Assembly: GCF_009711135.1 (NCBI RefSeq)
Contig: NZ_WMIC01000002.1
Coordinates: 186,001 to 250,000 of the forward strand
Direction: 5' to 3'
Length of the DNA: 64,000 nt
Source of the DNA: Flavobacterium sp. LC2016-01
GTDB lineage: Bacteria; Bacteroidota; Bacteroidia; Flavobacteriales; Flavobacteriaceae
Positions 1-64,000 of this stretch are shown here, one piece after another. Made by a program: the position numbers and the translations under genes. The notes under the pieces are model-generated. The model searched no databases. It was not told the origin of the DNA and was given only the letters and a program-made list of their open reading frames with translations. Each line of letters starts with the position of its first letter. Within the stretch, counting starts at the first letter, position 1.

Positions 1-199
1 CCCTAATTCTCTTTATGTTAAGTAAGCGGTATTTTTTTATAGTTTTATAAAATCGCTTCCTAAATTAAAAATCATACAACACTGTATTACAGCGAAATAA
101 ACTAGTTATGACATTTGTTTACAAATATAGTATTTTAAAGTCTACCATATCTATAGGATAATTATAAAATTGTTATTATTTTTACGCCAAACTTTTTTT

Positions 200-982
200 A
201 TGGATTTTCAGATTGGTCTTGTAATTGCGGGCTTAGTAGTTGGCTTTATTGTTGGTTTAACAGGTGTTGGAGGCGGTTCTTTAATGACTCCGATTTTGTT
301 GTTTTTTAATATTCCGCCAACAACTGCAGTAGGAACAGATTTGCTTTATGCTGCTTTTACAAAAGCTGGAGGTGTATTTGTACACCATAAAAAAGGAAAT
401 ATCAACTGGAAAATTACAGGATGGCTAACATTAGGCAGTGTTCCTGCTGCTTTAGTGACTTTATGGATTCTAAACAGCATTAAAACTGATATTGAAACCA
501 TTAATCATGTTATAAAGTTCAGTTTAGGCTGGGCATTATTATTCACATCAATTGCTATTATCTTCAAAAACAAAATTTTGAAATTTTCGCAAAAACATGC
601 TGGAGATAAATTCCATAAGGAAAGCCACACTCAAAATATGCTGACTATTGCTATTGGGATTTTACTTGGTGCAACGGTAACGGTAACATCTATTGGTGCA
701 GGCGCACTTGGAACGGTAACTTTATTTTTTCTATATCCGCTGTTGCCACTACCTCGTTTGGTGGGAACCGAAATTGCTCATGCTGTTCCATTAACGCTTG
801 TTGCTGGAATTGGGCACGCCTCGATGGGAAATCTAGATTTAGGATTACTTGGCCAGCTGTTAATGGGATCGCTTCCTGGAATCTATATGGGAAGTATGCT
901 GAGCGGAAAAGTACCGGATCAATTTCTTAGAAATGCAATAGCAGTAATGCTATTCTTCACTGGATATAAATTGATTTTTTAA
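200..982 (+). CDS. TSUP (TauE/SafE) family sulfite exporter-like permease
   Basis: A 261-residue polytopic membrane protein with two similar halves. Each half carries the glycine-rich family signature (GLTGVGGGSLMTPIL in the first, TVTSIGAGALGTVTLFFLYP in the second), as expected for the TSUP family that exports sulfite or other sulfur-containing anions. The ATG at 200 is chosen over an in-frame TTG at 170 because family N-termini begin at the first membrane helix. It converges with an Rrf2 regulator, and the genes beyond are for methionine synthesis, so a role in sulfite or sulfur-anion transport is likely. The substrate itself cannot be read from the sequence. Confidence 0.85.
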   Translation: MDFQIGLVIAGLVVGFIVGLTGVGGGSLMTPILLFFNIPPTTAVGTDLLYAAFTKAGGVFVHHKKGNINWKITGWLTLGSVPAALVTLWILNSIKTDIETINHVIKFSLGWALLFTSIAIIFKNKILKFSQKHAGDKFHKESHTQNMLTIAIGILLGATVTVTSIGAGALGTVTLFFLYPLLPLPRLVGTEIAHAVPLTLVAGIGHASMGNLDLGLLGQLLMGSLPGIYMGSMLSGKVPDQFLRNAIAVMLFFTGYKLIF

Positions 983-1000
983 CAAAATCATCATTATAAA

Positions 1001-1032
1001 AAAAGACCATTTCTATTTTGAAATGGTCTTTT
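1001..1032. terminator. Bidirectional terminator between TSUP and Rrf2 genes
   Basis: A perfect stem, AAAAGACCATTTC against GAAATGGTCTTTT, with a 6-base loop and T/A tracts on both sides, sits between two convergent genes. Confidence 0.85.
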
Positions 1033-1036
1033 TTTC

Positions 1037-1447
1037 TTAGAAAGCAATATCTGCCAGAGAATTGCTTTCCAATATTTTAAGTGTATTATCTCTAACTTCG
1101 GTCATTAATCGTCGTGCTGCACAGGTAGATTCGTCATCACAATCGTCACATCTTTCATAAAAATTATGACTTGCGCAAGGAAGAAGTGCAATTGGCCCTT
1201 CAAGAATTCGGTAGACTTTAGCCATACTGATATCTTTTGGGTCTTTGATTAAGTAATAACCGCCGCCTTTTCCTTTTTTTGCTCCAAGAAAGCCTGAATT
1301 TCTAAGCAGCAGCAAAATACTTTCTAAAAACTTAATCGAAATATGCTCGTTTTTCGCTATTTCGGCAATTTGAACAGGATCATTATTTTCTCGTCTGGCC
1401 AAATAAGTCAACGCTTTTATTCCGTATTTTGTTTTCTTTGAAAGCAT
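1037..1447 (-). CDS. Rrf2-family transcriptional regulator with four C-terminal cysteines
   Basis: A 136-residue Rrf2 protein. The winged-helix N-terminus (starting MLSKKTKYGIKAL) and the wing GAKKGKGGGYYL are clear. Cysteines at 91, 100, 103 and 109 lie where IscR, RirA and NsrR bind an iron-sulfur cluster, but the spacing C-X8-C-X2-C-X5-C differs from IscR (C-X5-C-X5-C). The family senses Fe-S, NO, redox or cysteine status (CymR). Placement next to a TSUP exporter and methionine genes favours sulfur metabolism as its regulon, which is an inference. A perfect inverted repeat upstream (1486-1507) may be its own operator. Confidence 0.88.
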   Translation of the reverse strand: MLSKKTKYGIKALTYLARRENNDPVQIAEIAKNEHISIKFLESILLLLRNSGFLGAKKGKGGGYYLIKDPKDISMAKVYRILEGPIALLPCASHNFYERCDDCDDESTCAARRLMTEVRDNTLKILESNSLADIAF

Positions 1448-1485
1448 CTTTAGATTTTAAATTGCAAAATAGTTGTTCCGAATTT

Positions 1486-1507
1486 AATGTATTGAAATCG
1501 ATACATT
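1486..1507. promoter_or_regulatory. Candidate operator upstream of the Rrf2 gene
   Basis: AATGTAT and ATACATT form a perfect 7-bp inverted repeat with an 8-base spacer, about 40 bases upstream of the regulator's start. Its position and symmetry fit an autoregulatory site for a dimeric repressor. There is no second copy close to the TSUP gene to support it. Confidence 0.4.
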
Positions 1508-1579
1508 TATTTCTGCAACAAAAATAGGCTTTTTAAATGAGAATAATAACAGAATAGAAATTATATTCTACTTATTCTA

Positions 1580-2086
1580 TCAGATTACTTCGCTATTTCC
1601 GATTAAATTGAATTCGTGGAATGATTTTATTTCTTCAACTAGTGCTTTTTTATTTACCACATAAGTATCCGTCATCGAATCGTGCCATCCTCTTGTTCCT
1701 AAACAGGAGAATATTTCAAAAGGAATAAAACGACACAAAGTTCTTCTTAGTATGGTCGCAAAATCAGTTTTTTCGCCATACTCGTTAACGACAGTAGTTC
1801 CTGTAATAAATTTGCCTAAAGATCTCCCAAACAGTCCCTCTGTGATTAAATAATAAAAAAAGTAGATTAGCATCATTATGAAATTCCATCCCCAATTTCC
1901 TAAATTATCCATCCAGACACTTAAGCCGGTCAAACCAAATAAACCAATCAGAATCCCAGTAAAAGCACAGAGTCCCGCAAAGATAAGAAATGCAAATATG
2001 CCATCTAAAATGTAATTTAAAAAACGGATTCCAACTGAAGCCAGCAATCTATCGTCAAGAATGTAACCAGAATTACTCATATACAA
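1580..2086 (-). CDS. RDD family membrane protein
   Basis: A 168-residue protein with the RDD domain. The first helix follows an Arg-Phe-Leu-Asn segment (RFLNYILDGIFAFLIF). A second pair of helices leads to the family motif around GRSLGKFITGTTVV, and the C-terminal part has the RTLCRFIPFE arginine/acid signature. RDD proteins are small membrane proteins, some linked to ion transport; no specific function can be assigned. An alternative ATG lies two codons downstream of the chosen start. The gene appears to stand alone, upstream of and parallel to the Rrf2 gene. Confidence 0.8.
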   Translation of the reverse strand: MYMSNSGYILDDRLLASVGIRFLNYILDGIFAFLIFAGLCAFTGILIGLFGLTGLSVWMDNLGNWGWNFIMMLIYFFYYLITEGLFGRSLGKFITGTTVVNEYGEKTDFATILRRTLCRFIPFEIFSCLGTRGWHDSMTDTYVVNKKALVEEIKSFHEFNLIGNSEVI

Positions 2087-2206
2087 ATTGGTAATTTTAT
2101 AATTTATTAGTTTTTTTAGCTCCTAACAAAAATATATTTTTTACTCAAATAACCTCAAAAAAAGCAGAAGGATTTTTAATAGTAATAAATTTACAGTCAA
2201 AAAAAG

Positions 2207-2737
2207 TTATTTTATGAATGCCTTCAGAATGTCATCACAAATTAAATAAGCATTATTATTTTCTAAATACAATTGATGTTTTTGGTTATCGAAGATTTTA
2301 TTTGAAACATTTAAATTGAAAAACCATTCGAGATTGGGTTTGTTTAAATCATTTTCTCCAAAGTACAGTTTGATATTACAATCTGGCAATTCATTTTCAT
2401 ATCGTAATCTAGTAGAGGAAACAGCAAACAAATAATCCGTTTTTAAAGCTTTTAAAGAAGCTTTCCATGCAACTGTCCCTCCAATACTAAATCCTAGAAC
2501 GGTAACTTTTTCTTTTTCCAATTGGAGTAAATTTTCAATTGCTCTTTCAATGCCGCCATTTAAAAATTGGCTGTGTATTTCAGTTTCTCCAAGACCAGAT
2601 GCATTTATGTTTGCTAATTTGAGAACGTCATAATACTGAATATCAAAACTAGATTCTAATTTATCTGTATAGAATTTTATCCCGTCTGGATTTTCTCCTC
2701 CAAATAAATCCGATAAAATAAGTAATCTGGGTTTCAT
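2207..2737 (-). CDS. Small alpha/beta-hydrolase-like protein
   Basis: A 176-residue cytoplasmic protein with no signal peptide. The segment VLGFSIGGTVAWKASL is a typical nucleophile elbow (G-F-S-I-G-G), followed by a strand and a candidate acid region (LYFGENDLNKPN) and a late His (QKHQLYL). This order (Ser, acid, His) fits a small alpha/beta hydrolase similar to dienelactone-hydrolase or RBBP9-like proteins. The substrate is unknown. It reads parallel to the methionine genes but lies beyond a terminator, so it is probably a separate unit. Confidence 0.6.
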   Translation of the reverse strand: MKPRLLILSDLFGGENPDGIKFYTDKLESSFDIQYYDVLKLANINASGLGETEIHSQFLNGGIERAIENLLQLEKEKVTVLGFSIGGTVAWKASLKALKTDYLFAVSSTRLRYENELPDCNIKLYFGENDLNKPNLEWFFNLNVSNKIFDNQKHQLYLENNNAYLICDDILKAFIK

Positions 2738-2786
2738 ATTTTACTTTTAAAATTGCTATTTCCTGAATTAGAAATTTCAATATACC

Positions 2787-2817
2787 AAAAAGGGCTATTT
2801 AAAAAAAATAGCCCTTC
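2787..2817 (-). terminator. Terminator of the metX-thrA-osmC-metZ transcript
   Basis: On the minus strand AAGGGCTATT pairs with AATAGCCCTT and is followed by a short T run. It lies about 20 bases after the metZ stop codon. Confidence 0.75.
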
Positions 2818-2836
2818 AATTTATTATATTTTATAT

Positions 2837-4009
2837 TTATTCCAGCGCTTGTTTTAAATCAGCAATTACATCTGCAACGGTTTCTAAACCTACAGAAACA
2901 CGCACTAAACCTTGTGTAATTCCAACAGCCAATTGATCTTCTTCAGATAATTTACTGTGCGTTGTAGAAGCCGGATGCGTTACAATTGTTTTTACGTCTC
3001 CAATATTTGCCGAAAGCGAACACAATTTAATTTTGTCCAAAAATTTTCTTCCTGCTTCAAGACCACCTTTAATTTCGATAGCAATAATATTACCACCTAA
3101 AAGCATTTGTTTTTTAGCAATCTCATATTTTGGGTGTGATTTCAAGAACGGATATTTTACACTATTTACATTCGGATGACTTTCTAAAAACTCAGCTACT
3201 TTTAAAGCATTTTCGCAGTGTTTGTCAACACGAACAGCCAAAGTCTCTAAACTTTTAGACAAAACCCAAGCATTAAAAGGTGACATTGCCGGTCCTGTAT
3301 TTCTTGAAAACAAGTATATTTTACGAATTAACTCAGCGTCTCCAACGGCAACTCCGCCCAAAACACGGCCTTGTCCATCGATTAATTTTGTTGCTGAATG
3401 AACTACGATATGCGCACCATATTTAATAGGCTGCTGAATATATGGAGTTGCAAAACAGTTATCAATTATTAAAATCAAATTGTGCTTTTTTGCAATTTGA
3501 CCTAACAACTCCAAATCAATTACATCTACACCTGGATTTGTAGGTGTTTCAGCGTATAAAATCTTCGTATTTGGCTTAATAAAACTTTCAATAGTTTCTG
3601 GTTTATTGATGTCAAAATAAGAAGTTTCGATTTTCCATTTTGGGAAATACGTCATGAACAACGCATGAGTTGATCCAAAAACACTTCCAGCAGAAACGAT
3701 ATGATCTCCAGATTCTAATAATGCTGCAAACGTAGAATAGATTGCCGCCATTCCAGTTGCAAAAGCATAACCCGCTTCGGCACCTTCCATAGCACAAACC
3801 TTGTCTACAAATTCTGTTGTATTTGGATTGCTGAAACGAGAATAGATATTGCGGACTTTTTCTTCCGTAAAAGATGCTCTCATATCTTCAGCATCTTCAA
3901 ATACAAAACTTGACGATAAATATAACGGAGTTGAATGTTCCTGAAATTGCGTTTTTTCTAAATGTGTACGTATGGCTTGTGTTTCAAAACCAAATTCTTC
4001 TGTGTTCAT
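2837..4009 (-). CDS. metZ: Trans-sulfuration enzyme family protein, O-succinyl/O-acetylhomoserine sulfhydrylase-like
   Basis: A 390-residue PLP enzyme of the Cys/Met metabolism family. The PLP lysine is K208 in HSATKLIDGQGRVLGG, with D183 (IIDNCFATPY) under the cofactor ring and the YSRFSNPNTT motif near residue 60. The HSATKLIDGQGR segment resembles MetZ and cystathionine gamma-synthase-like proteins more than MetY. It should convert an activated homoserine ester plus sulfide (or cysteine) to homocysteine (or cystathionine). It is the last gene downstream of metX-thrA-osmC. A separate MetY-type enzyme is encoded at 10446-11750, so homocysteine can probably be made by two related enzymes. Confidence 0.85.
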   Translation of the reverse strand: MNTEEFGFETQAIRTHLEKTQFQEHSTPLYLSSSFVFEDAEDMRASFTEEKVRNIYSRFSNPNTTEFVDKVCAMEGAEAGYAFATGMAAIYSTFAALLESGDHIVSAGSVFGSTHALFMTYFPKWKIETSYFDINKPETIESFIKPNTKILYAETPTNPGVDVIDLELLGQIAKKHNLILIIDNCFATPYIQQPIKYGAHIVVHSATKLIDGQGRVLGGVAVGDAELIRKIYLFSRNTGPAMSPFNAWVLSKSLETLAVRVDKHCENALKVAEFLESHPNVNSVKYPFLKSHPKYEIAKKQMLLGGNIIAIEIKGGLEAGRKFLDKIKLCSLSANIGDVKTIVTHPASTTHSKLSEEDQLAVGITQGLVRVSVGLETVADVIADLKQALE

Positions 4010-4137
4010 TGTGTTGTTTTTTGTTTTTTTGTTTCAAGTTTCAGGTTTATTTTGTGAGTAATAAATATGATTTGAAACTTAAATAAGTGAGTCATCCTAA
4101 AAATTATCTAATTCTCAAATTGACTAATTTTCTAATT

Positions 4138-4563
4138 CTATAAAGCTTCGTTGTTCAAGACAACTTTGTATTTGATAGTTGCTGTTGGTTCTACAGTTTT
4201 GGCAACTGAACAATATTTCTCGAAAGAAAGCTGTGCTGCTTTTTTTGCTTTTTCTGGGTTAATTTCTCCTTCTAAATAAAAAACCACATCGATTTCTTTA
4301 AAAGGTTTTGCTTCTTCAATCTGAACGCGCGTTCCTTCAACCTCAGCGTTAAAAGAAGTGATTTCCTGACGCTGTTTCTTCAAAATCGAAATCATATCAA
4401 TCGCACTGCATCCTGCAACGCCCATTAATACAAGTTCCATTGGACTGGCGCCTAAATCGCTTCCGCCAAATTCAGCTCTGCTGTCAACGTCAACTACATG
4501 TCCGCGTTCATTTTTTACTTTGAAATGAAATGCGTCGTTTACTCTGTTTAAGGTTACTTTCAT
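4138..4563 (-). CDS. OsmC family protein
   Basis: A 141-residue OsmC/Ohr-fold protein. Both conserved cysteines are present, in GVAGCSAIDM and FEKYCSVAKT, separated as expected for the thiol-peroxidase active site. The family reduces organic hydroperoxides or acts as a dithiol protein. It sits between thrA and metZ in the same orientation with 75-128 base gaps, so it is probably co-transcribed with the methionine genes, possibly protecting thiol or sulfide chemistry. That functional link is inferred from position only. Confidence 0.85.
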   Translation of the reverse strand: MKVTLNRVNDAFHFKVKNERGHVVDVDSRAEFGGSDLGASPMELVLMGVAGCSAIDMISILKKQRQEITSFNAEVEGTRVQIEEAKPFKEIDVVFYLEGEINPEKAKKAAQLSFEKYCSVAKTVEPTATIKYKVVLNNEAL

Positions 4564-4638
4564 TGTGTTGTTATTTTTTGTTTTTTGTTTGAGTTCAAAT
4601 CAGAAATCTAAAATCTGCTCTCTAAAATTTAAAATCAA

Positions 4639-7053
4639 TTATCCTTTATCAGACAATCTCAAAATATCTCCAAAAACTCCTCTTGCTGTCACCGCAGAAC
4701 CTGCACCGGCTCCTTGAATAACGATTGGACGATCTCCGTAAGATTCTGTGTAAATTTCGAAGAAAGAATCAGAACCTTTTAAACCGCCTAAAGCAGTGTC
4801 TGAAGGAACAGAAACTAATTTTACTTCTAAATTTCCTTTGTCATTTTGCAAATCACCAGACAATTCGCCAATGTATCTTAATACATGATTTGGTTTTTGA
4901 TCGGCTTTTATTTTCTCGTAAATTGGATCGAATTCTTTTAATTTCGTTAAGAAATCAGCAACATTTCCATCGCGTAAATGTTCCGGAATTAGATTCTGAA
5001 TTGAGATTTCTTCAAACTCATTCTGCAAATCTAATTCTCTTGCCAAAATCAATAATTTTCTTCCCACATCATTTCCGCATAAATCCTCACGCGGATCTGG
5101 TTCTGTATATCCGTTGTCAATTGCTTCCTTAAGAATTTCACTAAATGGAACATCTTTTGCAGAAAAATTATTGAATAAATAACTCAATGTTCCAGAGAAA
5201 ACTCCTTTAATTTTTGTGATGTTTTCACCTGAAAGATGCAGTAATTTAATGGTGTCGATTAATGGCAAACCTGCTCCAACGTTGGTTTCGTATAAATAAT
5301 TCTTTTGGTTTTCTGCCAAAGCTTTTCTCAGCTCTTTATAAAAACCATACGTCAATGTATTCGCTACTTTATTCGAAGAAATTAAGTCAAAACTGCTTTC
5401 TACAAGCGGAATATAGTTTTCTACAAATGATGCACTTGCCGTATTATCAATCGCAATTAAGTTTTCTAAATGATGCTCATTTGCGTAAGCGATAATATCA
5501 TTTATTTTGTATTCTTCACCTTTTGTCTGGATATCATTTTTCCAGCTTGAAGTTACGCCATTTCTGTTTAATAAAAGCTTTTTAGAGTTTGCAATTGCAA
5601 AAACATTCAGCTTCACATCTTTACGTTTTTCAATCGCTGCAGCCGATTCTAAAATTTGATTAATCAACGTTCCGCCCACTAATCCGTGACCAAAAATCGC
5701 AATGTTGATTTTTTTAGAAACTCCAAAAATCTCTCCGTGAATTACGTTTAAAGCTTTGTTCAGTTCTTCTTTCTTCACAACCAAACTCACGTTTTTACCC
5801 GTAACCGTGTTGTTGAATAAAATTGGAACTATTTTGTTTTTGATTAATGCAGTATATGGCTTGTGAAAAGTGCTCAAGTCCTGCCCAATAATCGAAATTA
5901 CCGAAACATTATCCGTTACTGTGATTTGGTTTACGTCTTTAGAATAAAAGTCGTTTTCGAACTCTTTTTCCAACTCCACCATTGCGAGAGTTGCTTTGTC
6001 TTTAGCCACAACCAATCCTATTCCTCTTTCTGAAGAACCTTGCGAAATAATGCTTACGCTGATGTTGTGATCGCCCATTACTTTAAAAATTCGGGCATCA
6101 ACTCCAGCTTTTCCTAGTAATCCTCGTCCTTCAAGATTTACCAAAGACACATTTTCTAAAACAGAAAGCGTCTTGATTCCTTCTTTCGCAGAATCTGAAG
6201 TGATTAAAGTACCGCGGTTTTCATGATTGAAAGTATTTAAAATACGAAGCGGAATATTTTTTTCTAATAAAGGAATAATCGTTTTAGCGTGAAGAATTGT
6301 TGCTCCAAAATTAGCCAACTCATTCGCTTCGTTAAACGATAAATATTCGATTTTTTTAGCATCGGCAACTAAATCTGGATTTGCTGTGTAAATTCCGTCA
6401 ACGTGCGTGAAGTTTTGAAGTTCTTCAGCATTCAAATAATTTGCAATTAATGACGCTGTATAATTACTTCCGTTTCTTCCTAAAGTTGTGGTGTCATTAT
6501 TATTATTTGAGCCAATAAAACCTGTAACGATATTTACTGTTTCACCGTTATGCAATTTGAAATAATTGATAACGTTTTTCTTCGAAAGTTGTTCCAAAGG
6601 TTGCGCGTCACCAAATTTTGAATCGGTTTTAAGCAATTCTCTCGTATCGACAAAGTTTGCGGGAATACCTTTTTCAATTAAAATAGCGGTCAATAATTTA
6701 GCCGAAAGCAATTCACCTTTCGACAAAATCTGATCTTTGATTTTATTGCTGTAATCGCCAATCAAGCTTACGCCTTCAAAAAGTTTATCCAGAATATTGA
6801 ATTCTTCAGACAAATCAACCTGACCGTAATCAGAAGTCTGATAAGCTTTAAAACTCTCCAAAAGGGGTTTATAATTCCCATTTTTAGCGGCAATTCTTAA
6901 AATATCTTCTAATTCATCTGTTGCATTTCCTCTTGCAGAAACGACTACGGCAATTTGCTCGCCTTGATTTACTTTATCAGAAATGATTGAAACGACTTTA
7001 TTTAGTCCTTCTCCGTTTGATAATGATTTACCTCCAAATTTTAATACTTTCAT
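4639..7053 (-). CDS. thrA: Bifunctional aspartate kinase / homoserine dehydrogenase
   Basis: An 804-residue fusion, close to the 820 residues of E. coli ThrA. The kinase domain (1-290) shows KFGGKSL at its N-terminus, VVSARGN, and TTLGRNGSNYTASL. ACT regulatory domains follow (about 295-440). The dehydrogenase domain begins with the nucleotide-binding GHGLVG (455-460) and holds the complete homoserine site: VGAGLP, GYTEPDPREDLCGND and the catalytic Lys of GRKLLIL. It supplies aspartyl phosphate and homoserine for Met and Thr. Two bases separate it from metX, which indicates tight co-transcription and directs homoserine to methionine. Confidence 0.96.
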   Translation of the reverse strand: MKVLKFGGKSLSNGEGLNKVVSIISDKVNQGEQIAVVVSARGNATDELEDILRIAAKNGNYKPLLESFKAYQTSDYGQVDLSEEFNILDKLFEGVSLIGDYSNKIKDQILSKGELLSAKLLTAILIEKGIPANFVDTRELLKTDSKFGDAQPLEQLSKKNVINYFKLHNGETVNIVTGFIGSNNNNDTTTLGRNGSNYTASLIANYLNAEELQNFTHVDGIYTANPDLVADAKKIEYLSFNEANELANFGATILHAKTIIPLLEKNIPLRILNTFNHENRGTLITSDSAKEGIKTLSVLENVSLVNLEGRGLLGKAGVDARIFKVMGDHNISVSIISQGSSERGIGLVVAKDKATLAMVELEKEFENDFYSKDVNQITVTDNVSVISIIGQDLSTFHKPYTALIKNKIVPILFNNTVTGKNVSLVVKKEELNKALNVIHGEIFGVSKKINIAIFGHGLVGGTLINQILESAAAIEKRKDVKLNVFAIANSKKLLLNRNGVTSSWKNDIQTKGEEYKINDIIAYANEHHLENLIAIDNTASASFVENYIPLVESSFDLISSNKVANTLTYGFYKELRKALAENQKNYLYETNVGAGLPLIDTIKLLHLSGENITKIKGVFSGTLSYLFNNFSAKDVPFSEILKEAIDNGYTEPDPREDLCGNDVGRKLLILARELDLQNEFEEISIQNLIPEHLRDGNVADFLTKLKEFDPIYEKIKADQKPNHVLRYIGELSGDLQNDKGNLEVKLVSVPSDTALGGLKGSDSFFEIYTESYGDRPIVIQGAGAGSAVTARGVFGDILRLSDKG

Positions 7054-7055
7054 TT

Positions 7056-8045
7056 TTATTTTGCTATTATTTCTGCCTTAAAAATATCGGCAAGTAAAAG
7101 ATCTAATTGTTTGTACTCTATTAAAAAAGCGTCGTGTCCGTGAACCGAATCTATTTCGCTGTAGGAAACATTTTCTTTGAACTTTTTTAATTCATTATAA
7201 GTTTCCAGATTCTCTTTTGGTGTAAAAAATAAATCTGAGTTGATTGCTACGATATGAATCGCTGCGTTTGATTTTGATATTAAAGCCTCGAAATCCTCAC
7301 TATTTCTGGTAATATCTATAGTTTTAAGCAGTTGGTTCATCAATTTATAAGATGCCAATTGAAAACGCTGCTGTAGTTTTTTTCCGTGATGCGCCAGCCA
7401 GCTTTCAATATTAAAAATCAAAAGATCCTGATTAATGGTTCGCTGAAATTTTTCTTTGAATGATTCTGGAGAACGGTAACAAAGCATGGCATGGATTCTG
7501 GCATCTTCAATTGGTTTTGAAGAATTATTCAGAATCTGTTCCTGTAGATAGCAATTTGCGATCATCCAGTCCGTCGATTTCCAGTCGGTTGCAATCGGAA
7601 TTAAATGTTCTGTAATGTTTGGTTCCAATGCTAAAATTTCCCACGCAATTCCGCCACCGACAGAACCTCCAATTATAGCAAACACTTGTTCGATTTGAAG
7701 CGCTTTTAAACCTTTGATAAAAATTCTTGCAATATCTCTGGCTGTAAAATCGTGATAATTTTCAATTACAAATGAATCGTTCCCGTTGCCTGGAACATTA
7801 AATGCCAAAACGGTGAATTTATGGGTGTCAATTGTTTTTTCATCGCCAATTAAATCATTCCACCATCCGTTTGGGCCAGTTACTTGTGCATTTCCTGTCA
7901 AGGCATGATTGACCAAAACAATTGGTGCGGTATGCAAAGGCAAACCAGAAAGCGTAAAACTTAACGGTAATGATGAAAATATCGCACCACTCTCTGTGAT
8001 GAAATTTTGAATTATAATGGGATTGGGTATATTTTCCAATTTCAA
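7056..8045 (-). CDS. metX: Homoserine O-acetyltransferase (MetX family)
   Basis: A 329-residue alpha/beta-fold acyltransferase, somewhat shorter than typical MetX (350-380). The family HALTGNAQ segment is at 48-55, nucleophile S128 lies in IGGSVGGGIAWE, the acid is probably D271 (NSDLFFTP) and the His is H304 (VHGHDAFL). It activates homoserine with acetyl-CoA for sulfhydrylation by MetY or MetZ. It heads the metX-thrA-osmC-metZ group. Its leader carries a SAM-I riboswitch (8121-8227), so expression should respond to S-adenosylmethionine. Confidence 0.92.
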   Translation of the reverse strand: MKLENIPNPIIIQNFITESGAIFSSLPLSFTLSGLPLHTAPIVLVNHALTGNAQVTGPNGWWNDLIGDEKTIDTHKFTVLAFNVPGNGNDSFVIENYHDFTARDIARIFIKGLKALQIEQVFAIIGGSVGGGIAWEILALEPNITEHLIPIATDWKSTDWMIANCYLQEQILNNSSKPIEDARIHAMLCYRSPESFKEKFQRTINQDLLIFNIESWLAHHGKKLQQRFQLASYKLMNQLLKTIDITRNSEDFEALISKSNAAIHIVAINSDLFFTPKENLETYNELKKFKENVSYSEIDSVHGHDAFLIEYKQLDLLLADIFKAEIIAK

Positions 8046-8120
8046 ATCTTTTTATTTATGATTTGTATGTGGAAATATTAGAAAGAAAGTCTAGAGTTTG
8101 AAACTAGAAAAATTCTTGTT

Positions 8121-8227
8121 GTTATCTTTCCACGTTTGGGCGTGGTAGAATGCAGCACCTTCTTCGAATTAACGAAGGGTTGCTAAGGATTCATCGGGTC
8201 TAATCCCTCCTCCTTTCTTTATAACAT
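8121..8227 (-). promoter_or_regulatory. SAM-I (S-box) riboswitch upstream of metX
   Basis: On the minus strand the S-box landmarks occur in order. P1 is TGTTAT...ATAACA (8222-8227 with 8121-8126). GGGATTAGACCCGATGAATCC is the kink-turn P2 segment. GCAACC (8179-8184) and GGTGCT (8155-8160) form P3, CCACG...CGTGG forms P4, and AAAGATAAC (8122-8130) closes the element. A plausible -33 TTTG lies at 8256-8259. No clear terminator follows before the metX ATG. A CTTTCTTT run at 8082-8089 is complementary to the AAAGAAAG at the start of the element, a possible alternative pairing. Confidence 0.95.
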
Positions 8228-8415
8228 TTCAATACGTATTTGAACTTAACGGTGCAAATTAACTACTAATTTCTTAAACTAACAAATTTTATCGAAACTG
8301 ATTCCTCAATTTCTTAAACATTATTCAATCAAAAACTATTATACGCAAAAAATTACCGAACAGAATGCCCAGTAAAATTAAGCCGGTTTTACCCTATTTT
8401 ATACTGCTTTTTGAT

Positions 8416-8619
8416 TTAGATAAAAAGCGTTTCATTCTCTTTTGAATACATTAAGAACAATAAAGAATTTGGATCTTTTTTCACCTCTTTTTTATCTGTC
8501 TCAGTCATTCCAAATCTTGGATGAACTAATTCATTTGTTGGCGGAGGCGGATTGTTTCTTTTAGCTCTTATGCTTTTCAATGTCAAAAATGTTTTTGATA
8601 AGTAGTTTAATGTGCTCAT
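8416..8619 (-). CDS. Small uncharacterised protein of the SLLFxMY family (copy 1)
   Basis: A 67-residue hydrophilic protein; I do not recognise the family. The start at 8619 (MSTLNYLSK) is preferred over an in-frame ATG at 8646 because the product then aligns with the protein at 11829-12014: both begin M[SK]TLN and both end SLLF[LQ]MY[SD]xExExxx. It has a basic N-terminal half and a PPPP stretch but no membrane segment or Cys. It lies between the leader-peptide terminator (8699-8736) and the metX SAM riboswitch, so it is the first gene controlled by that attenuator. A regulatory role is possible but unproven. Confidence 0.6.
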   Translation of the reverse strand: MSTLNYLSKTFLTLKSIRAKRNNPPPPTNELVHPRFGMTETDKKEVKKDPNSLLFLMYSKENETLFI

Positions 8620-8698
8620 GATATTTAAGTTTAAGTTAGTTTGCATTTTATAATCTTTACTATTTCTTTAATTCTTTGTTATGCTAGTCAAATGGAAT

Positions 8699-8736
8699 AA
8701 AAAAACCCTTTCGGATTTTTAATACCAAAAGGGTTT
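8699..8736 (-). terminator. Attenuator-type terminator after leader peptide 1
   Basis: On the minus strand AAACCCTTTTGG pairs with CCGAAAGGGTTT (one G-U pair) around a loop TATTAAAAAT and is followed by a run of T. The 5' arm also pairs with GATACTAAAAG (8760-8770) directly after the leader peptide stop codon, giving an alternative antiterminator. The stem core is nearly identical to the terminator at 12041-12076. It could also serve as the end of the metY/homoserine-dehydrogenase transcript. Confidence 0.8.
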
Positions 8737-8768
8737 AAGTTTTATAGAACTTATATATACTTTTAGTA

Positions 8769-8834
8769 TCAACAGACGCGTACACAAATACGTGCGACGT
8801 TAAACATCTTGTTCATCTGTAGGGATTTATTCAT
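8769..8834 (-). CDS. Leader peptide 1 (Met/Cys-containing, putative attenuator ORF)
   Basis: A 21-codon ORF: ATG preceded by an A-rich stretch, Met at 1, 7 and 10, and a basic C-terminus RICVRVC with Cys at 17 and 21 just before the TGA stop. The terminator at 8699-8736 begins about 33 bases after the stop, and its 5' arm is complementary to the bases overlapping and following the stop codon. This is the arrangement of amino-acid attenuation leaders. Functional translation is inferred from the match to two similar leaders in this window. Confidence 0.65.
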   Translation of the reverse strand: MNKSLQMNKMFNVARICVRVC

Positions 8835-8970
8835 TTGTTGTTTGACTTCTATTTTAAAAAAATTCTGCATTTAATTTTCTTTAATGAGCTTTTTGATTTG
8901 ATTAATTCCAAAAAGCGATTGTTTATTTTAACAATTAAGCGTCTCTTTTTAACAGATCTTACTTGTCTTA

Positions 8971-9001
8971 CAAATTTGCGATATTTTTTTTAATTTTCCA
9001 A
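8971..9001 (-). promoter_or_regulatory. Candidate promoter of leader peptide 1
   Basis: On the minus strand TTGG (8998-9001) lies 19 bases upstream of CAAATTTG (8971-8978), close to the Bacteroidota TTTG-N19-TANNTTTG pattern. It predicts a 5' leader of about 130 bases before the peptide start. Confidence 0.5.
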
Positions 9002-9174
9002 GTTATAAAAGCTTAATTATTCCTAAAAAACGTTAAAAAACATCTTTTTACCGTTAAAAAACATCTTACAAAATTAAGATTTTAAATTAAAGAAGTTTTA
9101 TCTTACAAAAAATTAACTAACTTTTTCTGTTTCAATCTGTCAAAGAACTATTTTTTCTATTATTTAAAAACCAC

Positions 9175-10263
9175 TTAAAGCCAGACCGCTTCCTTATTTT
9201 TGATTTTTTCGGCTACTTTTAAAATATCAGTTATAATTCCTCTCGAAATTGCCTGTTTGCAAGGTGACGCTCCTTGTATAACAATAGGAACATCTGCATA
9301 AGACTTTGTGTAGATTTCGAAAATAGCGTCAGATCCTTTTAACTGCCCAATTGCAGAGGTTATAGGTTCTGAAACTAATTTTACTTCCAAAGTATTTTTT
9401 TCAACATCAAATTCGCCTACATATCGCAGCACATGATCTTCTGCCTGAGTGATTTTTGCAATTTTATAAGATCTATCAATTGCTTCTTTATTTAAGATGC
9501 CATTTTTCTCTAAATGTTCTTCTCTTATTATAGGATTGATTTTTATATCAGACAATTCAAATTCCTTCCCAATTTCTCGAGTTAAAATCAATAGTTTTTT
9601 GGCAGTATCGTTTCCTGACAAATCTTCTTTAAAGGTAGAACGCATCAAACCAAGAAGGCTGGCATCTTTTAGAATTGATGAAAAAGAATTTTCTTCTGCA
9701 GAAAACCGATTAAAAACATAACTCAGATGATCTGAAAAAACACCTCTGATCTTCGTGATTTTTTCGCCCGAATAATACAAATCTCTCAAGGTCTGCAAAA
9801 CCGGAAATCCTGTATCAACTGAGGTTTCATACAAGAATTCTTTATCGTATTTCTTAAGATTTTCTCTTAATTGTTTGTATAAATCAATTGGAAGTGTATT
9901 CGCCTTTTTATTTACAGCAACGATATTAAATCCGTTTTCGATCAAAGTATTATAATGACTAATCAGTTCGTCACTGGCTGTAGCATCAACGGCGATCAAG
10001 TTTTCGAATTCATTTTCTTTTGCAAATTCTATAATATCCTCCACCCTGAAAGGAACGGCCAATTCTCTAAAATTGGTTTCCCACGCATATCCAACGCCTT
10101 CTTTCTCGAAAAAAGCAACAGTTGAATTGGTAATTATTGGAAAATGAAAATCGACATTTTTACTCTGCAGAAAAAATTCCTGACTTTCGATAATCTGATT
10201 GATTAAAGTGCTTCCGATATTTCCAATCCCGAAAAGAATAATATTTATTTTAAGCTTTGACAT
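9175..10263 (-). CDS. Homoserine dehydrogenase-like protein with altered active site
   Basis: A 362-residue protein resembling only the dehydrogenase half of ThrA (compare 4639-7053). The start MSKLKINIILFG at 10263 is preferred over an upstream in-frame codon. The nucleotide site GIGNIG is kept, as are the Asp residues and Lys of DLSGNDTAKKLL. The homoserine-site motif GYTEPDPREDL of ThrA is GLMRSTFKEDL here, losing the conserved Glu, and VGAGLP is VDTGFP. It may therefore be a weak, altered or regulatory dehydrogenase. It lies 182 bases after metY and is probably co-transcribed with it under the attenuator at 12041-12186. Confidence 0.8.
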   Translation of the reverse strand: MSKLKINIILFGIGNIGSTLINQIIESQEFFLQSKNVDFHFPIITNSTVAFFEKEGVGYAWETNFRELAVPFRVEDIIEFAKENEFENLIAVDATASDELISHYNTLIENGFNIVAVNKKANTLPIDLYKQLRENLKKYDKEFLYETSVDTGFPVLQTLRDLYYSGEKITKIRGVFSDHLSYVFNRFSAEENSFSSILKDASLLGLMRSTFKEDLSGNDTAKKLLILTREIGKEFELSDIKINPIIREEHLEKNGILNKEAIDRSYKIAKITQAEDHVLRYVGEFDVEKNTLEVKLVSEPITSAIGQLKGSDAIFEIYTKSYADVPIVIQGASPCKQAISRGIITDILKVAEKIKNKEAVWL

Positions 10264-10333
10264 AATTTTAATTTTTAAAACATATCTAATTTTTATTGAA
10301 CCATATAAGTTTAAACATCTCGTTTTACGATTT

Positions 10334-10356
10334 AGACGCACTGCTGTGCGCCTCTA
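10334..10356. repeat. Short palindromic element between metY and the dehydrogenase-like gene
   Basis: GACGCAC and GTGCGCC (one G-U pair in RNA) flank TGCT, giving a compact hairpin without a T tract. It resembles short dispersed palindromes of Flavobacterium genomes. Only one copy is seen in this window, so its repeat nature is not shown here. Confidence 0.4.
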
Positions 10357-10445
10357 CATATATTGTGAATTTTTTAATCATAAAAAATCACCTCTAGCAA
10401 CACCACATTGCTAAAGGCAATTTTTCAAACAAAAAACAAAAAAAC

Positions 10446-11750
10446 CTAATTTTTATTGATACTGTACTGCGCTTGTGTAACGCTTTCAAAAACCGCTTTT
10501 AAGTCGGCGATTAAATCTTCAATATCTTCGATTCCAACAGAAAGTCGGACTAAATCTTTAGAAACTCCAGTCAACAATTGATCTTCTTCAGACAATTGCT
10601 GGTGCGTTGTGCTTGCTGGATGTATAATCAATGATTTTGTATCGCCAATATTGGCTAATAATGAGAACAATTTGGTTTCGTCTACCACTTTTTTGGCCGC
10701 ATCAAAACCTCCTTTTAATCCAAAAGTGATAACACCGCTTTGTCCCGCAGGAAGATATTCCTTGGCTAAATCATAATATTTATTCGATTTCAAACCTGGA
10801 TAATTTACCCAAACCACCTCATCTTGTTTCTCCAGCCATTCAGCCAAGGCCAAAGCATTTTCGCTGTGTTTTTTAATTCGGATTGGCAAAGTTTCTAATC
10901 CCTGAATAATCTGAAAAGCATTAAACGGACTCAAAGCTGCACCAAAATCGCGCAAACCTTCAATTCGTGCTTTTGCAATAAAAGCTGCATTTCCTAAAGC
11001 TTCATGATATACTAATCCGTGATATCCTGCCGAAGGCTCTGTAAATTCAGGGAATTTTCCGTTAGACCAGTCAAAAGTTCCGGCATCAATAATAACGCCT
11101 CCTAATGACGTTCCGTTTCCGGAGATATATTTTGTTAAGGAATGAATTACAATATCGGCACCATATTTAATAGGGTTTAATAAATAAGGTGTCGCAACTG
11201 TATTATCTACTATAAAAGGCACTTTGAATGCTTTGGCTTCCGCCGAAATTCCTTTTAAATCCAATACATCTAATTTTGGATTTCCTAATGATTCTACAAA
11301 GAAAGCTCTCGTATTTTCTTTTGCTGCTTTAGTGAAGTTTTCTGGTTTTGAAGGATCTACAAAAGTGGTTGTAATTCCTAATCGAGGCAAAGTTACATTT
11401 AGCAGATTATAGGTTCCTCCGTATAAACTGTTTGAAGCTACGATATGATCTCCGGCTCTTAGCAAAGTCAAGAAAGTTGTTGAAATTGCCGATGCTCCAG
11501 ATGCCGTAACTACAGCTCCAATACCGCCTTCAAGCGCCGCTAAACGCTGTTCTAAAACATCATTTGTTGGGTTATTTAGTCTTGTATAAATAAATCCGGC
11601 TTCAGCAAGACCAAATAAATTGGCAGCATGATCAGCATTATTAAATACATATGATGATGTCTGATAAATTGGCACTGCTCTTGTTCCTGCATTTTTAGTA
11701 ACATCGTGCCCTGCGTGTAGCGCGTTTGTTGCAAATTTTTGTGTACTCAT
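10446..11750 (-). CDS. metY: O-acetylhomoserine aminocarboxypropyltransferase/cysteine synthase family
   Basis: A 434-residue PLP enzyme of MetY length, longer than MetZ/MetB because of an insertion around residues 225-265. K207 in HSLTKYISGNGTSLGG binds PLP and D182 (FIVDNTVATPY) supports the ring. It makes homocysteine from O-acetylhomoserine and sulfide, using the product of MetX. It is preceded by a small protein gene (11829-12014) and a Met/Cys-rich leader with terminator, and is followed by the dehydrogenase-like gene. This suggests a methionine/cysteine-responsive operon. Confidence 0.93.
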   Translation of the reverse strand: MSTQKFATNALHAGHDVTKNAGTRAVPIYQTSSYVFNNADHAANLFGLAEAGFIYTRLNNPTNDVLEQRLAALEGGIGAVVTASGASAISTTFLTLLRAGDHIVASNSLYGGTYNLLNVTLPRLGITTTFVDPSKPENFTKAAKENTRAFFVESLGNPKLDVLDLKGISAEAKAFKVPFIVDNTVATPYLLNPIKYGADIVIHSLTKYISGNGTSLGGVIIDAGTFDWSNGKFPEFTEPSAGYHGLVYHEALGNAAFIAKARIEGLRDFGAALSPFNAFQIIQGLETLPIRIKKHSENALALAEWLEKQDEVVWVNYPGLKSNKYYDLAKEYLPAGQSGVITFGLKGGFDAAKKVVDETKLFSLLANIGDTKSLIIHPASTTHQQLSEEDQLLTGVSKDLVRLSVGIEDIEDLIADLKAVFESVTQAQYSINKN

Positions 11751-11828
11751 GATTTCTTAATTTTTTAAATATTGTTGATACTATATATTATATTGATATT
11801 GTTTTTTGAGATTGATGCTGAAACTCTT

Positions 11829-12014
11829 TTAAACAAGAAAACTTTCTTGTTCTTCGAGATCATACATTTGAAACAATAATGATCTTTGAGCTTTTATTTT
11901 CTGCTCTGTATTGATTCGTACAACTTCTCTAGTTATGTCTTCTGATTTATTATTGTTTTTTTGAGAATCGTTTCTCAATAAATACTCAATTGCGATTGAA
12001 TTTAGTGTTTTCAT
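11829..12014 (-). CDS. Small uncharacterised protein of the SLLFxMY family (copy 2)
   Basis: A 61-residue charged protein of unknown family. It shares its beginning (MKTLN) and its end (SLLFQMYDLEEQESFLV against SLLFLMYSKENETLFI) with the protein at 8416-8619, while the middle diverges. It has no Cys, membrane helix or signal peptide. It lies between the attenuator terminator (12041-12076) and metY, with 78 bases to the metY start. Its repeated position behind two Met/Cys attenuators suggests it belongs to the sulfur amino acid circuit. Its function cannot be named. Confidence 0.65.
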   Translation of the reverse strand: MKTLNSIAIEYLLRNDSQKNNNKSEDITREVVRINTEQKIKAQRSLLFQMYDLEEQESFLV

Positions 12015-12040
12015 AATTTGAAAATTTAAGTGTTGAAATT

Positions 12041-12076
12041 AAAAAAGCCCTTTCGGATGGCTACCAAAAGGGCTTT
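12041..12076 (-). terminator. Attenuator-type terminator after leader peptide 2
   Basis: On the minus strand AAGCCCTTTTGG pairs with CCGAAAGGGCTT (one G-U) around loop TAGCCAT, then six T. The CTTTTGG of the 5' arm is perfectly complementary to CCAAAAG in the last codons of leader peptide 2 (12109-12115), so a mutually exclusive antiterminator is possible. The stem core matches the terminator at 8699-8736. It might also end the TonB receptor transcript that lies upstream. Confidence 0.85.
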
Positions 12077-12105
12077 TAGTTCTAACTAAAACCAAGATTT
12101 AACTT

Positions 12106-12186
12106 TTACTTTTGGCAACAGCAAATTGGGATGCACATTTGCATCATCTGACAACACATCACCATATTATTTACTATTGTTTTCAT
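12106..12186 (-). CDS. Leader peptide 2 (very Met/Cys-rich, putative attenuator ORF)
   Basis: A 26-codon ORF with six Met (1, 8, 10, 14, 15, 17) and six Cys (11, 12, 18, 22, 23, 24), ending ICCCQK. It starts 48 bases or so after a good promoter (12240-12271) and has no homology to a larger protein. Two overlapping, mutually exclusive hairpins lie within the ORF (GATGCA/TGCATC and GCAAAT/ATTTGC). Its last codons pair with the terminator arm downstream. This is the classical layout of ribosome-mediated attenuation, here apparently sensing Met and/or Cys charging, placed before metY. Confidence 0.78.
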   Translation of the reverse strand: MKTIVNNMVMCCQMMQMCIPICCCQK

Positions 12187-12239
12187 TTATATTTAATATT
12201 TGAATTGTTTCTTTTATAAACTCGACTAATTCGATAGAT

Positions 12240-12271
12240 TAAATGTAATATTTATTTATTTAACAGCCAAA
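12240..12271 (-). promoter_or_regulatory. Promoter of leader peptide 2 / metY operon
   Basis: On the minus strand TTTG (12268-12271), within TTTGGCTG, lies 20 bases before TACATTTA (12240-12247), which fits the Bacteroidota consensus apart from the final base. The same TTTGGCTG box begins the promoter of leader peptide 3. Confidence 0.6.
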
Positions 12272-12353
12272 TAAAAAAACTGATATTTAACAATTAATTT
12301 TTTAAAGTCCCTAAAATCAAGCACTAACAGCTGATTAATTGATAGTTGATTCT

Positions 12354-15200
12354 TTAAAATTTAAAGCTCAAACGTGCAAAACCAAATCTACCGTTCAATC
12401 CAAATTGCGAAACCGCTCTTGAATATGCAAACTGATTGGCATTGGTCAAGTCCGTGCTTGGTGCTGGCGATAAAGTTGGAGTTGTATTTGTAAAGGCCGG
12501 AGTTGCAGGATTATTTCTGTCCGGATAAACATCCCCTATATTATTAAATCCAATTGTCGCTCTAAAATGTTCATTGATCTGATATCCTAAAGATAAATCG
12601 GTTACTAATTTTGCACTGTATTCTGGATGTTCGTATACAGAAGAGCTTCCATCTAAATTCACATCTGTTGCTCCTGGATCCGTCACTTTTCCAAAATAGC
12701 TGTTTCTTAAATAAATATCCAGTTTCTTAATGCTGAAAGTTGTCATTAAATTCGCTTTCAATCTCGGAATTGCTTCTTCTAAATACACCCTGCTTGACTC
12801 TGGAAAAAATGAATATTTATAAGGTTCACCGCCCGCATCAATAATAGATTGAGGTACATTTAAATCGCCAACTCTTTTCGTTTCATTGTAGCTCAAAGCC
12901 AAATCATTTCGGATAATAAAATCAGGAATAACATCATATTTCTGAGAAATTACCAAATCAATTCCTTTTGTTTCAGAGTTGATTCCGTTTGTCCAAAACG
13001 AAGCTCGTTCAACTCCTTTTGTGTCAAATGCCTGTTGAAACAAAGTCAATGCTTCCGCTTGTCCAGGAGTTGTAGCCGCTGCAATCTGAGCATCTGTTGG
13101 TCTTGAATATTGGCCTGTCAAAACAATTCTGTCGTCGATTCTGGTAAAATAAGCATCTGTTGCAATTGTGATATTCGCTTCAGGAATTTTAAACGTAAAT
13201 CCCGTACTGATGCTTTTTGATTTTTCAGGCTTTAGATTTTCAACTCCAATACTTTTTGCTGCTTGTGAATCATTTGTAAAATAACCCACCTGATATGGTG
13301 ATCCATTTATAAATTGCGTTGAACTTGATTCAAAATATTTTTGCTGTAATGATGGCGCTCTAAAACCTGTCTGACCAGAAATTCTCCAGTTGATATTTTC
13401 ATTCAGCTTTAAAAGAGAAGCTAATTTGAAGATCACTGTACTTCCAAAATCTGAATAGTTTTCATAACGCACTGCTCCGTTTACCAACCATTTTTCAGTT
13501 ACATTTAATTCTAAATCAAGATATGCTGCGCCGCTGTTTCTGTTTTTTTCTTTAGCATCTGAAGGCTGAAATCCTGAAAATCCCTGCGCTCCTGCTCCAC
13601 GTTTGTTTCCAAAAAAGTCGGTAACAATTAAAGGTGAATTGCTTGGCAGAATTCCCGAAACCAAAGCTCCATTTACATCATACAATCCATAAGAAGCTTC
13701 TTCCCCTTGTTTGATTTGGTAATTTTCATATCTGAATTCCCCTCCAAAAGCAACGTTTAAACCTGCAAGAACATCATATTTTCTGGTAAAATCTAAATTG
13801 GTTGTACTTTGCAAAAACGAAACTTTACCTGCATCAAAACTAAAAGGAGAATTGGTTCCTAAAGTTGCATTTATGGTATTGTTTACATCATATTGAAAAG
13901 AATTTGTTCCGAGGTTCGTGCTCAAATCAGTATCAAATCCGAATAATTCTGTATTTACTCCAACCGCTGCCGAAGCATCTAAAATCTTTGACTCAATTTC
14001 CGGCAGAAATCCGTTTTGATACACTTGCGTGAAAGTTCCTGAGCCATTTGGAAGTCTGTTGAACGCATATGATTTACCATTTCTATACGATATTCCCCCA
14101 AAAGAATATAGAGAGGTCGTTTCGGTCAAAGGATATTTTGCATTATAATAAGCTTGACCCGATGCCAATTCTGACTGTCCCACACTCATATTATAGTCGG
14201 TTCTCTGCTGACCTCTGTATGCAAGCTCATTATTGGTAACATCAAAACTCAACGCTGTCTGCATTTGCGTAAGCGTTGTTGCGCCCGCGATCGCATTTTG
14301 TTGTGCAGTCGTAAAATAACTTACCTGTGGCGCATATTGTTTTAAAGAACTTAAAATTTGTGCCGAATTTGGAGTTGTATTGATATTGCTGAATAATGAA
14401 TTGATTTGAACACCGCCTTGCGCCGCTCTGTTTTCAACCGCATTGTAAGCGTTAAAAATAGCATTGTTTCTAATTCCGGCTCTGCTTGTTGCTTCTCTTG
14501 TCACCGCACTTGCCGTAACATTCAGGAAACTTCCTGGTTTTCCTAATGAAGTTCCGTAGTTTAAATCGACTTGCAGAGTTTGTCCATCGGCTCCGCCTTT
14601 AAAATCATTAGATCCAGAGGATAAATTGGCTCCGTATTGAATTCCTCCTGAAATAAAATTGGCATTCTTTTTAAGGACAATATTAATTACTCCGGCAATG
14701 GCATCAGAACCATATTGTGCTGCTGCTCCATCTCTTAAAACTTCGATTCGGTCAATTGCAAAAGAGGGAATTGCATTTAAATCGGTACCAACAGATCCTC
14801 TTCCTGGTGATCCGTTTATATTTACCAAGGCACTTGTATGTCTTCGTTTTCCGTTCACTAAAATTAAAACCTGATCGGGTCCCAATCCTCTCAGCTGAGC
14901 CGGATCAACGTGATCTGTTGCGTCTGCCGTTGATGTAGGATTACTGGTAAACGACGGTGCAACATAATTTAAAATTTGAGTTACGCTTGTTTGAGGCGAT
15001 CCTTTTGTAATTTCAGTAATACTAAAAATATCAACAGGAACTGGAACATCAGTCTTTACTCTGTTTTTACTTCTGGACCCCACAATCGTAACTTCTGATA
15101 ATTCATTATTTTTTAGCGTATCCTGCTCAGTTTTATTTTCCTGTGCATAAATTCCTGAAAATGTCAAGATACTTAAAAAGGCTAGTACATTTTTTTTCAT
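12354..15200 (-). CDS. TonB-dependent outer membrane receptor, probably for a sulfur-linked nutrient
   Basis: A 948-residue receptor. A signal peptide of about 19 residues ends in IYAQ. A plug domain follows, with QLRGLGPDQVLILVNGKRR and RIEVLRDGAAAQYGSDAIAGVIN, and then a long beta-barrel ending in aromatic FKF. It has no N-terminal carboxypeptidase-like domain, so it is a classical importer rather than a SusC type. Its leader holds a Met/Cys-rich tiny ORF followed directly by an intrinsic terminator, so synthesis is probably tied to methionine or cysteine supply. This suggests import of a sulfur source or cofactor; the actual ligand cannot be told. Confidence 0.9.
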   Translation of the reverse strand: MKKNVLAFLSILTFSGIYAQENKTEQDTLKNNELSEVTIVGSRSKNRVKTDVPVPVDIFSITEITKGSPQTSVTQILNYVAPSFTSNPTSTADATDHVDPAQLRGLGPDQVLILVNGKRRHTSALVNINGSPGRGSVGTDLNAIPSFAIDRIEVLRDGAAAQYGSDAIAGVINIVLKKNANFISGGIQYGANLSSGSNDFKGGADGQTLQVDLNYGTSLGKPGSFLNVTASAVTREATSRAGIRNNAIFNAYNAVENRAAQGGVQINSLFSNINTTPNSAQILSSLKQYAPQVSYFTTAQQNAIAGATTLTQMQTALSFDVTNNELAYRGQQRTDYNMSVGQSELASGQAYYNAKYPLTETTSLYSFGGISYRNGKSYAFNRLPNGSGTFTQVYQNGFLPEIESKILDASAAVGVNTELFGFDTDLSTNLGTNSFQYDVNNTINATLGTNSPFSFDAGKVSFLQSTTNLDFTRKYDVLAGLNVAFGGEFRYENYQIKQGEEASYGLYDVNGALVSGILPSNSPLIVTDFFGNKRGAGAQGFSGFQPSDAKEKNRNSGAAYLDLELNVTEKWLVNGAVRYENYSDFGSTVIFKLASLLKLNENINWRISGQTGFRAPSLQQKYFESSSTQFINGSPYQVGYFTNDSQAAKSIGVENLKPEKSKSISTGFTFKIPEANITIATDAYFTRIDDRIVLTGQYSRPTDAQIAAATTPGQAEALTLFQQAFDTKGVERASFWTNGINSETKGIDLVISQKYDVIPDFIIRNDLALSYNETKRVGDLNVPQSIIDAGGEPYKYSFFPESSRVYLEEAIPRLKANLMTTFSIKKLDIYLRNSYFGKVTDPGATDVNLDGSSSVYEHPEYSAKLVTDLSLGYQINEHFRATIGFNNIGDVYPDRNNPATPAFTNTTPTLSPAPSTDLTNANQFAYSRAVSQFGLNGRFGFARLSFKF

Positions 15201-15260
15201 TTCTTTTACTGGATTAGTTAATGTTTTGGCTTAAAAAATTAAAGTTTTTCATTTTGAGCA

Positions 15261-15290
15261 AAAAAAAAACCTCTGCGGTCTGCAGAGGTT
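15261..15290 (-). terminator. Attenuator-type terminator after leader peptide 3
   Basis: On the minus strand AACCTCTGC pairs perfectly with GCAGAGGTT around a 5-base loop, followed by more than eight T. The only thing upstream on this strand is the leader ORF, because metK is divergent, so it cannot be an ordinary gene-end terminator. GCAGGG in the leader codons (15327-15332) can pair with the 5' arm (six pairs, one G-U). Confidence 0.88.
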
Positions 15291-15314
15291 TCTATATCTA
15301 TTTTTGAAAAAAAA

Positions 15315-15383
15315 TTACAACAGAGTCCCTGCGGAAAGTTCCGGCTTCATACAAGACATCATATTGCAAACTGCTAATTTCAT
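15315..15383 (-). CDS. Leader peptide 3 (Met/Cys-rich N-terminal half, putative attenuator ORF)
   Basis: A 22-codon ORF with Met at 1, 8, 9 and 12 and Cys at 6 and 11, followed by ten codons without either residue. It starts about 20 bases after a promoter and ends 25 bases before the terminator stem. A ribosome waiting at codons 6-12 would leave codons 18-19 free to pair with the terminator arm, while one that finishes would cover them. That is the logic expected for attenuation of the TonB receptor gene. Confidence 0.7.
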   Translation of the reverse strand: MKLAVCNMMSCMKPELSAGTLL

Positions 15384-15406
15384 TTGTTTCTGTTATTTTA
15401 ACGAGG

Positions 15407-15438
15407 CAAAGTTGCGAACTATTTTTTAATCAGCCAAA
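15407..15438 (-). promoter_or_regulatory. Promoter of leader peptide 3 / TonB receptor
   Basis: On the minus strand TTTG (15435-15438), within TTTGGCTG, is followed after 20 bases by CAACTTTG (15407-15414), one base from TANNTTTG. The leader ATG is about 20 bases further on. Confidence 0.6.
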
Positions 15439-15527
15439 CAAAAGTCAAAATATTTTCTATTACCCTATCAAAATACTATACTTCTGTTAAATTTCTGCTA
15501 TAAAAAATAAAAAAAGTTGAACTTTGA

Positions 15528-15557
15528 TTTGCAAATCAAAATGGTTTTATACCTTTG
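15528..15557 (+). promoter_or_regulatory. Promoter of metK
   Basis: TTTG (15528-15531), 18 bases, then TACCTTTG (15550-15557), a full match to the Bacteroidota consensus. Transcription would begin just before the first stem of the riboswitch at 15569. Confidence 0.75.
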
Positions 15558-15568
15558 CACCCGAATAC

Positions 15569-15665
15569 AGAGGAAAAATTTGAACTGATTGCAACCTCTT
15601 CATAATGAAATGGTTCGTTATGAGTGCTGAGAGATTAATTTCGGCAGTAAAAAATGCTAAAGCAG
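15569..15665 (+). promoter_or_regulatory. SAM-II-like (long-loop / SAM-V type) riboswitch upstream of metK
   Basis: P1 is AGAGG (15569-15573) with CCTCT (15595-15599). Its loop ends in GATTGCAA, and the 3' strand AAAAATGCTAAAGCAG (15650-15665) matches the SAM-II pattern ATTGCAA...AAATGnnGCTAAA. CTG (15585-15587) in the loop can pair with CAG (15663-15665) to close the pseudoknot. Between P1 and the 3' strand lies an unusually long insert of about 50 bases with its own hairpins (CATAATG/CGTTATG and GCTGA/TCGGC), as in the SAM-II long-loop variant known from Bacteroidota. The class assignment comes from motif comparison by eye. Confidence 0.8.
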
Positions 15666-15687
15666 AAACTCTCCTTTAGCCCTTTTT
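15656..15687 (+). terminator. Possible terminator hairpin overlapping the metK riboswitch
   Basis: GCTAAAG (15656-15662) pairs with CTTTAGC (15674-15680), then CCTTTTT. The 5' arm is the same segment used as the 3' strand of the SAM-II-like pseudoknot, so the two structures exclude each other. A CTCTC (15669-15673) in its loop could also pair with GAGAG (15629-15633). Confidence 0.5.
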
Positions 15688-15729
15688 AGCAATTATTTTC
15701 CTCGCTTAATTTTAATTTAATACATTATT

Positions 15730-16980
15730 ATGGCTTATTTATTTACGTCAGAATCTGTTAGTGAAGGGCATCCAGACAAAGTTGCAGATCAAATTTCGGA
15801 TGCATTAATTGACAACTTTTTGGCATTTGACGCTGATTCAAAAGTAGCTTGTGAAACATTAGTTACAACAGGTCAGGTTATTTTAGCAGGTGAAGTTAAA
15901 TCGAATACTTATCTTGATGTTCAGCAAATTGCACGTGAGGTAATCCGTAAAATTGGATATACTAAAAGTGAATATATGTTTGAAGCGAATTCTTGTGGAA
16001 TTCTTTCAGCAATTCACGAGCAGTCTGCAGACATTAATCAAGGTGTTGACAGAGCTAAGCCGGAAGAGCAAGGTGCAGGAGATCAAGGAATGATGTTTGG
16101 TTACGCTACAAACGAAACTGAAAACTTCATGCCATTGGCACTTGATTTATCTCATAAATTATTACAAGAGTTAGCTATTTTAAGACGCGAAAACAAAGAA
16201 ATCACGTATTTACGTCCAGATGCTAAATCTCAGGTAACTTTAGAATACAGCGACGATAACAAACCAACTCGTATTGATGCGATTGTGATCTCAACTCAAC
16301 ATGATGATTTTGATGAGGAAGCTACAATGCTTGCTAAAATCAAAAAAGATATAGTTGAAATTTTGATTCCAAGAATTATTGCTAAAAATCCAGCTCACGC
16401 GCATTTATTCAATGATAAAATCAACTACCATATTAACCCAACAGGAAAATTCGTTATTGGAGGACCTCACGGAGATACTGGTTTAACAGGAAGAAAAATT
16501 ATCGTTGATACTTATGGTGGAAAAGGTGCTCACGGTGGTGGTGCATTCTCTGGAAAAGATCCAAGTAAAGTGGACAGAAGTGCTGCTTACGCTACACGTC
16601 ATATTGCTAAAAACTTAGTTGCTGCAGGTGTTGCCGACGAAATCTTAGTTCAGGTTTCTTACGCAATTGGAGTTGCTCAGCCAATGGGTATTTTCATTGA
16701 AACTTACGGAACTTCTAAAGTAAACTTAACTAACGGTGAAATCGCTAAAAAAGTAGAAGCTATCTTTGATATGCGTCCTTACTTTATCGAACAACGTTTA
16801 AAATTAAGAAACCCTATTTACAGTGAAACTGCTGCTTACGGACACATGGGACGTAAACCAGAAACAGTTACTAAAACTTTCTCTGCTCCAGGTGGAAACG
16901 AAAAAACAGTTACTGTTGAATTGTTTACATGGGAAAAACTTGATTTTGTTGACCAAGTTAAAGCTGCATTTGGATTGTAA
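15730..16980 (+). CDS. metK: S-adenosylmethionine synthetase
   Basis: A 416-residue MAT. The ATP/Met site [13 protein letters not shown] is at the N-terminus, [15 protein letters not shown] in the middle, and the phosphate-binding [19 protein letters not shown] near residue 275, all intact. It joins methionine and ATP to give SAM, the signal sensed by the two riboswitches in this window. It stands alone, divergent from the TonB receptor, with a strong terminator behind it. Codon use is that of a highly expressed gene. Confidence 0.98.
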
Positions 16981-17045
16981 TTTTAGACTACTTAGACTAA
17001 CTTAGATTGTTAGAATTTTAGACAACTACTTTAATCTTAAACATA

Positions 17046-17083
17046 AAAAGACCCGATTTCTATTTCTTGAAATCGGGTCTTTT
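17046..17083. terminator. Bidirectional terminator between metK and the M28 peptidase gene
   Basis: AAAAGACCCGATTTC pairs perfectly over 15 bp with GAAATCGGGTCTTTT around an 8-base loop, between convergent genes. Confidence 0.9.
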
Positions 17084-17102
17084 ATTTTTATTAAATCATC
17101 TT

Positions 17103-18569
17103 TTATCTTTCCAATTTTACATCTGGTAATGTTTTAGGACGATTAGCATCGTTAGACAAAATCCAGCCTGTGCGGTACATCCATTCGGTCATTTTGCGCA
17201 GTTTTACGTAATCAATATTTTCAGACTCATCCATTGGAGTGTGGTATTGACTGTGTAATACACTTGTAAAGAAAACTGCAGGAATTCCTTTTCTCGCATA
17301 AGGCAAATGATCTGAACGGAAGTAAAAATACTCAGGATGTTCTGGTCTGTCCCAAAGTTTATCCAAATCAAATTTTGGCCCTTCGTCATTTGCTTTTTTG
17401 GCAATTGCTACCAAATCAGATGAGTTTTCATGAGGCGAACTTGAGCCTAATAAAGCCGCTTGATTTACATTGTTTCTTCCAATCATATCACCATTTAAAA
17501 CTGCTACGATAGCTGCCTCTGGAACTGTTGGGTGCGCCGCATACCATCTTGAACCTAACAAACCACGCTCTTCTGAACCATGAAACACAAATAAAGCGGT
17601 TCTTTTTCCTGGCTGTTTTTTATAAGCTCTTGCAATTGCCAGCATTGCAACACAAGTACTTGCATTATCATCGGCACCGTTATAAATAGAATCCTGACCG
17701 TATTTTTGACGAACTCCATCATGATCCTGGTGTCCGCTGAAAAGCACATATTCATTTTTCAATTTTGGATCGGTTCCCGCAATTGTACCCACAACATTTA
17801 CTGACGGATATTTATAAGTTTCAGAAACTACCTCCGTCGATAAAATATCTTTAGTCGTTTTTAAATATTCTAATTGATCTCCGTGTACCCAAAAAACTGG
17901 CATTGTAGCGCCTATTTTATCACGAAAACCTTCGATTCCATAAATACCTCTTGTCATTTGGGGCTCAACCTGAGACCAGCTTTGTTCTGCTAATTCGTCA
18001 GCAACCATAATAAGTGCTACGGCACCTTTTTTTACGACAAGATCATAATATTTATTTCGAACCAAACCAGGATATCTTCTGTCAAAAAGCGAAATATCAT
18101 CTGCAATTCCTTCTTTTGAAGCTAACAAAACAACTGCTTTTCCTTTTACATCTGCTTTTTCAATTTCTTCTTTTGTTGCTGCTCCTAAATATACAAGCGA
18201 ACCTTCAACTTTTATGTTAGTCGTTTCTGCAACCAGAACTTCCTTCCATAATTTATATTCTTTTTGGCCAATTTTAAACTTTGTATTTGGTGTAACCTGA
18301 TGCCTGTACAAATCAAAAAACTGAAAATACGTTCCGTCATCACCTGCTGGAGCCATTCCGGCTTCTTTAGCTTTATTGGCAAGCCACATCGATACTTTTA
18401 ATTCATCAAGCGTTCCAGCTTCACGGCCATTAAAGTGGTCGCCGGCCATTTGGTACATATCGGTTCTAAGATCTTTATCAGTTATTGCCGAAACTAATGG
18501 TTTTTTAACTGCCTGTGCAAAAGTCACTGCACCAGAGGCAAGTAAAACAAGGATCATTTTGTTTTTCAT
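17103..18569 (-). CDS. Secreted M28 family metallopeptidase with PA domain
   Basis: A 488-residue exported peptidase with a signal peptide (about 1-19, ending TFAQA). A protease-associated domain is inserted at about 110-250. The zinc ligands of M28 aminopeptidases are present: HQDHDG, NGADDNAS, the catalytic pair GSEERG, NGDMIG and a final His in SQYHTPMDE. It is likely an aminopeptidase acting on peptides in the periplasm or outside the cell. It is transcribed on its own between two terminators. Confidence 0.92.
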   Translation of the reverse strand: MKNKMILVLLASGAVTFAQAVKKPLVSAITDKDLRTDMYQMAGDHFNGREAGTLDELKVSMWLANKAKEAGMAPAGDDGTYFQFFDLYRHQVTPNTKFKIGQKEYKLWKEVLVAETTNIKVEGSLVYLGAATKEEIEKADVKGKAVVLLASKEGIADDISLFDRRYPGLVRNKYYDLVVKKGAVALIMVADELAEQSWSQVEPQMTRGIYGIEGFRDKIGATMPVFWVHGDQLEYLKTTKDILSTEVVSETYKYPSVNVVGTIAGTDPKLKNEYVLFSGHQDHDGVRQKYGQDSIYNGADDNASTCVAMLAIARAYKKQPGKRTALFVFHGSEERGLLGSRWYAAHPTVPEAAIVAVLNGDMIGRNNVNQAALLGSSSPHENSSDLVAIAKKANDEGPKFDLDKLWDRPEHPEYFYFRSDHLPYARKGIPAVFFTSVLHSQYHTPMDESENIDYVKLRKMTEWMYRTGWILSNDANRPKTLPDVKLER

Positions 18570-18665
18570 ACATTTTAATTTTATAACCCAAACTTAATCA
18601 TTTCACAGCAAAATCTTTGGTTTTTTAACATCAAAAACAGCCAATAGCAACGATTAATAAACAAA

Positions 18666-18690
18666 AATGGCTGTCAATACAGACAGCCAT
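18666..18690 (-). terminator. Terminator after the 746-residue secreted protein gene
   Basis: ATGGCTGTC and GACAGCCAT form a perfect 9-bp stem with a short T run on the minus strand, 25 bases after the stop codon at 18715. Confidence 0.7.
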
Positions 18691-18714
18691 TGCATTTTTC
18701 ACAACTATTAAATT

Positions 18715-20952
18715 TTAATACGTTCCGTTTTGCATTTTAGTCAAAGTTTCCTTGATATCAGCAGCTGTTTCTGCTTCCGTCACAGCATTTATATTTTTAA
18801 CTGCCAAAGTTTGTGTTTCAATTGCTTTTTGTTTCTGGCCGTCTTTGTAATATAATTGCGCTAAAGTATCTAAGTAATACGGATTGTTCTTGGTTATAAC
18901 GGAACTGTATTCAGACCATTTAATAGCTTCTTTTAAAAAACTAGCATTTTGTGGCTGCAGTACTACTGACCATGCCGCATTATTACAAAGATTAGAATGA
19001 TACTCTTTAAAAGAATTCCATCCATCATAGGAATATGGAGAAGATGAATCCAAAGTCGAAAACATGGCATCCAATTTTTCAATTGGGCTTGATGATGTTA
19101 AATGAGAATCAAAATAGCTGCTGAACTCTTTTAAGAAATCTACATTTGATACCGAGGCATCTTCTGCATTGTTTAAATATTGAAAATAATTACTGTATGA
19201 TTCAAAATTTCCTTTTCCTAAAGCAATGATCTTTTTATAAATCGAAATATTCTTCTCCTTATTTATATCTGAAGAAGATTTTTCTTGAGCAATATAAGTA
19301 TTAGCCTGCAATGCCGATGAAATTTCAGAAATTACATTTCCTAAATTATGCACTTCGCCTTCTTTATTATTGAATTCTGTACGATTGTTCTCAATATCTT
19401 CAGAGTGCTTTAGCAGATAATCAATCGCTAAAAAATCAGTATCATTTAGGATTCTCTCTTCGTTAAAAAGCTGTTTTGTAAATCCTTGATTTTTGATTTC
19501 TTTTACGATTGTTTCAACCAGATACATATCTGGATTTTTATCTTTTTGATGCGTTTCAATCAAGTTTTTCCAAGTTTGTGCAACTGTTTTTTTATCTAAA
19601 GACGTTTTAGTCATTACAAATTCCTTTGAATTTGGATCTTCTGCCGCAACATCAGAATCGTATGAAATTTCTAAAACAGCGGCTCTATTAAAGGCTCTGA
19701 TCAAATCGGCATCTATTGCTTTTTTATTTTTGAAGATCTTGTCAATATAAACAAAAGCATTTGCTCGCTGCAGTCTTTTATAAAAATCACCATAATAACC
19801 AAATTGATAACTCTGGTCAGACAAATCAGATTTTGAAGTTGCCAAAATATCTCCGTCTCCATTTAAAACTACTATACTCGGATCATTTAATATCTTATTA
19901 TTTTTGAGCCATTTTTTATCATCGGCACCAGCCAAATAATAATTGTAAACATCATAAACCGGATTGTAACCGTCATACATATTATATCCAGTCTGTGTTT
20001 CCTGATCTTTTACAAAGGCATCAAAATTTTCTTTTCCTGCAGTTTTATTGCTATTGGCATAAAGCGCTAAAAACTTAATCTTTGCTTCTTTAGTCGCAGC
20101 TAATGCGCTTTTTAAATTGTTCTCAATTTTTAATTTAAAATTGGAATAAGCTGGTTCAGCCATTTCAGTATTAGTCGATAAAGGAGGATACACCGTTGTA
20201 TCAACAGCAACTCCCATTCCGTAATCTTCGTTTACATTTGGTTTACCTGGATAGGTCCAATTTGAGATTGTTTGATTTTCAATAGGAATTACTTTTTTTT
20301 CCTTTACTGGTTGTGGTTCCTTTTCATTTATAAAGACCAAAGGATTTTTACCCGCAGATTCAGCGATTTTTAATTCATTTGTTTTTCTGTCAAAAAAACC
20401 GCTGATTTTCAAATCACCAAATGATGCGAAATCATAATTTACGGTTACTTCAGAAACATCTTTTGGCAATGCATATTTGCTGACATTACTTTTTCCGTCG
20501 TAATTTTCATAAACCAAGTATAAGTAATCCGTTTTCTCGATTTCAAATTCTAAATCTGTTTTTTCCCAGTTTGGATCTATTTTGGTTTTTACATCAGAAA
20601 TCCTTTGGTAAACAACATCTTCAGAGCCTTTTTGTGTACCTAAATAAAAGGAATAATAAGACGAATCTGGAAATTTAATTTTGATTTTTTTTGCTTTTTT
20701 ATCCGTTGCAAAAGCAAGATCAAAATTACTTTCTGCCTTTTCTTTTTGGAAAAATAACAGCGAATCACCTTTAATCTCATAATTGCCCGTATAAAAAACC
20801 AATTCGTATTTATTATCTTCTAATAAATTTAGTTTTATTTTTTGACCTTTATTTGAGGATAAATAAGTTCCCTTTTCAATTCCTTTTGTTTGAGAAAAAG
20901 AAGTAGAAATTGATAAAAACAAGAGAAATAAACTACATATAAAATTACGCAT
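18715..20952 (-). CDS. Uncharacterised secreted protein with possible thioredoxin-like and helical repeat parts
   Basis: A 745-residue protein starting MRNFICSLFLLFLSIS, which forms a signal peptide ending near SFSQ. The start at 20952 is preferred over an in-frame ATG 57 bases upstream because it gives this signal peptide. Residues of about 290-400 contain a segment reminiscent of thioredoxin-like folds (IKFLALYANSN ... PSIVVLNGDGDILATS) but no CXXC. The C-terminal third is helical and ends in a TPR-like stretch (NPYYLDTLAQLYYKDGQKQKA). I do not recognise the family; a periplasmic role is likely. Confidence 0.7.
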   Translation of the reverse strand: MRNFICSLFLLFLSISTSFSQTKGIEKGTYLSSNKGQKIKLNLLEDNKYELVFYTGNYEIKGDSLLFFQKEKAESNFDLAFATDKKAKKIKIKFPDSSYYSFYLGTQKGSEDVVYQRISDVKTKIDPNWEKTDLEFEIEKTDYLYLVYENYDGKSNVSKYALPKDVSEVTVNYDFASFGDLKISGFFDRKTNELKIAESAGKNPLVFINEKEPQPVKEKKVIPIENQTISNWTYPGKPNVNEDYGMGVAVDTTVYPPLSTNTEMAEPAYSNFKLKIENNLKSALAATKEAKIKFLALYANSNKTAGKENFDAFVKDQETQTGYNMYDGYNPVYDVYNYYLAGADDKKWLKNNKILNDPSIVVLNGDGDILATSKSDLSDQSYQFGYYGDFYKRLQRANAFVYIDKIFKNKKAIDADLIRAFNRAAVLEISYDSDVAAEDPNSKEFVMTKTSLDKKTVAQTWKNLIETHQKDKNPDMYLVETIVKEIKNQGFTKQLFNEERILNDTDFLAIDYLLKHSEDIENNRTEFNNKEGEVHNLGNVISEISSALQANTYIAQEKSSSDINKEKNISIYKKIIALGKGNFESYSNYFQYLNNAEDASVSNVDFLKEFSSYFDSHLTSSSPIEKLDAMFSTLDSSSPYSYDGWNSFKEYHSNLCNNAAWSVVLQPQNASFLKEAIKWSEYSSVITKNNPYYLDTLAQLYYKDGQKQKAIETQTLAVKNINAVTEAETAADIKETLTKMQNGTY

Positions 20953-21040
20953 GGTTCTTTTTTTGATAATTAATACGGCGCAAAGATATTCTATTCGCGC
21001 CGAAATCAAGCATCAAAAAATAAATTTTGCAATTAAAATA

Positions 21041-23731
21041 CTACAAATTATATTTCATCGAAAAGATGATATAACGAGGCTGTACAGTATATTGCGAAAC
21101 TCGTGTAGAAAACTGCGAGAAGCTGTCATCATTAAGATATGTAGTGTTTAATAAGTTTGTAGCCGAGACTTTATATTCCCATTTACTGTCTTTTTTCTGG
21201 TAAATTAAACTGGCACTCAAAAAGTCGTATTCGTTATCAACCGTTTTATCGCCATTATAATAATGATAAAATTCATACTCAGAAACAAACGAAAAACTCT
21301 TCCAGAAATAATAATCCAATCGTGCAAAAGGCTTGTCGGTATAATAAGTCGAACCGCTGTATTGATTAATTAAGGCATTATATCCAAGCTCTAAATTGGG
21401 TAAGTTTTTATAGTTTGTTGCTGCTTTTACAGTATAACTCTGGGTAAAACTTTCTGTTGTTGCTAGAACATTATTCTGAATATTATTGAATTTTGACCAA
21501 TTTAAGCTTGCCGTTGCTGATGCTTTGTAATTCTTTAGAAACGAACGTCCATAACTTCCCATTCCACTCAAAGTTTCATCAGCTAAATTAGAATTGTATG
21601 GAACTGAAGACTGATTAATTCCATCAAAATTAGCTTTCGTTTTTATCGCATCCACTTTTTTAGTGTAGGTTGCGTTGGCAAAAATATTTTCGAAATTGAA
21701 CATATTGTATTTAAAATAACGAAGCGAGTGCACTTGCGAAGTTGCATTTTCTAAATAACGGTTTCCTCTGAACAAACTACTGTAATCAGATAAAACATAA
21801 CCCGCCGCAAGCTGATTAATATCAGTAAAATCATTGGACAAAGAGAAATTATAAGTCAGCGTTTCTGATTTTTTGATTTGATATAAAGCAAAGAAATCGG
21901 GCAATACTTTAGTAAAACTTTGAGAATAATCCGTGCCCAATTGTCCGTTTGTCATTTGATACGAATGCAGACTTACTCCCGGCGTTAACGTAAACTTTCC
22001 GGTCAATATTTTATAATGAAATCCTAAAAAAGCATCGTTAAAACTATAATCGACGTCATTGTTATTTTCGGCATTATTCAAATCGTTTCGATCTCCGTTT
22101 TCTAAAATCTGAAAAATATGAGAGTTGAAATTTTGATATGAATAGGTATTTCCTAAAGTAACATTGAAATTACTTTTTGGGGTTACCATATAATAGTAGT
22201 CCAGTTTGGCATCCAATTTATTTGTTTTCACAAAACGATCCTGATTATAATCATTTCGTGCGCCGGGCTGTGTTATATATCCTGACAAATTAAAAGGAAG
22301 TGTTTGCAGATTAGCATTATAAAATGGATTTTCATCCTGATACAAATGCTGCATTTCAAAAGCAAAAATATTTTTATCGCTTTGTGTATAGTACAAACTT
22401 AAATTCTGATTAATCGACGTAGGATCTTGCTTTTTAGTCGTAAAAATCGTTTCTGAAGTAGCAACATTTTGTACAATTTGTTCTCTTAATAAATCTGAAT
22501 ATTCCTCCTGTTTTGTCAGTTTGGTTAAAATATCATAATCAAACTGAAATTTGTCGTTTGGTTTATAAGTCGAGCTTAATTTAAAAAGCCCTAAATTATT
22601 CTTTTGGTTTGTGTTTTCATCACGTTTCTGCTGATCGCCAGAAGCTAAAATAGTGGTCTGCGATTTGGTTTCTAAATCGGTTTTTGAAGTTGAAAGAATT
22701 CCGAAACCGCTAATATTCCAAGATTTTGTAGCCGAATAAGCAAAATTAGTCGCGCCAAATTTAGTTTCAATTTCTTTAGCTCGATTGTTTCTTAAAATCG
22801 AAATTCCTAAATCATTTGACGAAACATTAAAATTGCTTCCGCCCTTTTTCATCATATTTTTGAAACCGCCCGTAAATTTGAAATAATCCTGCGCAGTCAA
22901 AGGCAATTCGCCAATATTATTGAAATTGGTAATTAAATTAATGCTGTATTTTGGACTGTAATAAAACAATTTTGGATTGATGATATAACGGCTATCGAGC
23001 TCTGCGACGCCAACGCCGGCAGTAACATCTCCAAACCAGAAATTCTTTTTGCCTGATTTTAGTTTGATATTCATGGCAACATTATCCTGATCATTTTCAA
23101 GGCCTTTTAATTGGCTTACTTCGTTATAATTTCTTAAAACCTGAACTTTATCAATAGCATCGGCTGGAATGTTTTTTACGCCAAGTTTAGTATCTCCGTC
23201 AAAAAAATCTTTGCCTTCAACCATCAGTTTGCTGACTTTTTTTCCTTCAACTTCAATTTCACCATCGGCATTAACCTCAACACCAGGTAATTTTTTCAAG
23301 ACATCTTCCAGCTTTTTTTCTGTTCCCGATTTAAATGAATCGGCGTTGTAAACAATGGTGTCACCTTTTATAGAAACTGGCATTTCACGAACAATTTCAA
23401 CACCTTCAAGTTCAATTCCCGCACCGTCCATTACAATATTCTGAACGATATTTTCTGTATTGGTTGAAATTGCCATTTCTTTAGATTTCATTCCCAGATA
23501 ACTTATCTTAATTGTATAGGAAGTATTTGGCTTCAAAGTCAGCTGAAATTTTCCTTTATCATTTGTAATTCCGTAGGAATCCATTGCTTTGGTGCCGTTA
23601 TTCACAGCCATAATATTGGCCATTTCCAACGGATTTTTCTGTTCGTCCTGAATAACGCCGTCAAATCGGACACTTTGAGCAAAAGATATCGAGGTCATTA
23701 AAAAAATGACATAAAAAAGTATATTTTTCAT
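21041..23731 (-). CDS. Outer membrane beta-barrel protein, TonB-receptor-like with carboxypeptidase-regulatory domain
   Basis: An 896-residue protein: signal peptide (1-18, ISFAQS), a CarboxypepD_reg-like beta-sandwich (about 20-105, VIQDEQKNPLEMANIMAVN), a plug-like segment (about 115-215, with VLKKLPGVEV and KVSKLMVEGKDFF) and a long outer-membrane barrel rich in aromatic and Asn residues. It lacks a clear TonB box. It is 30 bases downstream of a GLPGLI protein gene, a pairing often seen in Flavobacteriia, so the two probably act together at the cell envelope. The substrate is unknown. Confidence 0.85.
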   Translation of the reverse strand: MKNILFYVIFLMTSISFAQSVRFDGVIQDEQKNPLEMANIMAVNNGTKAMDSYGITNDKGKFQLTLKPNTSYTIKISYLGMKSKEMAISTNTENIVQNIVMDGAGIELEGVEIVREMPVSIKGDTIVYNADSFKSGTEKKLEDVLKKLPGVEVNADGEIEVEGKKVSKLMVEGKDFFDGDTKLGVKNIPADAIDKVQVLRNYNEVSQLKGLENDQDNVAMNIKLKSGKKNFWFGDVTAGVGVAELDSRYIINPKLFYYSPKYSINLITNFNNIGELPLTAQDYFKFTGGFKNMMKKGGSNFNVSSNDLGISILRNNRAKEIETKFGATNFAYSATKSWNISGFGILSTSKTDLETKSQTTILASGDQQKRDENTNQKNNLGLFKLSSTYKPNDKFQFDYDILTKLTKQEEYSDLLREQIVQNVATSETIFTTKKQDPTSINQNLSLYYTQSDKNIFAFEMQHLYQDENPFYNANLQTLPFNLSGYITQPGARNDYNQDRFVKTNKLDAKLDYYYMVTPKSNFNVTLGNTYSYQNFNSHIFQILENGDRNDLNNAENNNDVDYSFNDAFLGFHYKILTGKFTLTPGVSLHSYQMTNGQLGTDYSQSFTKVLPDFFALYQIKKSETLTYNFSLSNDFTDINQLAAGYVLSDYSSLFRGNRYLENATSQVHSLRYFKYNMFNFENIFANATYTKKVDAIKTKANFDGINQSSVPYNSNLADETLSGMGSYGRSFLKNYKASATASLNWSKFNNIQNNVLATTESFTQSYTVKAATNYKNLPNLELGYNALINQYSGSTYYTDKPFARLDYYFWKSFSFVSEYEFYHYYNGDKTVDNEYDFLSASLIYQKKDSKWEYKVSATNLLNTTYLNDDSFSQFSTRVSQYTVQPRYIIFSMKYNL

Positions 23732-23761
23732 GGAGAAAACTAAAAGATGATGTGCTTACAA

Positions 23762-24679
23762 TTATCGTCTGATCATTACTGGACCACCGCCTGGACCGCC
23801 TTCACGGCCACGGTTCATTTCTCTAAACTCTTCCATTTTTTTGATTACTGTTTCATCGTAATCTTTCTGAGAAATTGTTTTTCCTTTTGTAGGTGCTTTT
23901 ATTTCAACTTTATCTTTAGCATTCAAAACAATTTTTGAACATAAAATAGTTGTTCTTCCATCATTCACTTCCAAAATCAAACCCGGAAGACCCCAGTAAT
24001 TTTCGGGACCTTGGTTAACTGGAATTTCTGGAGAATACCAAGCTGTTATAATAATTTCTTTAGGGATTTCGAAGTTGTCCTGAAAGTTAGTTTTCGTTTC
24101 ACCCGAGGTTTTCTTTACCTCATCTTTTTTCTCTTCCGCTTTTTTATCATCGTCGCTTTTTGGTCTGAAATTTCTAAAATCAGTTTTGCTTGCTTCTTTT
24201 ACCGCTGTTGCTTTATAACAAGTATAACCGCCAATTTGTTTGGTTTCAGATTCCATTTTCCAGTTTAGTTTTGGAAGAGAATCTATAACCAAAAACTCTT
24301 TCCCCATAAATTCTTTGTCAACTGTATATGATTTACTTTTTACATTTTTATAAAAAGTGCCTCCGCCTCCCATAAACGAATTCATCATAATACGCATACC
24401 GCCTTGCTGTTGCCCAGGAGCTTCGAGTTTTTCTTCTTCTTTATAAATTGAAGCCGATTTATCAAAATTTAAAATAAAAGTTTTTTCAAGCATTTTTTTC
24501 ATTCGCTCTTCCATGTTTTTTTGCATTTCGGGCGTAATGTCTCGGTTTCCCGGACGCATTCCGTCAAGTTTAGGCGCTTGCGTTTTTGACTCATAAACGG
24601 CCATTCCTTGGAAATCTTTCTGTGCCTGCATCTGAGTAAATACAAGCATTAAAGACATATAAAAAATCACTTTTTTCAT
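23762..24679 (-). CDS. GLPGLI family protein
   Basis: A 305-residue exported protein with a signal peptide ending near MQAQ. The family-defining motif YWGLPGLILEVNDG occurs near residue 233. A low-complexity charged stretch (KSDDDKKAEEKKDEVKK) is in the middle and a Gly/Arg-rich tail (GREGGPGGGPVMIRR) is at the end. GLPGLI proteins are restricted to Bacteroidota, have no known function, and commonly precede a TonB-receptor-like barrel gene, as here. Confidence 0.93.
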   Translation of the reverse strand: MKKVIFYMSLMLVFTQMQAQKDFQGMAVYESKTQAPKLDGMRPGNRDITPEMQKNMEERMKKMLEKTFILNFDKSASIYKEEEKLEAPGQQQGGMRIMMNSFMGGGGTFYKNVKSKSYTVDKEFMGKEFLVIDSLPKLNWKMESETKQIGGYTCYKATAVKEASKTDFRNFRPKSDDDKKAEEKKDEVKKTSGETKTNFQDNFEIPKEIIITAWYSPEIPVNQGPENYWGLPGLILEVNDGRTTILCSKIVLNAKDKVEIKAPTKGKTISQKDYDETVIKKMEEFREMNRGREGGPGGGPVMIRR

Positions 24680-24913
24680 TTTTATTTTATTTTAAATTAG
24701 GCAGATCATATAAAACTTACAACCAAATGTATCATTAATTTTAAAATACTAAAAATATAATATATCAATGCTTTTAAGACATAGACAGAATACGTTATTT
24801 TTTAGACTATTACGATTGAGAAAGGTTTAAATGGCAAAATATTCAAAATCTGCTCTTTTTAAACTTTTATAGTAAGGTTTTTTGTAATTTGGCTCGATCG
24901 AAACCTGAAAAAA

Positions 24914-25729
24914 ATGAATAGAACGGTAATAAATATCTTATTTTTCTTTTTAATTGCCAGTATTCCTTCTATTCTATCGGCACAAAATCCAAAAATAAAT
25001 GCAACCCAAATTTCTCATACAGACTATACCGCTGATGAGTATTTAGGCCAAGATTCATTCGGATTTAGTTATCAGATCAGCAATAATGTTTTCAGTAAAT
25101 TTAAAGGAAGTGAGGTTTTTGAATACAAAAATGTTTCTTTAGGAAGAATCACAAAAACTGACTTACAAAATCCGCTGAAAATCGTTTTGTATTATGAAGA
25201 TTTCAATACTGTTGTGTTACTAGATAATCAGCTGAACAAAATTACTGAAATCAATTTTTCATTGAATTCTACTCCAATTGTCGTCAGTGCAATCGGCATG
25301 TCCACTCAAAATCAATTATGGATTTACAATGCACTTAACCAGCAAATTGGACTTTTTGATTATTTAAAAAATGAATATAAAACGGTTTCTATTCCATTGA
25401 CCGAATCCATTAAATATTACCAAACCGATTTTAATACTTTTTATTGGATCGATAAAAAAAACAACTGGTATTCGTGCGATATTTTTGGGAAAATCACAAG
25501 CCTTGGAAATGTATCCGATTTTGATAAAATCGAAATAATTGATGCTCAAAAGTACATTTTCAGCAAAGGTAATCTGTTGTATTTAAAGAACATTAGCAAA
25601 GAGAAATCAACTGTAATTTATGAAATTGAAATTTTAGAAAAATCGTTTGACAATTTCTATTACAAAGACCAAATTTTATCTATTTTTACAGCTAAAGAAA
25701 TTGTAAATTATAAAATCGTAACACCGTAA
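24914..25729 (+). CDS. Uncharacterised secreted protein, beta-rich
   Basis: A 271-residue protein with a signal peptide (1-23, ending ILSAQ). The mature part alternates short strands and turns, with repeats of the kind seen in beta-propeller or WD-like folds (MSTQNQLWIYNALNQQIGLFDY, FYWIDKKNNWYSCDIFGKI). No catalytic motif is visible and I do not recognise a named family. Its stop codon overlaps the start of the deoxynucleoside kinase gene (TAATG), so the two are translationally coupled. Confidence 0.75.
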   Translation: MNRTVINILFFFLIASIPSILSAQNPKINATQISHTDYTADEYLGQDSFGFSYQISNNVFSKFKGSEVFEYKNVSLGRITKTDLQNPLKIVLYYEDFNTVVLLDNQLNKITEINFSLNSTPIVVSAIGMSTQNQLWIYNALNQQIGLFDYLKNEYKTVSIPLTESIKYYQTDFNTFYWIDKKNNWYSCDIFGKITSLGNVSDFDKIEIIDAQKYIFSKGNLLYLKNISKEKSTVIYEIEILEKSFDNFYYKDQILSIFTAKEIVNYKIVTP

Positions 25730-26343
25730 TGCACATAGCAATAGCAGGAAATATCGGCGCAGGAAAAACCACCTTGACCAAATTATTAGCCAAACACTTT
25801 AAATGGGAACCTCATTATGAAGATGTGGTTGATAATCCGTATTTAGACGATTTTTACCACCAAATGGAGCGCTGGTCCTTTAATTTACAAATCTATTTCT
25901 TAAATAGCCGTTTTCGTCAGGTACAGCAAATTCGCGAAAGCGGTAAAAAAATTATTCAGGACAGAACGATTTATGAAGATGCTTATATTTTTGCTCCCAA
26001 TTTGTATTCAATGGGATTAATGACGAGCCGTGATTTTGAAAATTACACTTCACTTTTTGAATTAATGGAATCACTGGTAAAAGCTCCAGATTTATTGATT
26101 TATTTAAGAAGTTCTATCCCGAATTTAGTTGGACAAATTCACAAACGCGGACGTGAATATGAGAACTCAATTTCTATCGATTATTTAAGCCGTTTGAACG
26201 AAAGATACGAAGCGTGGATTCAGACTTACACAAAAGGAAAACTATTAATTATTGATGTTGACAATATTAATTTTGTTGATAATCCTGAAGATTTAGGAAA
26301 CATTATTAATAGAATTGATGCTGAATTAAACGGATTGTTTTAA
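25729..26343 (+). CDS. Deoxynucleoside kinase
   Basis: A 204-residue kinase of the dCK/dGK family. The P-loop GNIGAGKTTL has its Lys at residue 13, the DRTIYEDAYIF motif corresponds to the ERS signature near residue 83, and a lid Arg cluster (HKRGREYE) lies near 143. It phosphorylates deoxynucleosides for salvage; which base it prefers cannot be decided here. It is coupled to the preceding secreted protein gene by a one-base overlap and ends before a strong terminator. Confidence 0.93.
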   Translation: MHIAIAGNIGAGKTTLTKLLAKHFKWEPHYEDVVDNPYLDDFYHQMERWSFNLQIYFLNSRFRQVQQIRESGKKIIQDRTIYEDAYIFAPNLYSMGLMTSRDFENYTSLFELMESLVKAPDLLIYLRSSIPNLVGQIHKRGREYENSISIDYLSRLNERYEAWIQTYTKGKLLIIDVDNINFVDNPEDLGNIINRIDAELNGLF

Positions 26344-26373
26344 AACACGAATTGCACAGATTTACACGAATAA

Positions 26374-26405
26374 AAAATGCCTCTAAAATTATTTAGAGGC
26401 ATTTT
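26374..26405 (+). terminator. Terminator after the deoxynucleoside kinase gene
   Basis: AAAATGCCTCTAAA pairs perfectly with TTTAGAGGCATTTT (14 bp, 4-base loop). Confidence 0.85.
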
Positions 26406-26418
26406 CTGTTTAAAGAAG

Positions 26419-26447
26419 CTTTGTCAAAGTTTAAAACTTTGACAAAG
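26419..26447. repeat. Perfect 14-bp inverted repeat behind hppA
   Basis: CTTTGTCAAAGTTT and AAACTTTGACAAAG flank a single A. It follows the hppA stop by five bases and may act as its terminator. Such CTTTGTCAAAG hairpins look like a dispersed Flavobacterium element. Confidence 0.6.
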
Positions 26448-26452
26448 TTGTT

Positions 26453-29011
26453 TTATTTAGCAGTTGCCGCCTTGATTTTAGCTTCAACTTCTTTTTCTGT
26501 TCCTTCGTAAACTTCGGTAGTTGTTTTACCATTTTCAGTTTTTGTAACAGTTCCAACGGCTTTCCCATTTACATTTTTTAAATCAACTCGAACTGAGGTT
26601 TTATCATATTTAGTTACATCAAAACAATCTGTTTTTTGATGAACAAATTTTCCGTTTGCGTCATAATGTGCTAAGCATTTTGCAGTTTCTTCTGCTGTGC
26701 AGCCTTTTTCTTTGCACATTTTAGCACATTCTTCTTTAGTCATTGTTGACAAATCACCACATTTAGAAACGCCGCCGGCATGCATTTCTGTTTTAACACA
26801 GCAAGAATCTTTTTCTGCCATTCCTGAAGCTGAATGTCCGTCACCTAAAATTGGTGCCACAACCAACCCGATCAAACAAGTCAATTTAATTAAAATATTC
26901 ATCGATGGCCCAGATGTATCTTTAAATGGATCTCCAACTGTATCTCCAGTTACCGCTGCTTTATGCGCATCAGAACCTTTATAAGTCATTTCGCCGTTGA
27001 TCATAACTCCAGCTTCAAAAGATTTTTTAGCATTGTCCCAAGCACCTCCTGCATTGTTTTGGAAAACTGCCCAAAGTACTCCAGAAACGGTAACTCCAGC
27101 CATATATCCTCCTAACATTTCAGCAATTAATTGATTGTTATCTGAATAAACCAATTTCCCTAAAAGTACAATTGCAATTGGAAAACCAATAGTCAAAATT
27201 CCCGGAAGCATCATTTCGCGTAAAGCTGCTTTTGTAGAAATTTCAACGCATTTTCCGTATTCTGGTTTTCCAGTTCCTTCCATAATTCCAGGGATTTCCT
27301 TGAATTGACGACGCACTTCATAAACCATATCCATTGCCGCTTTTCCAACAGAATTCATCGCTAAAGCTGAGAAAACTACCGGAATCATTCCGCCCACAAA
27401 TAACATGGCTAAAACTGGTGCTTTGAAGATATTAATTCCATCAATTCCTGTAAACGTTACATATGCAGCAAACAATGCTAATGAAGTTAAGGCTGCAGAA
27501 GCAATTGCAAATCCTTTCCCCGTTGCAGCTGTTGTGTTTCCAACTGAATCTAAAATATCGGTTCTTGTACGAACTTCTTTTGGCAATTCACTCATTTCAG
27601 CAATTCCTCCTGCATTATCAGAAATTGGTCCGAACGCATCAATTGCTAATTGCATTGCAGTTGTAGCCATCATTGCTGAAGCTGCTAATGCAACACCATA
27701 AAATCCAGCCAAAGCATAAGAAATCCAGATGGCACCTGCAAACAATAATACAGTTGGGAAAGTAGAAATCATTCCTGTTGCCAAACCTGCAATAACGTTT
27801 GTTCCTGCTCCTGTAGATGATTTTTGAACAATTGCCATAACTGGTTTTGTTCCTAATCCTGTATAATATTCTGTTACTGATGAAATAGCTCCACCAACAA
27901 CTAATCCGACTAATGTAGCATAGAAAACACGCATTGAAGAGATATCTTTTGAGCCTTCACCAAAAAAGCTCATCTGCATTGTTTCCGGTAACATGTGCTG
28001 AACCAAAAAGTAGCAAGCAATTGCAGTTAAACCAATCGAAACCCAGTTACCTATATTTAATGCTTTTTGAACTTGAGCTTCTTTAGCATTATCATCTGAA
28101 ATTTTTACAAGCATTGTACCGATAATCGAAAACAAGATTCCGAAACCGGCAATTGACATTGGAAGTAAAATTGGTCCAATTCCTCCAAAAGCATCATTAA
28201 TGCTTCCGCCCATGTCTTTTATAACATAATTTCCAAGAACCATTGCTGCTAAAACTGTCGCAACATAAGATCCAAATAAATCAGCTCCCATACCTGCAAC
28301 GTCACCTACGTTATCTCCAACGTTATCAGCAATTGTTGCTGGATTACGAGGATCATCTTCTGGAATTCCAGCTTCAACTTTACCAACTAAATCGGCTCCA
28401 ACGTCAGCAGCTTTAGTATAAATTCCACCACCAACTCTGGCGAACAATGCGATAGATTCTGCACCAAGCGAAAACCCAGCTAAAGTTTCTAAAACAACAG
28501 TCATTGTCTCAGTATCTTTCCAAACACCCCCCGATAATAAATTAAAGAAAATTATAAAGAACGCTGTTAAGCCTAAAACTGCTAATCCTGCAACACCGAG
28601 TCCCATTACAGTTCCTCCGCCAAAAGAAACTTTTAAGGCTTGAGGCAAACTTGTACGTGCTGCCTGTGTTGTTCTAACGTTTGTTTTGGTCGCGATTTTC
28701 ATTCCAATATTTCCTGCATAAGCTGAAAATAACGCTCCAAATATGAATGCAATTACTATAAATAAATGTGTTTTTACTCCCGGAATAAAAGTAATTCCTG
28801 CTAAGGCTAAACTCGCAATAATTACAAAGATGGTTAATAGCTTATATTCGGCTTTTAGGAAGGCTAAGGCTCCTTCGTAGATATGATCTGAAATCTCTTT
28901 CATCTTACCGTCTCCGGCATCTTGTTTTAAAACCCAAGTCCTCTTTATTCCCATGAAAAGTAATCCTAAAACTGCCATAACTATTGGCAGGTAAATCATA
29001 AATGCATTCAT
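26453..29011 (-). CDS. hppA: Membrane-bound ion-translocating pyrophosphatase with Cys-rich C-terminal extension
   Basis: An 852-residue integral membrane PPase. The pyrophosphate site DVGADLVGKVE plus DNVGDNVGDVAGMGADL is intact, and GNTTAATGKGF carries Ala where K+-independent enzymes have Lys, so it is of the K+-dependent type. It couples PPi hydrolysis to H+ or Na+ export. After the last helix (near 720) comes an extra domain of about 125 residues with eight Cys (a CC pair, then CG...EECAKMCKEKGC) and a lysine-rich tail, which standard enzymes lack. A soluble pyrophosphatase gene lies next upstream. Confidence 0.95.
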   Translation of the reverse strand: MNAFMIYLPIVMAVLGLLFMGIKRTWVLKQDAGDGKMKEISDHIYEGALAFLKAEYKLLTIFVIIASLALAGITFIPGVKTHLFIVIAFIFGALFSAYAGNIGMKIATKTNVRTTQAARTSLPQALKVSFGGGTVMGLGVAGLAVLGLTAFFIIFFNLLSGGVWKDTETMTVVLETLAGFSLGAESIALFARVGGGIYTKAADVGADLVGKVEAGIPEDDPRNPATIADNVGDNVGDVAGMGADLFGSYVATVLAAMVLGNYVIKDMGGSINDAFGGIGPILLPMSIAGFGILFSIIGTMLVKISDDNAKEAQVQKALNIGNWVSIGLTAIACYFLVQHMLPETMQMSFFGEGSKDISSMRVFYATLVGLVVGGAISSVTEYYTGLGTKPVMAIVQKSSTGAGTNVIAGLATGMISTFPTVLLFAGAIWISYALAGFYGVALAASAMMATTAMQLAIDAFGPISDNAGGIAEMSELPKEVRTRTDILDSVGNTTAATGKGFAIASAALTSLALFAAYVTFTGIDGINIFKAPVLAMLFVGGMIPVVFSALAMNSVGKAAMDMVYEVRRQFKEIPGIMEGTGKPEYGKCVEISTKAALREMMLPGILTIGFPIAIVLLGKLVYSDNNQLIAEMLGGYMAGVTVSGVLWAVFQNNAGGAWDNAKKSFEAGVMINGEMTYKGSDAHKAAVTGDTVGDPFKDTSGPSMNILIKLTCLIGLVVAPILGDGHSASGMAEKDSCCVKTEMHAGGVSKCGDLSTMTKEECAKMCKEKGCTAEETAKCLAHYDANGKFVHQKTDCFDVTKYDKTSVRVDLKNVNGKAVGTVTKTENGKTTTEVYEGTEKEVEAKIKAATAK

Positions 29012-29066
29012 AATTATTTAATGGTTTTGGTTAATAGTCAACAATCTAACTGAAACGAATTTAAAC

Positions 29067-29103
29067 AAAAAAGCAATACTCCTAACGGAGTATTGCTTTT
29101 TTT
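29067..29103 (-). terminator. Terminator between ppa and hppA
   Basis: AAAAAGCAATACTCC pairs with GGAGTATTGCTTTTT around TAAC, with flanking T/A tracts, 20 bases after the ppa stop codon. Confidence 0.85.
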
Positions 29104-29123
29104 ATAATAGAATAGGGTAAAAA

Positions 29124-29654
29124 TTATTTAATGCTAAATAATCCCTCTGGTTTATTTTCAATGTCATCAAAACGTTTCGTGCACTCAGCAATAATTGCGT
29201 AAGCTTCGTTTACGTCTCCCCATCCTTCAACATCAACTTTTTTGTTTTCAAGATCTTTATAAACCTGGAAGAAATGCTCGATTTCTTTCACTAAGTGCGG
29301 ATTCATATCTGAAAGATCATTTAATGAATTCCAGATTGGATCTGAAACTGGTACACAAATAATTTTTTCGTCTGGTCCTTTATCATCTGCCATGTGGAAA
29401 ACACCAATTGGCTTAACTTCCATTACACATCCAGGGAAAGTTGGTTCGTTTACTAAAACCAATACATCAAGAGGATCTCCATCAAGTGCTAAAGTTTCTG
29501 GAATAAATCCATAATCAGCTGGGTACATCATTGAAGAGAATAACATTCTGTCGAAACGCATTCTTTTGATCTCAAAATCATACTCGTATTTATTTCTGCT
29601 TCCTCTTGGTATTTCGATTAATACATCGAAAGTCGTTAGTTTGTCTGCGGTCAT
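29124..29654 (-). CDS. ppa: Soluble inorganic pyrophosphatase (family I)
   Basis: A 176-residue family I pyrophosphatase of the usual bacterial length. Metal-binding Asp residues are in DGDPLDVLVLVNEP, with substrate-binding residues in IPRGSRNKYEYD and DYGFIPETLALDGD. It hydrolyses cytoplasmic PPi. It is adjacent to the membrane pyrophosphatase gene in the same orientation but is separated from it by a terminator, so the cell holds both a dissipating and an energy-saving enzyme. Confidence 0.95.
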   Translation of the reverse strand: MTADKLTTFDVLIEIPRGSRNKYEYDFEIKRMRFDRMLFSSMMYPADYGFIPETLALDGDPLDVLVLVNEPTFPGCVMEVKPIGVFHMADDKGPDEKIICVPVSDPIWNSLNDLSDMNPHLVKEIEHFFQVYKDLENKKVDVEGWGDVNEAYAIIAECTKRFDDIENKPEGLFSIK

Positions 29655-29765
29655 TTTCGTTTTTTATTATATCTATAATTTCGGTTGCAAAAGTAACCAA
29701 ACATTCTATTTTTACAATAAAAAAACAGGTTAAATTATCTGTATTATCTATTAAAAAACAAGCAT

Positions 29766-30365
29766 TTAATACGTAATTGTTCGATTTCGCTTTTTTAAGT
29801 AGTAATGCCAGAGCAAATAGGTTGCATAAGATCGATATGGACTCCACTGTTCTGCATGAATTTCCATTTCTTGTTTATCATGAATATTCAGCAATTCTTT
29901 AATTGTATTGATCACTGCGATATCGCCAAGCGGCATCAAATCGGGTTCTTGAAGACAAAACATCAAATAAATATCAATTGTCCAATTCCCGATTCCTTTT
30001 AATTTGATAAGTTCTTCCCGAACTTGCTTTGCTGATTTTGAAGGCAGGCTTTCAATATCTAACTCTTTATTTAAAACAGCTTCTGCTAAAATTTTAATAT
30101 ATTTTGTTTTCTGACGGCTTACACCAAGATTCCTAAATTCTTCGTCAGACAAAATTGCCATTGTTTCAGGAGTACATACGGTATGTGATTTGATTTTTAA
30201 AAATGTGGCTTTCGCCGAATCTACAGAAACCTGTTGCTCCAATATCAACAATACTAAAGTTTCAAAACCCTGAGGACGTTTCGGAATTGGAGGCAATCCG
30301 TACTTTTCGATTATTTCCTGAAATATCGGGCTTTTATTGGTTAGAAAATCGATGGCTTCTTGCAT
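29766..30365 (-). CDS. DNA-3-methyladenine glycosylase II-like (HhH-GPD) protein
   Basis: A 199-residue base-excision glycosylase. The helix-hairpin-helix LKGIGNWTIDIYLMF spans 122-136 and the catalytic Asp is D148 (MPLGDIAV). It lacks the N-terminal domain of E. coli AlkA and the iron-sulfur cysteines of Nth/MutY. It probably removes alkylated purines. Apart from ppa (112 bases downstream) and the repeat-rich gap upstream there is no functional context. Confidence 0.88.
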   Translation of the reverse strand: MQEAIDFLTNKSPIFQEIIEKYGLPPIPKRPQGFETLVLLILEQQVSVDSAKATFLKIKSHTVCTPETMAILSDEEFRNLGVSRQKTKYIKILAEAVLNKELDIESLPSKSAKQVREELIKLKGIGNWTIDIYLMFCLQEPDLMPLGDIAVINTIKELLNIHDKQEMEIHAEQWSPYRSYATYLLWHYYLKKRNRTITY

Positions 30366-30425
30366 AAGTATTTAAGTCTATGTCAAAATTAAATAAAAAA
30401 GAATCTCGCACAAAGGCGCAAAGTT

Positions 30426-30500
30426 TTTGTTCCCGCAGATTTTGCAGATAAAGCTGATAAAATTTAAATCTCCGCAATCTGCAAAATCTGCGGGAACAAA
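30426..30500. repeat. Perfect 24-bp inverted repeat
   Basis: The arm at 30426-30449 (TTTGTTCCCGCAGATTTTGC...) is the exact reverse complement of 30477-30500, with a 27-base loop. It is followed by further TTTGCGACTTTG/TTTGCAAC repeats up to 30570. It lies between the glycosylase gene and the stop of the DUF5686 gene, where it could act as a terminator or be a REP-like element. Confidence 0.75.
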
Positions 30501-30569
30501 TTTTGCACCACAAAAAAAGCCGCAAAGATTTAAACCTTTGCGACTTTGTAACTTTGAACCTTTGCAACT

Positions 30570-33074
30570 TTAAAAATAGAATCCGAAAGATCCTTTTACT
30601 GCAAATTTATTAGCGTCTGGAGCATTTAGATAACTTCCTCTCCAAGAAAAATCGATACGGAAAACTTTGAAGATATTACCTATTCCGGCATTATATTCCC
30701 AATAAACATTTTCTGGTGCATTATAAGGTTGTGCTGAAGCATTTATCGCTCTGTTTGCATCAGAAATAGTTCCATGAACCGCTTTAATACCCACAAATTC
30801 TCTCCAGTTCAATTTTCTCATAAAAGGAACTCTTGCAAATAATCTTCCTCCAAAATCATGATTCCACTGCAGGGTCGTATATTGATCTGTAATAAATTCG
30901 TAGAAATTCAAGTTACTGAATGTATTTTCAATAGTCCAATACGTCTGGTTACCCGGAATAACACTCATTAAACCTAACGGAATTGTTCCGAAAGTTTTAC
31001 CAGTTTCCAGAATAATATTTGATCTTCCTAAAGGACCAATGATAATTGGCTGTTTGTAGTAAATCTGTATTTTTTCGTAAGCGAAATCACTTTCAAAAAC
31101 ACCTTTTAATCCATAGCTGAAATTCACAAAGAAATGGCTAAAAGGGCTGTCTACCAAACTTCTTTCTACGCCATAACCAATGGTTTTTCGGTTTGGCATG
31201 TACTCAAACTGAATATTAGCTTCTGACTGCCTCACTTTACTTTCAATAACACCCGCAGGATTTGAAGGACTTGGCAAAGTAGTATAATAATCTAAACTAA
31301 ATGTTTTTGATGCCGACTCTAAGGTTCTATATGAAAAACCTGTTTGGACAATAAAATTCTTTTTTGGTTCAATTTCAAAAGAAACATTACTCAAATTAAT
31401 ATTGGTTAATTTTCCGTTGCTTCCCGTTGTAAATAACGCAGAAGACGCAAAACTTCGCCCTAAAATATCATTTGTAGTAGTTAAACTGGCTCCAATTTGT
31501 TCAATATCACGCCTGTTTCCTCCAGAAATAATGATACGTTTTTTCTTATCGACCATCCATTTTCCAGAAACGCCATATTTGAATTTATCGTCATCAAAAC
31601 CATATGCTGTATATGCCTGTACACGCCATGGATCATTTGGTCCAAAATACGTTCGGCCTCCGGCACGTATCCTTAAACCCTCGACTTCATTATAGCCAAA
31701 TGTTGAAAAAATAGGTCCAAAATCAAAATTTTTGAACTCAACATAACCGCTTCCCAAAATGGAGACGAGGCTGTACAATTGCTTAAATCGCTTGACAGTC
31801 TGCAAAGTATCGAGCATTTTATAAATCCCCTTCTCATCTTTATTCAACTTCTCAAAACGATTTTCTTCCCAAAATTCAGGAGGTCTGTCGTAAACTGCAT
31901 TGTCGATAAAATTGACTTCTTCTTTATAAAACTTCTCTGGTTTCTGAATATTGAATTTATGATTTCGAAACAAAGTCGTTCGCTTTCCATAAACTCCTTT
32001 TGATTTTTCTTTTTTATTCAAAGCAAAATCAGACATCATATAATCACGTGTCAAAAGGAAAACAGAATCATTTTCAACTTCAAATTCCTGTTCGATATAA
32101 ATATCTTTTACCCAGTTAATATTGGCGCTTTTTGTTACGCCCATATTAATTTTCTTGATGGCAAAAGTGGAATCGTTTACCCAAAAATCACCTTTAAAAG
32201 TCAATTCATTTTTACGTCTCGGATAAAAAACAATATTATAACACCATTTTTTGTCAATATAAGCACTGTCTTTCAGTACATAATTATAGACATCAATTCC
32301 TGTTTTTGAAAGCGGGCTTGTAAAACTTTTGTCAAAAAATTTAAGGTGATTATCGTAAATATTATAATCTGAATAAAGATCTTTTACGAAAGATAAAATC
32401 TGCTGATTTCCGTTGAAACCAGACATCTTATTTCCGGTCAGATTTTCTTTTACTTTCTTTAATTTATTGTCGCCGTAAACATCATAAACCGATTCGTTAA
32501 TGAAAATTGGCAAATATGTTTTTCCAGTTACTTCAGAAGTATCAACATGCTGGAACACAAACTCCATTCCTTTAAAAAGCTTGTTTTTCATCAAAGCACT
32601 GTCAATCGTGTTCATATCGAACTCGACTTTCTCATACTTTTGCATTTCATACTGATTAAATTGATAAAGTCCGTTTTTACGCTTTCTTTCCCAAATTTTC
32701 CTCAAGATATCTAATGCTGGATTATTCTTTTTAGAAGTTTTTCCAGTATAAATTACAACTTCATTAAGTGCTTCGGCTTCGCCTAAAACAATTTTAAAAT
32801 TATAATTAACTGCTTTTTCAAGAGGAACTTCCTTATCTGAAAATCCTGCTGATGTAACTAATAATGCCGTATAAGTATTGGGAGATTCTAAATAAAAACG
32901 TCCATCTTCATTAGAAACAATTCCGGTATTAGAACCTTTAAAAACAATATTTGCAAACGGAACAGGCTGATTTGATTTATCCAAAACAATTCCGCTCACT
33001 TTAGTTTGTGCAGTAGCAATATTCGCAAATGCAAATACCAAAAACAGGCTGAGTAAAATTATTCTTTTTATCAT
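30570..33074 (-). CDS. DUF5686 and carboxypeptidase-regulatory-like domain protein
   Basis: An 834-residue envelope protein: signal peptide (1-22, ATAQ), a CarboxypepD_reg-like domain (about 23-105, VSGIVLDKSNQPVPFANIVF) and then a DUF5686 region with a predicted outer-membrane beta-barrel ending in GSFGFYF. Such proteins are conserved in Bacteroidota without an assigned function. The gene is alone, between the pdhB terminator and a repeat-rich gap. Confidence 0.88.
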   Translation of the reverse strand: MIKRIILLSLFLVFAFANIATAQTKVSGIVLDKSNQPVPFANIVFKGSNTGIVSNEDGRFYLESPNTYTALLVTSAGFSDKEVPLEKAVNYNFKIVLGEAEALNEVVIYTGKTSKKNNPALDILRKIWERKRKNGLYQFNQYEMQKYEKVEFDMNTIDSALMKNKLFKGMEFVFQHVDTSEVTGKTYLPIFINESVYDVYGDNKLKKVKENLTGNKMSGFNGNQQILSFVKDLYSDYNIYDNHLKFFDKSFTSPLSKTGIDVYNYVLKDSAYIDKKWCYNIVFYPRRKNELTFKGDFWVNDSTFAIKKINMGVTKSANINWVKDIYIEQEFEVENDSVFLLTRDYMMSDFALNKKEKSKGVYGKRTTLFRNHKFNIQKPEKFYKEEVNFIDNAVYDRPPEFWEENRFEKLNKDEKGIYKMLDTLQTVKRFKQLYSLVSILGSGYVEFKNFDFGPIFSTFGYNEVEGLRIRAGGRTYFGPNDPWRVQAYTAYGFDDDKFKYGVSGKWMVDKKKRIIISGGNRRDIEQIGASLTTTNDILGRSFASSALFTTGSNGKLTNINLSNVSFEIEPKKNFIVQTGFSYRTLESASKTFSLDYYTTLPSPSNPAGVIESKVRQSEANIQFEYMPNRKTIGYGVERSLVDSPFSHFFVNFSYGLKGVFESDFAYEKIQIYYKQPIIIGPLGRSNIILETGKTFGTIPLGLMSVIPGNQTYWTIENTFSNLNFYEFITDQYTTLQWNHDFGGRLFARVPFMRKLNWREFVGIKAVHGTISDANRAINASAQPYNAPENVYWEYNAGIGNIFKVFRIDFSWRGSYLNAPDANKFAVKGSFGFYF

Positions 33075-33084
33075 TTGGCAAAAA

Positions 33085-33119
33085 AAAACTTCATCAATTA
33101 ATATGACTGATGAAGTTTT
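33085..33119 (-). terminator. Terminator after pdhB
   Basis: AAAACTTCATCA pairs with TGATGAAGTTTT around an 11-base loop and is followed by eight T on the minus strand. Confidence 0.85.
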
Positions 33120-33138
33120 ATAAGTATTGTTGATTTTT

Positions 33139-34116
33139 TTATTTGTACATTACTTTCTTTACTGCTTTTACTACATCACCAGCATTTGGCAACCAGTCTT
33201 TTAGTAAAACAGGAGAGTAAGGCGCAGGAGTATCAGCAGTTGTGATACGCTGAATTGGCGCATCAAGAAAATCGAATGCCTGTTCCTGAACGATATAAGT
33301 AATTTCAGAAGAAATACTTGCAAATGGCCAAGCTTCTTCAAGAATTACTAAACGATTTGTCTTTTTAACAGAAGTAAGAATAGCATCTTTATCCATAGGA
33401 CGAACTGTTCTTAAGTCGATAATTTCACAAGAAATTCCTTCTTTAGCTAATTCATCAGCAGCGATAAATGCTTCTTTAATAATTTTTCCGAAAGAAACAA
33501 TCGTTACATCTTTTCCTTCACGTTTGATATCAGCAACACCTAATGGAATTGTGTATTCTCCGTCTGGCACTTCACCTTTATCACCATACATTTGCTCAGA
33601 TTCCATGAAAATAACTGGATCATTATCGCGAATTGCTGATTTTAAAAGTCCTTTTGCATCATAAGGAGTTGAAGGAACTACAACTTTAAGACCTGGAGTA
33701 TTTGCAAACCAGTTTTCTAAAGCCTGAGAGTGAGTTGCTCCTAATTGACCTGCAGAAGCAGTTGGTCCGCGGAAAACGATTGGCACATTAAATTGTCCAC
33801 CAGTCATTTGACGCATTTTAGCAGCATTATTTATAATTTGATCAATACCTACTAAACAGAAGTTGAAAGTCATATATTCAACAATCGGTCTGTTGCCATT
33901 CATTGCAGAACCTACTGCAATTCCTGTAAAACCAAGCTCAGCAATTGGAGTATCGATTACTCTTTTTTCGCCAAACTCAGCAAGCATTCCTTTTGAAGCT
34001 TTATATGCTCCGTTGTATTCTGCAACTTCTTCGCCCATTAAATATATGGATTCATCGTGACGCATTTCTTCGCTCATTGCTTCACAAATGGCCTCTCTAA
34101 ATTGTATTGTTCTCAT
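33139..34116 (-). CDS. pdhB: Pyruvate dehydrogenase E1 component, beta subunit
   Basis: A 325-residue protein of the alpha2beta2-type E1 beta family. It begins MRTIQFREAICEAMSEEM and holds GEEVAEYNGAYKASKG (the thiamine-diphosphate Glu region), DTPIAELGFTGIAVG, RGPTASAGQLGATHSQ and LKDWLPNAGDV near the C-terminus. With an alpha subunit encoded elsewhere it decarboxylates pyruvate for the PDH complex. It is monocistronic here, and divergent from etfB across a 490-base gap. Confidence 0.93.
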   Translation of the reverse strand: MRTIQFREAICEAMSEEMRHDESIYLMGEEVAEYNGAYKASKGMLAEFGEKRVIDTPIAELGFTGIAVGSAMNGNRPIVEYMTFNFCLVGIDQIINNAAKMRQMTGGQFNVPIVFRGPTASAGQLGATHSQALENWFANTPGLKVVVPSTPYDAKGLLKSAIRDNDPVIFMESEQMYGDKGEVPDGEYTIPLGVADIKREGKDVTIVSFGKIIKEAFIAADELAKEGISCEIIDLRTVRPMDKDAILTSVKKTNRLVILEEAWPFASISSEITYIVQEQAFDFLDAPIQRITTADTPAPYSPVLLKDWLPNAGDVVKAVKKVMYK

Positions 34117-34608
34117 ATTTATATTGTATGTTGAATTTTCTGAAGAGCAAAAATAAATATTTTAAATCACTTAAAAGCATAAATTAAATTTAAAATCGCA
34201 GGAAGTTTATCCTCTTCTCTCCCTTTTAACTTTTTGAAAGGTATTGTAATATTTACGAAATCGATATAATTGATGTTATTCTATCTGCAAAAACACTTTT
34301 TATACAAATACAATCTTATTTGTGTAATTCTGTTTTTCAATTTAGCTTCTTTTAAACGCAGGAAATCAAAATCTAGTATAAATTCCTTCCCATTTTAACA
34401 GCGAAACAACCTCAGATGATTACGAAATTACTAAGAATCAGGCAAAATAGCTGAGTTTTCATTTTTGAAAAGCACTAAAAGACGCTTCAAATTTCATAAT
34501 CTTCGAAAACGTAATAGTTTTTAAAAAATATTATGCATGCATAGTATATTATTCCGATTTTAATTTCTAAATTTGTCAAAGCATATTACAAATTCAAAAT
34601 ATATACTT
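34117..34608. other. Intergenic region between pdhB and etfB
   Basis: A 492-base AT-rich gap between divergent genes. The only recognisable element is TAAATTTG at 34568-34575, a good -7 box for etfB with no clear -33 box. No tRNA, small RNA fold or plausible small gene was found. Confidence 0.6.
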
Positions 34609-35355
34609 ATGAAAATATTGGTTTGCATCAGCCATGTGCCTGATACTACTTCAAAAATTAACTTCTCCAATGGTGATTCAGAATTTGATACCAATGGTGT
34701 ACAATATGTAATAAACCCAAATGACGAATTTGGTTTAACACGTGCAATTTGGTTTCAAGAACAACAAGGAGCAACTGTAACTGTTGTTAACGTTGGAGGT
34801 CCTGATACTGAACCAACTTTACGTAAAGCATTGGCAATTGGCGCAAACGAAGCAATTCGTGTAAACGCTAACCCAACTGACGGATTTTTCGTAGCAAAAC
34901 AATTGGCTGAAGTAATTAAAAATGGCGGTTACGATCTTGTAATTGCTGGAAAAGAGTCTTTAGATTATAATGGAGGAATGGTTCCTGGAATGATTGCTGG
35001 AATTTTAGGTTCTAACTTTTTAAACTCTTGTACAAGCGTTACTGTTGATGGAAATAATGTAAAAGCTGTTCGTGAAATCGACGGTGGAAAAGAAACTGTA
35101 AGCACTACTTTACCTTTAATTATTGGAGGTCAAAAAGGTCTTGTTGAAGAAAAAGATTTACGTATTCCAAACATGAGAGGAATCATGACAGCAAGAACTA
35201 AAGCTTTAACTATTCTTGAACCAGTTGACGCTCCTGTAAATACAAAAGCGGTGAAATTTGAAAAACCAGCTCCTAAATCAGCAGTGAAATTAGTTTCTCC
35301 TGATAATTTAGATGAGTTAATCAATTTATTACACAACGAAGCGAAAGTAATCTAG
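34609..35355 (+). CDS. etfB: Electron transfer flavoprotein beta subunit
   Basis: A 248-residue EtfB. The start MKILVCISHVPDTT at 34609 matches family N-termini; an in-frame upstream codon at 34573 is ignored. The signature region VAGKESLDYNGGMVPGMIAGILG and the AMP-binding segment NVGGPDTEPTLRKALAIGA are present. It pairs with EtfA, 79 bases downstream, to carry electrons from acyl-CoA dehydrogenases to the quinone pool. Confidence 0.96.
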   Translation: MKILVCISHVPDTTSKINFSNGDSEFDTNGVQYVINPNDEFGLTRAIWFQEQQGATVTVVNVGGPDTEPTLRKALAIGANEAIRVNANPTDGFFVAKQLAEVIKNGGYDLVIAGKESLDYNGGMVPGMIAGILGSNFLNSCTSVTVDGNNVKAVREIDGGKETVSTTLPLIIGGQKGLVEEKDLRIPNMRGIMTARTKALTILEPVDAPVNTKAVKFEKPAPKSAVKLVSPDNLDELINLLHNEAKVI

Positions 35356-35434
35356 TAATTAGTTTTCAGTCTCAGTTTTGAGTCTCAGTTTATGAACTTG
35401 AAACCTTAAACTTTAAACTTTAAACAAAAAAATT

Positions 35435-36403
35435 ATGTCAATATTAATATATGCAGAATCTGCAGAAGGAAAATTTAAAAAAGTTGCTTTCGAATTAGCT
35501 TCTTACGCTAAAAAAGTAGCGGAATCATTAGGAACAACGGTTACAGCTTTGACTGTAAATGTTAGCGACGTAAGCGAATTAGGCAAATACGGAGTTGATA
35601 AAGTATTAAAAGTAAACAACGATAAATTAACAGGTTTTACTGCTAAGGCTTACGCCGATGTTATCAAACAAGCTGCTGAAAAAGAAGGCACAAAAGTAGT
35701 TTTACTTTCTTCTACAACAGACAGTATCTATCTTTCATCATTAGTTGCAGTAGCTTTAAATGCTGGTTTTGCTTCAAATGTTGTTGGATTACCTCTTAGT
35801 ACTTCACCTTTTCAAGTAAAAAGAAATGCTTTCTCAAACAAAGCTTTCAATATTACAGAAATCAATACTGATGTAAAAGTTCTTGGTTTAGCTAAAAACT
35901 CTTACGGGATTTTCGAAAGTGCAGGAGCTGCAGCTGCTGAAGATTTTAATCCATCAATTGGAGATAATGACTTTGGTGTAAAAGTAGAATCTGTAGAAAA
36001 AGTAACAGGAAAAGTTTCTATCGCCGATGCTGATATTGTAGTTTCTGGCGGACGCGGATTGAAAGGTCCAGAAAACTGGGGATTAGTTGAAAATTTAGCA
36101 GAAGTTTTAGGCGCTGCAACAGCATGTTCTAAACCAGTTTCTGACTTAGGATGGAGACCTCATAGCGAACACGTAGGACAAACAGGAAAACCAGTTGCAA
36201 CAAACTTATACATTGCAATCGGAATTTCTGGAGCAATCCAGCATATTGCCGGAATCAACTCCTCAAAAGTAAAAGTAGTAATCAACAGCGATCCTGAAGC
36301 TCCTTTCTTTAAAGTTGCTGACTACGGAATTGTGGGTGATGCATTTGAAATTGTACCTCAATTAACTGAGAAATTAAAAGCTTTTAAAGCTCAGCATTCT
36401 TAA
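35435..36403 (+). CDS. etfA: Electron transfer flavoprotein alpha subunit
   Basis: A 322-residue EtfA. The C-terminal FAD domain is clear: [33 protein letters not shown], then [12 protein letters not shown] and [21 protein letters not shown]. It forms the heterodimer with EtfB. The gap from etfB carries AAACTTTAAACTTTAAAC-type short repeats. A rho-independent terminator follows. Confidence 0.97.
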
Positions 36404-36424
36404 TTTAAGAATTCTTAATATTAT

Positions 36425-36475
36425 AGCTGCCTAAAAACAAGATAATCGTATCTTTGTTTTAAGGCAGCTTTTTTG
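36425..36475 (+). terminator. Terminator after etfA
   Basis: AGCTGCCT...AACAAGATA pairs with TATCTTTGTT...AGGCAGCT in a long, nearly continuous stem, followed by six T. Confidence 0.85.
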
Positions 36476-36564
36476 TTCCATATTTTTTGATTAAAATTGC
36501 AGCTTTATTTCCCAATCAAAAATAGTATTAAAATGTGGCTTAAGTGCCCTTTTTACAATCATAT

Positions 36565-37188
36565 ATGAGTCTAGTAAAATTATCTATAAAAGGAATTTCA
36601 TACAGTCAAACTCAAAATGGCGCTTATGCCTTAATTTTGAATGAAGTTGATGGCGAAAGAAAATTACCTATCGTAATTGGTGCTTTTGAAGCCCAATCGA
36701 TTGCTATTGCCTTAGAAAAAGAGATTAAACCTCCTCGCCCACTAACACACGATTTATTTAAAAATTTCGCTGAGCGATTTGATATTGTCGTAAAACAAGT
36801 AATTATTCATAAACTTGTTGATGGCGTTTTTTACTCCAGCTTAATCTGTGAAAGAGACAAAATCGAAGAAATTATCGATGCAAGAACCTCTGATGCAATT
36901 GCATTGGCATTGCGTTTCAACGCACCAATTTTTACTTATAAAAACATCTTAGATAAGGCCGGAATTTATCTAAAATCAAATACTGCCGATACAGATCAAG
37001 GTTCTCAGGAAATTGACGATGTACTCTCTAATCCGGAGACTTTTGGTCACGAAGAAGAAACAAATCAATCTGGAGATGTTTACGCAAAACATAGTTTACA
37101 AGAACTGAACGAGCTTTTAGATCAGGCCGTTTCTCAGGAAGATTACGAAAAAGCAGCAAAAATCAGAGACGAAATCTCGAAAAGATAA
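36565..37188 (+). CDS. Bifunctional nuclease family protein with C-terminal UVR motif
   Basis: A 207-residue protein. The N-terminal DUF151/BFN domain (about 1-130) shows ALILNEVDGERKLPIVIGAFEAQSIAIALE and ARTSDAIALALRF. The last 35 residues are a UVR motif (ELLDQAVSQEDYEKAAKIRD), as in UvrB/UvrC and McsA. The start at 36565 (MSLVKLSIKG) is chosen over an upstream GTG. The name comes from a plant homologue with RNase/DNase activity; activity here is inferred from family membership. thyA follows 91 bases downstream. Confidence 0.9.
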   Translation: MSLVKLSIKGISYSQTQNGAYALILNEVDGERKLPIVIGAFEAQSIAIALEKEIKPPRPLTHDLFKNFAERFDIVVKQVIIHKLVDGVFYSSLICERDKIEEIIDARTSDAIALALRFNAPIFTYKNILDKAGIYLKSNTADTDQGSQEIDDVLSNPETFGHEEETNQSGDVYAKHSLQELNELLDQAVSQEDYEKAAKIRDEISKR

Positions 37189-37279
37189 AAATATTGTTTA
37201 ATCATTGATTTGTTTATTCGTTAAATCGATTAAACAAATTCTCAATTAAACAAATCCACGATTAAACGATTAAAAGACG

Positions 37280-38131
37280 ATGAAGCAGTACTTAGATTTA
37301 GTAAAACACGTTTTAGAAAACGGCAATCAAAAAGGAGACAGAACCGGAACCGGAACTAAAAGTGTTTTTGGTTACCAAATGCGTTTTGATTTAAGTGAAG
37401 GTTTCCCAATGGTTACAACAAAAAAACTTCATTTAAAATCAATCATTTACGAATTGCTTTGGTTTTTAAAAGGAGATACAAACATTAAATATCTTCAGGA
37501 AAACGGAGTAAAAATATGGGATGATTGGGCCGATTCTAATGGCGATTTAGGTCCTGTTTACGGTCATCAATGGAGAAATTGGAACAGCGAAGAAATTGAT
37601 CAAATCACTGAATTGATTACAGAGCTGAAAACAAATCCTAACAGCCGACGAATGTTGGTTTCTGCATGGAATCCATCAGTATTGCCAGATACAAAAAAAT
37701 CATTTGAAGAAAATGTAGCCAATAATAAAGCGGCATTACCTCCTTGTCATGCCTTTTTTCAATTTTACGTAGCAGCTCCAGATTTAGAAAAAGGAGAAAC
37801 TAAAGGAAAATTATCATGTCAATTGTACCAAAGAAGTGCTGACATCTTTTTGGGAGTTCCATTTAACATTGCTTCTTACGCATTATTAACGATGATGATC
37901 GCACAGGTTTGTGATCTTGAAGCTGGAGACTTTATCCACACTTTTGGAGATGCACATATTTACAATAATCATTTTGATCAATTGGAATTACAGCTTTCAA
38001 GAGAGCCAAAACCACTGCCAAAAATGATATTAAATCCTGCGATTAAGAACATTTTTGATTTTGATTACAACGACTTCACACTTGTTGATTATGAACCGCA
38101 TCCGGGAATAAAAGGAAGTGTTGCTGTATAA
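37280..38131 (+). CDS. thyA: Thymidylate synthase
   Basis: A 283-residue ThyA. Nucleophile C156 is in [12 protein letters not shown], the phosphate-binding Arg pair in [12 protein letters not shown], and R21 in DRTGTGT. Compared with the 264-residue E. coli enzyme it has two short insertions, at about 136-150 and just after the active site ([11 protein letters not shown]). It makes dTMP from dUMP with methylene-tetrahydrofolate. The dihydrofolate it produces would be recycled by FolA, encoded about 940 bases downstream. Confidence 0.97.
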
Positions 38132-38142
38132 AAAAACATAAA

Positions 38143-38173
38143 AAAAATCCGCTTAGAATTTAAGCGGATTTTT
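38143..38173. terminator. Bidirectional terminator between thyA and the CBM48-like gene
   Basis: AAAAATCCGCTTA pairs perfectly with TAAGCGGATTTTT around a 5-base loop, with A/T tracts on both sides. Confidence 0.88.
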
Positions 38174-38470
38174 TTATACTGCTAAAACGCTGTTTTCGCT
38201 TCCAGCAAAATCATTCCATTTATAAGAATCTGCTTCAGGCTCATTCACATAAACGCCGTCAATTAAATACTTAAACTCATAAATCGCATCTTTTACCAAG
38301 TCGTAAGTTGCTTTAAAAGTTCCGTTTTTTAATTTGCTCAAAGTTCCTTCTTCTGGATTCCAATTATTGAAATCTCCAACTACAGCAGCGGTACTTGCAT
38401 CTTTAGCATCAATAGAAAAAGTAACTTTTACTACTGGTTTTGTTTTGATAAACTGTTTTTTTAAAGACAT
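38174..38470 (-). CDS. Isoamylase N-terminal (CBM48/AMPK-beta-like) domain protein
   Basis: A 98-residue protein made of one early-set carbohydrate-binding domain: VTFSIDAKDASTAAVVGDF, FNNWNPEEGTLSKLKNG and YEFKYLIDGVYVNEPEAD are the family landmarks. There is no catalytic domain and no signal peptide. Stand-alone forms are common in Flavobacteriia and may bind glycogen or regulate its enzymes; their function is not established. The gene is alone. Confidence 0.88.
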   Translation of the reverse strand: MSLKKQFIKTKPVVKVTFSIDAKDASTAAVVGDFNNWNPEEGTLSKLKNGTFKATYDLVKDAIYEFKYLIDGVYVNEPEADSYKWNDFAGSENSVLAV

Positions 38471-38714
38471 AACTATTTAGTTTTTAGATTGATATGTCTA
38501 AGTTACACAAAATCCAGTAAACTTTCGGCATCTCAATATCCGATTTACGACAATAGCAAAAATGCTTATTTATTTTAATCATATCCATAAATTAACCAGC
38601 GATAATTTTTTGATTTCAAATTCTTAACTCATTCATTGGCAAATATTATGAAATCAAAATTCCTTGTTTTCAAAATAAATTTTAACTTTATAACCTCATT
38701 TCATTTAATATCTT

Positions 38715-39053
38715 ATGGAAAAAGAAGTACACGAACAATATGAATATGCCAGGAGAAGACTCAGACAGAAGAAAATTCTTTATTTTCATTTTGTGCTTTT
38801 TCTATTAGGAAGTTTATTTTTATTTGTAGCTAACCGATTTTTTGGTTTTGGAGCAGAATCGAATCAAAACTGGTGTATCTGGGGAATTACGATATGGTTC
38901 TTTTTGTTCATTTTACACTTTATAAAAGTCTATATTACAGACAGATTCATGAATAAAAAATGGGAAAGAGAACAAATTGACAGACTTGTTGCACTGCAGC
39001 AAAAAAGAATCAGTCAATTGGAATCCAAAATAAACGAGGATACTGAAAAATAA
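38715..39053 (+). CDS. 2TM domain-containing membrane protein
   Basis: A 112-residue protein. An Arg/Lys-rich helix (YEYARRRLRQKK) precedes two membrane helices (about 23-42 and 54-74), and a charged coiled-coil tail follows (WEREQIDRLVALQQKRISQLE). This matches the 2TM family of Bacteroidota, sometimes fused to histidine kinases; its function is unknown. The folA gene follows after 18 bases, so the two are probably co-transcribed. Confidence 0.85.
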   Translation: MEKEVHEQYEYARRRLRQKKILYFHFVLFLLGSLFLFVANRFFGFGAESNQNWCIWGITIWFFLFILHFIKVYITDRFMNKKWEREQIDRLVALQQKRISQLESKINEDTEK

Positions 39054-39071
39054 AATTTAGTTTAGAATGCC

Positions 39072-39554
39072 ATGATTATAATGATAGCGGCTGTAGCCGA
39101 AAATAATGCCCTAGGGAAAAACAATGATTTAGTATGGCATTTGCCAAATGATTTTAAAAGATTCAAAGCACTTACAACAAATCATTATATTATTATGGGA
39201 AGAAAAACTTTTGAAAGTTTCCCAAAACCTTTACCTAACAGAACTCATGTAATTATTACACGCCAGAGCAATTATCAGCCTGAAGGCTGTATTGTAGTAG
39301 ACAGCATTGAAAAAGCTATTGCGGTGTGTCCTGAAAATGAGGATTCTTATATTATTGGCGGCGGCGAAATTTACAATCTTGCATTGCCGTTTACTGACAT
39401 TATTGAAGTAACAAGAGTCCATCATACTTTTGATGCTGATACTTTTTTTCCAAAAATAAATGAGAAAGAATGGATGCTTGTTGAGAGCGAAGAAAACTTT
39501 AAAGATGACAAACATCTTTACGACTACACTTACGAAACTTATATCCGTAAATAA
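39072..39554 (+). CDS. folA: Dihydrofolate reductase
   Basis: A 160-residue DHFR. NNALGKNNDLVWHLPNDFKRFK contains the Met20-loop region with the acidic Asp of the active site; IIMGRKTFESFPKPLPNR and YIIGGGEIYNLALP are the NADPH-binding motifs. It reduces dihydrofolate to tetrahydrofolate, which thyA consumes. A second in-frame ATG three codons in is an alternative start. Confidence 0.97.
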   Translation: MIIMIAAVAENNALGKNNDLVWHLPNDFKRFKALTTNHYIIMGRKTFESFPKPLPNRTHVIITRQSNYQPEGCIVVDSIEKAIAVCPENEDSYIIGGGEIYNLALPFTDIIEVTRVHHTFDADTFFPKINEKEWMLVESEENFKDDKHLYDYTYETYIRK

Positions 39555-39584
39555 AAAAACATCCTCTTTTGAAGGATGTTTTTT
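39554..39584 (+). terminator. Terminator after folA
   Basis: AAAAAACATCCT pairs with AGGATGTTTTTT around a 7-base loop. Confidence 0.88.
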
Positions 39585-40134
39585 AAAAACGATTGATTTT
39601 TAGACTGGCTCATTCCAGAAGTAGTTTTGGTAAAAAAAATTCACAAATGTCTAAAACATTTGAATAACTGAATAACATAATTGAGAACGAATCTCAAAAG
39701 CGCCTTTAATAACAAATACCACTAAGATATTAAAGGCAAGAAAATTAAAATTTCCAAAAACAAATTTAATCCTAAGAACGTATTTTGCACTTTAAAAAGA
39801 ATGTTGCTTTATAAGAACAACATTTCAAAACTACTTACAAGAACAAATGAAATTACCAATGCAAAAAAAGTAACCATTTGATTTAAGCTCTATTTTTAAT
39901 CAATCATTAAACTTTCATTATTTTATCTTTGACAAATTTGAACATAAAACCAGCATTGCACAATACCCATTTTTAGTGATTTTTTAAAAATACCCACTTT
40001 TGGTGATGCTCTATGAAAAGTAAAATTGAAGATTCCTAAAGGCTTTAGCCTTTCTTTTAAAACATTTGATTTACAAATTAAAAAAGCCAATTACAGTTAA
40101 GTCAGATTGTATTATATTTGCCTAAATAAAAAAA
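39585..40134. other. Gene-free region with a short direct repeat, upstream of ubiE
   Basis: A 550-base AT-rich stretch with no convincing ORF or RNA gene. It contains two copies of TACCCAYTTTTRGTGAT (39964-39980 and 39991-40007, two differences) and, at its right end, the -7 box TATATTTG (40113-40120) for ubiE. Confidence 0.6.
40113..40120 (+). promoter_or_regulatory. -7 box of the ubiE promoter
   Basis: TATATTTG matches TANNTTTG exactly and lies 14 bases before the ubiE ATG. No clear TTTG -33 box is present. Confidence 0.5.
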
Positions 40135-40866
40135 ATGTCTGAAAAAATAACTCCATATAAAGACTCCTCTTTAGGAAAAAAAGAACAGGTTGCCCAAATG
40201 TTTGACAACATTTCTGGGAACTATGATAACTTGAATCGTGTGATCTCTTTTGGGATCGACGTAAAATGGCGAAAAAAAGTTTTAAAAATAGTTTCTGACA
40301 CTAAACCTAAAATCATACTTGATATCGCAACCGGTACCGGGGATCTTGCTATTTTAATGGCAAAGACAAATGCTGAAAAAATTATTGGTTTAGATATTTC
40401 GGCAGGAATGCTTGAAGTTGGAAAGAAAAAAGTTGAAGAAAAAAAACTGTCTGATACAATTGATTTAGTTTTAGGCGATTCTGAAAATATTCCTTTTGAA
40501 GACAATTATTTTGATGCTATAACTGTTGGTTTTGGTGTTCGAAATTTCGAAAATTTAGAAAAAGGATTTGCTGAAATTTTAAGAGTTTTAAAACCAAATG
40601 GCGTGTTTGTAATTTTAGAAACTTCAGTTCCAGATAAAACTCCATACAAACAAGGATATAAATTTTACAGCAAAAACATTCTCCCAATAATTGGAAAATT
40701 ATTTTCTAAAGATAATGCAGCATATGGATACTTATCTGAATCGGCTGCAGTTTTTCCATACGGAGAAGCATTAAACAATATTTTGAGAAAAATTGGGTTT
40801 ATAGATGTTGTGGCAATGCCTCAAACTTTTGGAGTTGCAACCATTTATTCTGCTTCTAAAAAATAG
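40135..40866 (+). CDS. ubiE: Demethylmenaquinone methyltransferase
   Basis: A 243-residue class I methyltransferase. The SAM motif [16 protein letters not shown] is at about 61-76, and the UbiE/MenG signatures are [17 protein letters not shown] and [24 protein letters not shown]. It methylates demethylmenaquinone in the last step of menaquinone synthesis, the quinone of this group, using SAM. One base separates it from the PorT-like gene. Confidence 0.96.
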
Positions 40867-40867
40867 T

Positions 40868-41575
40868 ATGAAAAAAACAGTAATCTTACTTTTATTAGTC
40901 TTATCGACAAAAGGATATTCGCAATTTGCTAAAAGTATGTTTAGCAAAGATCCCATTATCAATCTTGAAAACTGGCAAAAACAACGCCTTTACTTTGGGT
41001 ATTATTTGGGCTTCAACAGCTTTGACTTTAAATTTGACTATAAAAATGTTGTGAACCAAGATATTCAGGTTAAAAAAACTACCGGATTTAATGTTGGCGT
41101 AGTAGCAGATTTAAGATTACAGGAATACATAAATCTGCGTTTTGAACCAGGTTTGTACTATACAAAACGCGATTTATATTATCCGAATTTCAGTTCTAAA
41201 AATGATTATTTAAGAGAAGTAAACAGTACTTATATTCATTTTCCGCTGCTTTTAAAATTCTCTTCTCTTCGTACAGGAAACATCCGCCCGTACTTAGTTG
41301 GAGGAATGTCGACTACGCTTAATTTATCAAGCAATTCAAAATCTCAGGACGACAATTCTGAACAAAAATTCAGAGTAAAACCTTGGACAGCAGCTTATGA
41401 AATGGGAGTTGGAATAGACTTTTTTACAGAATATTTCATTTTTTCTCCTTCAATCAGAGGTATGTTTGGCATAACAGATGAATTAATTAGAGACAATGAT
41501 CCAAATAGCCCTTGGACAGGAAACATCGATTCTATGAAATCTAGAGCTATTTTAATAAATTTCACTTTTCACTAA
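40868..41575 (+). CDS. porT: PorT/SprT-like outer membrane protein, probable type IX secretion component
   Basis: A 235-residue protein with a signal peptide (1-18, TKGYSQ) followed by an eight-strand outer-membrane barrel of the porin_PorT type (YFGYYLGFNSFDFKF, RFEPGLYYTKRDLYY, FTEYFIFSPSIRGMFG). PorT (SprT in F. johnsoniae) is needed for type IX secretion. The neighbours ubiE upstream and a TrmH-type methyltransferase downstream fit the usual porT locus of Bacteroidota as I remember it. The start at 40868 gives the signal peptide; a longer frame overlapping ubiE is rejected. Confidence 0.75.
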   Translation: MKKTVILLLLVLSTKGYSQFAKSMFSKDPIINLENWQKQRLYFGYYLGFNSFDFKFDYKNVVNQDIQVKKTTGFNVGVVADLRLQEYINLRFEPGLYYTKRDLYYPNFSSKNDYLREVNSTYIHFPLLLKFSSLRTGNIRPYLVGGMSTTLNLSSNSKSQDDNSEQKFRVKPWTAAYEMGVGIDFFTEYFIFSPSIRGMFGITDELIRDNDPNSPWTGNIDSMKSRAILINFTFH

Positions 41576-41584
41576 AACAAATAC

Positions 41585-42313
41585 CTAACTATTTCGTTTA
41601 AATTCACTAAGAATAATTGCTGTTGCGGTAGCTACATTTAAACTTTCGGTTTTTTGAAGCTCTCCAAAACGAGGAATTGTGAGTCGGCTTGTGACCATTT
41701 TTTCAATTTCTGCCGAAATACCATTGGCTTCATTACCCATAATAATGATGCCGTTTTGAGGCAAATTTGATTTATAGATGTTCTCACCGTCCATAAAAGT
41801 TCCAAAAACTGGCAGTTTTGTTTGAGCGATAAAGTTTTTCAAATCAACATAATTTACGTTTACTCTGGTTATAGATCCCATTGTAGCCTGAACCACTTTT
41901 GGGTTATAAATATCTACAGTTTCTTTAGAGCAAATAATTTGTTTGATACCAAACCAGTCGCAAAGACGCAGTATCGTACCTAAATTTCCAGGATCACGAA
42001 TATCGTCTAAAGCCAAAATCAAACCGGAGTCGCTAATTTTATTTTCGGCAGGGATTTTGAATACAGCCAAACAAGAATTTGGAGTCGACAAAGCACTTAT
42101 TTTTTTTAACTCCTGTTCATTAATAAGAGTACGTTTTGAAGACTGAACTGTTTCAAAATCATTTTGTGTGGTGTATAAATGCTCTAATTCAAAATTGGAT
42201 AGCAACAATTCTTGAATTACTTTTACTCCTTCGGCAAAGAATAATTGATTTGCGAAACGCTGCTTTTTTTGATGTAAGCCTGAGATAAGTTTTATTTGGT
42301 TTTTACTAACCAT
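41585..42313 (-). CDS. TrmH/SpoU family RNA methyltransferase
   Basis: A 242-residue SPOUT methyltransferase. The N-terminal substrate-binding domain (about 1-90) is followed by the knotted catalytic domain with ALDDIRDPGNLGTILRL, IIMGNEANGIS and RFGELQKTESLNVATATAI, the three SpoU motifs. It methylates ribose in rRNA or tRNA; the target cannot be read from the sequence. It converges with the PorT-like gene and diverges from the BamA/TamA-like gene. Confidence 0.93.
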   Translation of the reverse strand: MVSKNQIKLISGLHQKKQRFANQLFFAEGVKVIQELLLSNFELEHLYTTQNDFETVQSSKRTLINEQELKKISALSTPNSCLAVFKIPAENKISDSGLILALDDIRDPGNLGTILRLCDWFGIKQIICSKETVDIYNPKVVQATMGSITRVNVNYVDLKNFIAQTKLPVFGTFMDGENIYKSNLPQNGIIIMGNEANGISAEIEKMVTSRLTIPRFGELQKTESLNVATATAIILSEFKRNS

Positions 42314-42322
42314 AAAATAATG

Positions 42323-42330
42323 TACTTTTG
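42323..42330 (+). promoter_or_regulatory. -7 box of the BamA/TamA-like gene
   Basis: TACTTTTG matches TANNTTTG exactly, 20 bases before the TTG start at 42351. Confidence 0.55.
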
Positions 42331-42350
42331 AATTAAATATTTAAAAACAC

Positions 42351-44924
42351 TTGAAAAATAATTCCACAAAAATAACAGCATTTATTCTAATAGCAACACT
42401 TATTTGTGCTTGTAATGCCGTAAAAAGAGTTCCAGATGGAAAAAACCTTCTTGTAAAAAATAATATTCTTGTAAACGGAAAGTCTTCAAATGACGAAATT
42501 GCCACGAATCAAATGTATCAAAAGCCAAACGGAAAGTTATTAGGCTTTAAACTGCGTTTAAATTTATACAATTTAGCCAATTTAAATCCAGATTCGACTT
42601 ATCAGGCAAAATTTGACAATCATCCCGGGCGATATGAGCGCTGGTCAAAAATACTATCGGCAAAACAAGTTGATCGTCTTGGTCAGTCTTTTATAAACAA
42701 AGGACTGAATGATTTCTTAAAAAATACGGGAGAACCGCCAGTAATTATTGATACCGCGAAAACAAAAAAATCTTTGCTTCGCTTAAAATATTATTATTTA
42801 AATAATGGCTTTTTTAAAGTACAAACTGACTATACTATTGATACTATTGGAATTAAAAAAGCTAAAATAAACTATAATATTACAACTGGACCAGCTTATA
42901 CATTAGATTCTATTAGAACTACGATTTTAACTCCTGCCCTAGATTCACTTTATAATACCAGCAGAGAACCTTCGATTTTAAAATCCGGAAATCAATACAA
43001 AACAACCGATTTTGAAGAAGAAAAAAACCGTATTACGACTTATTTCAGAAACAATGGTGCTTATTATTTTCAGCCTACTTATGTAACTTTTGATATTGAT
43101 ACAATTGGCAAAAAAAACAAAGCCGACGTAAACTTGATTATTAACAATAATAGTATACAAGAGAAAGATTCAAGCAGAACTGAACCTTTCAAACTGTATA
43201 AAATAAGCGACGTTAATATTTACACCGATTATTCGCCTGCAAAAGCTAAAACTAAAATTAACGACAGTGTATCGTACAACAATTTTAACCTGTACAGCTA
43301 TAGCAAACTAAAATACAAGCCAAGAGCTATTACAGATGCTATTTTTATTACTAAAGGAAGTACATTTTCAGACACTAGAACAACACTTTCTTCGCGATAT
43401 TTAAATAATTTAAAGATCTTTAATTATCCTTCTATACAATATGAAGTTGATAAAAGAGATTCGACAGCACAATCTTTAATTGCCAATGTTTATCTAACAC
43501 CAAGAAAAAAATACAGTTTTGGAGCAACGCTTGACGTAACACACTCTAATATTCAGGATTTTGGTATTGGAGCAAGTGTTTCTGAAACTATTCGGAACGT
43601 ATTTAATCGTGCTGAAACGCTGGAAATCTCCGCACGTATGAATATTGGTTCATCAAAAGATATGGCGAATCCAAATAATAATTTCTTCAATGTTTCAGAA
43701 TATGGACTTGATATGAAATTAAATTTCCCAAGAATTCTGATGCCTTTTGGAACTGAAAAAATTATTCCGAAAAGGATGATTCCTTCCACCTCCATATCAA
43801 GCGGTTTTTCGAAGCAGCGAAATATTGGTTTAGATAAAGAAAACTTCACTGGAGGAATTGCATACAATTGGTCTCCAAAACGTCATAATACAGCAAAATT
43901 AGAATTGTTAAATGCGCAGTATGTACGTAATTTAAATCCGAATAACTATTTTAATGTTTACACCTCTTCCTATGATGAATTAAATGGAATTGGTAAAGAT
44001 TATAATATCAACCCTATCAACTGGGGAGATATACCCGAAGAACAAGCTAAAAAAAATCTAACGATCCCACAAGGAACGACCGGGTTTACTGATGATGTAT
44101 TGAATAACAGAACAGCTTTGCTTCCTGGAGATCCTCAATATAGAGATGTAGAAAGTATTGAAGAACGAAGAGTTCGTCTGACTGAAAATGACTTTATTTT
44201 AGCCACAAGTTATACCTTCACCAAAACAACTAAAAAAGATCTTGCCGACAATAATTTCTATCAGTTTAAAACTAAAGTAGAATCGGCTGGAACTTTATTA
44301 TCAGCCATTTCAAACATTGCAAGTTTGCCTAAAAACACAAATGGCAATTATGAAATATTCAATTTAGAGTATTCAGAATACATTAAAACGGAATTCGATT
44401 ATATCAAACACTGGGATTTTGGAAAAGAAAATGTGCTTGCGGTACGAAGCTTCTTTGGTATTGCAATCCCTTTTGGGAACTCAAATTATATTCCGTTTTC
44501 ACGAAGTTATTATTCAGGAGGTTCAAATGACAACCGCGCATGGCAGCCTTACTCGTTAGGTCCGGGAAGTACAGATGCAATGGATGATTTTAATGAGGCC
44601 AATATGAAGATTGCATTTAGTGCCGAATATCGTTTTAAAATTCTTGGCGATGTTAAAGGAGCTGTCTTTGCAGACGCCGGAAATATCTGGAATGTGCTTG
44701 ATAATGTAATTGACGAGAAGGCAAGATTTAACAACTTAAACGATTTAGCTGAAATTGCTTTAGGCTCAGGATTTGGTTTACGTTACGATTTAAGTTTTTT
44801 TGTTGTTCGATTAGATTTAGGCTTCAAGACTTATAATCCGGCACATGACAAGGGAGACAGATGGTTTAAAGAATACAATTTTGGTCACTCGGTTTTAAAT
44901 TTTGGAATAAATTATCCTTTCTAA
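42351..44924 (+). CDS. BamA/TamA family outer membrane lipoprotein
   Basis: An 857-residue protein with a lipoprotein signal (lipobox LICAC, Cys 21), POTRA-like repeats over about 30-400 (LLRLKYYYLNNGFFKVQTDY, NRITTYFRNNGAYYFQPTY) and a C-terminal surface-antigen barrel ending FGINYPF. The start codon appears to be TTG at 42351: it gives the complete lipoprotein signal and no ATG is nearby. It is distinct in being lipidated, unlike BamA itself. It is likely involved in outer-membrane assembly or transport. It belongs to the ubiE-porT-trmH neighbourhood. Confidence 0.88.
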   Translation: MKNNSTKITAFILIATLICACNAVKRVPDGKNLLVKNNILVNGKSSNDEIATNQMYQKPNGKLLGFKLRLNLYNLANLNPDSTYQAKFDNHPGRYERWSKILSAKQVDRLGQSFINKGLNDFLKNTGEPPVIIDTAKTKKSLLRLKYYYLNNGFFKVQTDYTIDTIGIKKAKINYNITTGPAYTLDSIRTTILTPALDSLYNTSREPSILKSGNQYKTTDFEEEKNRITTYFRNNGAYYFQPTYVTFDIDTIGKKNKADVNLIINNNSIQEKDSSRTEPFKLYKISDVNIYTDYSPAKAKTKINDSVSYNNFNLYSYSKLKYKPRAITDAIFITKGSTFSDTRTTLSSRYLNNLKIFNYPSIQYEVDKRDSTAQSLIANVYLTPRKKYSFGATLDVTHSNIQDFGIGASVSETIRNVFNRAETLEISARMNIGSSKDMANPNNNFFNVSEYGLDMKLNFPRILMPFGTEKIIPKRMIPSTSISSGFSKQRNIGLDKENFTGGIAYNWSPKRHNTAKLELLNAQYVRNLNPNNYFNVYTSSYDELNGIGKDYNINPINWGDIPEEQAKKNLTIPQGTTGFTDDVLNNRTALLPGDPQYRDVESIEERRVRLTENDFILATSYTFTKTTKKDLADNNFYQFKTKVESAGTLLSAISNIASLPKNTNGNYEIFNLEYSEYIKTEFDYIKHWDFGKENVLAVRSFFGIAIPFGNSNYIPFSRSYYSGGSNDNRAWQPYSLGPGSTDAMDDFNEANMKIAFSAEYRFKILGDVKGAVFADAGNIWNVLDNVIDEKARFNNLNDLAEIALGSGFGLRYDLSFFVVRLDLGFKTYNPAHDKGDRWFKEYNFGHSVLNFGINYPF

Positions 44925-44984
44925 TGCTAATTAATTCTTATTTTTGCAACCTAAAAACTAAAAACAACTATAAAAAAAATTACA

Positions 44985-46052
44985 ATGGCACACAATATTA
45001 AACCAGGAGTAGCTACAGGAGATCAAGTTCAGGAGATTTTTAATTACGCGAAAGAAAAAGGATTTGCTTTACCAGCAGTTAACGTTACTGGATCTAGCAC
45101 AATCAATGGTGTTCTTGAAACTGCAGCAAAACTAAACGCGCCAGTTATTATTCAATTTTCAAACGGAGGAGCTCAATTTAACGCTGGAAAAGGATTATCT
45201 AACGCAGGTGAAAAAGCAGCTATCGCTGGAGGAATCGCTGGAGCAAAACATATTCACACTTTAGCTGAGGCTTATGGTGCAACTGTAATTTTACATACTG
45301 ACCACTGTGCAAAAAAACTTTTACCTTGGATTGATGGTTTATTAGATGCTTCTGAAAAACATTTTGCAGAAACAGGAAAACCATTATTCAGTTCTCATAT
45401 GATCGATTTGTCTGAGGAGCCAATCGAAGAAAACATCGAGATCTGTAAAGAATATTTAGCTAGAATGAGCAAAATGGGTATGACATTAGAAATCGAGCTT
45501 GGTATTACAGGTGGTGAAGAAGATGGTGTTGACAACTCTGATGTTGACAGCTCAAAATTATACACACAGCCAGAAGAAGTAGCTTACGCTTACGAAGAAT
45601 TATCTAAAGTAAGTCCTAAATTTACTATTGCTGCTGCTTTTGGAAACGTTCACGGTGTTTACAAACCAGGAAACGTAAAATTAACTCCAAAAATCTTAAA
45701 AAATTCTCAAGATTTCGTACAAAACAAATTCAACACAGGACATAACCCAGTTGATTTCGTTTTCCACGGAGGTTCAGGTTCTACACTTGAAGAAATCAGA
45801 GAAGGAATTAGCTACGGAGTTATCAAAATGAACATCGATACCGATTTACAATTTGCATACACTGAAGGAATCCGTGATTATATGGTTAAAAACCTTGACT
45901 ATTTGAAATCTCAAATTGGTAACCCAGAAGGTGCTGATGCTCCAAACAAAAAATATTACGATCCAAGAAGATGGGTTCGTGAAAGCGAAGTGACATTCAA
46001 CGCAAGACTTGAACAAGCTTTTGCTGATTTAAATAATGTGAATACACTATAA
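44985..46052 (+). CDS. fbaA: Class II fructose-bisphosphate aldolase
   Basis: A 355-residue aldolase of the long E. coli FbaA type. The zinc site His residues are in LHTDHCAKK and AFGNVHGVYKPG plus VFHGGSGST; the catalytic Asp is in HTDHC and the phosphate loop in NMNIDTDLQFA. It splits or forms fructose-1,6-bisphosphate. A -7 box TATTTTTG at 44939-44946 precedes it. Its ACT- and GCT-rich strong-codon pattern suggests high expression. Confidence 0.97.
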   Translation: MAHNIKPGVATGDQVQEIFNYAKEKGFALPAVNVTGSSTINGVLETAAKLNAPVIIQFSNGGAQFNAGKGLSNAGEKAAIAGGIAGAKHIHTLAEAYGATVILHTDHCAKKLLPWIDGLLDASEKHFAETGKPLFSSHMIDLSEEPIEENIEICKEYLARMSKMGMTLEIELGITGGEEDGVDNSDVDSSKLYTQPEEVAYAYEELSKVSPKFTIAAAFGNVHGVYKPGNVKLTPKILKNSQDFVQNKFNTGHNPVDFVFHGGSGSTLEEIREGISYGVIKMNIDTDLQFAYTEGIRDYMVKNLDYLKSQIGNPEGADAPNKKYYDPRRWVRESEVTFNARLEQAFADLNNVNTL

Positions 46053-46059
46053 TAAAAAA

Positions 46060-46117
46060 GTTTCAAGTTTTAAGTTTCAGGTTTCAGGTTTCGCAACTTG
46101 AAACTTGAAACCTCAAA
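46060..46117. repeat. GTTTCAAGTTT/AACTTGAAAC repeat cluster
   Basis: Three near-copies of AGTTTCAGGTTTC on one arm face ACTTGAAACTTGAAACC on the other, forming an imperfect inverted repeat between fbaA and accD. Similar sequence occurs at 4031-4049 (GTTTCAAGTTTCAGGTTT). Confidence 0.6.
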
Positions 46118-46134
46118 CAAAAAAAACATTCAAT

Positions 46135-46989
46135 ATGGCTTGGTTTAAAAGACAGGAAAAAGGGATTACGACCGCTACAGAAGATAAGATGGACGTTCCG
46201 AAAGGATTGTGGTACAAATCTCCAACAGGAAAAATTATTGATGCAGACGAATTAGCAAGAAACTTGTTCGTAAGCCCTGAAGATGATTTTCACGTTCGAA
46301 TTGGAAGCGCAATCTATTTTGAAATTTTATTCGACAACAACGAATTTGTTGAGTTAGATAAAAACATGACATCAAAAGATCCTCTGCATTTTGTAGATAC
46401 AAAAAAATATGCAGAAAGATTAAAAGATGTAATGGAAAAAACGCATCTAAAAGACGCTGTACGTACGGGAGTAGGAAAATCTAAAGGAAGAGAACTTGTA
46501 ATATGCTGTATGGATTTCGCTTTTATTGGTGGATCTATGGGAGCTGTTGTAGGTGAAAAAATTGCAAGAGGAATTGATCACGCGATCAAAAATAAACTTC
46601 CCTTTGTAATGATTTCTAAATCTGGTGGAGCTCGTATGATGGAAGCTGCTTATTCGTTAATGCAATTAGCAAAAACTTCTGTAAAACTAGCTCAATTAGC
46701 GGAAGCTAAATTACCTTATATCTCTCTTTGTACAGATCCAACAACAGGAGGAACAACTGCATCTTACGCAATGTTAGGAGACATCAATATCTCTGAGCCA
46801 GGCGCTTTGATTGGTTTTGCTGGTCCGCGTGTTGTACGTGACACTACAGGAAAAGATTTACCAGAAGGTTTCCAAACTGCTGAGTTCTTATTAGAGCACG
46901 GTTTCTTGGACTTTATCACGCCTAGAAAAGAATTGAAAGATAAGATCAACTTATATATCGATTTGATTCAAAATAATACTATTAGATAG
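46135..46989 (+). CDS. accD: Acetyl-CoA carboxylase carboxyltransferase beta subunit, zinc ribbon degenerate
   Basis: A 284-residue AccD with the full carboxyltransferase fold: [50 protein letters not shown] and GFAGPRVV. The N-terminal zinc ribbon is present in shape ([10 protein letters not shown] ... [16 protein letters not shown]), but all four cysteines are replaced: S29, G32, S47 and D50. It transfers the carboxyl group from biotin to acetyl-CoA together with AccA. The start at 46135 gives the usual MAWFKR N-terminus. Confidence 0.95.
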
Positions 46990-47010
46990 TTTTAAAACTT
47001 CTAACAACAT

Positions 47011-47045
47011 AAAATCCCATTCGCTTCGGCTGATGGGATTTTTTT
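47011..47045 (+). terminator. Terminator after accD
   Basis: AAAATCCCAT pairs with ATGGGATTTTT around a 12-base loop containing CTTCGG. Confidence 0.8.
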
Positions 47046-47071
47046 ATATCTTTATTTTAAATCTGATTTTT

Positions 47072-47686
47072 ATGACGAGAATTTTTATTGGCTTTATCGT
47101 TTGTTTGCTTTTTTTGAGTTGTTCCAAAAAAGAAAGCAATCAAGAATTGCTAACCTATATTATTTCGAAAGAAGATTCAAAAACTTCGCATGAATTAAAA
47201 ACTAGAAAAATTCCACCGCCAAAAACCTATTTTTATAGCTACAATAATTTTATTATCGATAAAAATAACGACTTTTATTTTTATCAAAGTGACTTTGTCC
47301 CTATGAATTGCATCCAGTCAGAACAAGATACAATCCCAATCCTTTTCAATATTGAACCTATTCAAATTATCAAAATCCCAAATAATAGTGTTATTGATTT
47401 TATCAAAGCAAACATTTCAAATAAAATCGAATTTCAGCGAAGATTGATAATTGCCTCTCAGAAAGATACCATTAGAAATAAAACCTTTCATGAAGTGTTT
47501 ACTTTTTTAAATGACTCTGCTTCGTATTATTTAAAATCTTTCGCATTAAGAAGAACTACCCAAGAAGAAGACACTGTTCTAAGTTATAAAAAATTGAGCA
47601 AATATTACAATTCAGATGAAATTAAGTGGAATAAAAACAAAATTTTATTTCCTTTTATAAAACCAAAATTGGAAGAAAAAAAATAA
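47072..47686 (+). CDS. Uncharacterised lipoprotein
   Basis: A 204-residue protein with a lipoprotein signal (LLFLSC, Cys 17, then SKKESN). The start at 47072 is chosen over one inside the accD terminator. The mature part is rich in Lys, Ile and Phe, with no motif that I recognise. It is convergent with and two bases from the cupin gene at 47688, so the two stop codons are almost adjacent with no space for a terminator between them. Confidence 0.65.
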   Translation: MTRIFIGFIVCLLFLSCSKKESNQELLTYIISKEDSKTSHELKTRKIPPPKTYFYSYNNFIIDKNNDFYFYQSDFVPMNCIQSEQDTIPILFNIEPIQIIKIPNNSVIDFIKANISNKIEFQRRLIIASQKDTIRNKTFHEVFTFLNDSASYYLKSFALRRTTQEEDTVLSYKKLSKYYNSDEIKWNKNKILFPFIKPKLEEKK

Positions 47687-47687
47687 A

Positions 47688-48575
47688 TCAACCTGCTTTT
47701 TTCAAATCCTTTTTCAGTTCTTTCTCAGCTATTTTAAAAACTAATTTCTCACGCCATAGCGCGTAACGTTCCCTAAAAACTACTTTGATAGCACTGTCAA
47801 CTGCGCCGTGCATAAACAAACTCCAAACGCTTGCAATTTTTCGGGAAATCGATGAATCCCATGCACGAAGTGTTAAAGAAAAAGAACCGTCTATATAACG
47901 CATCCAATGCCACATTCCGGTTGGCATGAACAATGTATCTCCGTGCTCTAGAAAAACTTCATAACCTTCTACTCCTTTTAATGCAGGGAATTTTTCAAAA
48001 TCAGGATTGGCTACATCGTAATCTTCTAATGCGTATGTTGTATTTGGAAGACAATACAATCTTTTTTTCCATTTATTATCGAACAGTATAATGTGTTTTC
48101 TTCCACCAAAATGAGTATGAAAAAGATGCGGCAAATCAATATCATAATGCAAAAAAGTAATTGCCTTTGAACCTCCAAAAAACATTGCCGGCATGCTTTC
48201 TATAAAACCGCCCATTAATTCTTTTGGGATTTTTACATCATCAATTAATTCGGGTCTGTGTTTAAAAAGATTGAAGAAAAAAATACGCAGTTGTGTTGGC
48301 TCTCGTTTTATCAAATCCAGATATTCGCCAAATTTCATGCTCGCAATTGAAGCATTGATTACTTTTTTTGGATCTGCTTTTGAATTATCAACTAACTTAA
48401 CCTCAATATCTCCAGCAATTTGCTTAAAATATTCAGTTGACCATTTTTCTCTTGCAGGCCAATCTTTAGTAAGCCCTTTTATGATCAAAGGCTTTCTCTT
48501 ATCCAAATAATTCTTTTTAAAATCTTCTCTGGAAATTGACTCAACAGTATCAACAGATCTAAGGTTAAAGCTCAT
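47688..48575 (-). CDS. Cupin-like (JmjC-type) domain protein
   Basis: A 295-residue protein of the cupin_8/JmjC dioxygenase type. Iron ligands are probably the His and Asp of FLHYDIDLPHLFH and the later His of MPTGMWHWMRY. It begins with the family feature of a Ser-Arg-Glu leader followed by KPLIIKGLTKDWPA. Relatives hydroxylate proteins or RNA-associated targets using 2-oxoglutarate; the target is unknown here. It lies downstream of and parallel to the ABC permease gene, 95 bases away. Confidence 0.85.
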   Translation of the reverse strand: MSFNLRSVDTVESISREDFKKNYLDKRKPLIIKGLTKDWPAREKWSTEYFKQIAGDIEVKLVDNSKADPKKVINASIASMKFGEYLDLIKREPTQLRIFFFNLFKHRPELIDDVKIPKELMGGFIESMPAMFFGGSKAITFLHYDIDLPHLFHTHFGGRKHIILFDNKWKKRLYCLPNTTYALEDYDVANPDFEKFPALKGVEGYEVFLEHGDTLFMPTGMWHWMRYIDGSFSLTLRAWDSSISRKIASVWSLFMHGAVDSAIKVVFRERYALWREKLVFKIAEKELKKDLKKAG

Positions 48576-48670
48576 TTATTTAGCGGTTTAAGTTGTTGGT
48601 TTACCAAAAATATCTAAATATTCCCAGCCATCAAAATTTACAATTAAATAACACAAAAACAGTATATTTA

Positions 48671-49918
48671 TTACATTCCAGTTCGAATCGCTTCAACTGG
48701 ATCTAATTTTGCCGCTGAAATTGCTGGAAGAATCCCCGAAAGTACACCAACAAAAATTGACAATCCAGCTCCAATAACTACATTCCAGAAACTTAAAACA
48801 AATTCAAACTCCAATAAATTGGTCAGAAGAAGCGACAATAGCCAGACAATCAACAAACCAATTACACCTCCGATTAAACAAAGCATTATAGCTTCGAACA
48901 AAAATTGAAATAATATAAAACGATTTTTTGCTCCCAAAGATTTCTGAATACCAATTAAATTGGTACGTTCTTTTACCGAGACAAACATGATATTTGCCAC
49001 TCCAAAACCTCCAACTAAAAAGGAAAAAATACTGATAAAAATTCCGGCAGTTCTTAAGGTTCCTAATATTCCATCAATAAAATCAGTAAAACCAGAAAGC
49101 ACATTGACAAAGAAATTATCGATTTCCCCTGCTTTCATTCCTCGAATTGCACGCAATTTTTGAGCAACTTCGGCTTTATAAGCCTCCATATCTACGCCTT
49201 TTACAGGTTTCAAAACTATTACTGGCGTCATTGCATCGCTATCACCATACATGCGGCGTAAAAAGTTCGCCGGCAAATAAACTGACGTGTCGTTGCTGTC
49301 TCCAAAAAATCCTGCTCCTTGTTTTGCAATTACACCAATAACCGTAAAACGCTGTCCGTATAAGCGGATGTTTTTTCCGAGCGGATCACTTGTTCCAAAA
49401 AGCCCTTCAGCAATATCATATCCCAAAACAATAACTGCTGTTCCAGAATTCGATTCCGATTCGTTATAAAATCTTCCCTTATCAAAACTCACTCCATCAA
49501 TATCAACCATTTCAAATGAAGACGGAATAATATTTACATCAGCAACGGTTTTCGAATCATATTTCAAAGTTTCGTGACTTACAAAAAGCTGGTAACCTAC
49601 TTGATCCGTATTATTCAGCGAATTTTTCAAACCAATGTATTCATCATATTTTACATTTGGGAACTGCTCTCTTTTCCATTGCGGAATTTCTGAGGGACCA
49701 AAACAGTATTTCATTAAATAAATTGTATTTTTATCTAAACTGCTCAAATCTTTAGAAATTTTTCTATCTAAAGAATCAACCGCAGCTAAAACAGCGATAA
49801 TTGAAAAAATACCAATTGTAACACCAAGTAATGACAATAATGTACGCAATTTATTATTTCGTAAAGCATTGATGGCAAAGCTGAGACTTTCTTTTAATAA
49901 TCTAAGGTAAAGAAGCAT
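48671..49918 (-). CDS. ABC transporter permease, MacB/FtsX type
   Basis: A 415-residue permease. An N-terminal helix (NKLRTLLSLLGVTIGIFSIIAVLAAVDS) is followed by a large periplasmic MacB_PCD domain (about 55-270) and three C-terminal helices of the FtsX domain, ending ISAAKLDPVEAIRTGM, the usual family end. It should work with a separate ATPase of the LolD/MacB type, which is not encoded nearby. Substrate unknown: lipoproteins, peptides or signals are all possible. Confidence 0.92.
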   Translation of the reverse strand: MLLYLRLLKESLSFAINALRNNKLRTLLSLLGVTIGIFSIIAVLAAVDSLDRKISKDLSSLDKNTIYLMKYCFGPSEIPQWKREQFPNVKYDEYIGLKNSLNNTDQVGYQLFVSHETLKYDSKTVADVNIIPSSFEMVDIDGVSFDKGRFYNESESNSGTAVIVLGYDIAEGLFGTSDPLGKNIRLYGQRFTVIGVIAKQGAGFFGDSNDTSVYLPANFLRRMYGDSDAMTPVIVLKPVKGVDMEAYKAEVAQKLRAIRGMKAGEIDNFFVNVLSGFTDFIDGILGTLRTAGIFISIFSFLVGGFGVANIMFVSVKERTNLIGIQKSLGAKNRFILFQFLFEAIMLCLIGGVIGLLIVWLLSLLLTNLLEFEFVLSFWNVVIGAGLSIFVGVLSGILPAISAAKLDPVEAIRTGM

Positions 49919-50051
49919 ATAGTAGTATTTTTCAATAAAGTAAAATTCAATAATTTAAAATCAAAAACCTAATAAAAGTTAACTTACTCATCAGTAGATT
50001 TTTTTAGCATAATGTTACATTAATTTTCTTTAAAATAATATTTAAAAAAAC

Positions 50052-50059
50052 TACTTTTG
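50052..50059 (+). promoter_or_regulatory. -7 box of the purH promoter
   Basis: TACTTTTG matches TANNTTTG, 24 bases before the purH ATG. The -33 region is poorly conserved. Confidence 0.5.
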
Positions 50060-50083
50060 CAGTCTGAAAATCATAACTACACA

Positions 50084-51610
50084 ATGAGCACAACTAAAAA
50101 AATACAATCAGCCCTAATATCAGTTTTTTCTAAAGATGGATTAGAGCCAATCGTCAGAAAATTACACGAGCAAAACGTAACACTTTACTCTACTGGCGGA
50201 ACTGAAGATTTCATTAAAAACCTTGGAATTCCTGTAGTTCCAGTTGAAGATATTACTTCTTTTCCAGAAATTCTTGGAGGAAGAGTAAAAACATTGCACC
50301 CGAAAATTTTTGGAGGAATCTTAAACCGTCAAGATAATGAGAGCGATGTACAGCAAATGAAAGAATTTGATATACCTCAAATTGATTTAGTAATTGTTGA
50401 TTTGTATCCTTTTGAAAAAACTGTTGCTTCAGGTGCGAGCGAACAAGATATTATCGAAAAGATTGATATCGGTGGAATTTCATTAATCCGTGCAGGTGCA
50501 AAAAACTTCAAAGACACTGTAATTGTTGCTTCGGTTAATGAATACAGCCTTCTTTTGGATTTGATTACGGAACAAAACGGAAGCACAACTCTTGAAAACA
50601 GAAGATTACTTGCTACAAAAGCATTCCACGTTTCTTCTCACTACGACGGAGCTATTTTTAATTATTTCAATACAGACGAGACTATTTACAAAGAAAGCAT
50701 TGCAAATGGCCAAGTTTTAAGATATGGTGAAAACCCACACCAAAAAGGATTCTTCTTTGGAGATTTTGATGCTATGTTCAACAAAATTCACGGAAAAGAA
50801 TTATCATACAACAATTTATTAGATGTTGATGCTGCAGTTAATTTAATTGCTGAATTTAAAACTGACGGACCAACGTTCGCAATTTTAAAACACAACAACG
50901 CTTGTGGTTTAGCTTCAAGAAAAACGATCAGCGAAGCTTATTTAGCTGCTTTGGCATGTGATCCTACTTCTGCTTTTGGCGGAGTATTAATTTCTAATAC
51001 TAAAATTGATTTAGCGACAGCGCAGGAAATCAACAAATTATTTTGCGAGGTTGTAATCGCTCCAGCATATGATGATGAAGCAGTTACAGTTTTACAAGAG
51101 AAGAAAAACAGAATCATATTAGTTCAAAATGAAGTTGAATTACCGAATCGCCAAGTAAGAACTTGTCTTAATGGTTTGTTAATTCAGGACAGAAATAATA
51201 TTACGGATAATAAAGAGCATTTAAAAACCGTTACAATAACAGAACCTACTGCTCAGGAGATCGAAGATTTGATCTTTGCTTCTAAAATCTGCAAGAACAC
51301 AAAATCAAACACAATTGTATTTGCAAAAAACGGAACATTGATTTCTTCAGGAACAGGTCAGACTTCAAGAGTTGATGCTTTAGTTCAAGCAGTTGACAAA
51401 GCGAAAGCTTTTGGATTTGATTTAACTGGAGCTTCAATGGCGAGTGATGCATTTTTCCCATTTCCGGACTGTGTTGAATTAGCCAAAAAAGCAGGAATTA
51501 CCGCTGTAATTCAGCCAGGAGGTTCGATAAAAGACGAATTAAGTATAAATTATTGCAACGAAAATAATCTTGCAATGGTATTTACAGGAACACGTCATTT
51601 TAAACATTAA
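50084..51610 (+). CDS. purH: Bifunctional AICAR transformylase / IMP cyclohydrolase
   Basis: A 508-residue PurH from the ATG at 50084 (MSTTKKIQSALISVFSK). The N-terminal cyclohydrolase (1-195) has STGGTEDF and GGRVKTLHPKIFGGIL. The C-terminal transformylase has the catalytic Lys-His of AILKHNNACGLAS, plus SDAFFPFPD and IQPGGSIKD. It carries out the last two steps of IMP synthesis. It is followed directly by the rod-shape operon. Confidence 0.97.
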   Translation: MSTTKKIQSALISVFSKDGLEPIVRKLHEQNVTLYSTGGTEDFIKNLGIPVVPVEDITSFPEILGGRVKTLHPKIFGGILNRQDNESDVQQMKEFDIPQIDLVIVDLYPFEKTVASGASEQDIIEKIDIGGISLIRAGAKNFKDTVIVASVNEYSLLLDLITEQNGSTTLENRRLLATKAFHVSSHYDGAIFNYFNTDETIYKESIANGQVLRYGENPHQKGFFFGDFDAMFNKIHGKELSYNNLLDVDAAVNLIAEFKTDGPTFAILKHNNACGLASRKTISEAYLAALACDPTSAFGGVLISNTKIDLATAQEINKLFCEVVIAPAYDDEAVTVLQEKKNRIILVQNEVELPNRQVRTCLNGLLIQDRNNITDNKEHLKTVTITEPTAQEIEDLIFASKICKNTKSNTIVFAKNGTLISSGTGQTSRVDALVQAVDKAKAFGFDLTGASMASDAFFPFPDCVELAKKAGITAVIQPGGSIKDELSINYCNENNLAMVFTGTRHFKH

Positions 51611-51616
51611 TTTGTT

Positions 51617-51624
51617 TAACTTTG
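51617..51624 (+). promoter_or_regulatory. -7 box of the mre operon promoter
   Basis: TAACTTTG matches TANNTTTG seven bases after the purH stop codon, 43 bases before the mreB ATG. Confidence 0.5.
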
Positions 51625-51666
51625 TTCGATAAATAATTTATAACATTTTAAACCCCTAAAAAACTT

Positions 51667-52695
51667 ATGGGATTTTTTGATTTCATGACTGAGGATATTG
51701 CAATAGACCTTGGTACCGCAAACACTTTAATCATTCATAATGATAAAGTTGTTATTGACAGCCCCTCTATCGTAGCACGCGACAGAGTATCAGGCAAAAT
51801 CATCGCAGTTGGTAAAGAAGCCAATATGATGCAGGGTAAAACGCATGAAAACATCAAGACCATAAGGCCATTGAAAGATGGAGTAATTGCTGATTTTGAT
51901 GCTTCTGAAAAAATGATCAATATGTTCATTAAGAGTATCCCTGCATTGAAAAAAAGAATGTTTACGCCAGCTTTACGAATGGTGGTATGTATTCCTTCTG
52001 GTATTACTGAGGTTGAAATGCGTGCTGTAAAAGAATCTTGTGAGCGAGTAAACGGAAAAGAAGTTTATTTGATTCATGAACCAATGGCAGCAGCAATTGG
52101 TATTGGTATCGATATCATGCAGCCAAAAGGAAACATGATTGTTGATATTGGAGGTGGTACAACAGAAATTGCCGTGATCGCTTTAGGCGGGATTGTTTGT
52201 GATAAATCTGTAAAAATTGCGGGTGACGTTTTCACAAATGATATCGTTTATTACATGCGTACACAACACAACCTTTTTGTTGGAGAAAGTACTGCTGAAA
52301 AAATTAAAATTCAAATTGGAGCGGCTATCGAAGATTTAGACGGACCGCCAGAAGATATGTCAGTTCAAGGTAGAGATTTGCTTACAGGTAAACCTAAACA
52401 AGTAGATGTTTCTTACCGTGAAATTGCAAAAGCATTAGACAAATCAATTCAGCGTATTGAAGATGCAGTAATGGAAACATTATCTCAAACTCCACCTGAA
52501 TTAGCTGCCGATATTTACAACACTGGTATCTATTTAGCTGGTGGTGGATCTATGTTGAGAGGGCTTGACAAACGTATTTCTCAAAAAACAGATTTACCTG
52601 TTTATATTGCTGAAGATCCATTAAGAGCTGTTGTTCGCGGTACTGGAATGGCACTTAAAAACATTGCAAAATTTAAAAGTATCTTAATAAAATAA
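51667..52695 (+). CDS. mreB: Rod shape-determining protein MreB
   Basis: A 342-residue bacterial actin. ATP-binding motifs are the phosphate-1 loop AIDLGTANTLI, phosphate-2 MIVDIGGGTTEIAVIALGG and the adenosine motif IYLAGGGSMLRGLD. It forms membrane filaments that guide lateral wall synthesis. First gene of mreB-mreC-mreD-mrdA-rodA; 112 bases separate it from mreC. Confidence 0.98.
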   Translation: MGFFDFMTEDIAIDLGTANTLIIHNDKVVIDSPSIVARDRVSGKIIAVGKEANMMQGKTHENIKTIRPLKDGVIADFDASEKMINMFIKSIPALKKRMFTPALRMVVCIPSGITEVEMRAVKESCERVNGKEVYLIHEPMAAAIGIGIDIMQPKGNMIVDIGGGTTEIAVIALGGIVCDKSVKIAGDVFTNDIVYYMRTQHNLFVGESTAEKIKIQIGAAIEDLDGPPEDMSVQGRDLLTGKPKQVDVSYREIAKALDKSIQRIEDAVMETLSQTPPELAADIYNTGIYLAGGGSMLRGLDKRISQKTDLPVYIAEDPLRAVVRGTGMALKNIAKFKSILIK

Positions 52696-52807
52696 GATTC
52701 AAAAAATAACAATCAATATACTTTTATTAGGGTCGAATTTCTAATATTTGACCCTGGTAAAATTTGAAACTTTAAGCATATCCTGAAACAAAATAACCAG
52801 ACAAGAA

Positions 52808-53632
52808 ATGCAGCAAATTTTTAATTTCATTATAAGAAACAGTAATCGGTTACTGTTTTTGCTGCTTTTAGGTATTTCGTTGACGCTCACAATTCAATCA
52901 CATTCTTACCATAGAAGCAAAGTAATCAGTTCTGCCAATTTTTTGAGCGGAGGTGTTTATGAAAGAATTAGTCGTGTAGACGAATATTTGAATTTAAGAG
53001 CTCAAAATGATGAACTTGTACTTGAAAATGCAAGATTAAAAAGTCTTTTATTCAATAAAGAAGACACTACCAAGTTACCTTTACCTGATACAATTAAAGG
53101 AGTAAAACCTGCTGACATTATTGTATCAAAAGTGATTCATAACACCTATAATACGCACGAAAACTTTCTTACTTTAAATTCTGGTTCTAATGAAGGCGTA
53201 AAACCAGATATGGGAGTAATAAACAGCTTAGGAATTGTTGGAGTAATTGACAACACTTCACCAAGATATTCTACTGTAGTGAGTATCTTAAACATGAAAT
53301 CACAAATCAACGCCAAGCTTAAAAAATCAAATCATTTTGGATCTTTAACTTGGGACGGAAAAAGTACTGGTTTCGTGCAGCTGAAAGATGTTCCGCGATT
53401 AGCTTCTGTTAGAAAAGGTGATACTATTGTAACTGGAGGACAATCAGTAATTTTCCCTGAAGGAATCAATATTGGAACTGTTGAAACAGTTTACAAAGAA
53501 GAACAGACCAGTTTTTATGTTATAAAAGTTAAGTTATTTAACGACATGACAAATCTTGGACACGTTTATATTATCAAAAGTAAAGACAGAGAAGAACTTA
53601 TTAATTTAGAAAAAAAGGAAAAAGATGAATAG
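52808..53632 (+). CDS. mreC: Rod shape-determining protein MreC
   Basis: A 274-residue protein with an N-terminal cytoplasmic stub, one membrane helix (about 12-28), a coiled coil (about 60-85, NDELVLENARLKSLLF) and the beta-rich MreC domain (VSKVIHNTYNTHENFLTLN, GVINSLGIVGVI, RKGDTIVTGGQSVIFPEGI). It links MreB to the periplasmic synthases. It overlaps mreD by eight bases. Confidence 0.96.
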   Translation: MQQIFNFIIRNSNRLLFLLLLGISLTLTIQSHSYHRSKVISSANFLSGGVYERISRVDEYLNLRAQNDELVLENARLKSLLFNKEDTTKLPLPDTIKGVKPADIIVSKVIHNTYNTHENFLTLNSGSNEGVKPDMGVINSLGIVGVIDNTSPRYSTVVSILNMKSQINAKLKKSNHFGSLTWDGKSTGFVQLKDVPRLASVRKGDTIVTGGQSVIFPEGINIGTVETVYKEEQTSFYVIKVKLFNDMTNLGHVYIIKSKDREELINLEKKEKDE

Positions 53633-54131
53633 CGCATTGTTAGTCAATATTTTTCGATTTATTATGTTACTGGCAATTCAAATTGTTATTTTCAACAATA
53701 TGAATTTTTTAGGCTACATAAGTCCTTTTCCGTATATTCTGTATATCATTCTTTACCCTGTAAACAGTAATAAATCAGGATTGATTATTTCAAGTTTTTT
53801 ACTTGGATTAACAATGGATATGTTTTGTAATTCGGGAGGAATTCATGCAACATCATGTGTAATCCTAGCGTATTACAGGCCTTATATTTTTAAGTTTTCA
53901 TTTGGACTGAGTTACGAATATCAAACCATTAAACTAAACGAATCTTTAACGCCGGAGCGATTTTCATTTATATTAGTTTCTGTTCTGCTGCATCACATCA
54001 TATTGTTTGTTCTCGAAGCATTTCAGTTTAAATTCATTTGGGATATTTTGCTCCGAACGCTGTTCAGTTCGATTTTTACAATAATAACCTCTATTATAAT
54101 AATTTACCTTATTAAGCCAAATAAACGATGA
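53625..54131 (+). CDS. mreD: Rod shape-determining protein MreD
   Basis: A 168-residue membrane protein with about five helices and the MreD-like SPFPYILYIILYPVNSN and LLGLTMDMFCNSGGIHA segments. It partners MreC in the elongasome. Its start lies inside the end of mreC, and its stop overlaps the mrdA start (ATGA), so all three are translationally coupled. Confidence 0.92.
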   Translation: MNSALLVNIFRFIMLLAIQIVIFNNMNFLGYISPFPYILYIILYPVNSNKSGLIISSFLLGLTMDMFCNSGGIHATSCVILAYYRPYIFKFSFGLSYEYQTIKLNESLTPERFSFILVSVLLHHIILFVLEAFQFKFIWDILLRTLFSSIFTIITSIIIIYLIKPNKR

Positions 54132-56089
54132 GAAAAGTTCTGCTGCCCGCTTTAATTATCATTGCAGGATCTTTACTACTGATCAGGGTATTTTATTTGC
54201 AAATTGTTGATGATTCATTCAAGCTAAAATCAGAAAACAACGCAATAAAAAAAGAGTACGACTATCCTGAAAGAGGTTATATTTACGATAGATACGGCAA
54301 ATTATTAGTAGCCAATCAAGCTTCTTATGATATCATGGTAATACCCCGTGAAATCAAAGAAGATTTGAATGTTACTGAATTCTGCGCTTTACTTAATATC
54401 ACAAAAGAAGAATACGACAAAAGAATCGCTAAGGCTAAAGTTTACAGTCCGCGTCTTCCTTCTGTATTTTTAGCACAATTAAACAAAAGTGAATTTGCTG
54501 CTTTCCAAGAGAAAATCAGAAAATTCGAAGGTTTCTATTTTCAAAAACGTTCTCTTCGTGATTACGAAGTAGATTATGGTGCCAATATTTTCGGATTTAT
54601 CACTCAGGTAAATGAAAACTTAATTAAAAAAAATCCATATTATAATAGTGGAGATTTAATTGGACAGCAAGGTGTTGAACAAAGTTACGAAGAAGTTTTA
54701 CGCGGTATAAAAGGTGTAAAATACATTCAGAAAGACAAATACAACCGAGAAATTGGCTCCTACAAAGACGGAAAATACGATACAATTGCTGTTGCTGGAG
54801 AAGATATTAATTTAACGATTGATGGTGAACTTCAAAAGTACGGCCAAGAGTTAATGATTAATAAAAGAGGTGGAATTGTAGCTATTGAACCTAAAAGCGG
54901 TGAAATTTTAGCACTTGTTACCGCTCCATCTTACGATCCTGGAATTTTAGTTGGAAGACAAAGATCTAAGAATTATACTCTTTTATATCACGACTCTATT
55001 GCGAATCCTTTATTTGACAGAGGACTTTTAGCACAATATCCTCCCGGATCTCCATTTAAGATTTTAACTGGATTAGTTGCTCTTCAAGAAGGCGTAATTA
55101 ATGAACAGACCACTTTTATGTGTCATCATGGTTTTAGCTACGGAAGAGGCCGATTTATGAAATGCCACGGATTTGGACCACATCAATTACATAATGGAAT
55201 TTACAATTCTTGTAATACTTATTTTGCACAGTCCTATATGTTAACGATTAACAAATACAAAAACCCAGGATATGCAGTTGATGTTTGGAGTAATCATGTT
55301 AAAAGTTTTGGATTAGGCCAATTTATGGGTTATGATCTGCCAACTGGTAAACGAGGAAACATACCAACATCTAAAACCTATAAAAAAATATACCCTAACG
55401 GTGGCTGGAGAAGCACAACTATTGTATCGAATGCAATTGGTCAGGGAGAGGTTTTAATGACTCCAATCCAATTGGCGAATATGATGGCAACCGTTGCAAA
55501 TCAAGGTTATTATTATACGCCTCATATCATTAAAAAGATTGAAGGCAAAAAAATTGATGCTAAGTTTACGACCAAACACGTTACCACAATCGATAAAAAA
55601 TATTTCCCGCCAATTATCAGCGGTTTATTTGATGTGTATAACTTTGGTACAGCGCACGGCTTAAATGTTCCCGGAATTGATATTTGCGGAAAAACAGGTA
55701 CTGCTGAGAATTATGCTAAAATTGATGGAGTAAGAACAAAACTGAAAGATCACTCTATTTTTGTGGCTTTTGCTCCAAAAGACAATCCAAAAATTGCAAT
55801 TGCAATCATGATTGAAAATGGAGGTTTTGGTGCGACAGTTGCGGGACCAATTGCCAGTTTGATGATTGAAAAATATCTAAGACGAAAAATCACAAGAACT
55901 GATTTAGAAACTAGAACATTAAATAGAAGTCTTCAGGTTGAATACGCTAAATTAGGAGGAATAAATGAGGCCAGTGCAATTGAATCAACACCAAAAGATT
56001 CGATTTTAAAAGCTAAAATTGTTACTCCGAAAGCAACAACAAAAACAGACGTTAAAAAAATAACAATAGACTCCACCCAAGAGAATTAA
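54128..56089 (+). CDS. mrdA: Penicillin-binding protein 2 (elongation transpeptidase)
   Basis: A 653-residue class B PBP. An N-terminal membrane anchor (5-25) and a pedestal with RGYIYDRYGKLLVANQ come first. The transpeptidase domain has S308-x-x-K311 (YPPGSPFKIL), SCN in YNSCNTYF and KTG in CGKTGTAEN. It cross-links side-wall peptidoglycan with RodA. The last 50 residues are a Lys/Thr-rich tail. It is coupled to mreD by a four-base overlap, and rodA follows after 15 bases. Confidence 0.97.
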   Translation: MRKVLLPALIIIAGSLLLIRVFYLQIVDDSFKLKSENNAIKKEYDYPERGYIYDRYGKLLVANQASYDIMVIPREIKEDLNVTEFCALLNITKEEYDKRIAKAKVYSPRLPSVFLAQLNKSEFAAFQEKIRKFEGFYFQKRSLRDYEVDYGANIFGFITQVNENLIKKNPYYNSGDLIGQQGVEQSYEEVLRGIKGVKYIQKDKYNREIGSYKDGKYDTIAVAGEDINLTIDGELQKYGQELMINKRGGIVAIEPKSGEILALVTAPSYDPGILVGRQRSKNYTLLYHDSIANPLFDRGLLAQYPPGSPFKILTGLVALQEGVINEQTTFMCHHGFSYGRGRFMKCHGFGPHQLHNGIYNSCNTYFAQSYMLTINKYKNPGYAVDVWSNHVKSFGLGQFMGYDLPTGKRGNIPTSKTYKKIYPNGGWRSTTIVSNAIGQGEVLMTPIQLANMMATVANQGYYYTPHIIKKIEGKKIDAKFTTKHVTTIDKKYFPPIISGLFDVYNFGTAHGLNVPGIDICGKTGTAENYAKIDGVRTKLKDHSIFVAFAPKDNPKIAIAIMIENGGFGATVAGPIASLMIEKYLRRKITRTDLETRTLNRSLQVEYAKLGGINEASAIESTPKDSILKAKIVTPKATTKTDVKKITIDSTQEN

Positions 56090-56104
56090 CAAAGATTATT
56101 TCAA

Positions 56105-57340
56105 ATGAAAAATCAAAGTGTAAAAAATAATATTGACTGGATAAGTGTTTTTATCTACAGCACGTTAGTTATATTAGGGTGGCTGAATATCTATTCGTCT
56201 TCATTATTATCTACAGAAGGAACTTATCAAAAACAGCTTATCTTTATTGGCTGTACTATTCCATTAATTTTCGTAGTTCTTTTTGTTGACGGAAAATTCT
56301 ATGAAAAATATGCCAGTATCATTTTTGGAGTGTCATTATTGTCTCTGGCAGGATTATTTTTATTTGGAAAAACTATCGCAGGACAAAGATGCTGGTATGC
56401 AATTGGAGGTTTTACGTTACAGCCTTCAGAATTTGCAAAAGCAGCGACATCATTAGCATTGGCAAAATACCTCAGTGATACACAAATTAACCTAAAAGAT
56501 GTCAATAGGCAAATACAGGCATTAGCAATTGTATTCTTACCCGTTATGCTTATTTTACCTCAGCCAGACCCTGGTAGTGCGTTAATCTACAGTATTTTTA
56601 TTATTGTTTTATACAGAGAAGGTTTGCCGTCATGGTATGTCTGGACAGGTTTTATTACAATTTTACTGTTTGTACTAACACTTGTACTTGAACCTTATGT
56701 CGTTATTATTATCGCTGCGGTTGTCTTAGCGATAATACATTTTAAAGGACGCGTTGTTGACAGGAATTTATTAATGAGCACTATTTTACTGGCTATTATT
56801 TCGGCTTTTACCTTTTCGGTAGATTATGTATTTGATCATGTTTTCAAGCAGCACCACAGAGATCGTTTTAATATTTTACTTGGAAAAACTGTTGACATGA
56901 AGGGTATTGGTTATAACACTAACCAATCTGAAATTGCAATTGGATCAGGCGGATGGCTTGGAAAAGGCTTTTTACAGGGAACTCAAACCAAAGGAGGTTT
57001 CGTACCAGAACAGCATACAGATTACATTTTTACAACCGTTGGTGAAGAATGGGGTTTTGTAGGTTCACTGGTTGTTATTGCACTTTTTGTTGGTTTATTT
57101 TTAAGAGTAATTTATTTAGCAGAAAGACAAAAAACTAAATTTAGCCGCGTTTATGGCTATTGTGTTGCCGGAATTTTATTCATCCACTTTTTTGTGAACA
57201 TTGCTATGGTTATTGGTATTTTCCCAACTATCGGAGTACCGTTGCCATTCTTTTCATACGGAGGTTCTGGACTCTGGGGCTTTACTATTTTGCTGTTTAT
57301 ATTCTTAAAAATGGATGCTAACAAGGTAAATGAATGGTAG
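56105..57340 (+). CDS. rodA: Rod shape-determining protein RodA (SEDS glycosyltransferase)
   Basis: A 411-residue SEDS protein with about ten helices. Landmarks are WLNIYSSSL, AGQRCWYAIGGFTLQPSEFAK, LPQPDPGSALIY, PEQHTDYIFTTVGEEWGF with the catalytic-region acid, and VPLPFFSYGGSGLWG. It polymerises glycan strands for elongation with PBP2. It ends the operon, and no terminator is obvious before the tandem repeat at 57349. Confidence 0.97.
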   Translation: MKNQSVKNNIDWISVFIYSTLVILGWLNIYSSSLLSTEGTYQKQLIFIGCTIPLIFVVLFVDGKFYEKYASIIFGVSLLSLAGLFLFGKTIAGQRCWYAIGGFTLQPSEFAKAATSLALAKYLSDTQINLKDVNRQIQALAIVFLPVMLILPQPDPGSALIYSIFIIVLYREGLPSWYVWTGFITILLFVLTLVLEPYVVIIIAAVVLAIIHFKGRVVDRNLLMSTILLAIISAFTFSVDYVFDHVFKQHHRDRFNILLGKTVDMKGIGYNTNQSEIAIGSGGWLGKGFLQGTQTKGGFVPEQHTDYIFTTVGEEWGFVGSLVVIALFVGLFLRVIYLAERQKTKFSRVYGYCVAGILFIHFFVNIAMVIGIFPTIGVPLPFFSYGGSGLWGFTILLFIFLKMDANKVNEW

Positions 57341-57348
57341 GCCTGAAA

Positions 57349-57390
57349 ATTGTTAATTGTTAATTGTTAATTGTTAATTGTTAATTGTTA
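57349..57390. repeat. Tandem repeat, six perfect copies of a 7-mer
   Basis: ATTGTTA is repeated six times without a mismatch, starting nine bases after the rodA stop codon. Repeats of this unit length are prone to slipped-strand change in copy number. Confidence 0.95.
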
Positions 57391-57492
57391 TTACTTTTTT
57401 GAAATTTATCTTAGAATAGCAACGCATTTTAATTGCAATAATTGAGTTTTCTTAAATTGATATGTAAGAAAAAAACTATTTCACTTATAAAC

Positions 57493-57568
57493 ATAGCCCA
57501 CGATTTCAATCGTGGGGATATAGGGATGGAAGATATATTGCGTCTCTGCGGTTGAAACCGCAGGCTAT
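57493..57568. repeat. REP-like double-hairpin element
   Basis: Hairpin one is CCCACGATT-TC-AATCGTGGG (57497-57516); hairpin two is CTGCGGTT-GA-AACCGCAG (57546-57563). The pair is bounded by an inverted ATAGCC (57493-57498) and GGCTAT (57563-57568). Two hairpins with complementary ends are typical of bimodular REP sequences moved by a REP-associated transposase; no such gene is in this window. Confidence 0.7.
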
Positions 57569-57600
57569 ATAAACAGACTTCATCTTTATAACAGATATAA

Positions 57601-57632
57601 AAAAAGTCCGAAGTTTAAACTTCGGACTTTTT
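57601..57632. terminator. Terminator between rodA and the DedA gene
   Basis: A perfect 32-base palindrome, AAAAAGTCCGAAGTTT and its complement, acting on both strands, a few bases after the DedA gene stop. Confidence 0.8.
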
Positions 57633-57637
57633 TATGC

Positions 57638-58324
57638 TTATATTTTTTCCTGATGGCTTGTTCGCTTTTTAATAAGCTTTAAGAAAACCGGGAAAGTTGA
57701 TACTATAATTATTCCTATTACTATAACTTCAATATGCTCTTTCAAATCGATTCCTTGTTCTAAAAACACTCCATATAAATAATGACCTGAAAATATCAGT
57801 ACGAAAGACCATAAAAAAGAACTCAAAACGTTATAGAACATAAATTTCTTTTTATCCATCGAAACTATTCCTGCTATAATTGGCGCGAAAGTTCTAAAAA
57901 TTGGAAGGAAACGAGCGTAAATAATTGCTTTTCCGCCATACTTTTCAAAAAAATCTTTGGATTGCAATAAGTATTTTTTCTTAAACCAAAACGTATCTTC
58001 TTTTTTAAATAGATAATAACCGCTTTTGGCTCCAAACCAATATCCAGTCATATTACCAAAAACACCCATTACGGCAACAAGAGTTGAAAGTATAAAAACG
58101 TTTATAAAATCACTCGGAATAGAAATAACATTTTCGATTAGGTCACGGCTGTAAATTCCTGATAAAAAAAGCAAGCTGTCGCCAGGAAGAAAAAAACCAG
58201 CAAAAAGTCCAGTTTCGGCAAAAACAATAAACAGCACAATGTACAAACCAATTTGAAAACCGCCGATACTTAAAGTGATATAAAATTCAGGGTTGACTAA
58301 TTGTGTCCAATCAAAATTATTCAT
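57638..58324 (-). CDS. DedA family membrane protein
   Basis: A 228-residue DedA/SNARE-associated protein with four to five helices. The family acid-Arg motifs are FFLPGDSLLFLSG and ARFLPIFRTFAPIIAG. Such proteins act as undecaprenyl-phosphate or phospholipid flippases and affect envelope homeostasis; the exact substrate here is unknown. It is encoded alone, convergent with the mre operon. Confidence 0.92.
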   Translation of the reverse strand: MNNFDWTQLVNPEFYITLSIGGFQIGLYIVLFIVFAETGLFAGFFLPGDSLLFLSGIYSRDLIENVISIPSDFINVFILSTLVAVMGVFGNMTGYWFGAKSGYYLFKKEDTFWFKKKYLLQSKDFFEKYGGKAIIYARFLPIFRTFAPIIAGIVSMDKKKFMFYNVLSSFLWSFVLIFSGHYLYGVFLEQGIDLKEHIEVIVIGIIIVSTFPVFLKLIKKRTSHQEKI

Positions 58325-58423
58325 AAAAATGGTTTGGTTATACTTAATTTAAGTTTGTGAAAGTAACAATAATTTAGTTCAGCCACAATAAAATGCGGTA
58401 TTTTAAAGATAAATTAACTATTA

Positions 58424-58452
58424 AAAAAAGCCCCAATAATAAACTTGGGGCT
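58424..58452 (-). terminator. Terminator after the HMA protein gene
   Basis: On the minus strand AGCCCCAA and TTGGGGCT form an 8-bp stem followed by seven T. Confidence 0.85.
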
Positions 58453-58462
58453 CTTAAAATTA

Positions 58463-58804
58463 CTATTCTCTTACGTACTTGCAGCAACTATGCAAATTAT
58501 CATAATCTGCCTGCGTTGCTTTCGCATCTTTGGTATCATGACCTGCCTTAGCAATTGCATTATTTAAATCTGCTGGAGATGACTTTTCTTCGTTTAAAAT
58601 TACAGCAAGCTGATGCGAAGTAATGTCCCAAGTTGCCGTTTTTACACCTGGAACACTAAAAGCCGCTTTTTCAATACGTTTCTTACATTGCTCACAATTT
58701 CCGTTAACTTCAGTTGTGTATTTTAAATTCTTATTTTTCTTAGCTTGGGCTTGCGCCGAAAATCCTAAAAATCCAATTATTGCTATTAAAATTATTTTTT
58801 TCAT
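58463..58804 (-). CDS. Secreted heavy-metal-associated (HMA) domain protein
   Basis: A 113-residue protein with a signal peptide (1-21, FSAQAQA) and one HMA fold. The metal site is NCEQC within VNGNCEQCKKRIEKAA, followed by VPGVKTATWD as in CopZ-type domains; two more Cys lie near the end (HSCCKY). It probably binds copper or a similar ion in the periplasm. A TonB receptor gene lies 50 bases upstream, so the two form a metal-handling unit. Confidence 0.88.
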   Translation of the reverse strand: MKKIILIAIIGFLGFSAQAQAKKNKNLKYTTEVNGNCEQCKKRIEKAAFSVPGVKTATWDITSHQLAVILNEEKSSPADLNNAIAKAGHDTKDAKATQADYDNLHSCCKYVRE

Positions 58805-58854
58805 TTTGTCTAATATTAAAATTTGATATTGCTATTTTAATTGATTCGTTCTAT

Positions 58855-60864
58855 TTATTTTATTTTAAATCGTAAACCTGCGTAATACATTTGCCCAAAA
58901 ATTGGAGCGTACGCCACCGAAGCATCAAAATTTGGTCCAAAAGGATCATCTGCTCCTAAAATTGCTTTTTGCTGTTTATAATTTCCAATATTTTCTCCTC
59001 CAATATACACTTCAAAAACAGGAGAAAAAACTCTTGTAACCTGCGCATTCATCACAGCAAAAGAAGGTGAAAAATCGGGAAACTGATCTTCTGACGGATT
59101 TGAAGCTGTATAAGGCAATTGCTGTTTTCCTGTCCAGTTAAAAGTATAATCAAATTTCCATTGTTTTCCTTCATCTGAAGCTGTTGTTTCGTACTCCAAG
59201 TTTCCAAGAAAACGATGTTTGGCCTGAAGCGGGCGCTGGAAAGTACCTCTTAAATAATCAGTCTGAATATCATAATATTTATAAGCTGTTCTTAAATTCA
59301 GGTTATGAACTAATTCATAATTAAATTCGGCCTGAAAACTATTCGCAAATGAACTTCCTTTTAAATTATAAAATAAAACTTCCTGCGGACTCTGCATTAA
59401 ATCAACAACGGCCTGATTTTGAAAATCGGTTCTATAGAAATCGAAGCCAGCTTCAGCATTTTTATTGAAAATTTTGAACTTCTGCGAAAAACTGATACCG
59501 TAATTCCAAGCAATTTCAGGATTTAGTCCGTAGATTTTTCCGCTATTATCTAAAATTGAAAAGGTCCTCGAACTTGCAAAAAGTTGCTGATTTTCGGCAA
59601 AAATATTAGCCGAACGTTTTCCTCTTCCCGCAGAAAAACGAAGAACTCCATTCTTCCACGGATTGTATCTCATGTGCAGGCGAGGCGTCACAAAAAAGCC
59701 TAATCGGTTATGATTATCGACTCTTCCGCCCAAAATCAAACTGAAATTATCTGTATTATCATAAGTGTATTCAAAAAACGCTCCGACCGAATTATCAATT
59801 CGGCTGTAATCATTGACATTCACAAATTCCTGATATTGGTCGTAAGTAAAATTTAATCCTGTTGTAAATTTATGCATGGTATTGTTGATAATCGAATTGA
59901 AAATTAAATTCGAATAAAAACTATTCTGCTTTATATCATATAAATTCAAACCGAAATAAGAGTTTTGATTATGACTGTTGAAAGCATTTTGAAAACCAAT
60001 ACTTTGGTACGGCATATCTTTAAAAACATAACCTATTTTAGTCGACACGTCAAAACGTTCCGTATTGATTTCTGAACCCCAATGATTTGTGGTTCCGCGA
60101 TCAATATCTTTATCAAAATCAACTTCACCAGTTTGCTTTTTATCATTCATATATCTGAAATTGATAAAACTCACCAGTCCGCTTTCAGGATCATAATATT
60201 GATAGCGATTTAAAATATTAATCTGTTTCCCGAGCGGATTATCTAAAAACCCGTCATTATTCATATCGTTTTTTGCGACACGGGTATTTCCGTGAACAAA
60301 CAAACTTGTTGCCCATTTTTCAGATAATTTTTTATTAAAATGTGTATTCAACTCAAAACGAGCATCGGTAGAACCGTAAGCATTTAAGAAAAACGGAATA
60401 TCACTCAAAGGTTTTAAAAGTTCGGTATTTATTTGTCCCGAAATACTCTCGTAACCATTAATAACACTCCCCGCACCTTTGGTAATTTGAACACTTTCGA
60501 TCCAGGTTCCTGGTGTAAAAGACAATCCGTAAGCTTGAGAAGCGCCACGAACCGATGGAATATTCTCCTCGGTTATCATTAAATATGGACTAGTCAAACC
60601 TAACATTTTGATTTGTTTGGTTCCCGTCAAAGCATCCGAAAAATTGACATCTATAGAAGGATTTGTTTCAAAACTTTCAGCCAAATTACAGCACGCCGCC
60701 TTTAGCAGTTCTTTACTTGTAATTACTGAGGTATTGGCTGTAAGTGTATAGGATTTTTTAATTCCCTTTTGCTTTTTGGTGACTTTAACTTCCTGCAAAT
60801 CTTCCTGAGAAAAAGCAGTAACAGACAGCAAAATCATGCCCAAAAGCATTATATTTTTTTGCAT
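58855..60864 (-). CDS. TonB-dependent receptor linked to metal handling
   Basis: A 669-residue receptor: signal peptide (1-19, TAFSQ), then a TonB-box-like EDLQEVKVTKK, a plug (about 40-150, SVQITKGAGSVINGYESISGQINTE) and a 22-strand barrel ending AGLRFKIK. It is short for Bacteroidota receptors. A CC pair near residue 58 in the plug (KAACCNLAESF) is unusual. Placement between an HYC_CC_PP gene and an HMA gene suggests copper or another metal complex as substrate, by context only. Confidence 0.88.
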   Translation of the reverse strand: MQKNIMLLGMILLSVTAFSQEDLQEVKVTKKQKGIKKSYTLTANTSVITSKELLKAACCNLAESFETNPSIDVNFSDALTGTKQIKMLGLTSPYLMITEENIPSVRGASQAYGLSFTPGTWIESVQITKGAGSVINGYESISGQINTELLKPLSDIPFFLNAYGSTDARFELNTHFNKKLSEKWATSLFVHGNTRVAKNDMNNDGFLDNPLGKQINILNRYQYYDPESGLVSFINFRYMNDKKQTGEVDFDKDIDRGTTNHWGSEINTERFDVSTKIGYVFKDMPYQSIGFQNAFNSHNQNSYFGLNLYDIKQNSFYSNLIFNSIINNTMHKFTTGLNFTYDQYQEFVNVNDYSRIDNSVGAFFEYTYDNTDNFSLILGGRVDNHNRLGFFVTPRLHMRYNPWKNGVLRFSAGRGKRSANIFAENQQLFASSRTFSILDNSGKIYGLNPEIAWNYGISFSQKFKIFNKNAEAGFDFYRTDFQNQAVVDLMQSPQEVLFYNLKGSSFANSFQAEFNYELVHNLNLRTAYKYYDIQTDYLRGTFQRPLQAKHRFLGNLEYETTASDEGKQWKFDYTFNWTGKQQLPYTASNPSEDQFPDFSPSFAVMNAQVTRVFSPVFEVYIGGENIGNYKQQKAILGADDPFGPNFDASVAYAPIFGQMYYAGLRFKIK

Positions 60865-60975
60865 AAAAAAGATTTTAATGTTATTAGAAAAGCTGTTTCT
60901 GATTCTTCTTCATTTCGAAAAAAACAAACAGCAGGTCAACAAGCCACAAGATTGGCTTGACTCTAAACATTAAAA

Positions 60976-61374
60976 TCAGGAATAAAAAATATATTGATTG
61001 TATAACTTGAATAAGGGGGGCGCATTCGCATCAGAATAATACGAAGTGATCTGACTGCTTTTAAAATTTGGAACTGATAAAAAAGCAATTGTTTTGTATT
61101 CTTGAATTACAGCAGGAAAATCAAGCTGAAAAAAGAATATTTTAAAAGTAGCATTATCTGATTTTTTTTCAAAATGAACTACTTTGTCTTTACAGCAAGA
61201 TGATTTTTTTTCATTTTCTCCACAACATTTCTTTTCTGGAGAAGCCTGTGCTGTAGTATTTAAAGAAACAGAAGCAATTTCGCCTCCGCAATAATGCACA
61301 TCAAATGCAAACCCAATGTTGGAAACCAACAAAAGGAAAGCTAAAAATAATCCTGTGCACTTTTTTAAATTCAT
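60976..61374 (-). CDS. HYC_CC_PP family protein
   Basis: A 132-residue exported protein that carries all three family marks: HYCGG near residue 28, paired cysteines in KKCCGEN and SSCCKDK near 55-65, and the Pro pair of ANAPPLF near the end. The family is Bacteroidota-specific, of unknown function, and often lies next to TonB receptors and metal proteins, as here. Confidence 0.88.
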   Translation of the reverse strand: MNLKKCTGLFLAFLLLVSNIGFAFDVHYCGGEIASVSLNTTAQASPEKKCCGENEKKSSCCKDKVVHFEKKSDNATFKIFFFQLDFPAVIQEYKTIAFLSVPNFKSSQITSYYSDANAPPLFKLYNQYIFYS

Positions 61375-61419
61375 ATTGCAAAATTATCTAAAAAGACTGA
61401 AAAAAAATTTAATAATTTG

Positions 61420-61866
61420 TTATTTTTTAAAATTTTGGCTCTGATAATAAAAAGCAGGAATAAAAAGCAAAACAAATATGGGCTGAATTATAAATCGTCT
61501 AATATAAAAAAGAAGCCAATTTGCATTTGGTAAATAGTTTAAAATCACAAAAAATGCCACAAAAAGAGTTACCAGAAAAAAGAGGTATAAAAAAGCACTG
61601 AACTTAAAAATTTCGACATCCCGAAACAGCACATAGATTAAGATCAAGGACAAAACTGTATTCAAAAAATAGCGCAAAAAAAGTCCGAAAAACAACTTAA
61701 AACCATCAACTTCAGGATACGGCAGATTTTTAAAATCAATTTCAAAATAGTCTAAAAAAGGATCATAGAAAAGACTTTTTTCAAATGCACGAATAATACC
61801 AAAACACATTACAATACAAATTGCAAACAGAATTTTGTATTTATGCGCTGCAATTTTACTTAGCAT
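61420..61866 (-). CDS. Exosortase F system-associated membrane protein
   Basis: A 148-residue protein with about four helices and an acidic loop (YDPFLDYFEIDFKNLPYPEVDG). It matches the small membrane protein that accompanies XrtF in Flavobacteriia. It overlaps the end of xrtF by 11 bases, so the two are translationally coupled. Confidence 0.82.
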   Translation of the reverse strand: MLSKIAAHKYKILFAICIVMCFGIIRAFEKSLFYDPFLDYFEIDFKNLPYPEVDGFKLFFGLFLRYFLNTVLSLILIYVLFRDVEIFKFSAFLYLFFLVTLFVAFFVILNYLPNANWLLFYIRRFIIQPIFVLLFIPAFYYQSQNFKK

Positions 61867-62392
61867 ATTTCGAAAATTTATTTACCCAAATAACCCATAA
61901 AACAAATACAAATCCGTAAATAATCAGTGGGAAAAGAACGCCATGCAAAAAATGTTCATACTGCGGATAATTAAAAAGCAAAATTGTTAAAAAGGCAATT
62001 CGAAGAATATTTAAAATGTAAATAAAAAGCGTCCCGAACAAAATAAAAAACAAAGTGGTTTTGAATTTTCCCGAAAAGGCAATCACAAATGAAATAAACA
62101 AAATTATAACACTGACCGCATTACAGCCTTCTATAATTCTTATTGTAAACTTATTATTATACCAAACTTCTAAACAAGGCTCAGTTATGCTTTTTACAAT
62201 GCTTACATCAGAATTAAAAAAGCGCATTAAAGCCTCAACATTGCTTCCGACAATTTTTGAAATTCCGTCAACTTCCACAGCATCAAAACTGTTCAAATAA
62301 AATTTATAAACTATTGTAAGAACAATATAAGCAGCGAAGAAAGTGCTTATAAAAATCAAGAAAGGTTTAAATTGTATTAAATATTTTTTCAA
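61856..62392 (-). CDS. xrtF: Exosortase family protein XrtF
   Basis: A 178-residue membrane protease/transpeptidase with about five helices. The exosortase triad is C90 (IIEGCNAVSV), R131 (ILRIAF) and H150 (HFLHGVLFP). Exosortases process proteins carrying a C-terminal sorting tail; no candidate substrate is visible in this window. It is the first gene of a two-gene unit, divergent from the methionine-sulfoxide reductase gene. Confidence 0.92.
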   Translation of the reverse strand: MKKYLIQFKPFLIFISTFFAAYIVLTIVYKFYLNSFDAVEVDGISKIVGSNVEALMRFFNSDVSIVKSITEPCLEVWYNNKFTIRIIEGCNAVSVIILFISFVIAFSGKFKTTLFFILFGTLFIYILNILRIAFLTILLFNYPQYEHFLHGVLFPLIIYGFVFVLWVIWVNKFSKYAK

Positions 62393-62463
62393 CGGAATTT
62401 TTTTTCAAATTTATGTATTTTTTAAGTCAGGCTTTAAATACTTTTGTATAAAATTTATTTATC

Positions 62464-62919
62464 ATGACTTTTCAAGAATTACAACCAAAAATAAGCGCTA
62501 TTGTAGCTGATACAAAAACTGTTAGAGACGAAAAACTATTGGCAATCTGTCAACTGTTAAACGAAAATATAGAATACTATAACTGGGTTGGTTTTTATTT
62601 TGCCAATCACGAAGCAAAAACACTTCATTTAGGCCCATATGTTGGCGCAGAAACAGATCATACTGTTATTCCGTTTGGAAAAGGAATCTGCGGACAAGTA
62701 GCAGAAAGCAATGCTAATTTTGTTGTTCCAGATGTTGCAGCGCAAGACAATTATATTGCCTGCAGTTTTACTGTAAAATCTGAAATTGTAGTACCGCTTT
62801 TTGTTAATGGTGTAAACATTGGCCAAATCGATATTGACAGCCACGTAATTGATCCTTTTACAGAAGCAGACGAAAGATTTTTAGAGTTTGTGAATGAGGA
62901 GGTTGCTAAATTATTCTAG
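62464..62919 (+). CDS. msrC: GAF domain free-methionine-(R)-sulfoxide reductase
   Basis: A 151-residue single GAF domain of the fRMsr (YebR/YKL069W) type. NWVGFYF, LHLGPYVG, GKGICGQVA with C76, and NYIACSFTVKSEIVVPL with C100, the likely catalytic Cys, match that enzyme rather than signalling GAF domains. It reduces free Met-R-sulfoxide back to methionine, a salvage link to the methionine region at the other end of the window. Confidence 0.87.
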   Translation: MTFQELQPKISAIVADTKTVRDEKLLAICQLLNENIEYYNWVGFYFANHEAKTLHLGPYVGAETDHTVIPFGKGICGQVAESNANFVVPDVAAQDNYIACSFTVKSEIVVPLFVNGVNIGQIDIDSHVIDPFTEADERFLEFVNEEVAKLF

Positions 62920-62950
62920 AAGAACTATTTTTATATAAAAATAGAACTGA

Positions 62951-63646
62951 ATGAAAAGAAACATCTTCATTTTTCTGCTTCTGATAATTTCAGTTCACCT
63001 CTCCGCGCAAATCAATATGGTTTCAAAAAAAATCTTTTTAGATTCATTGAACCATGAATGCACTCCGGAAAACTATTTCTATACAAGAATAATCACAAAT
63101 TACTCTCAAAAAAGTGTCCGTTATGTGATAACTGATTTTTACAAAAATGGAAGAAAGAAAATGACCGGAGCAACTTTAGATAAAGATGTTCTAAAAAAGG
63201 ATGGCGAATTTATTTGTTATTACAAAAATGGAGCAAAGGAATCTGTTGTAAATTATTTGCAAGACCATAAAGAAGGCAAAGAAATTAATTGGTACGAAAA
63301 CCAAAGCAAAAAGTTTGAAAAGCAGCATATCTGGAATCCAAAAACTAAAAGCGTTCAGATTTTAATTCTTAATTTTTGGAACACAGACAAAGAGCAGACT
63401 GTAATTGATGGAAATGGAGAATATGAGAGCACTGATAATTTTGTTACAGAAAAAGGCGTTGTAAAAAACGGCTTAAAACAAGGCGCATGGAAAGGAAAAG
63501 ATTTGATTCGTAAAATCACATTTACTGAAAATTATGACAAAGGAATCTTAATTTCAGGAGTAGCCGTAAATGAATACAATTACAGTTATTCTTATTCTTC
63601 GCTAAATGAAAGAATTGCCCCTAAAAAAACACCTACAAATCACTAA
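62951..63646 (+). CDS. Secreted MORN-repeat (YwqK-like) protein
   Basis: A 231-residue protein with a signal peptide (1-19, HLSAQ) and at least two MORN_2-type repeats (FYKNGRKKMTGAT, GEFICYYKNGAKES, GKEINWYENQSKKFE). Such proteins are often labelled YwqK-family antitoxins, but a toxin partner is absent and the signal peptide argues against that role. Function unknown. Confidence 0.75.
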   Translation: MKRNIFIFLLLIISVHLSAQINMVSKKIFLDSLNHECTPENYFYTRIITNYSQKSVRYVITDFYKNGRKKMTGATLDKDVLKKDGEFICYYKNGAKESVVNYLQDHKEGKEINWYENQSKKFEKQHIWNPKTKSVQILILNFWNTDKEQTVIDGNGEYESTDNFVTEKGVVKNGLKQGAWKGKDLIRKITFTENYDKGILISGVAVNEYNYSYSYSSLNERIAPKKTPTNH

Positions 63647-63689
63647 AAATGAATTTCTTAGGTCTTATTTTCAGATTCTTTTATTTTTT

Positions 63690-63721
63690 TTTGATTTTTC
63701 TGTTTTTTTAAACTAATTTTG
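63690..63721 (+). promoter_or_regulatory. Promoter of rpsO
   Basis: TTTG (63690-63693), 20 bases, then TAATTTTG (63714-63721), a full consensus match. The leader of about 50 bases is the usual place for S15 autoregulation, but no recognisable fold was confirmed. Confidence 0.7.
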
Positions 63722-63776
63722 CACCCGTCTTACAAAAGTTGTATGACATACATAAAAATCATTAAATAATATTGGA

Positions 63777-64000
63777 ATGTATTTAAGTAAAGAAAAGAAA
63801 GAAGAGATTTTCGCACAACACGGTGGTGCAACAAACACTGGAAGCGCAGAAGGTCAAATTGCATTGTTCACGTACAGAATTTCACACTTAACTGAACACT
63901 TGAAAAAAAATCGTCACGATTACAACACTGAGCGTTCTCTTGTACTATTAGTAGGTAAAAGAAGAGCTTTGTTAGATTACTTGAAAAAGAAAGAAATTAA
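63777..64000 (+). CDS. rpsO: 30S ribosomal protein S15 (cut by window end)
   Basis: The first 74 codons of S15 from the ATG at 63777. MYLSKEKKEEIFAQHG, NTGSAEGQIALFTYRISHLTEHLK and NRHDYNTERSLVLLVGKRRALLDYL are the rRNA-binding helices. The last 15 or so residues lie beyond base 64000. S15 binds 16S rRNA helix 22 early in subunit assembly. Confidence 0.97.
   Translation, partial: MYLSKEKKEEIFAQHGGATNTGSAEGQIALFTYRISHLTEHLKKNRHDYNTERSLVLLVGKRRALLDYLKKKEI

Follow-up and report, generated by a model that had tools for sequence, protein, structure and literature searches.

The met locus of the window

The window, that is, the whole stretch of 64,000 nucleotides analysed here, comes from a genome of 5.2 Mb and carries on its minus strand a met cluster comprising metY of the O-acetylhomoserine sulfhydrylase family (10446..11750; TIGR01326, above cut-off), a homoserine dehydrogenase-like gene recognised by family search (9175..10341), a metX-like gene (7056..8045; TIGR01392 at 181 bits, below the cut-off of 500) and thrA for a bifunctional aspartate kinase/homoserine dehydrogenase (4639..7053; NF006959, above cut-off). 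A gene for a TonB-dependent receptor (12354..15200, minus strand) lies upstream of metY. Three short ORFs on the same strand, numbered leaders 1 to 3 in the direction of transcription and each followed by a terminator, belong to the putative attenuators 1, 2 and 3, situated before the TonB gene, before metY and before metX, respectively. The preliminary description of this DNA concerned leader 2; it did not mention the 1:2 pairing within this leader, attenuators 1 and 3, the arrangement in tandem or the larger set of genes.

An Rfam search revealed a SAM-I riboswitch (RF00162, 78 bits; 8119..8227, minus strand) downstream of attenuator 3 and upstream of metX, and a SAM-II riboswitch before metK (15564..15670, plus strand). 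They flank the attenuators, SAM-I sharing a 5′ region with attenuator 3, and were the only SAM aptamers returned, so that such an aptamer at the leaders themselves was rejected. An S15-Flavobacteria ribosomal protein leader was found at 63714-63779 (plus strand). Two small ORFs are also present on the minus strand, one of 61 amino acids between attenuator 2 and metY (11829..12014) and one of 76 amino acids 3′ of attenuator 3 (8416..8646). Neither has a Pfam or NCBIfam match; by eye they have a C-terminal SLLFxMY pattern in common, a resemblance that would suit joint duplication of leader, terminator and small ORF.

Leader 2 upstream of metY

Leader 2 (12106..12186, minus strand) is an ORF of 26 codons, MKTIVNNMVMCCQMMQMCIPICCCQK, recognised from the ORF list, its codon table and its conservation. 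It contains 6 Met (the start counted) and 6 Cys and is present before metY where the preliminary description had placed it. Met and Cys make up 2.5% of the 17,385 residues of the long window ORFs; against this background, at least 11 Met/Cys among 25 non-start codons gave a binomial P of 8e-12, with 604 window ORFs of 10-60 codons competing in the composition test. Terminator 2 (the 3:4 hairpin; 12043..12077, minus strand), AAAAGCCCTTTTGG/TAGCCAT/CCGAAAGGGCTTTT, starts 28 nt past the leader 2 stop codon, its 5′ arm occupying 12077-12064 and its 3′ arm 12056-12043, with a U-tract (T in the DNA) to 12041. Just as first described, CTTTTGG in the 5′ arm and CCAAAAG (12115-12109) within the final leader codons are exactly complementary, and with the flanks this duplex extends to 11 pairs, GTTGCCAAAAG:CTTTTGGTAGC.

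The end of the leader, segment 2 (12109..12123, minus strand), repeats the sequence of the terminator 3′ arm and is composed of UGCUGUUG (12123-12116), the partner of segment 1, overlapping GUUGCCAAAAG (12119-12109), the antiterminator strand of the 2:3 helix. Segment 1, CAAUAGUA, covers codons 3-6 (12172..12179, minus strand) and was assigned by covariation. The 171-nt leader 2 RNA folds better than 200/200 shuffles (z -4.4). A G-U pair in the terminator 3′ arm (CCGAAAG), taken earlier for a feature balancing the competition, does exist in the window; since the 55 aligned loci have either G (34) or A (21) at this position, the notion of a fixed balancing feature was dropped. By matches to the TTTGG... 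pattern, which we take to be a promoter motif, candidate promoters were located on the minus strand 5′ of leader 2 (TTTGG...TACATTTA, 12240..12271) and 5′ of leader 1 (TTTGG...CAACTTTG, 15407..15438); the pattern gave no match before leader 3 in the window.

With the window metY as an anchor, 80 named loci were collected, all from Flavobacterium or close Flavobacteriaceae (metY identity up to 99%). A leader-2-type ORF was found upstream of metY in 80/80 of them, and a terminator together with a leader/5′-arm duplex of at least 6 bp in 81/81 leader-2-type ORF rows. The consensus reads approximately MKTIAxxNMMCCxMMQMCIPxCCCQK, with Met or Cys at codons 9-12, 14, 15, 17 and 18 in at least 35 of the 42 distinct 26-codon forms (62 distinct ORFs in total), and the last Cys triplet is more variable than the Met/Cys block. 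Both the Met/Cys ORF and the complementary segments were conserved in the alignment upstream of metY that the preliminary description had proposed. A constitutive intergenic terminator preceded by a chance ORF is a reading favoured by the commonness of terminators between operons and by the TonB gene, which ends about 170 bp before leader 2; the conservation of the ORF in all the named loci contradicts it, the covarying pairings and the recurrent association with the same pathways, both described below, argue against it as well, and we consider it extremely improbable.

For the comparison of structures, alignment A2 was composed of 55 sequences hand-picked for diversity, namely the window, L068 and 53/111 leader-2 candidates; loci without metY in tblastn, or without leader or terminator by the filters, stayed outside the alignments (L044, L046, L048-L050, L052, L056-L062). 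In these 55 sequences, the 12 pairs of terminator 2 were paired in 99.7% of cells, with two-sided change in 6/12. The 1:2 helix of codons 3-6 with 21-24 was paired in 94.2%, with two-sided change in 6/8 pairs, and was matched by 0/500 shuffles on all five measures. Sliding it by -3 columns (one codon) also gave 6 two-sided pairs, 17 cells vs. 18 in register; the same slide left only 60.7% paired and lowered the covariation score to 0.149 vs. 0.329. The leader 2 antiterminator, counted with the two small hairpins that its strands enclose, reached 92.7%, with 10/19 pairs two-sided and 0/500 shuffles as good; within it, the 2:3 helix itself had two-sided change in one pair only, the rest being one-sided (A-U to G-U, C-G to U-G). 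RNAalifold on the trimmed leader 2 alignment returned the terminator only, and no conserved structure besides the described helices was seen in the alignments. We take the helix of codons 3-6 with 21-24 to correspond to 1:2 in classical attenuators, which would complete the trp-like set of 1:2, 2:3 and 3:4.

An A at position -3 of the start codon occurs in 66/75 leader-2 rows and 21/28 leader-1 rows. In one report, the phylum is stated to be without Shine-Dalgarno sequences and F. johnsoniae to prefer A(-3) at starts, a preference that the leader start sites fit (PMC6847099).

Leaders 1 and 3 and the tandem layout

Leader 1 (15315..15383, minus strand), an ORF of 22 codons, MKLAVCNMMSCMKPELSAGTLL, was taken from the ORF list and matched model R1 with 114 bits. 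Its composition in the window is marginal (P 1.4e-4, uncorrected for the 604 ORFs). Many relatives have it as a second ORF upstream of leader 2, with the consensus MKLxxCNMCCMMxxxSAExxIV and a terminator of its own; it lies ≤1 kb from metY in 34/80 named loci. In the window, terminator 1 is AGAAACCUCUGC/AGACC/GCAGAGGUUUUU (15265..15293, minus strand; U-tract to 15260), and the antiterminator strand GCAGGG (15327..15332, minus strand) was assigned by its pairing and its co-change with the terminator arm.

Alignment A1 comprised the window and 37/46 leader-1 candidates, picked by hand for diversity. Terminator 1 was paired in 99.1% of cells, with two-sided change in 4/9 pairs, and the antiterminator helix showed two-sided change in 1/6 pairs (AU, GU, CG, GC). 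Strand and arm vary jointly between genomes, as in GCAGAGG/CCTCTGC, GCAGCGG/CCGCTGC and GCAGGG/CCCTGC, and further in GCAAGGGC/GCCCTTGC, GCGAAGGC/GCCTTTGC and CAAGAGGC/GCCTCTTG. In a swap test on 18 sequences from 18 genera, the own duplex scored 16.78 vs. 12.68 for swapped arms (0/50,000 permutations); when each distinct arm core was represented once (n=13), the scores were 17.65 vs. 11.92 (0/50,000), and with n=25 the own arms stood above the swapped ones in every permutation. Sequence by sequence, the own arm was unbeaten in 10/18, the arm of another genus pairing better in 8/18; for L258, no real pairing of segment and arm was found. The covariation of CTTTTGG with CCAAAAG that had been looked for is thus borne out in part: the segments co-vary between genera in leader-1-type copies, and leader 2 itself shows little of it because CTTTTGG is nearly invariant within the genus. 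An inner helix for leader 1 was rejected (67.7% paired; shifting the entire structure by +3 raised the score from 0.101 to 0.141), and a search for a clear 1:2 pairing in leader 1 yielded just a G-U-rich candidate.

Leader 3 (8769..8834, minus strand), MNKSLQMNKMFNVARICVRVC, has few Met/Cys codons and an additional in-frame ATG at 8870. Attenuator 3 (8703..8766, minus strand) consists of a CUAAAAG element (8766-8760) and the terminator arms 8736-8725 and 8714-8703, and its match to model R2 (58 bits) spans 8843-8697. By a fixed motif, a terminator of this type with a similar ORF was found after metY in 75/80 named loci.

In genomes without the TonB gene, leaders 1 and 2 are adjacent, in tandem, while in the window genome the TonB gene separates attenuators 1 and 2. 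A window-like spacing, with leader 2 near and leader 1 3.4-3.8 kb upstream, was found in 20/86 metY loci of the genus; three other far-spaced cases differ, G030 and G111 having two metY copies and G062 no R2 match. In L246 and L248-L251, leader 1 is followed by what looks by eye like the same TonB receptor gene. Since the TonB gene of the window stands between the attenuators, only leader 1 would control it, and metY would be under leader 2, perhaps under both.

Over about 100-150 residues, the closest solved relatives of this receptor are mostly siderophore receptors. Soft metals can be bound by peptides dense in Met and Cys, and this, together with the position of the window leader 1 before such a receptor, would suit a peptide that senses a metal (copper) by stalling the ribosome via the nascent chain. 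Most genes adjoining the copies belong to sulfur amino acid metabolism, however, and leader 1 before met genes is often without Cys (L184, L186, L191, L193, L261, L287), which makes a metal sensor very unlikely in our estimation.

Leaders at other operons and in other genomes

A nucleotide search with the leader gave matches in 95/199 genomes of the genus (E ≤ 0.001), of which many are short and chance-like. In a survey of 150 genomes of the genus, metY was found in 84 (86 loci), and 81 of the 86 loci have at least one attenuator upstream; at E ≤ 1e-5, both models matched at 58 loci, R1 only at 20, R2 only at 3 and neither at 5. In the family, metY is present in 137/199 genomes, and R1 reached at least 45 bits in 19/199 and R2 at least 50 bits in 11/199. 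Looser tallies at E ≤ 0.01 gave 147/199 and 36/199, many of the matches resembling the terminator alone; the weak R1 matches of the family (about 31-43 bits) were rejected as leaders and taken as terminators, the five inspected (L202-L206) being without a Met/Cys leader.

The order yielded 19/196 genomes at E ≤ 1e-6. Three belong to other families, and there the copies stand, by eye, before a cysH-like gene (L256), metX (L258) and metY (L259). The class yielded 8/198 at E ≤ 1e-5, four of them outside the order: L322 has a copy before metY (blastp), L323 a leader with MKMMNNGMCCCC before a putative sulfite reductase gene (by eye), and L321 looks false. In L324, a Lys-rich leader, MKMICKNKKHDKKLFHSGKGN, with GGAAAGG/CCTTTCC lies before an asd-like gene (by eye), a layout that is perhaps the same architecture for lysine.

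Away from metY, we found 62/141 of the R1 matches of the genus, 30 of these 62 with an R2 match ≤300 nt downstream. Gene context was examined for 60 copies, namely 58/62 of those away from metY and two before second metY copies. The first recognised gene was metX in 21, osmC-like in 17, cys (cysHDN or cysE-cysK) in 8, thrA in 4, cystathionine-synthase-like in 3, metY in 2, metH in 1 and hom in 1, with none recognised in 3. These names come from blastp matches to references, all of them verified except the osmC-like one, which had no match and whose label is our own; other first-gene names, including those of the family and order copies, were given by eye.

The codon content of the leaders differs between these groups. 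Leader-1-type copies before cys operons have 3-4 Cys and 1-4 Met in 7/7 readable of 8, and those before cystathionine-synthase/metH have 5-7 Met and 0-1 Cys in 4/4 (Mann-Whitney P 0.003 and 0.005, both nominal, the grouping having been made with the data in view and the relatives not being independent). Copies before metX have on average 1.8 Met and 1.5 Cys (6/21 with at least 3 Met), and copies before osmC 1.2 Met and 1.3 Cys. Enrichment in end-product codons is thus found in leader 2 and in the cys and cystathionine-synthase/metH copies, and not in most metX and osmC copies; a simple sensor reading does not explain the Met/Cys-poor copies. Second leaders before osmC-hom(-metH) in L267, L272, L278, L290 and L309 have WM or TWM, not Met/Cys runs. 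In L288, L305, L307, L310, L311 and L312, a Met/Cys-poor leader-1-type copy precedes a leader-3-type ORF and then metX, again in tandem.

These data bear on the possibility that a protein or a small molecule such as SAM recognises leader and terminator as an RNA element and that the ORF is incidental. The strong conservation of the RNA and the SAM riboswitches of the same cluster (SAM-I before metX, SAM-II before metK) would fit such an element. What is conserved, however, is Met/Cys codons in one frame, for the cys and the cystathionine-synthase/metH copies their content tracks the pathway, no Rfam family reached its gathering score on the leaders, and the alignments revealed no conserved structure besides the described helices. 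We therefore regard an RNA element of this kind as unlikely.

Proposed mechanism of the attenuation

Taken together, the ORFs, segments, terminators, covariation and gene contexts, all established by comparison, suggest that each copy is very probably a ribosome-mediated transcription attenuator for sulfur amino acids. A conserved intrinsic terminator stands before the structural gene, the leader region holds an antiterminator exclusive with the terminator, and in the folding model, made for window leader 2, the stall position selects the helix. We infer translation of the leaders, ribosome stalling, tRNA sensing, the direction of the response and serial action as follows: the attenuators would probably switch the sulfur amino acid genes on at Met or Cys shortage.

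The leader ORF would be translated as RNA polymerase proceeds. With too little charged tRNA-Met or tRNA-Cys, the ribosome would stall in the Met/Cys block, that is, at codons 8-18 of leader 2 and at NM..CMM or MMMW of leader 1, leaving segment 2 (CCAAAAG or GCAGAG) free to pair with segment 3 once this is made. The 2:3 pairing would make the terminator (3:4) form too late, such that metY would be transcribed. Under fast translation, the ribosome at the stop codon would cover segment 2; in leader 2 after release, segment 1 may pair with part of segment 2, thereby cutting the antiterminator from 11 to 7 pairs, and 3:4 would then form and end transcription. Acting in series, leader 1 would be mainly a Met sensor and leader 2 a sensor of Met plus Cys.

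The dependence on ribosome position was predicted by folding window leader 2 with the RNA masked to 9 nt past the A-site codon (assumed footprint). Before the 3′ arm is out, 2:3 forms in this model with the A site at codons 2-20, with 0.62 at codon 21 and at no later codon; therefore, Met8-Met17, Cys11, Cys12 and Cys18 would be usable sensors, and Cys22-24 would not. The model thereby justifies the earlier caution that a stall at the last Cys triplet masks CCAAAAG, giving no 2:3 with Cys22-24 in the A site. Further support comes from L160 and L169, which lose the triplet and keep the RNA: a one-base insertion turns CCCQK into LLLPKV, and TTGCCAAAAG is kept.

Across the alignments, the folding model forms 2:3 before the 3′ arm is made in 54/55 leader-2 and 38/38 leader-1 sequences. 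With the whole terminator present, 3:4 wins at every modelled ribosome position, and likewise in 54/55 leader-2 and 37/38 leader-1 sequences, so that control must be kinetic. When no ribosome is modelled, 1:2 and 2:3 coexist (0.70 and 0.99); an untranslated leader would therefore be predicted to read through, unlike in trp.

Discussion

The leaders of the trp, his, leu, thr and phe operons are ribosome-mediated transcription attenuators of amino acid operons. The leaders described here have in common with them an end-product-rich leader, an intrinsic terminator, an antiterminator strand at or near the ORF end and, in leader 2, a likely 1:2 pairing. Unlike them, the present leaders combine Met with Cys, carry the antiterminator strand within the last codons, stand two in series, have A-rich start sites and match no Rfam leader at cut-off. 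Membership in an Rfam amino acid leader family was accordingly rejected. Phe_leader came nearest, with 27.6 bits at leader 1 (E 0.0084; cut-off 55), and His_leader scored 20.7 bits against a cut-off of 49.

Salmonella mgtCBR has a series of two attenuators, each with a short leader ORF, one of these being Pro-rich; the pair is reported to sense ATP and proline and to control a Mg transporter/virulence operon (PMC3641672). Unlike in mgtCBR, both leaders concern sulfur amino acids here, and the pair recurs before several operons. Cys-codon-rich leaders before Cys genes are a feature shared with the actinobacterial cys operons, whose Cys-rich leader peptides have no conserved terminator (PMC1262725), and with the Rhodobacterales cysS motif uORFC-8-2, a Cys-rich leader with two conserved Cys codons (PMC8632094); the accessible parts of these two papers report such leaders neither before met genes nor in Bacteroidota.

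Within the phylum, 'strong clues' of leader-peptide attenuation before amino acid biosynthesis operons are mentioned for F. psychrophilum (PMC9723704). The section of that paper on 5′ cis-regulatory RNAs names pheA and hisG among the conserved elements and contains no met/cys leader, though its supplements may list one. For Bacteroides thetaiotaomicron, PMC7366714 refers to sORFs in long 5′ UTRs that are reminiscent of leader peptides, BT_4401 being named. Among the literature matches listed, supplements aside and as far as the text of the sources was accessible, we found no description of a Met or Met/Cys leader-peptide attenuator in Bacteroidota. In other words, the kind of control is known; the signal, the phylum, the tandem within one pathway and the spread over operons appear to be new as far as the literature was searched.

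Whether the finding extends further is in our view evenly balanced: modular tandem attenuators would be the main sulfur-amino-acid control in many Flavobacteriales, with codons tuned per operon and two serial sensors, would occur also beyond the order (L322) and may serve lysine (L324). To our knowledge, methionine control in bacteria is known mainly via SAM riboswitches, T-boxes and protein regulators. A Met-codon attenuator, if true, would add direct sensing of tRNA-Met beside the SAM riboswitches in one cluster. The attenuator reading also predicts a link of the TonB receptor to the supply of sulfur amino acids. Finally, the logic of two attenuators in series is open to experiment, given the tandem arrangement, the codons matched to the pathway and the natural splitting of the pair by the TonB gene.
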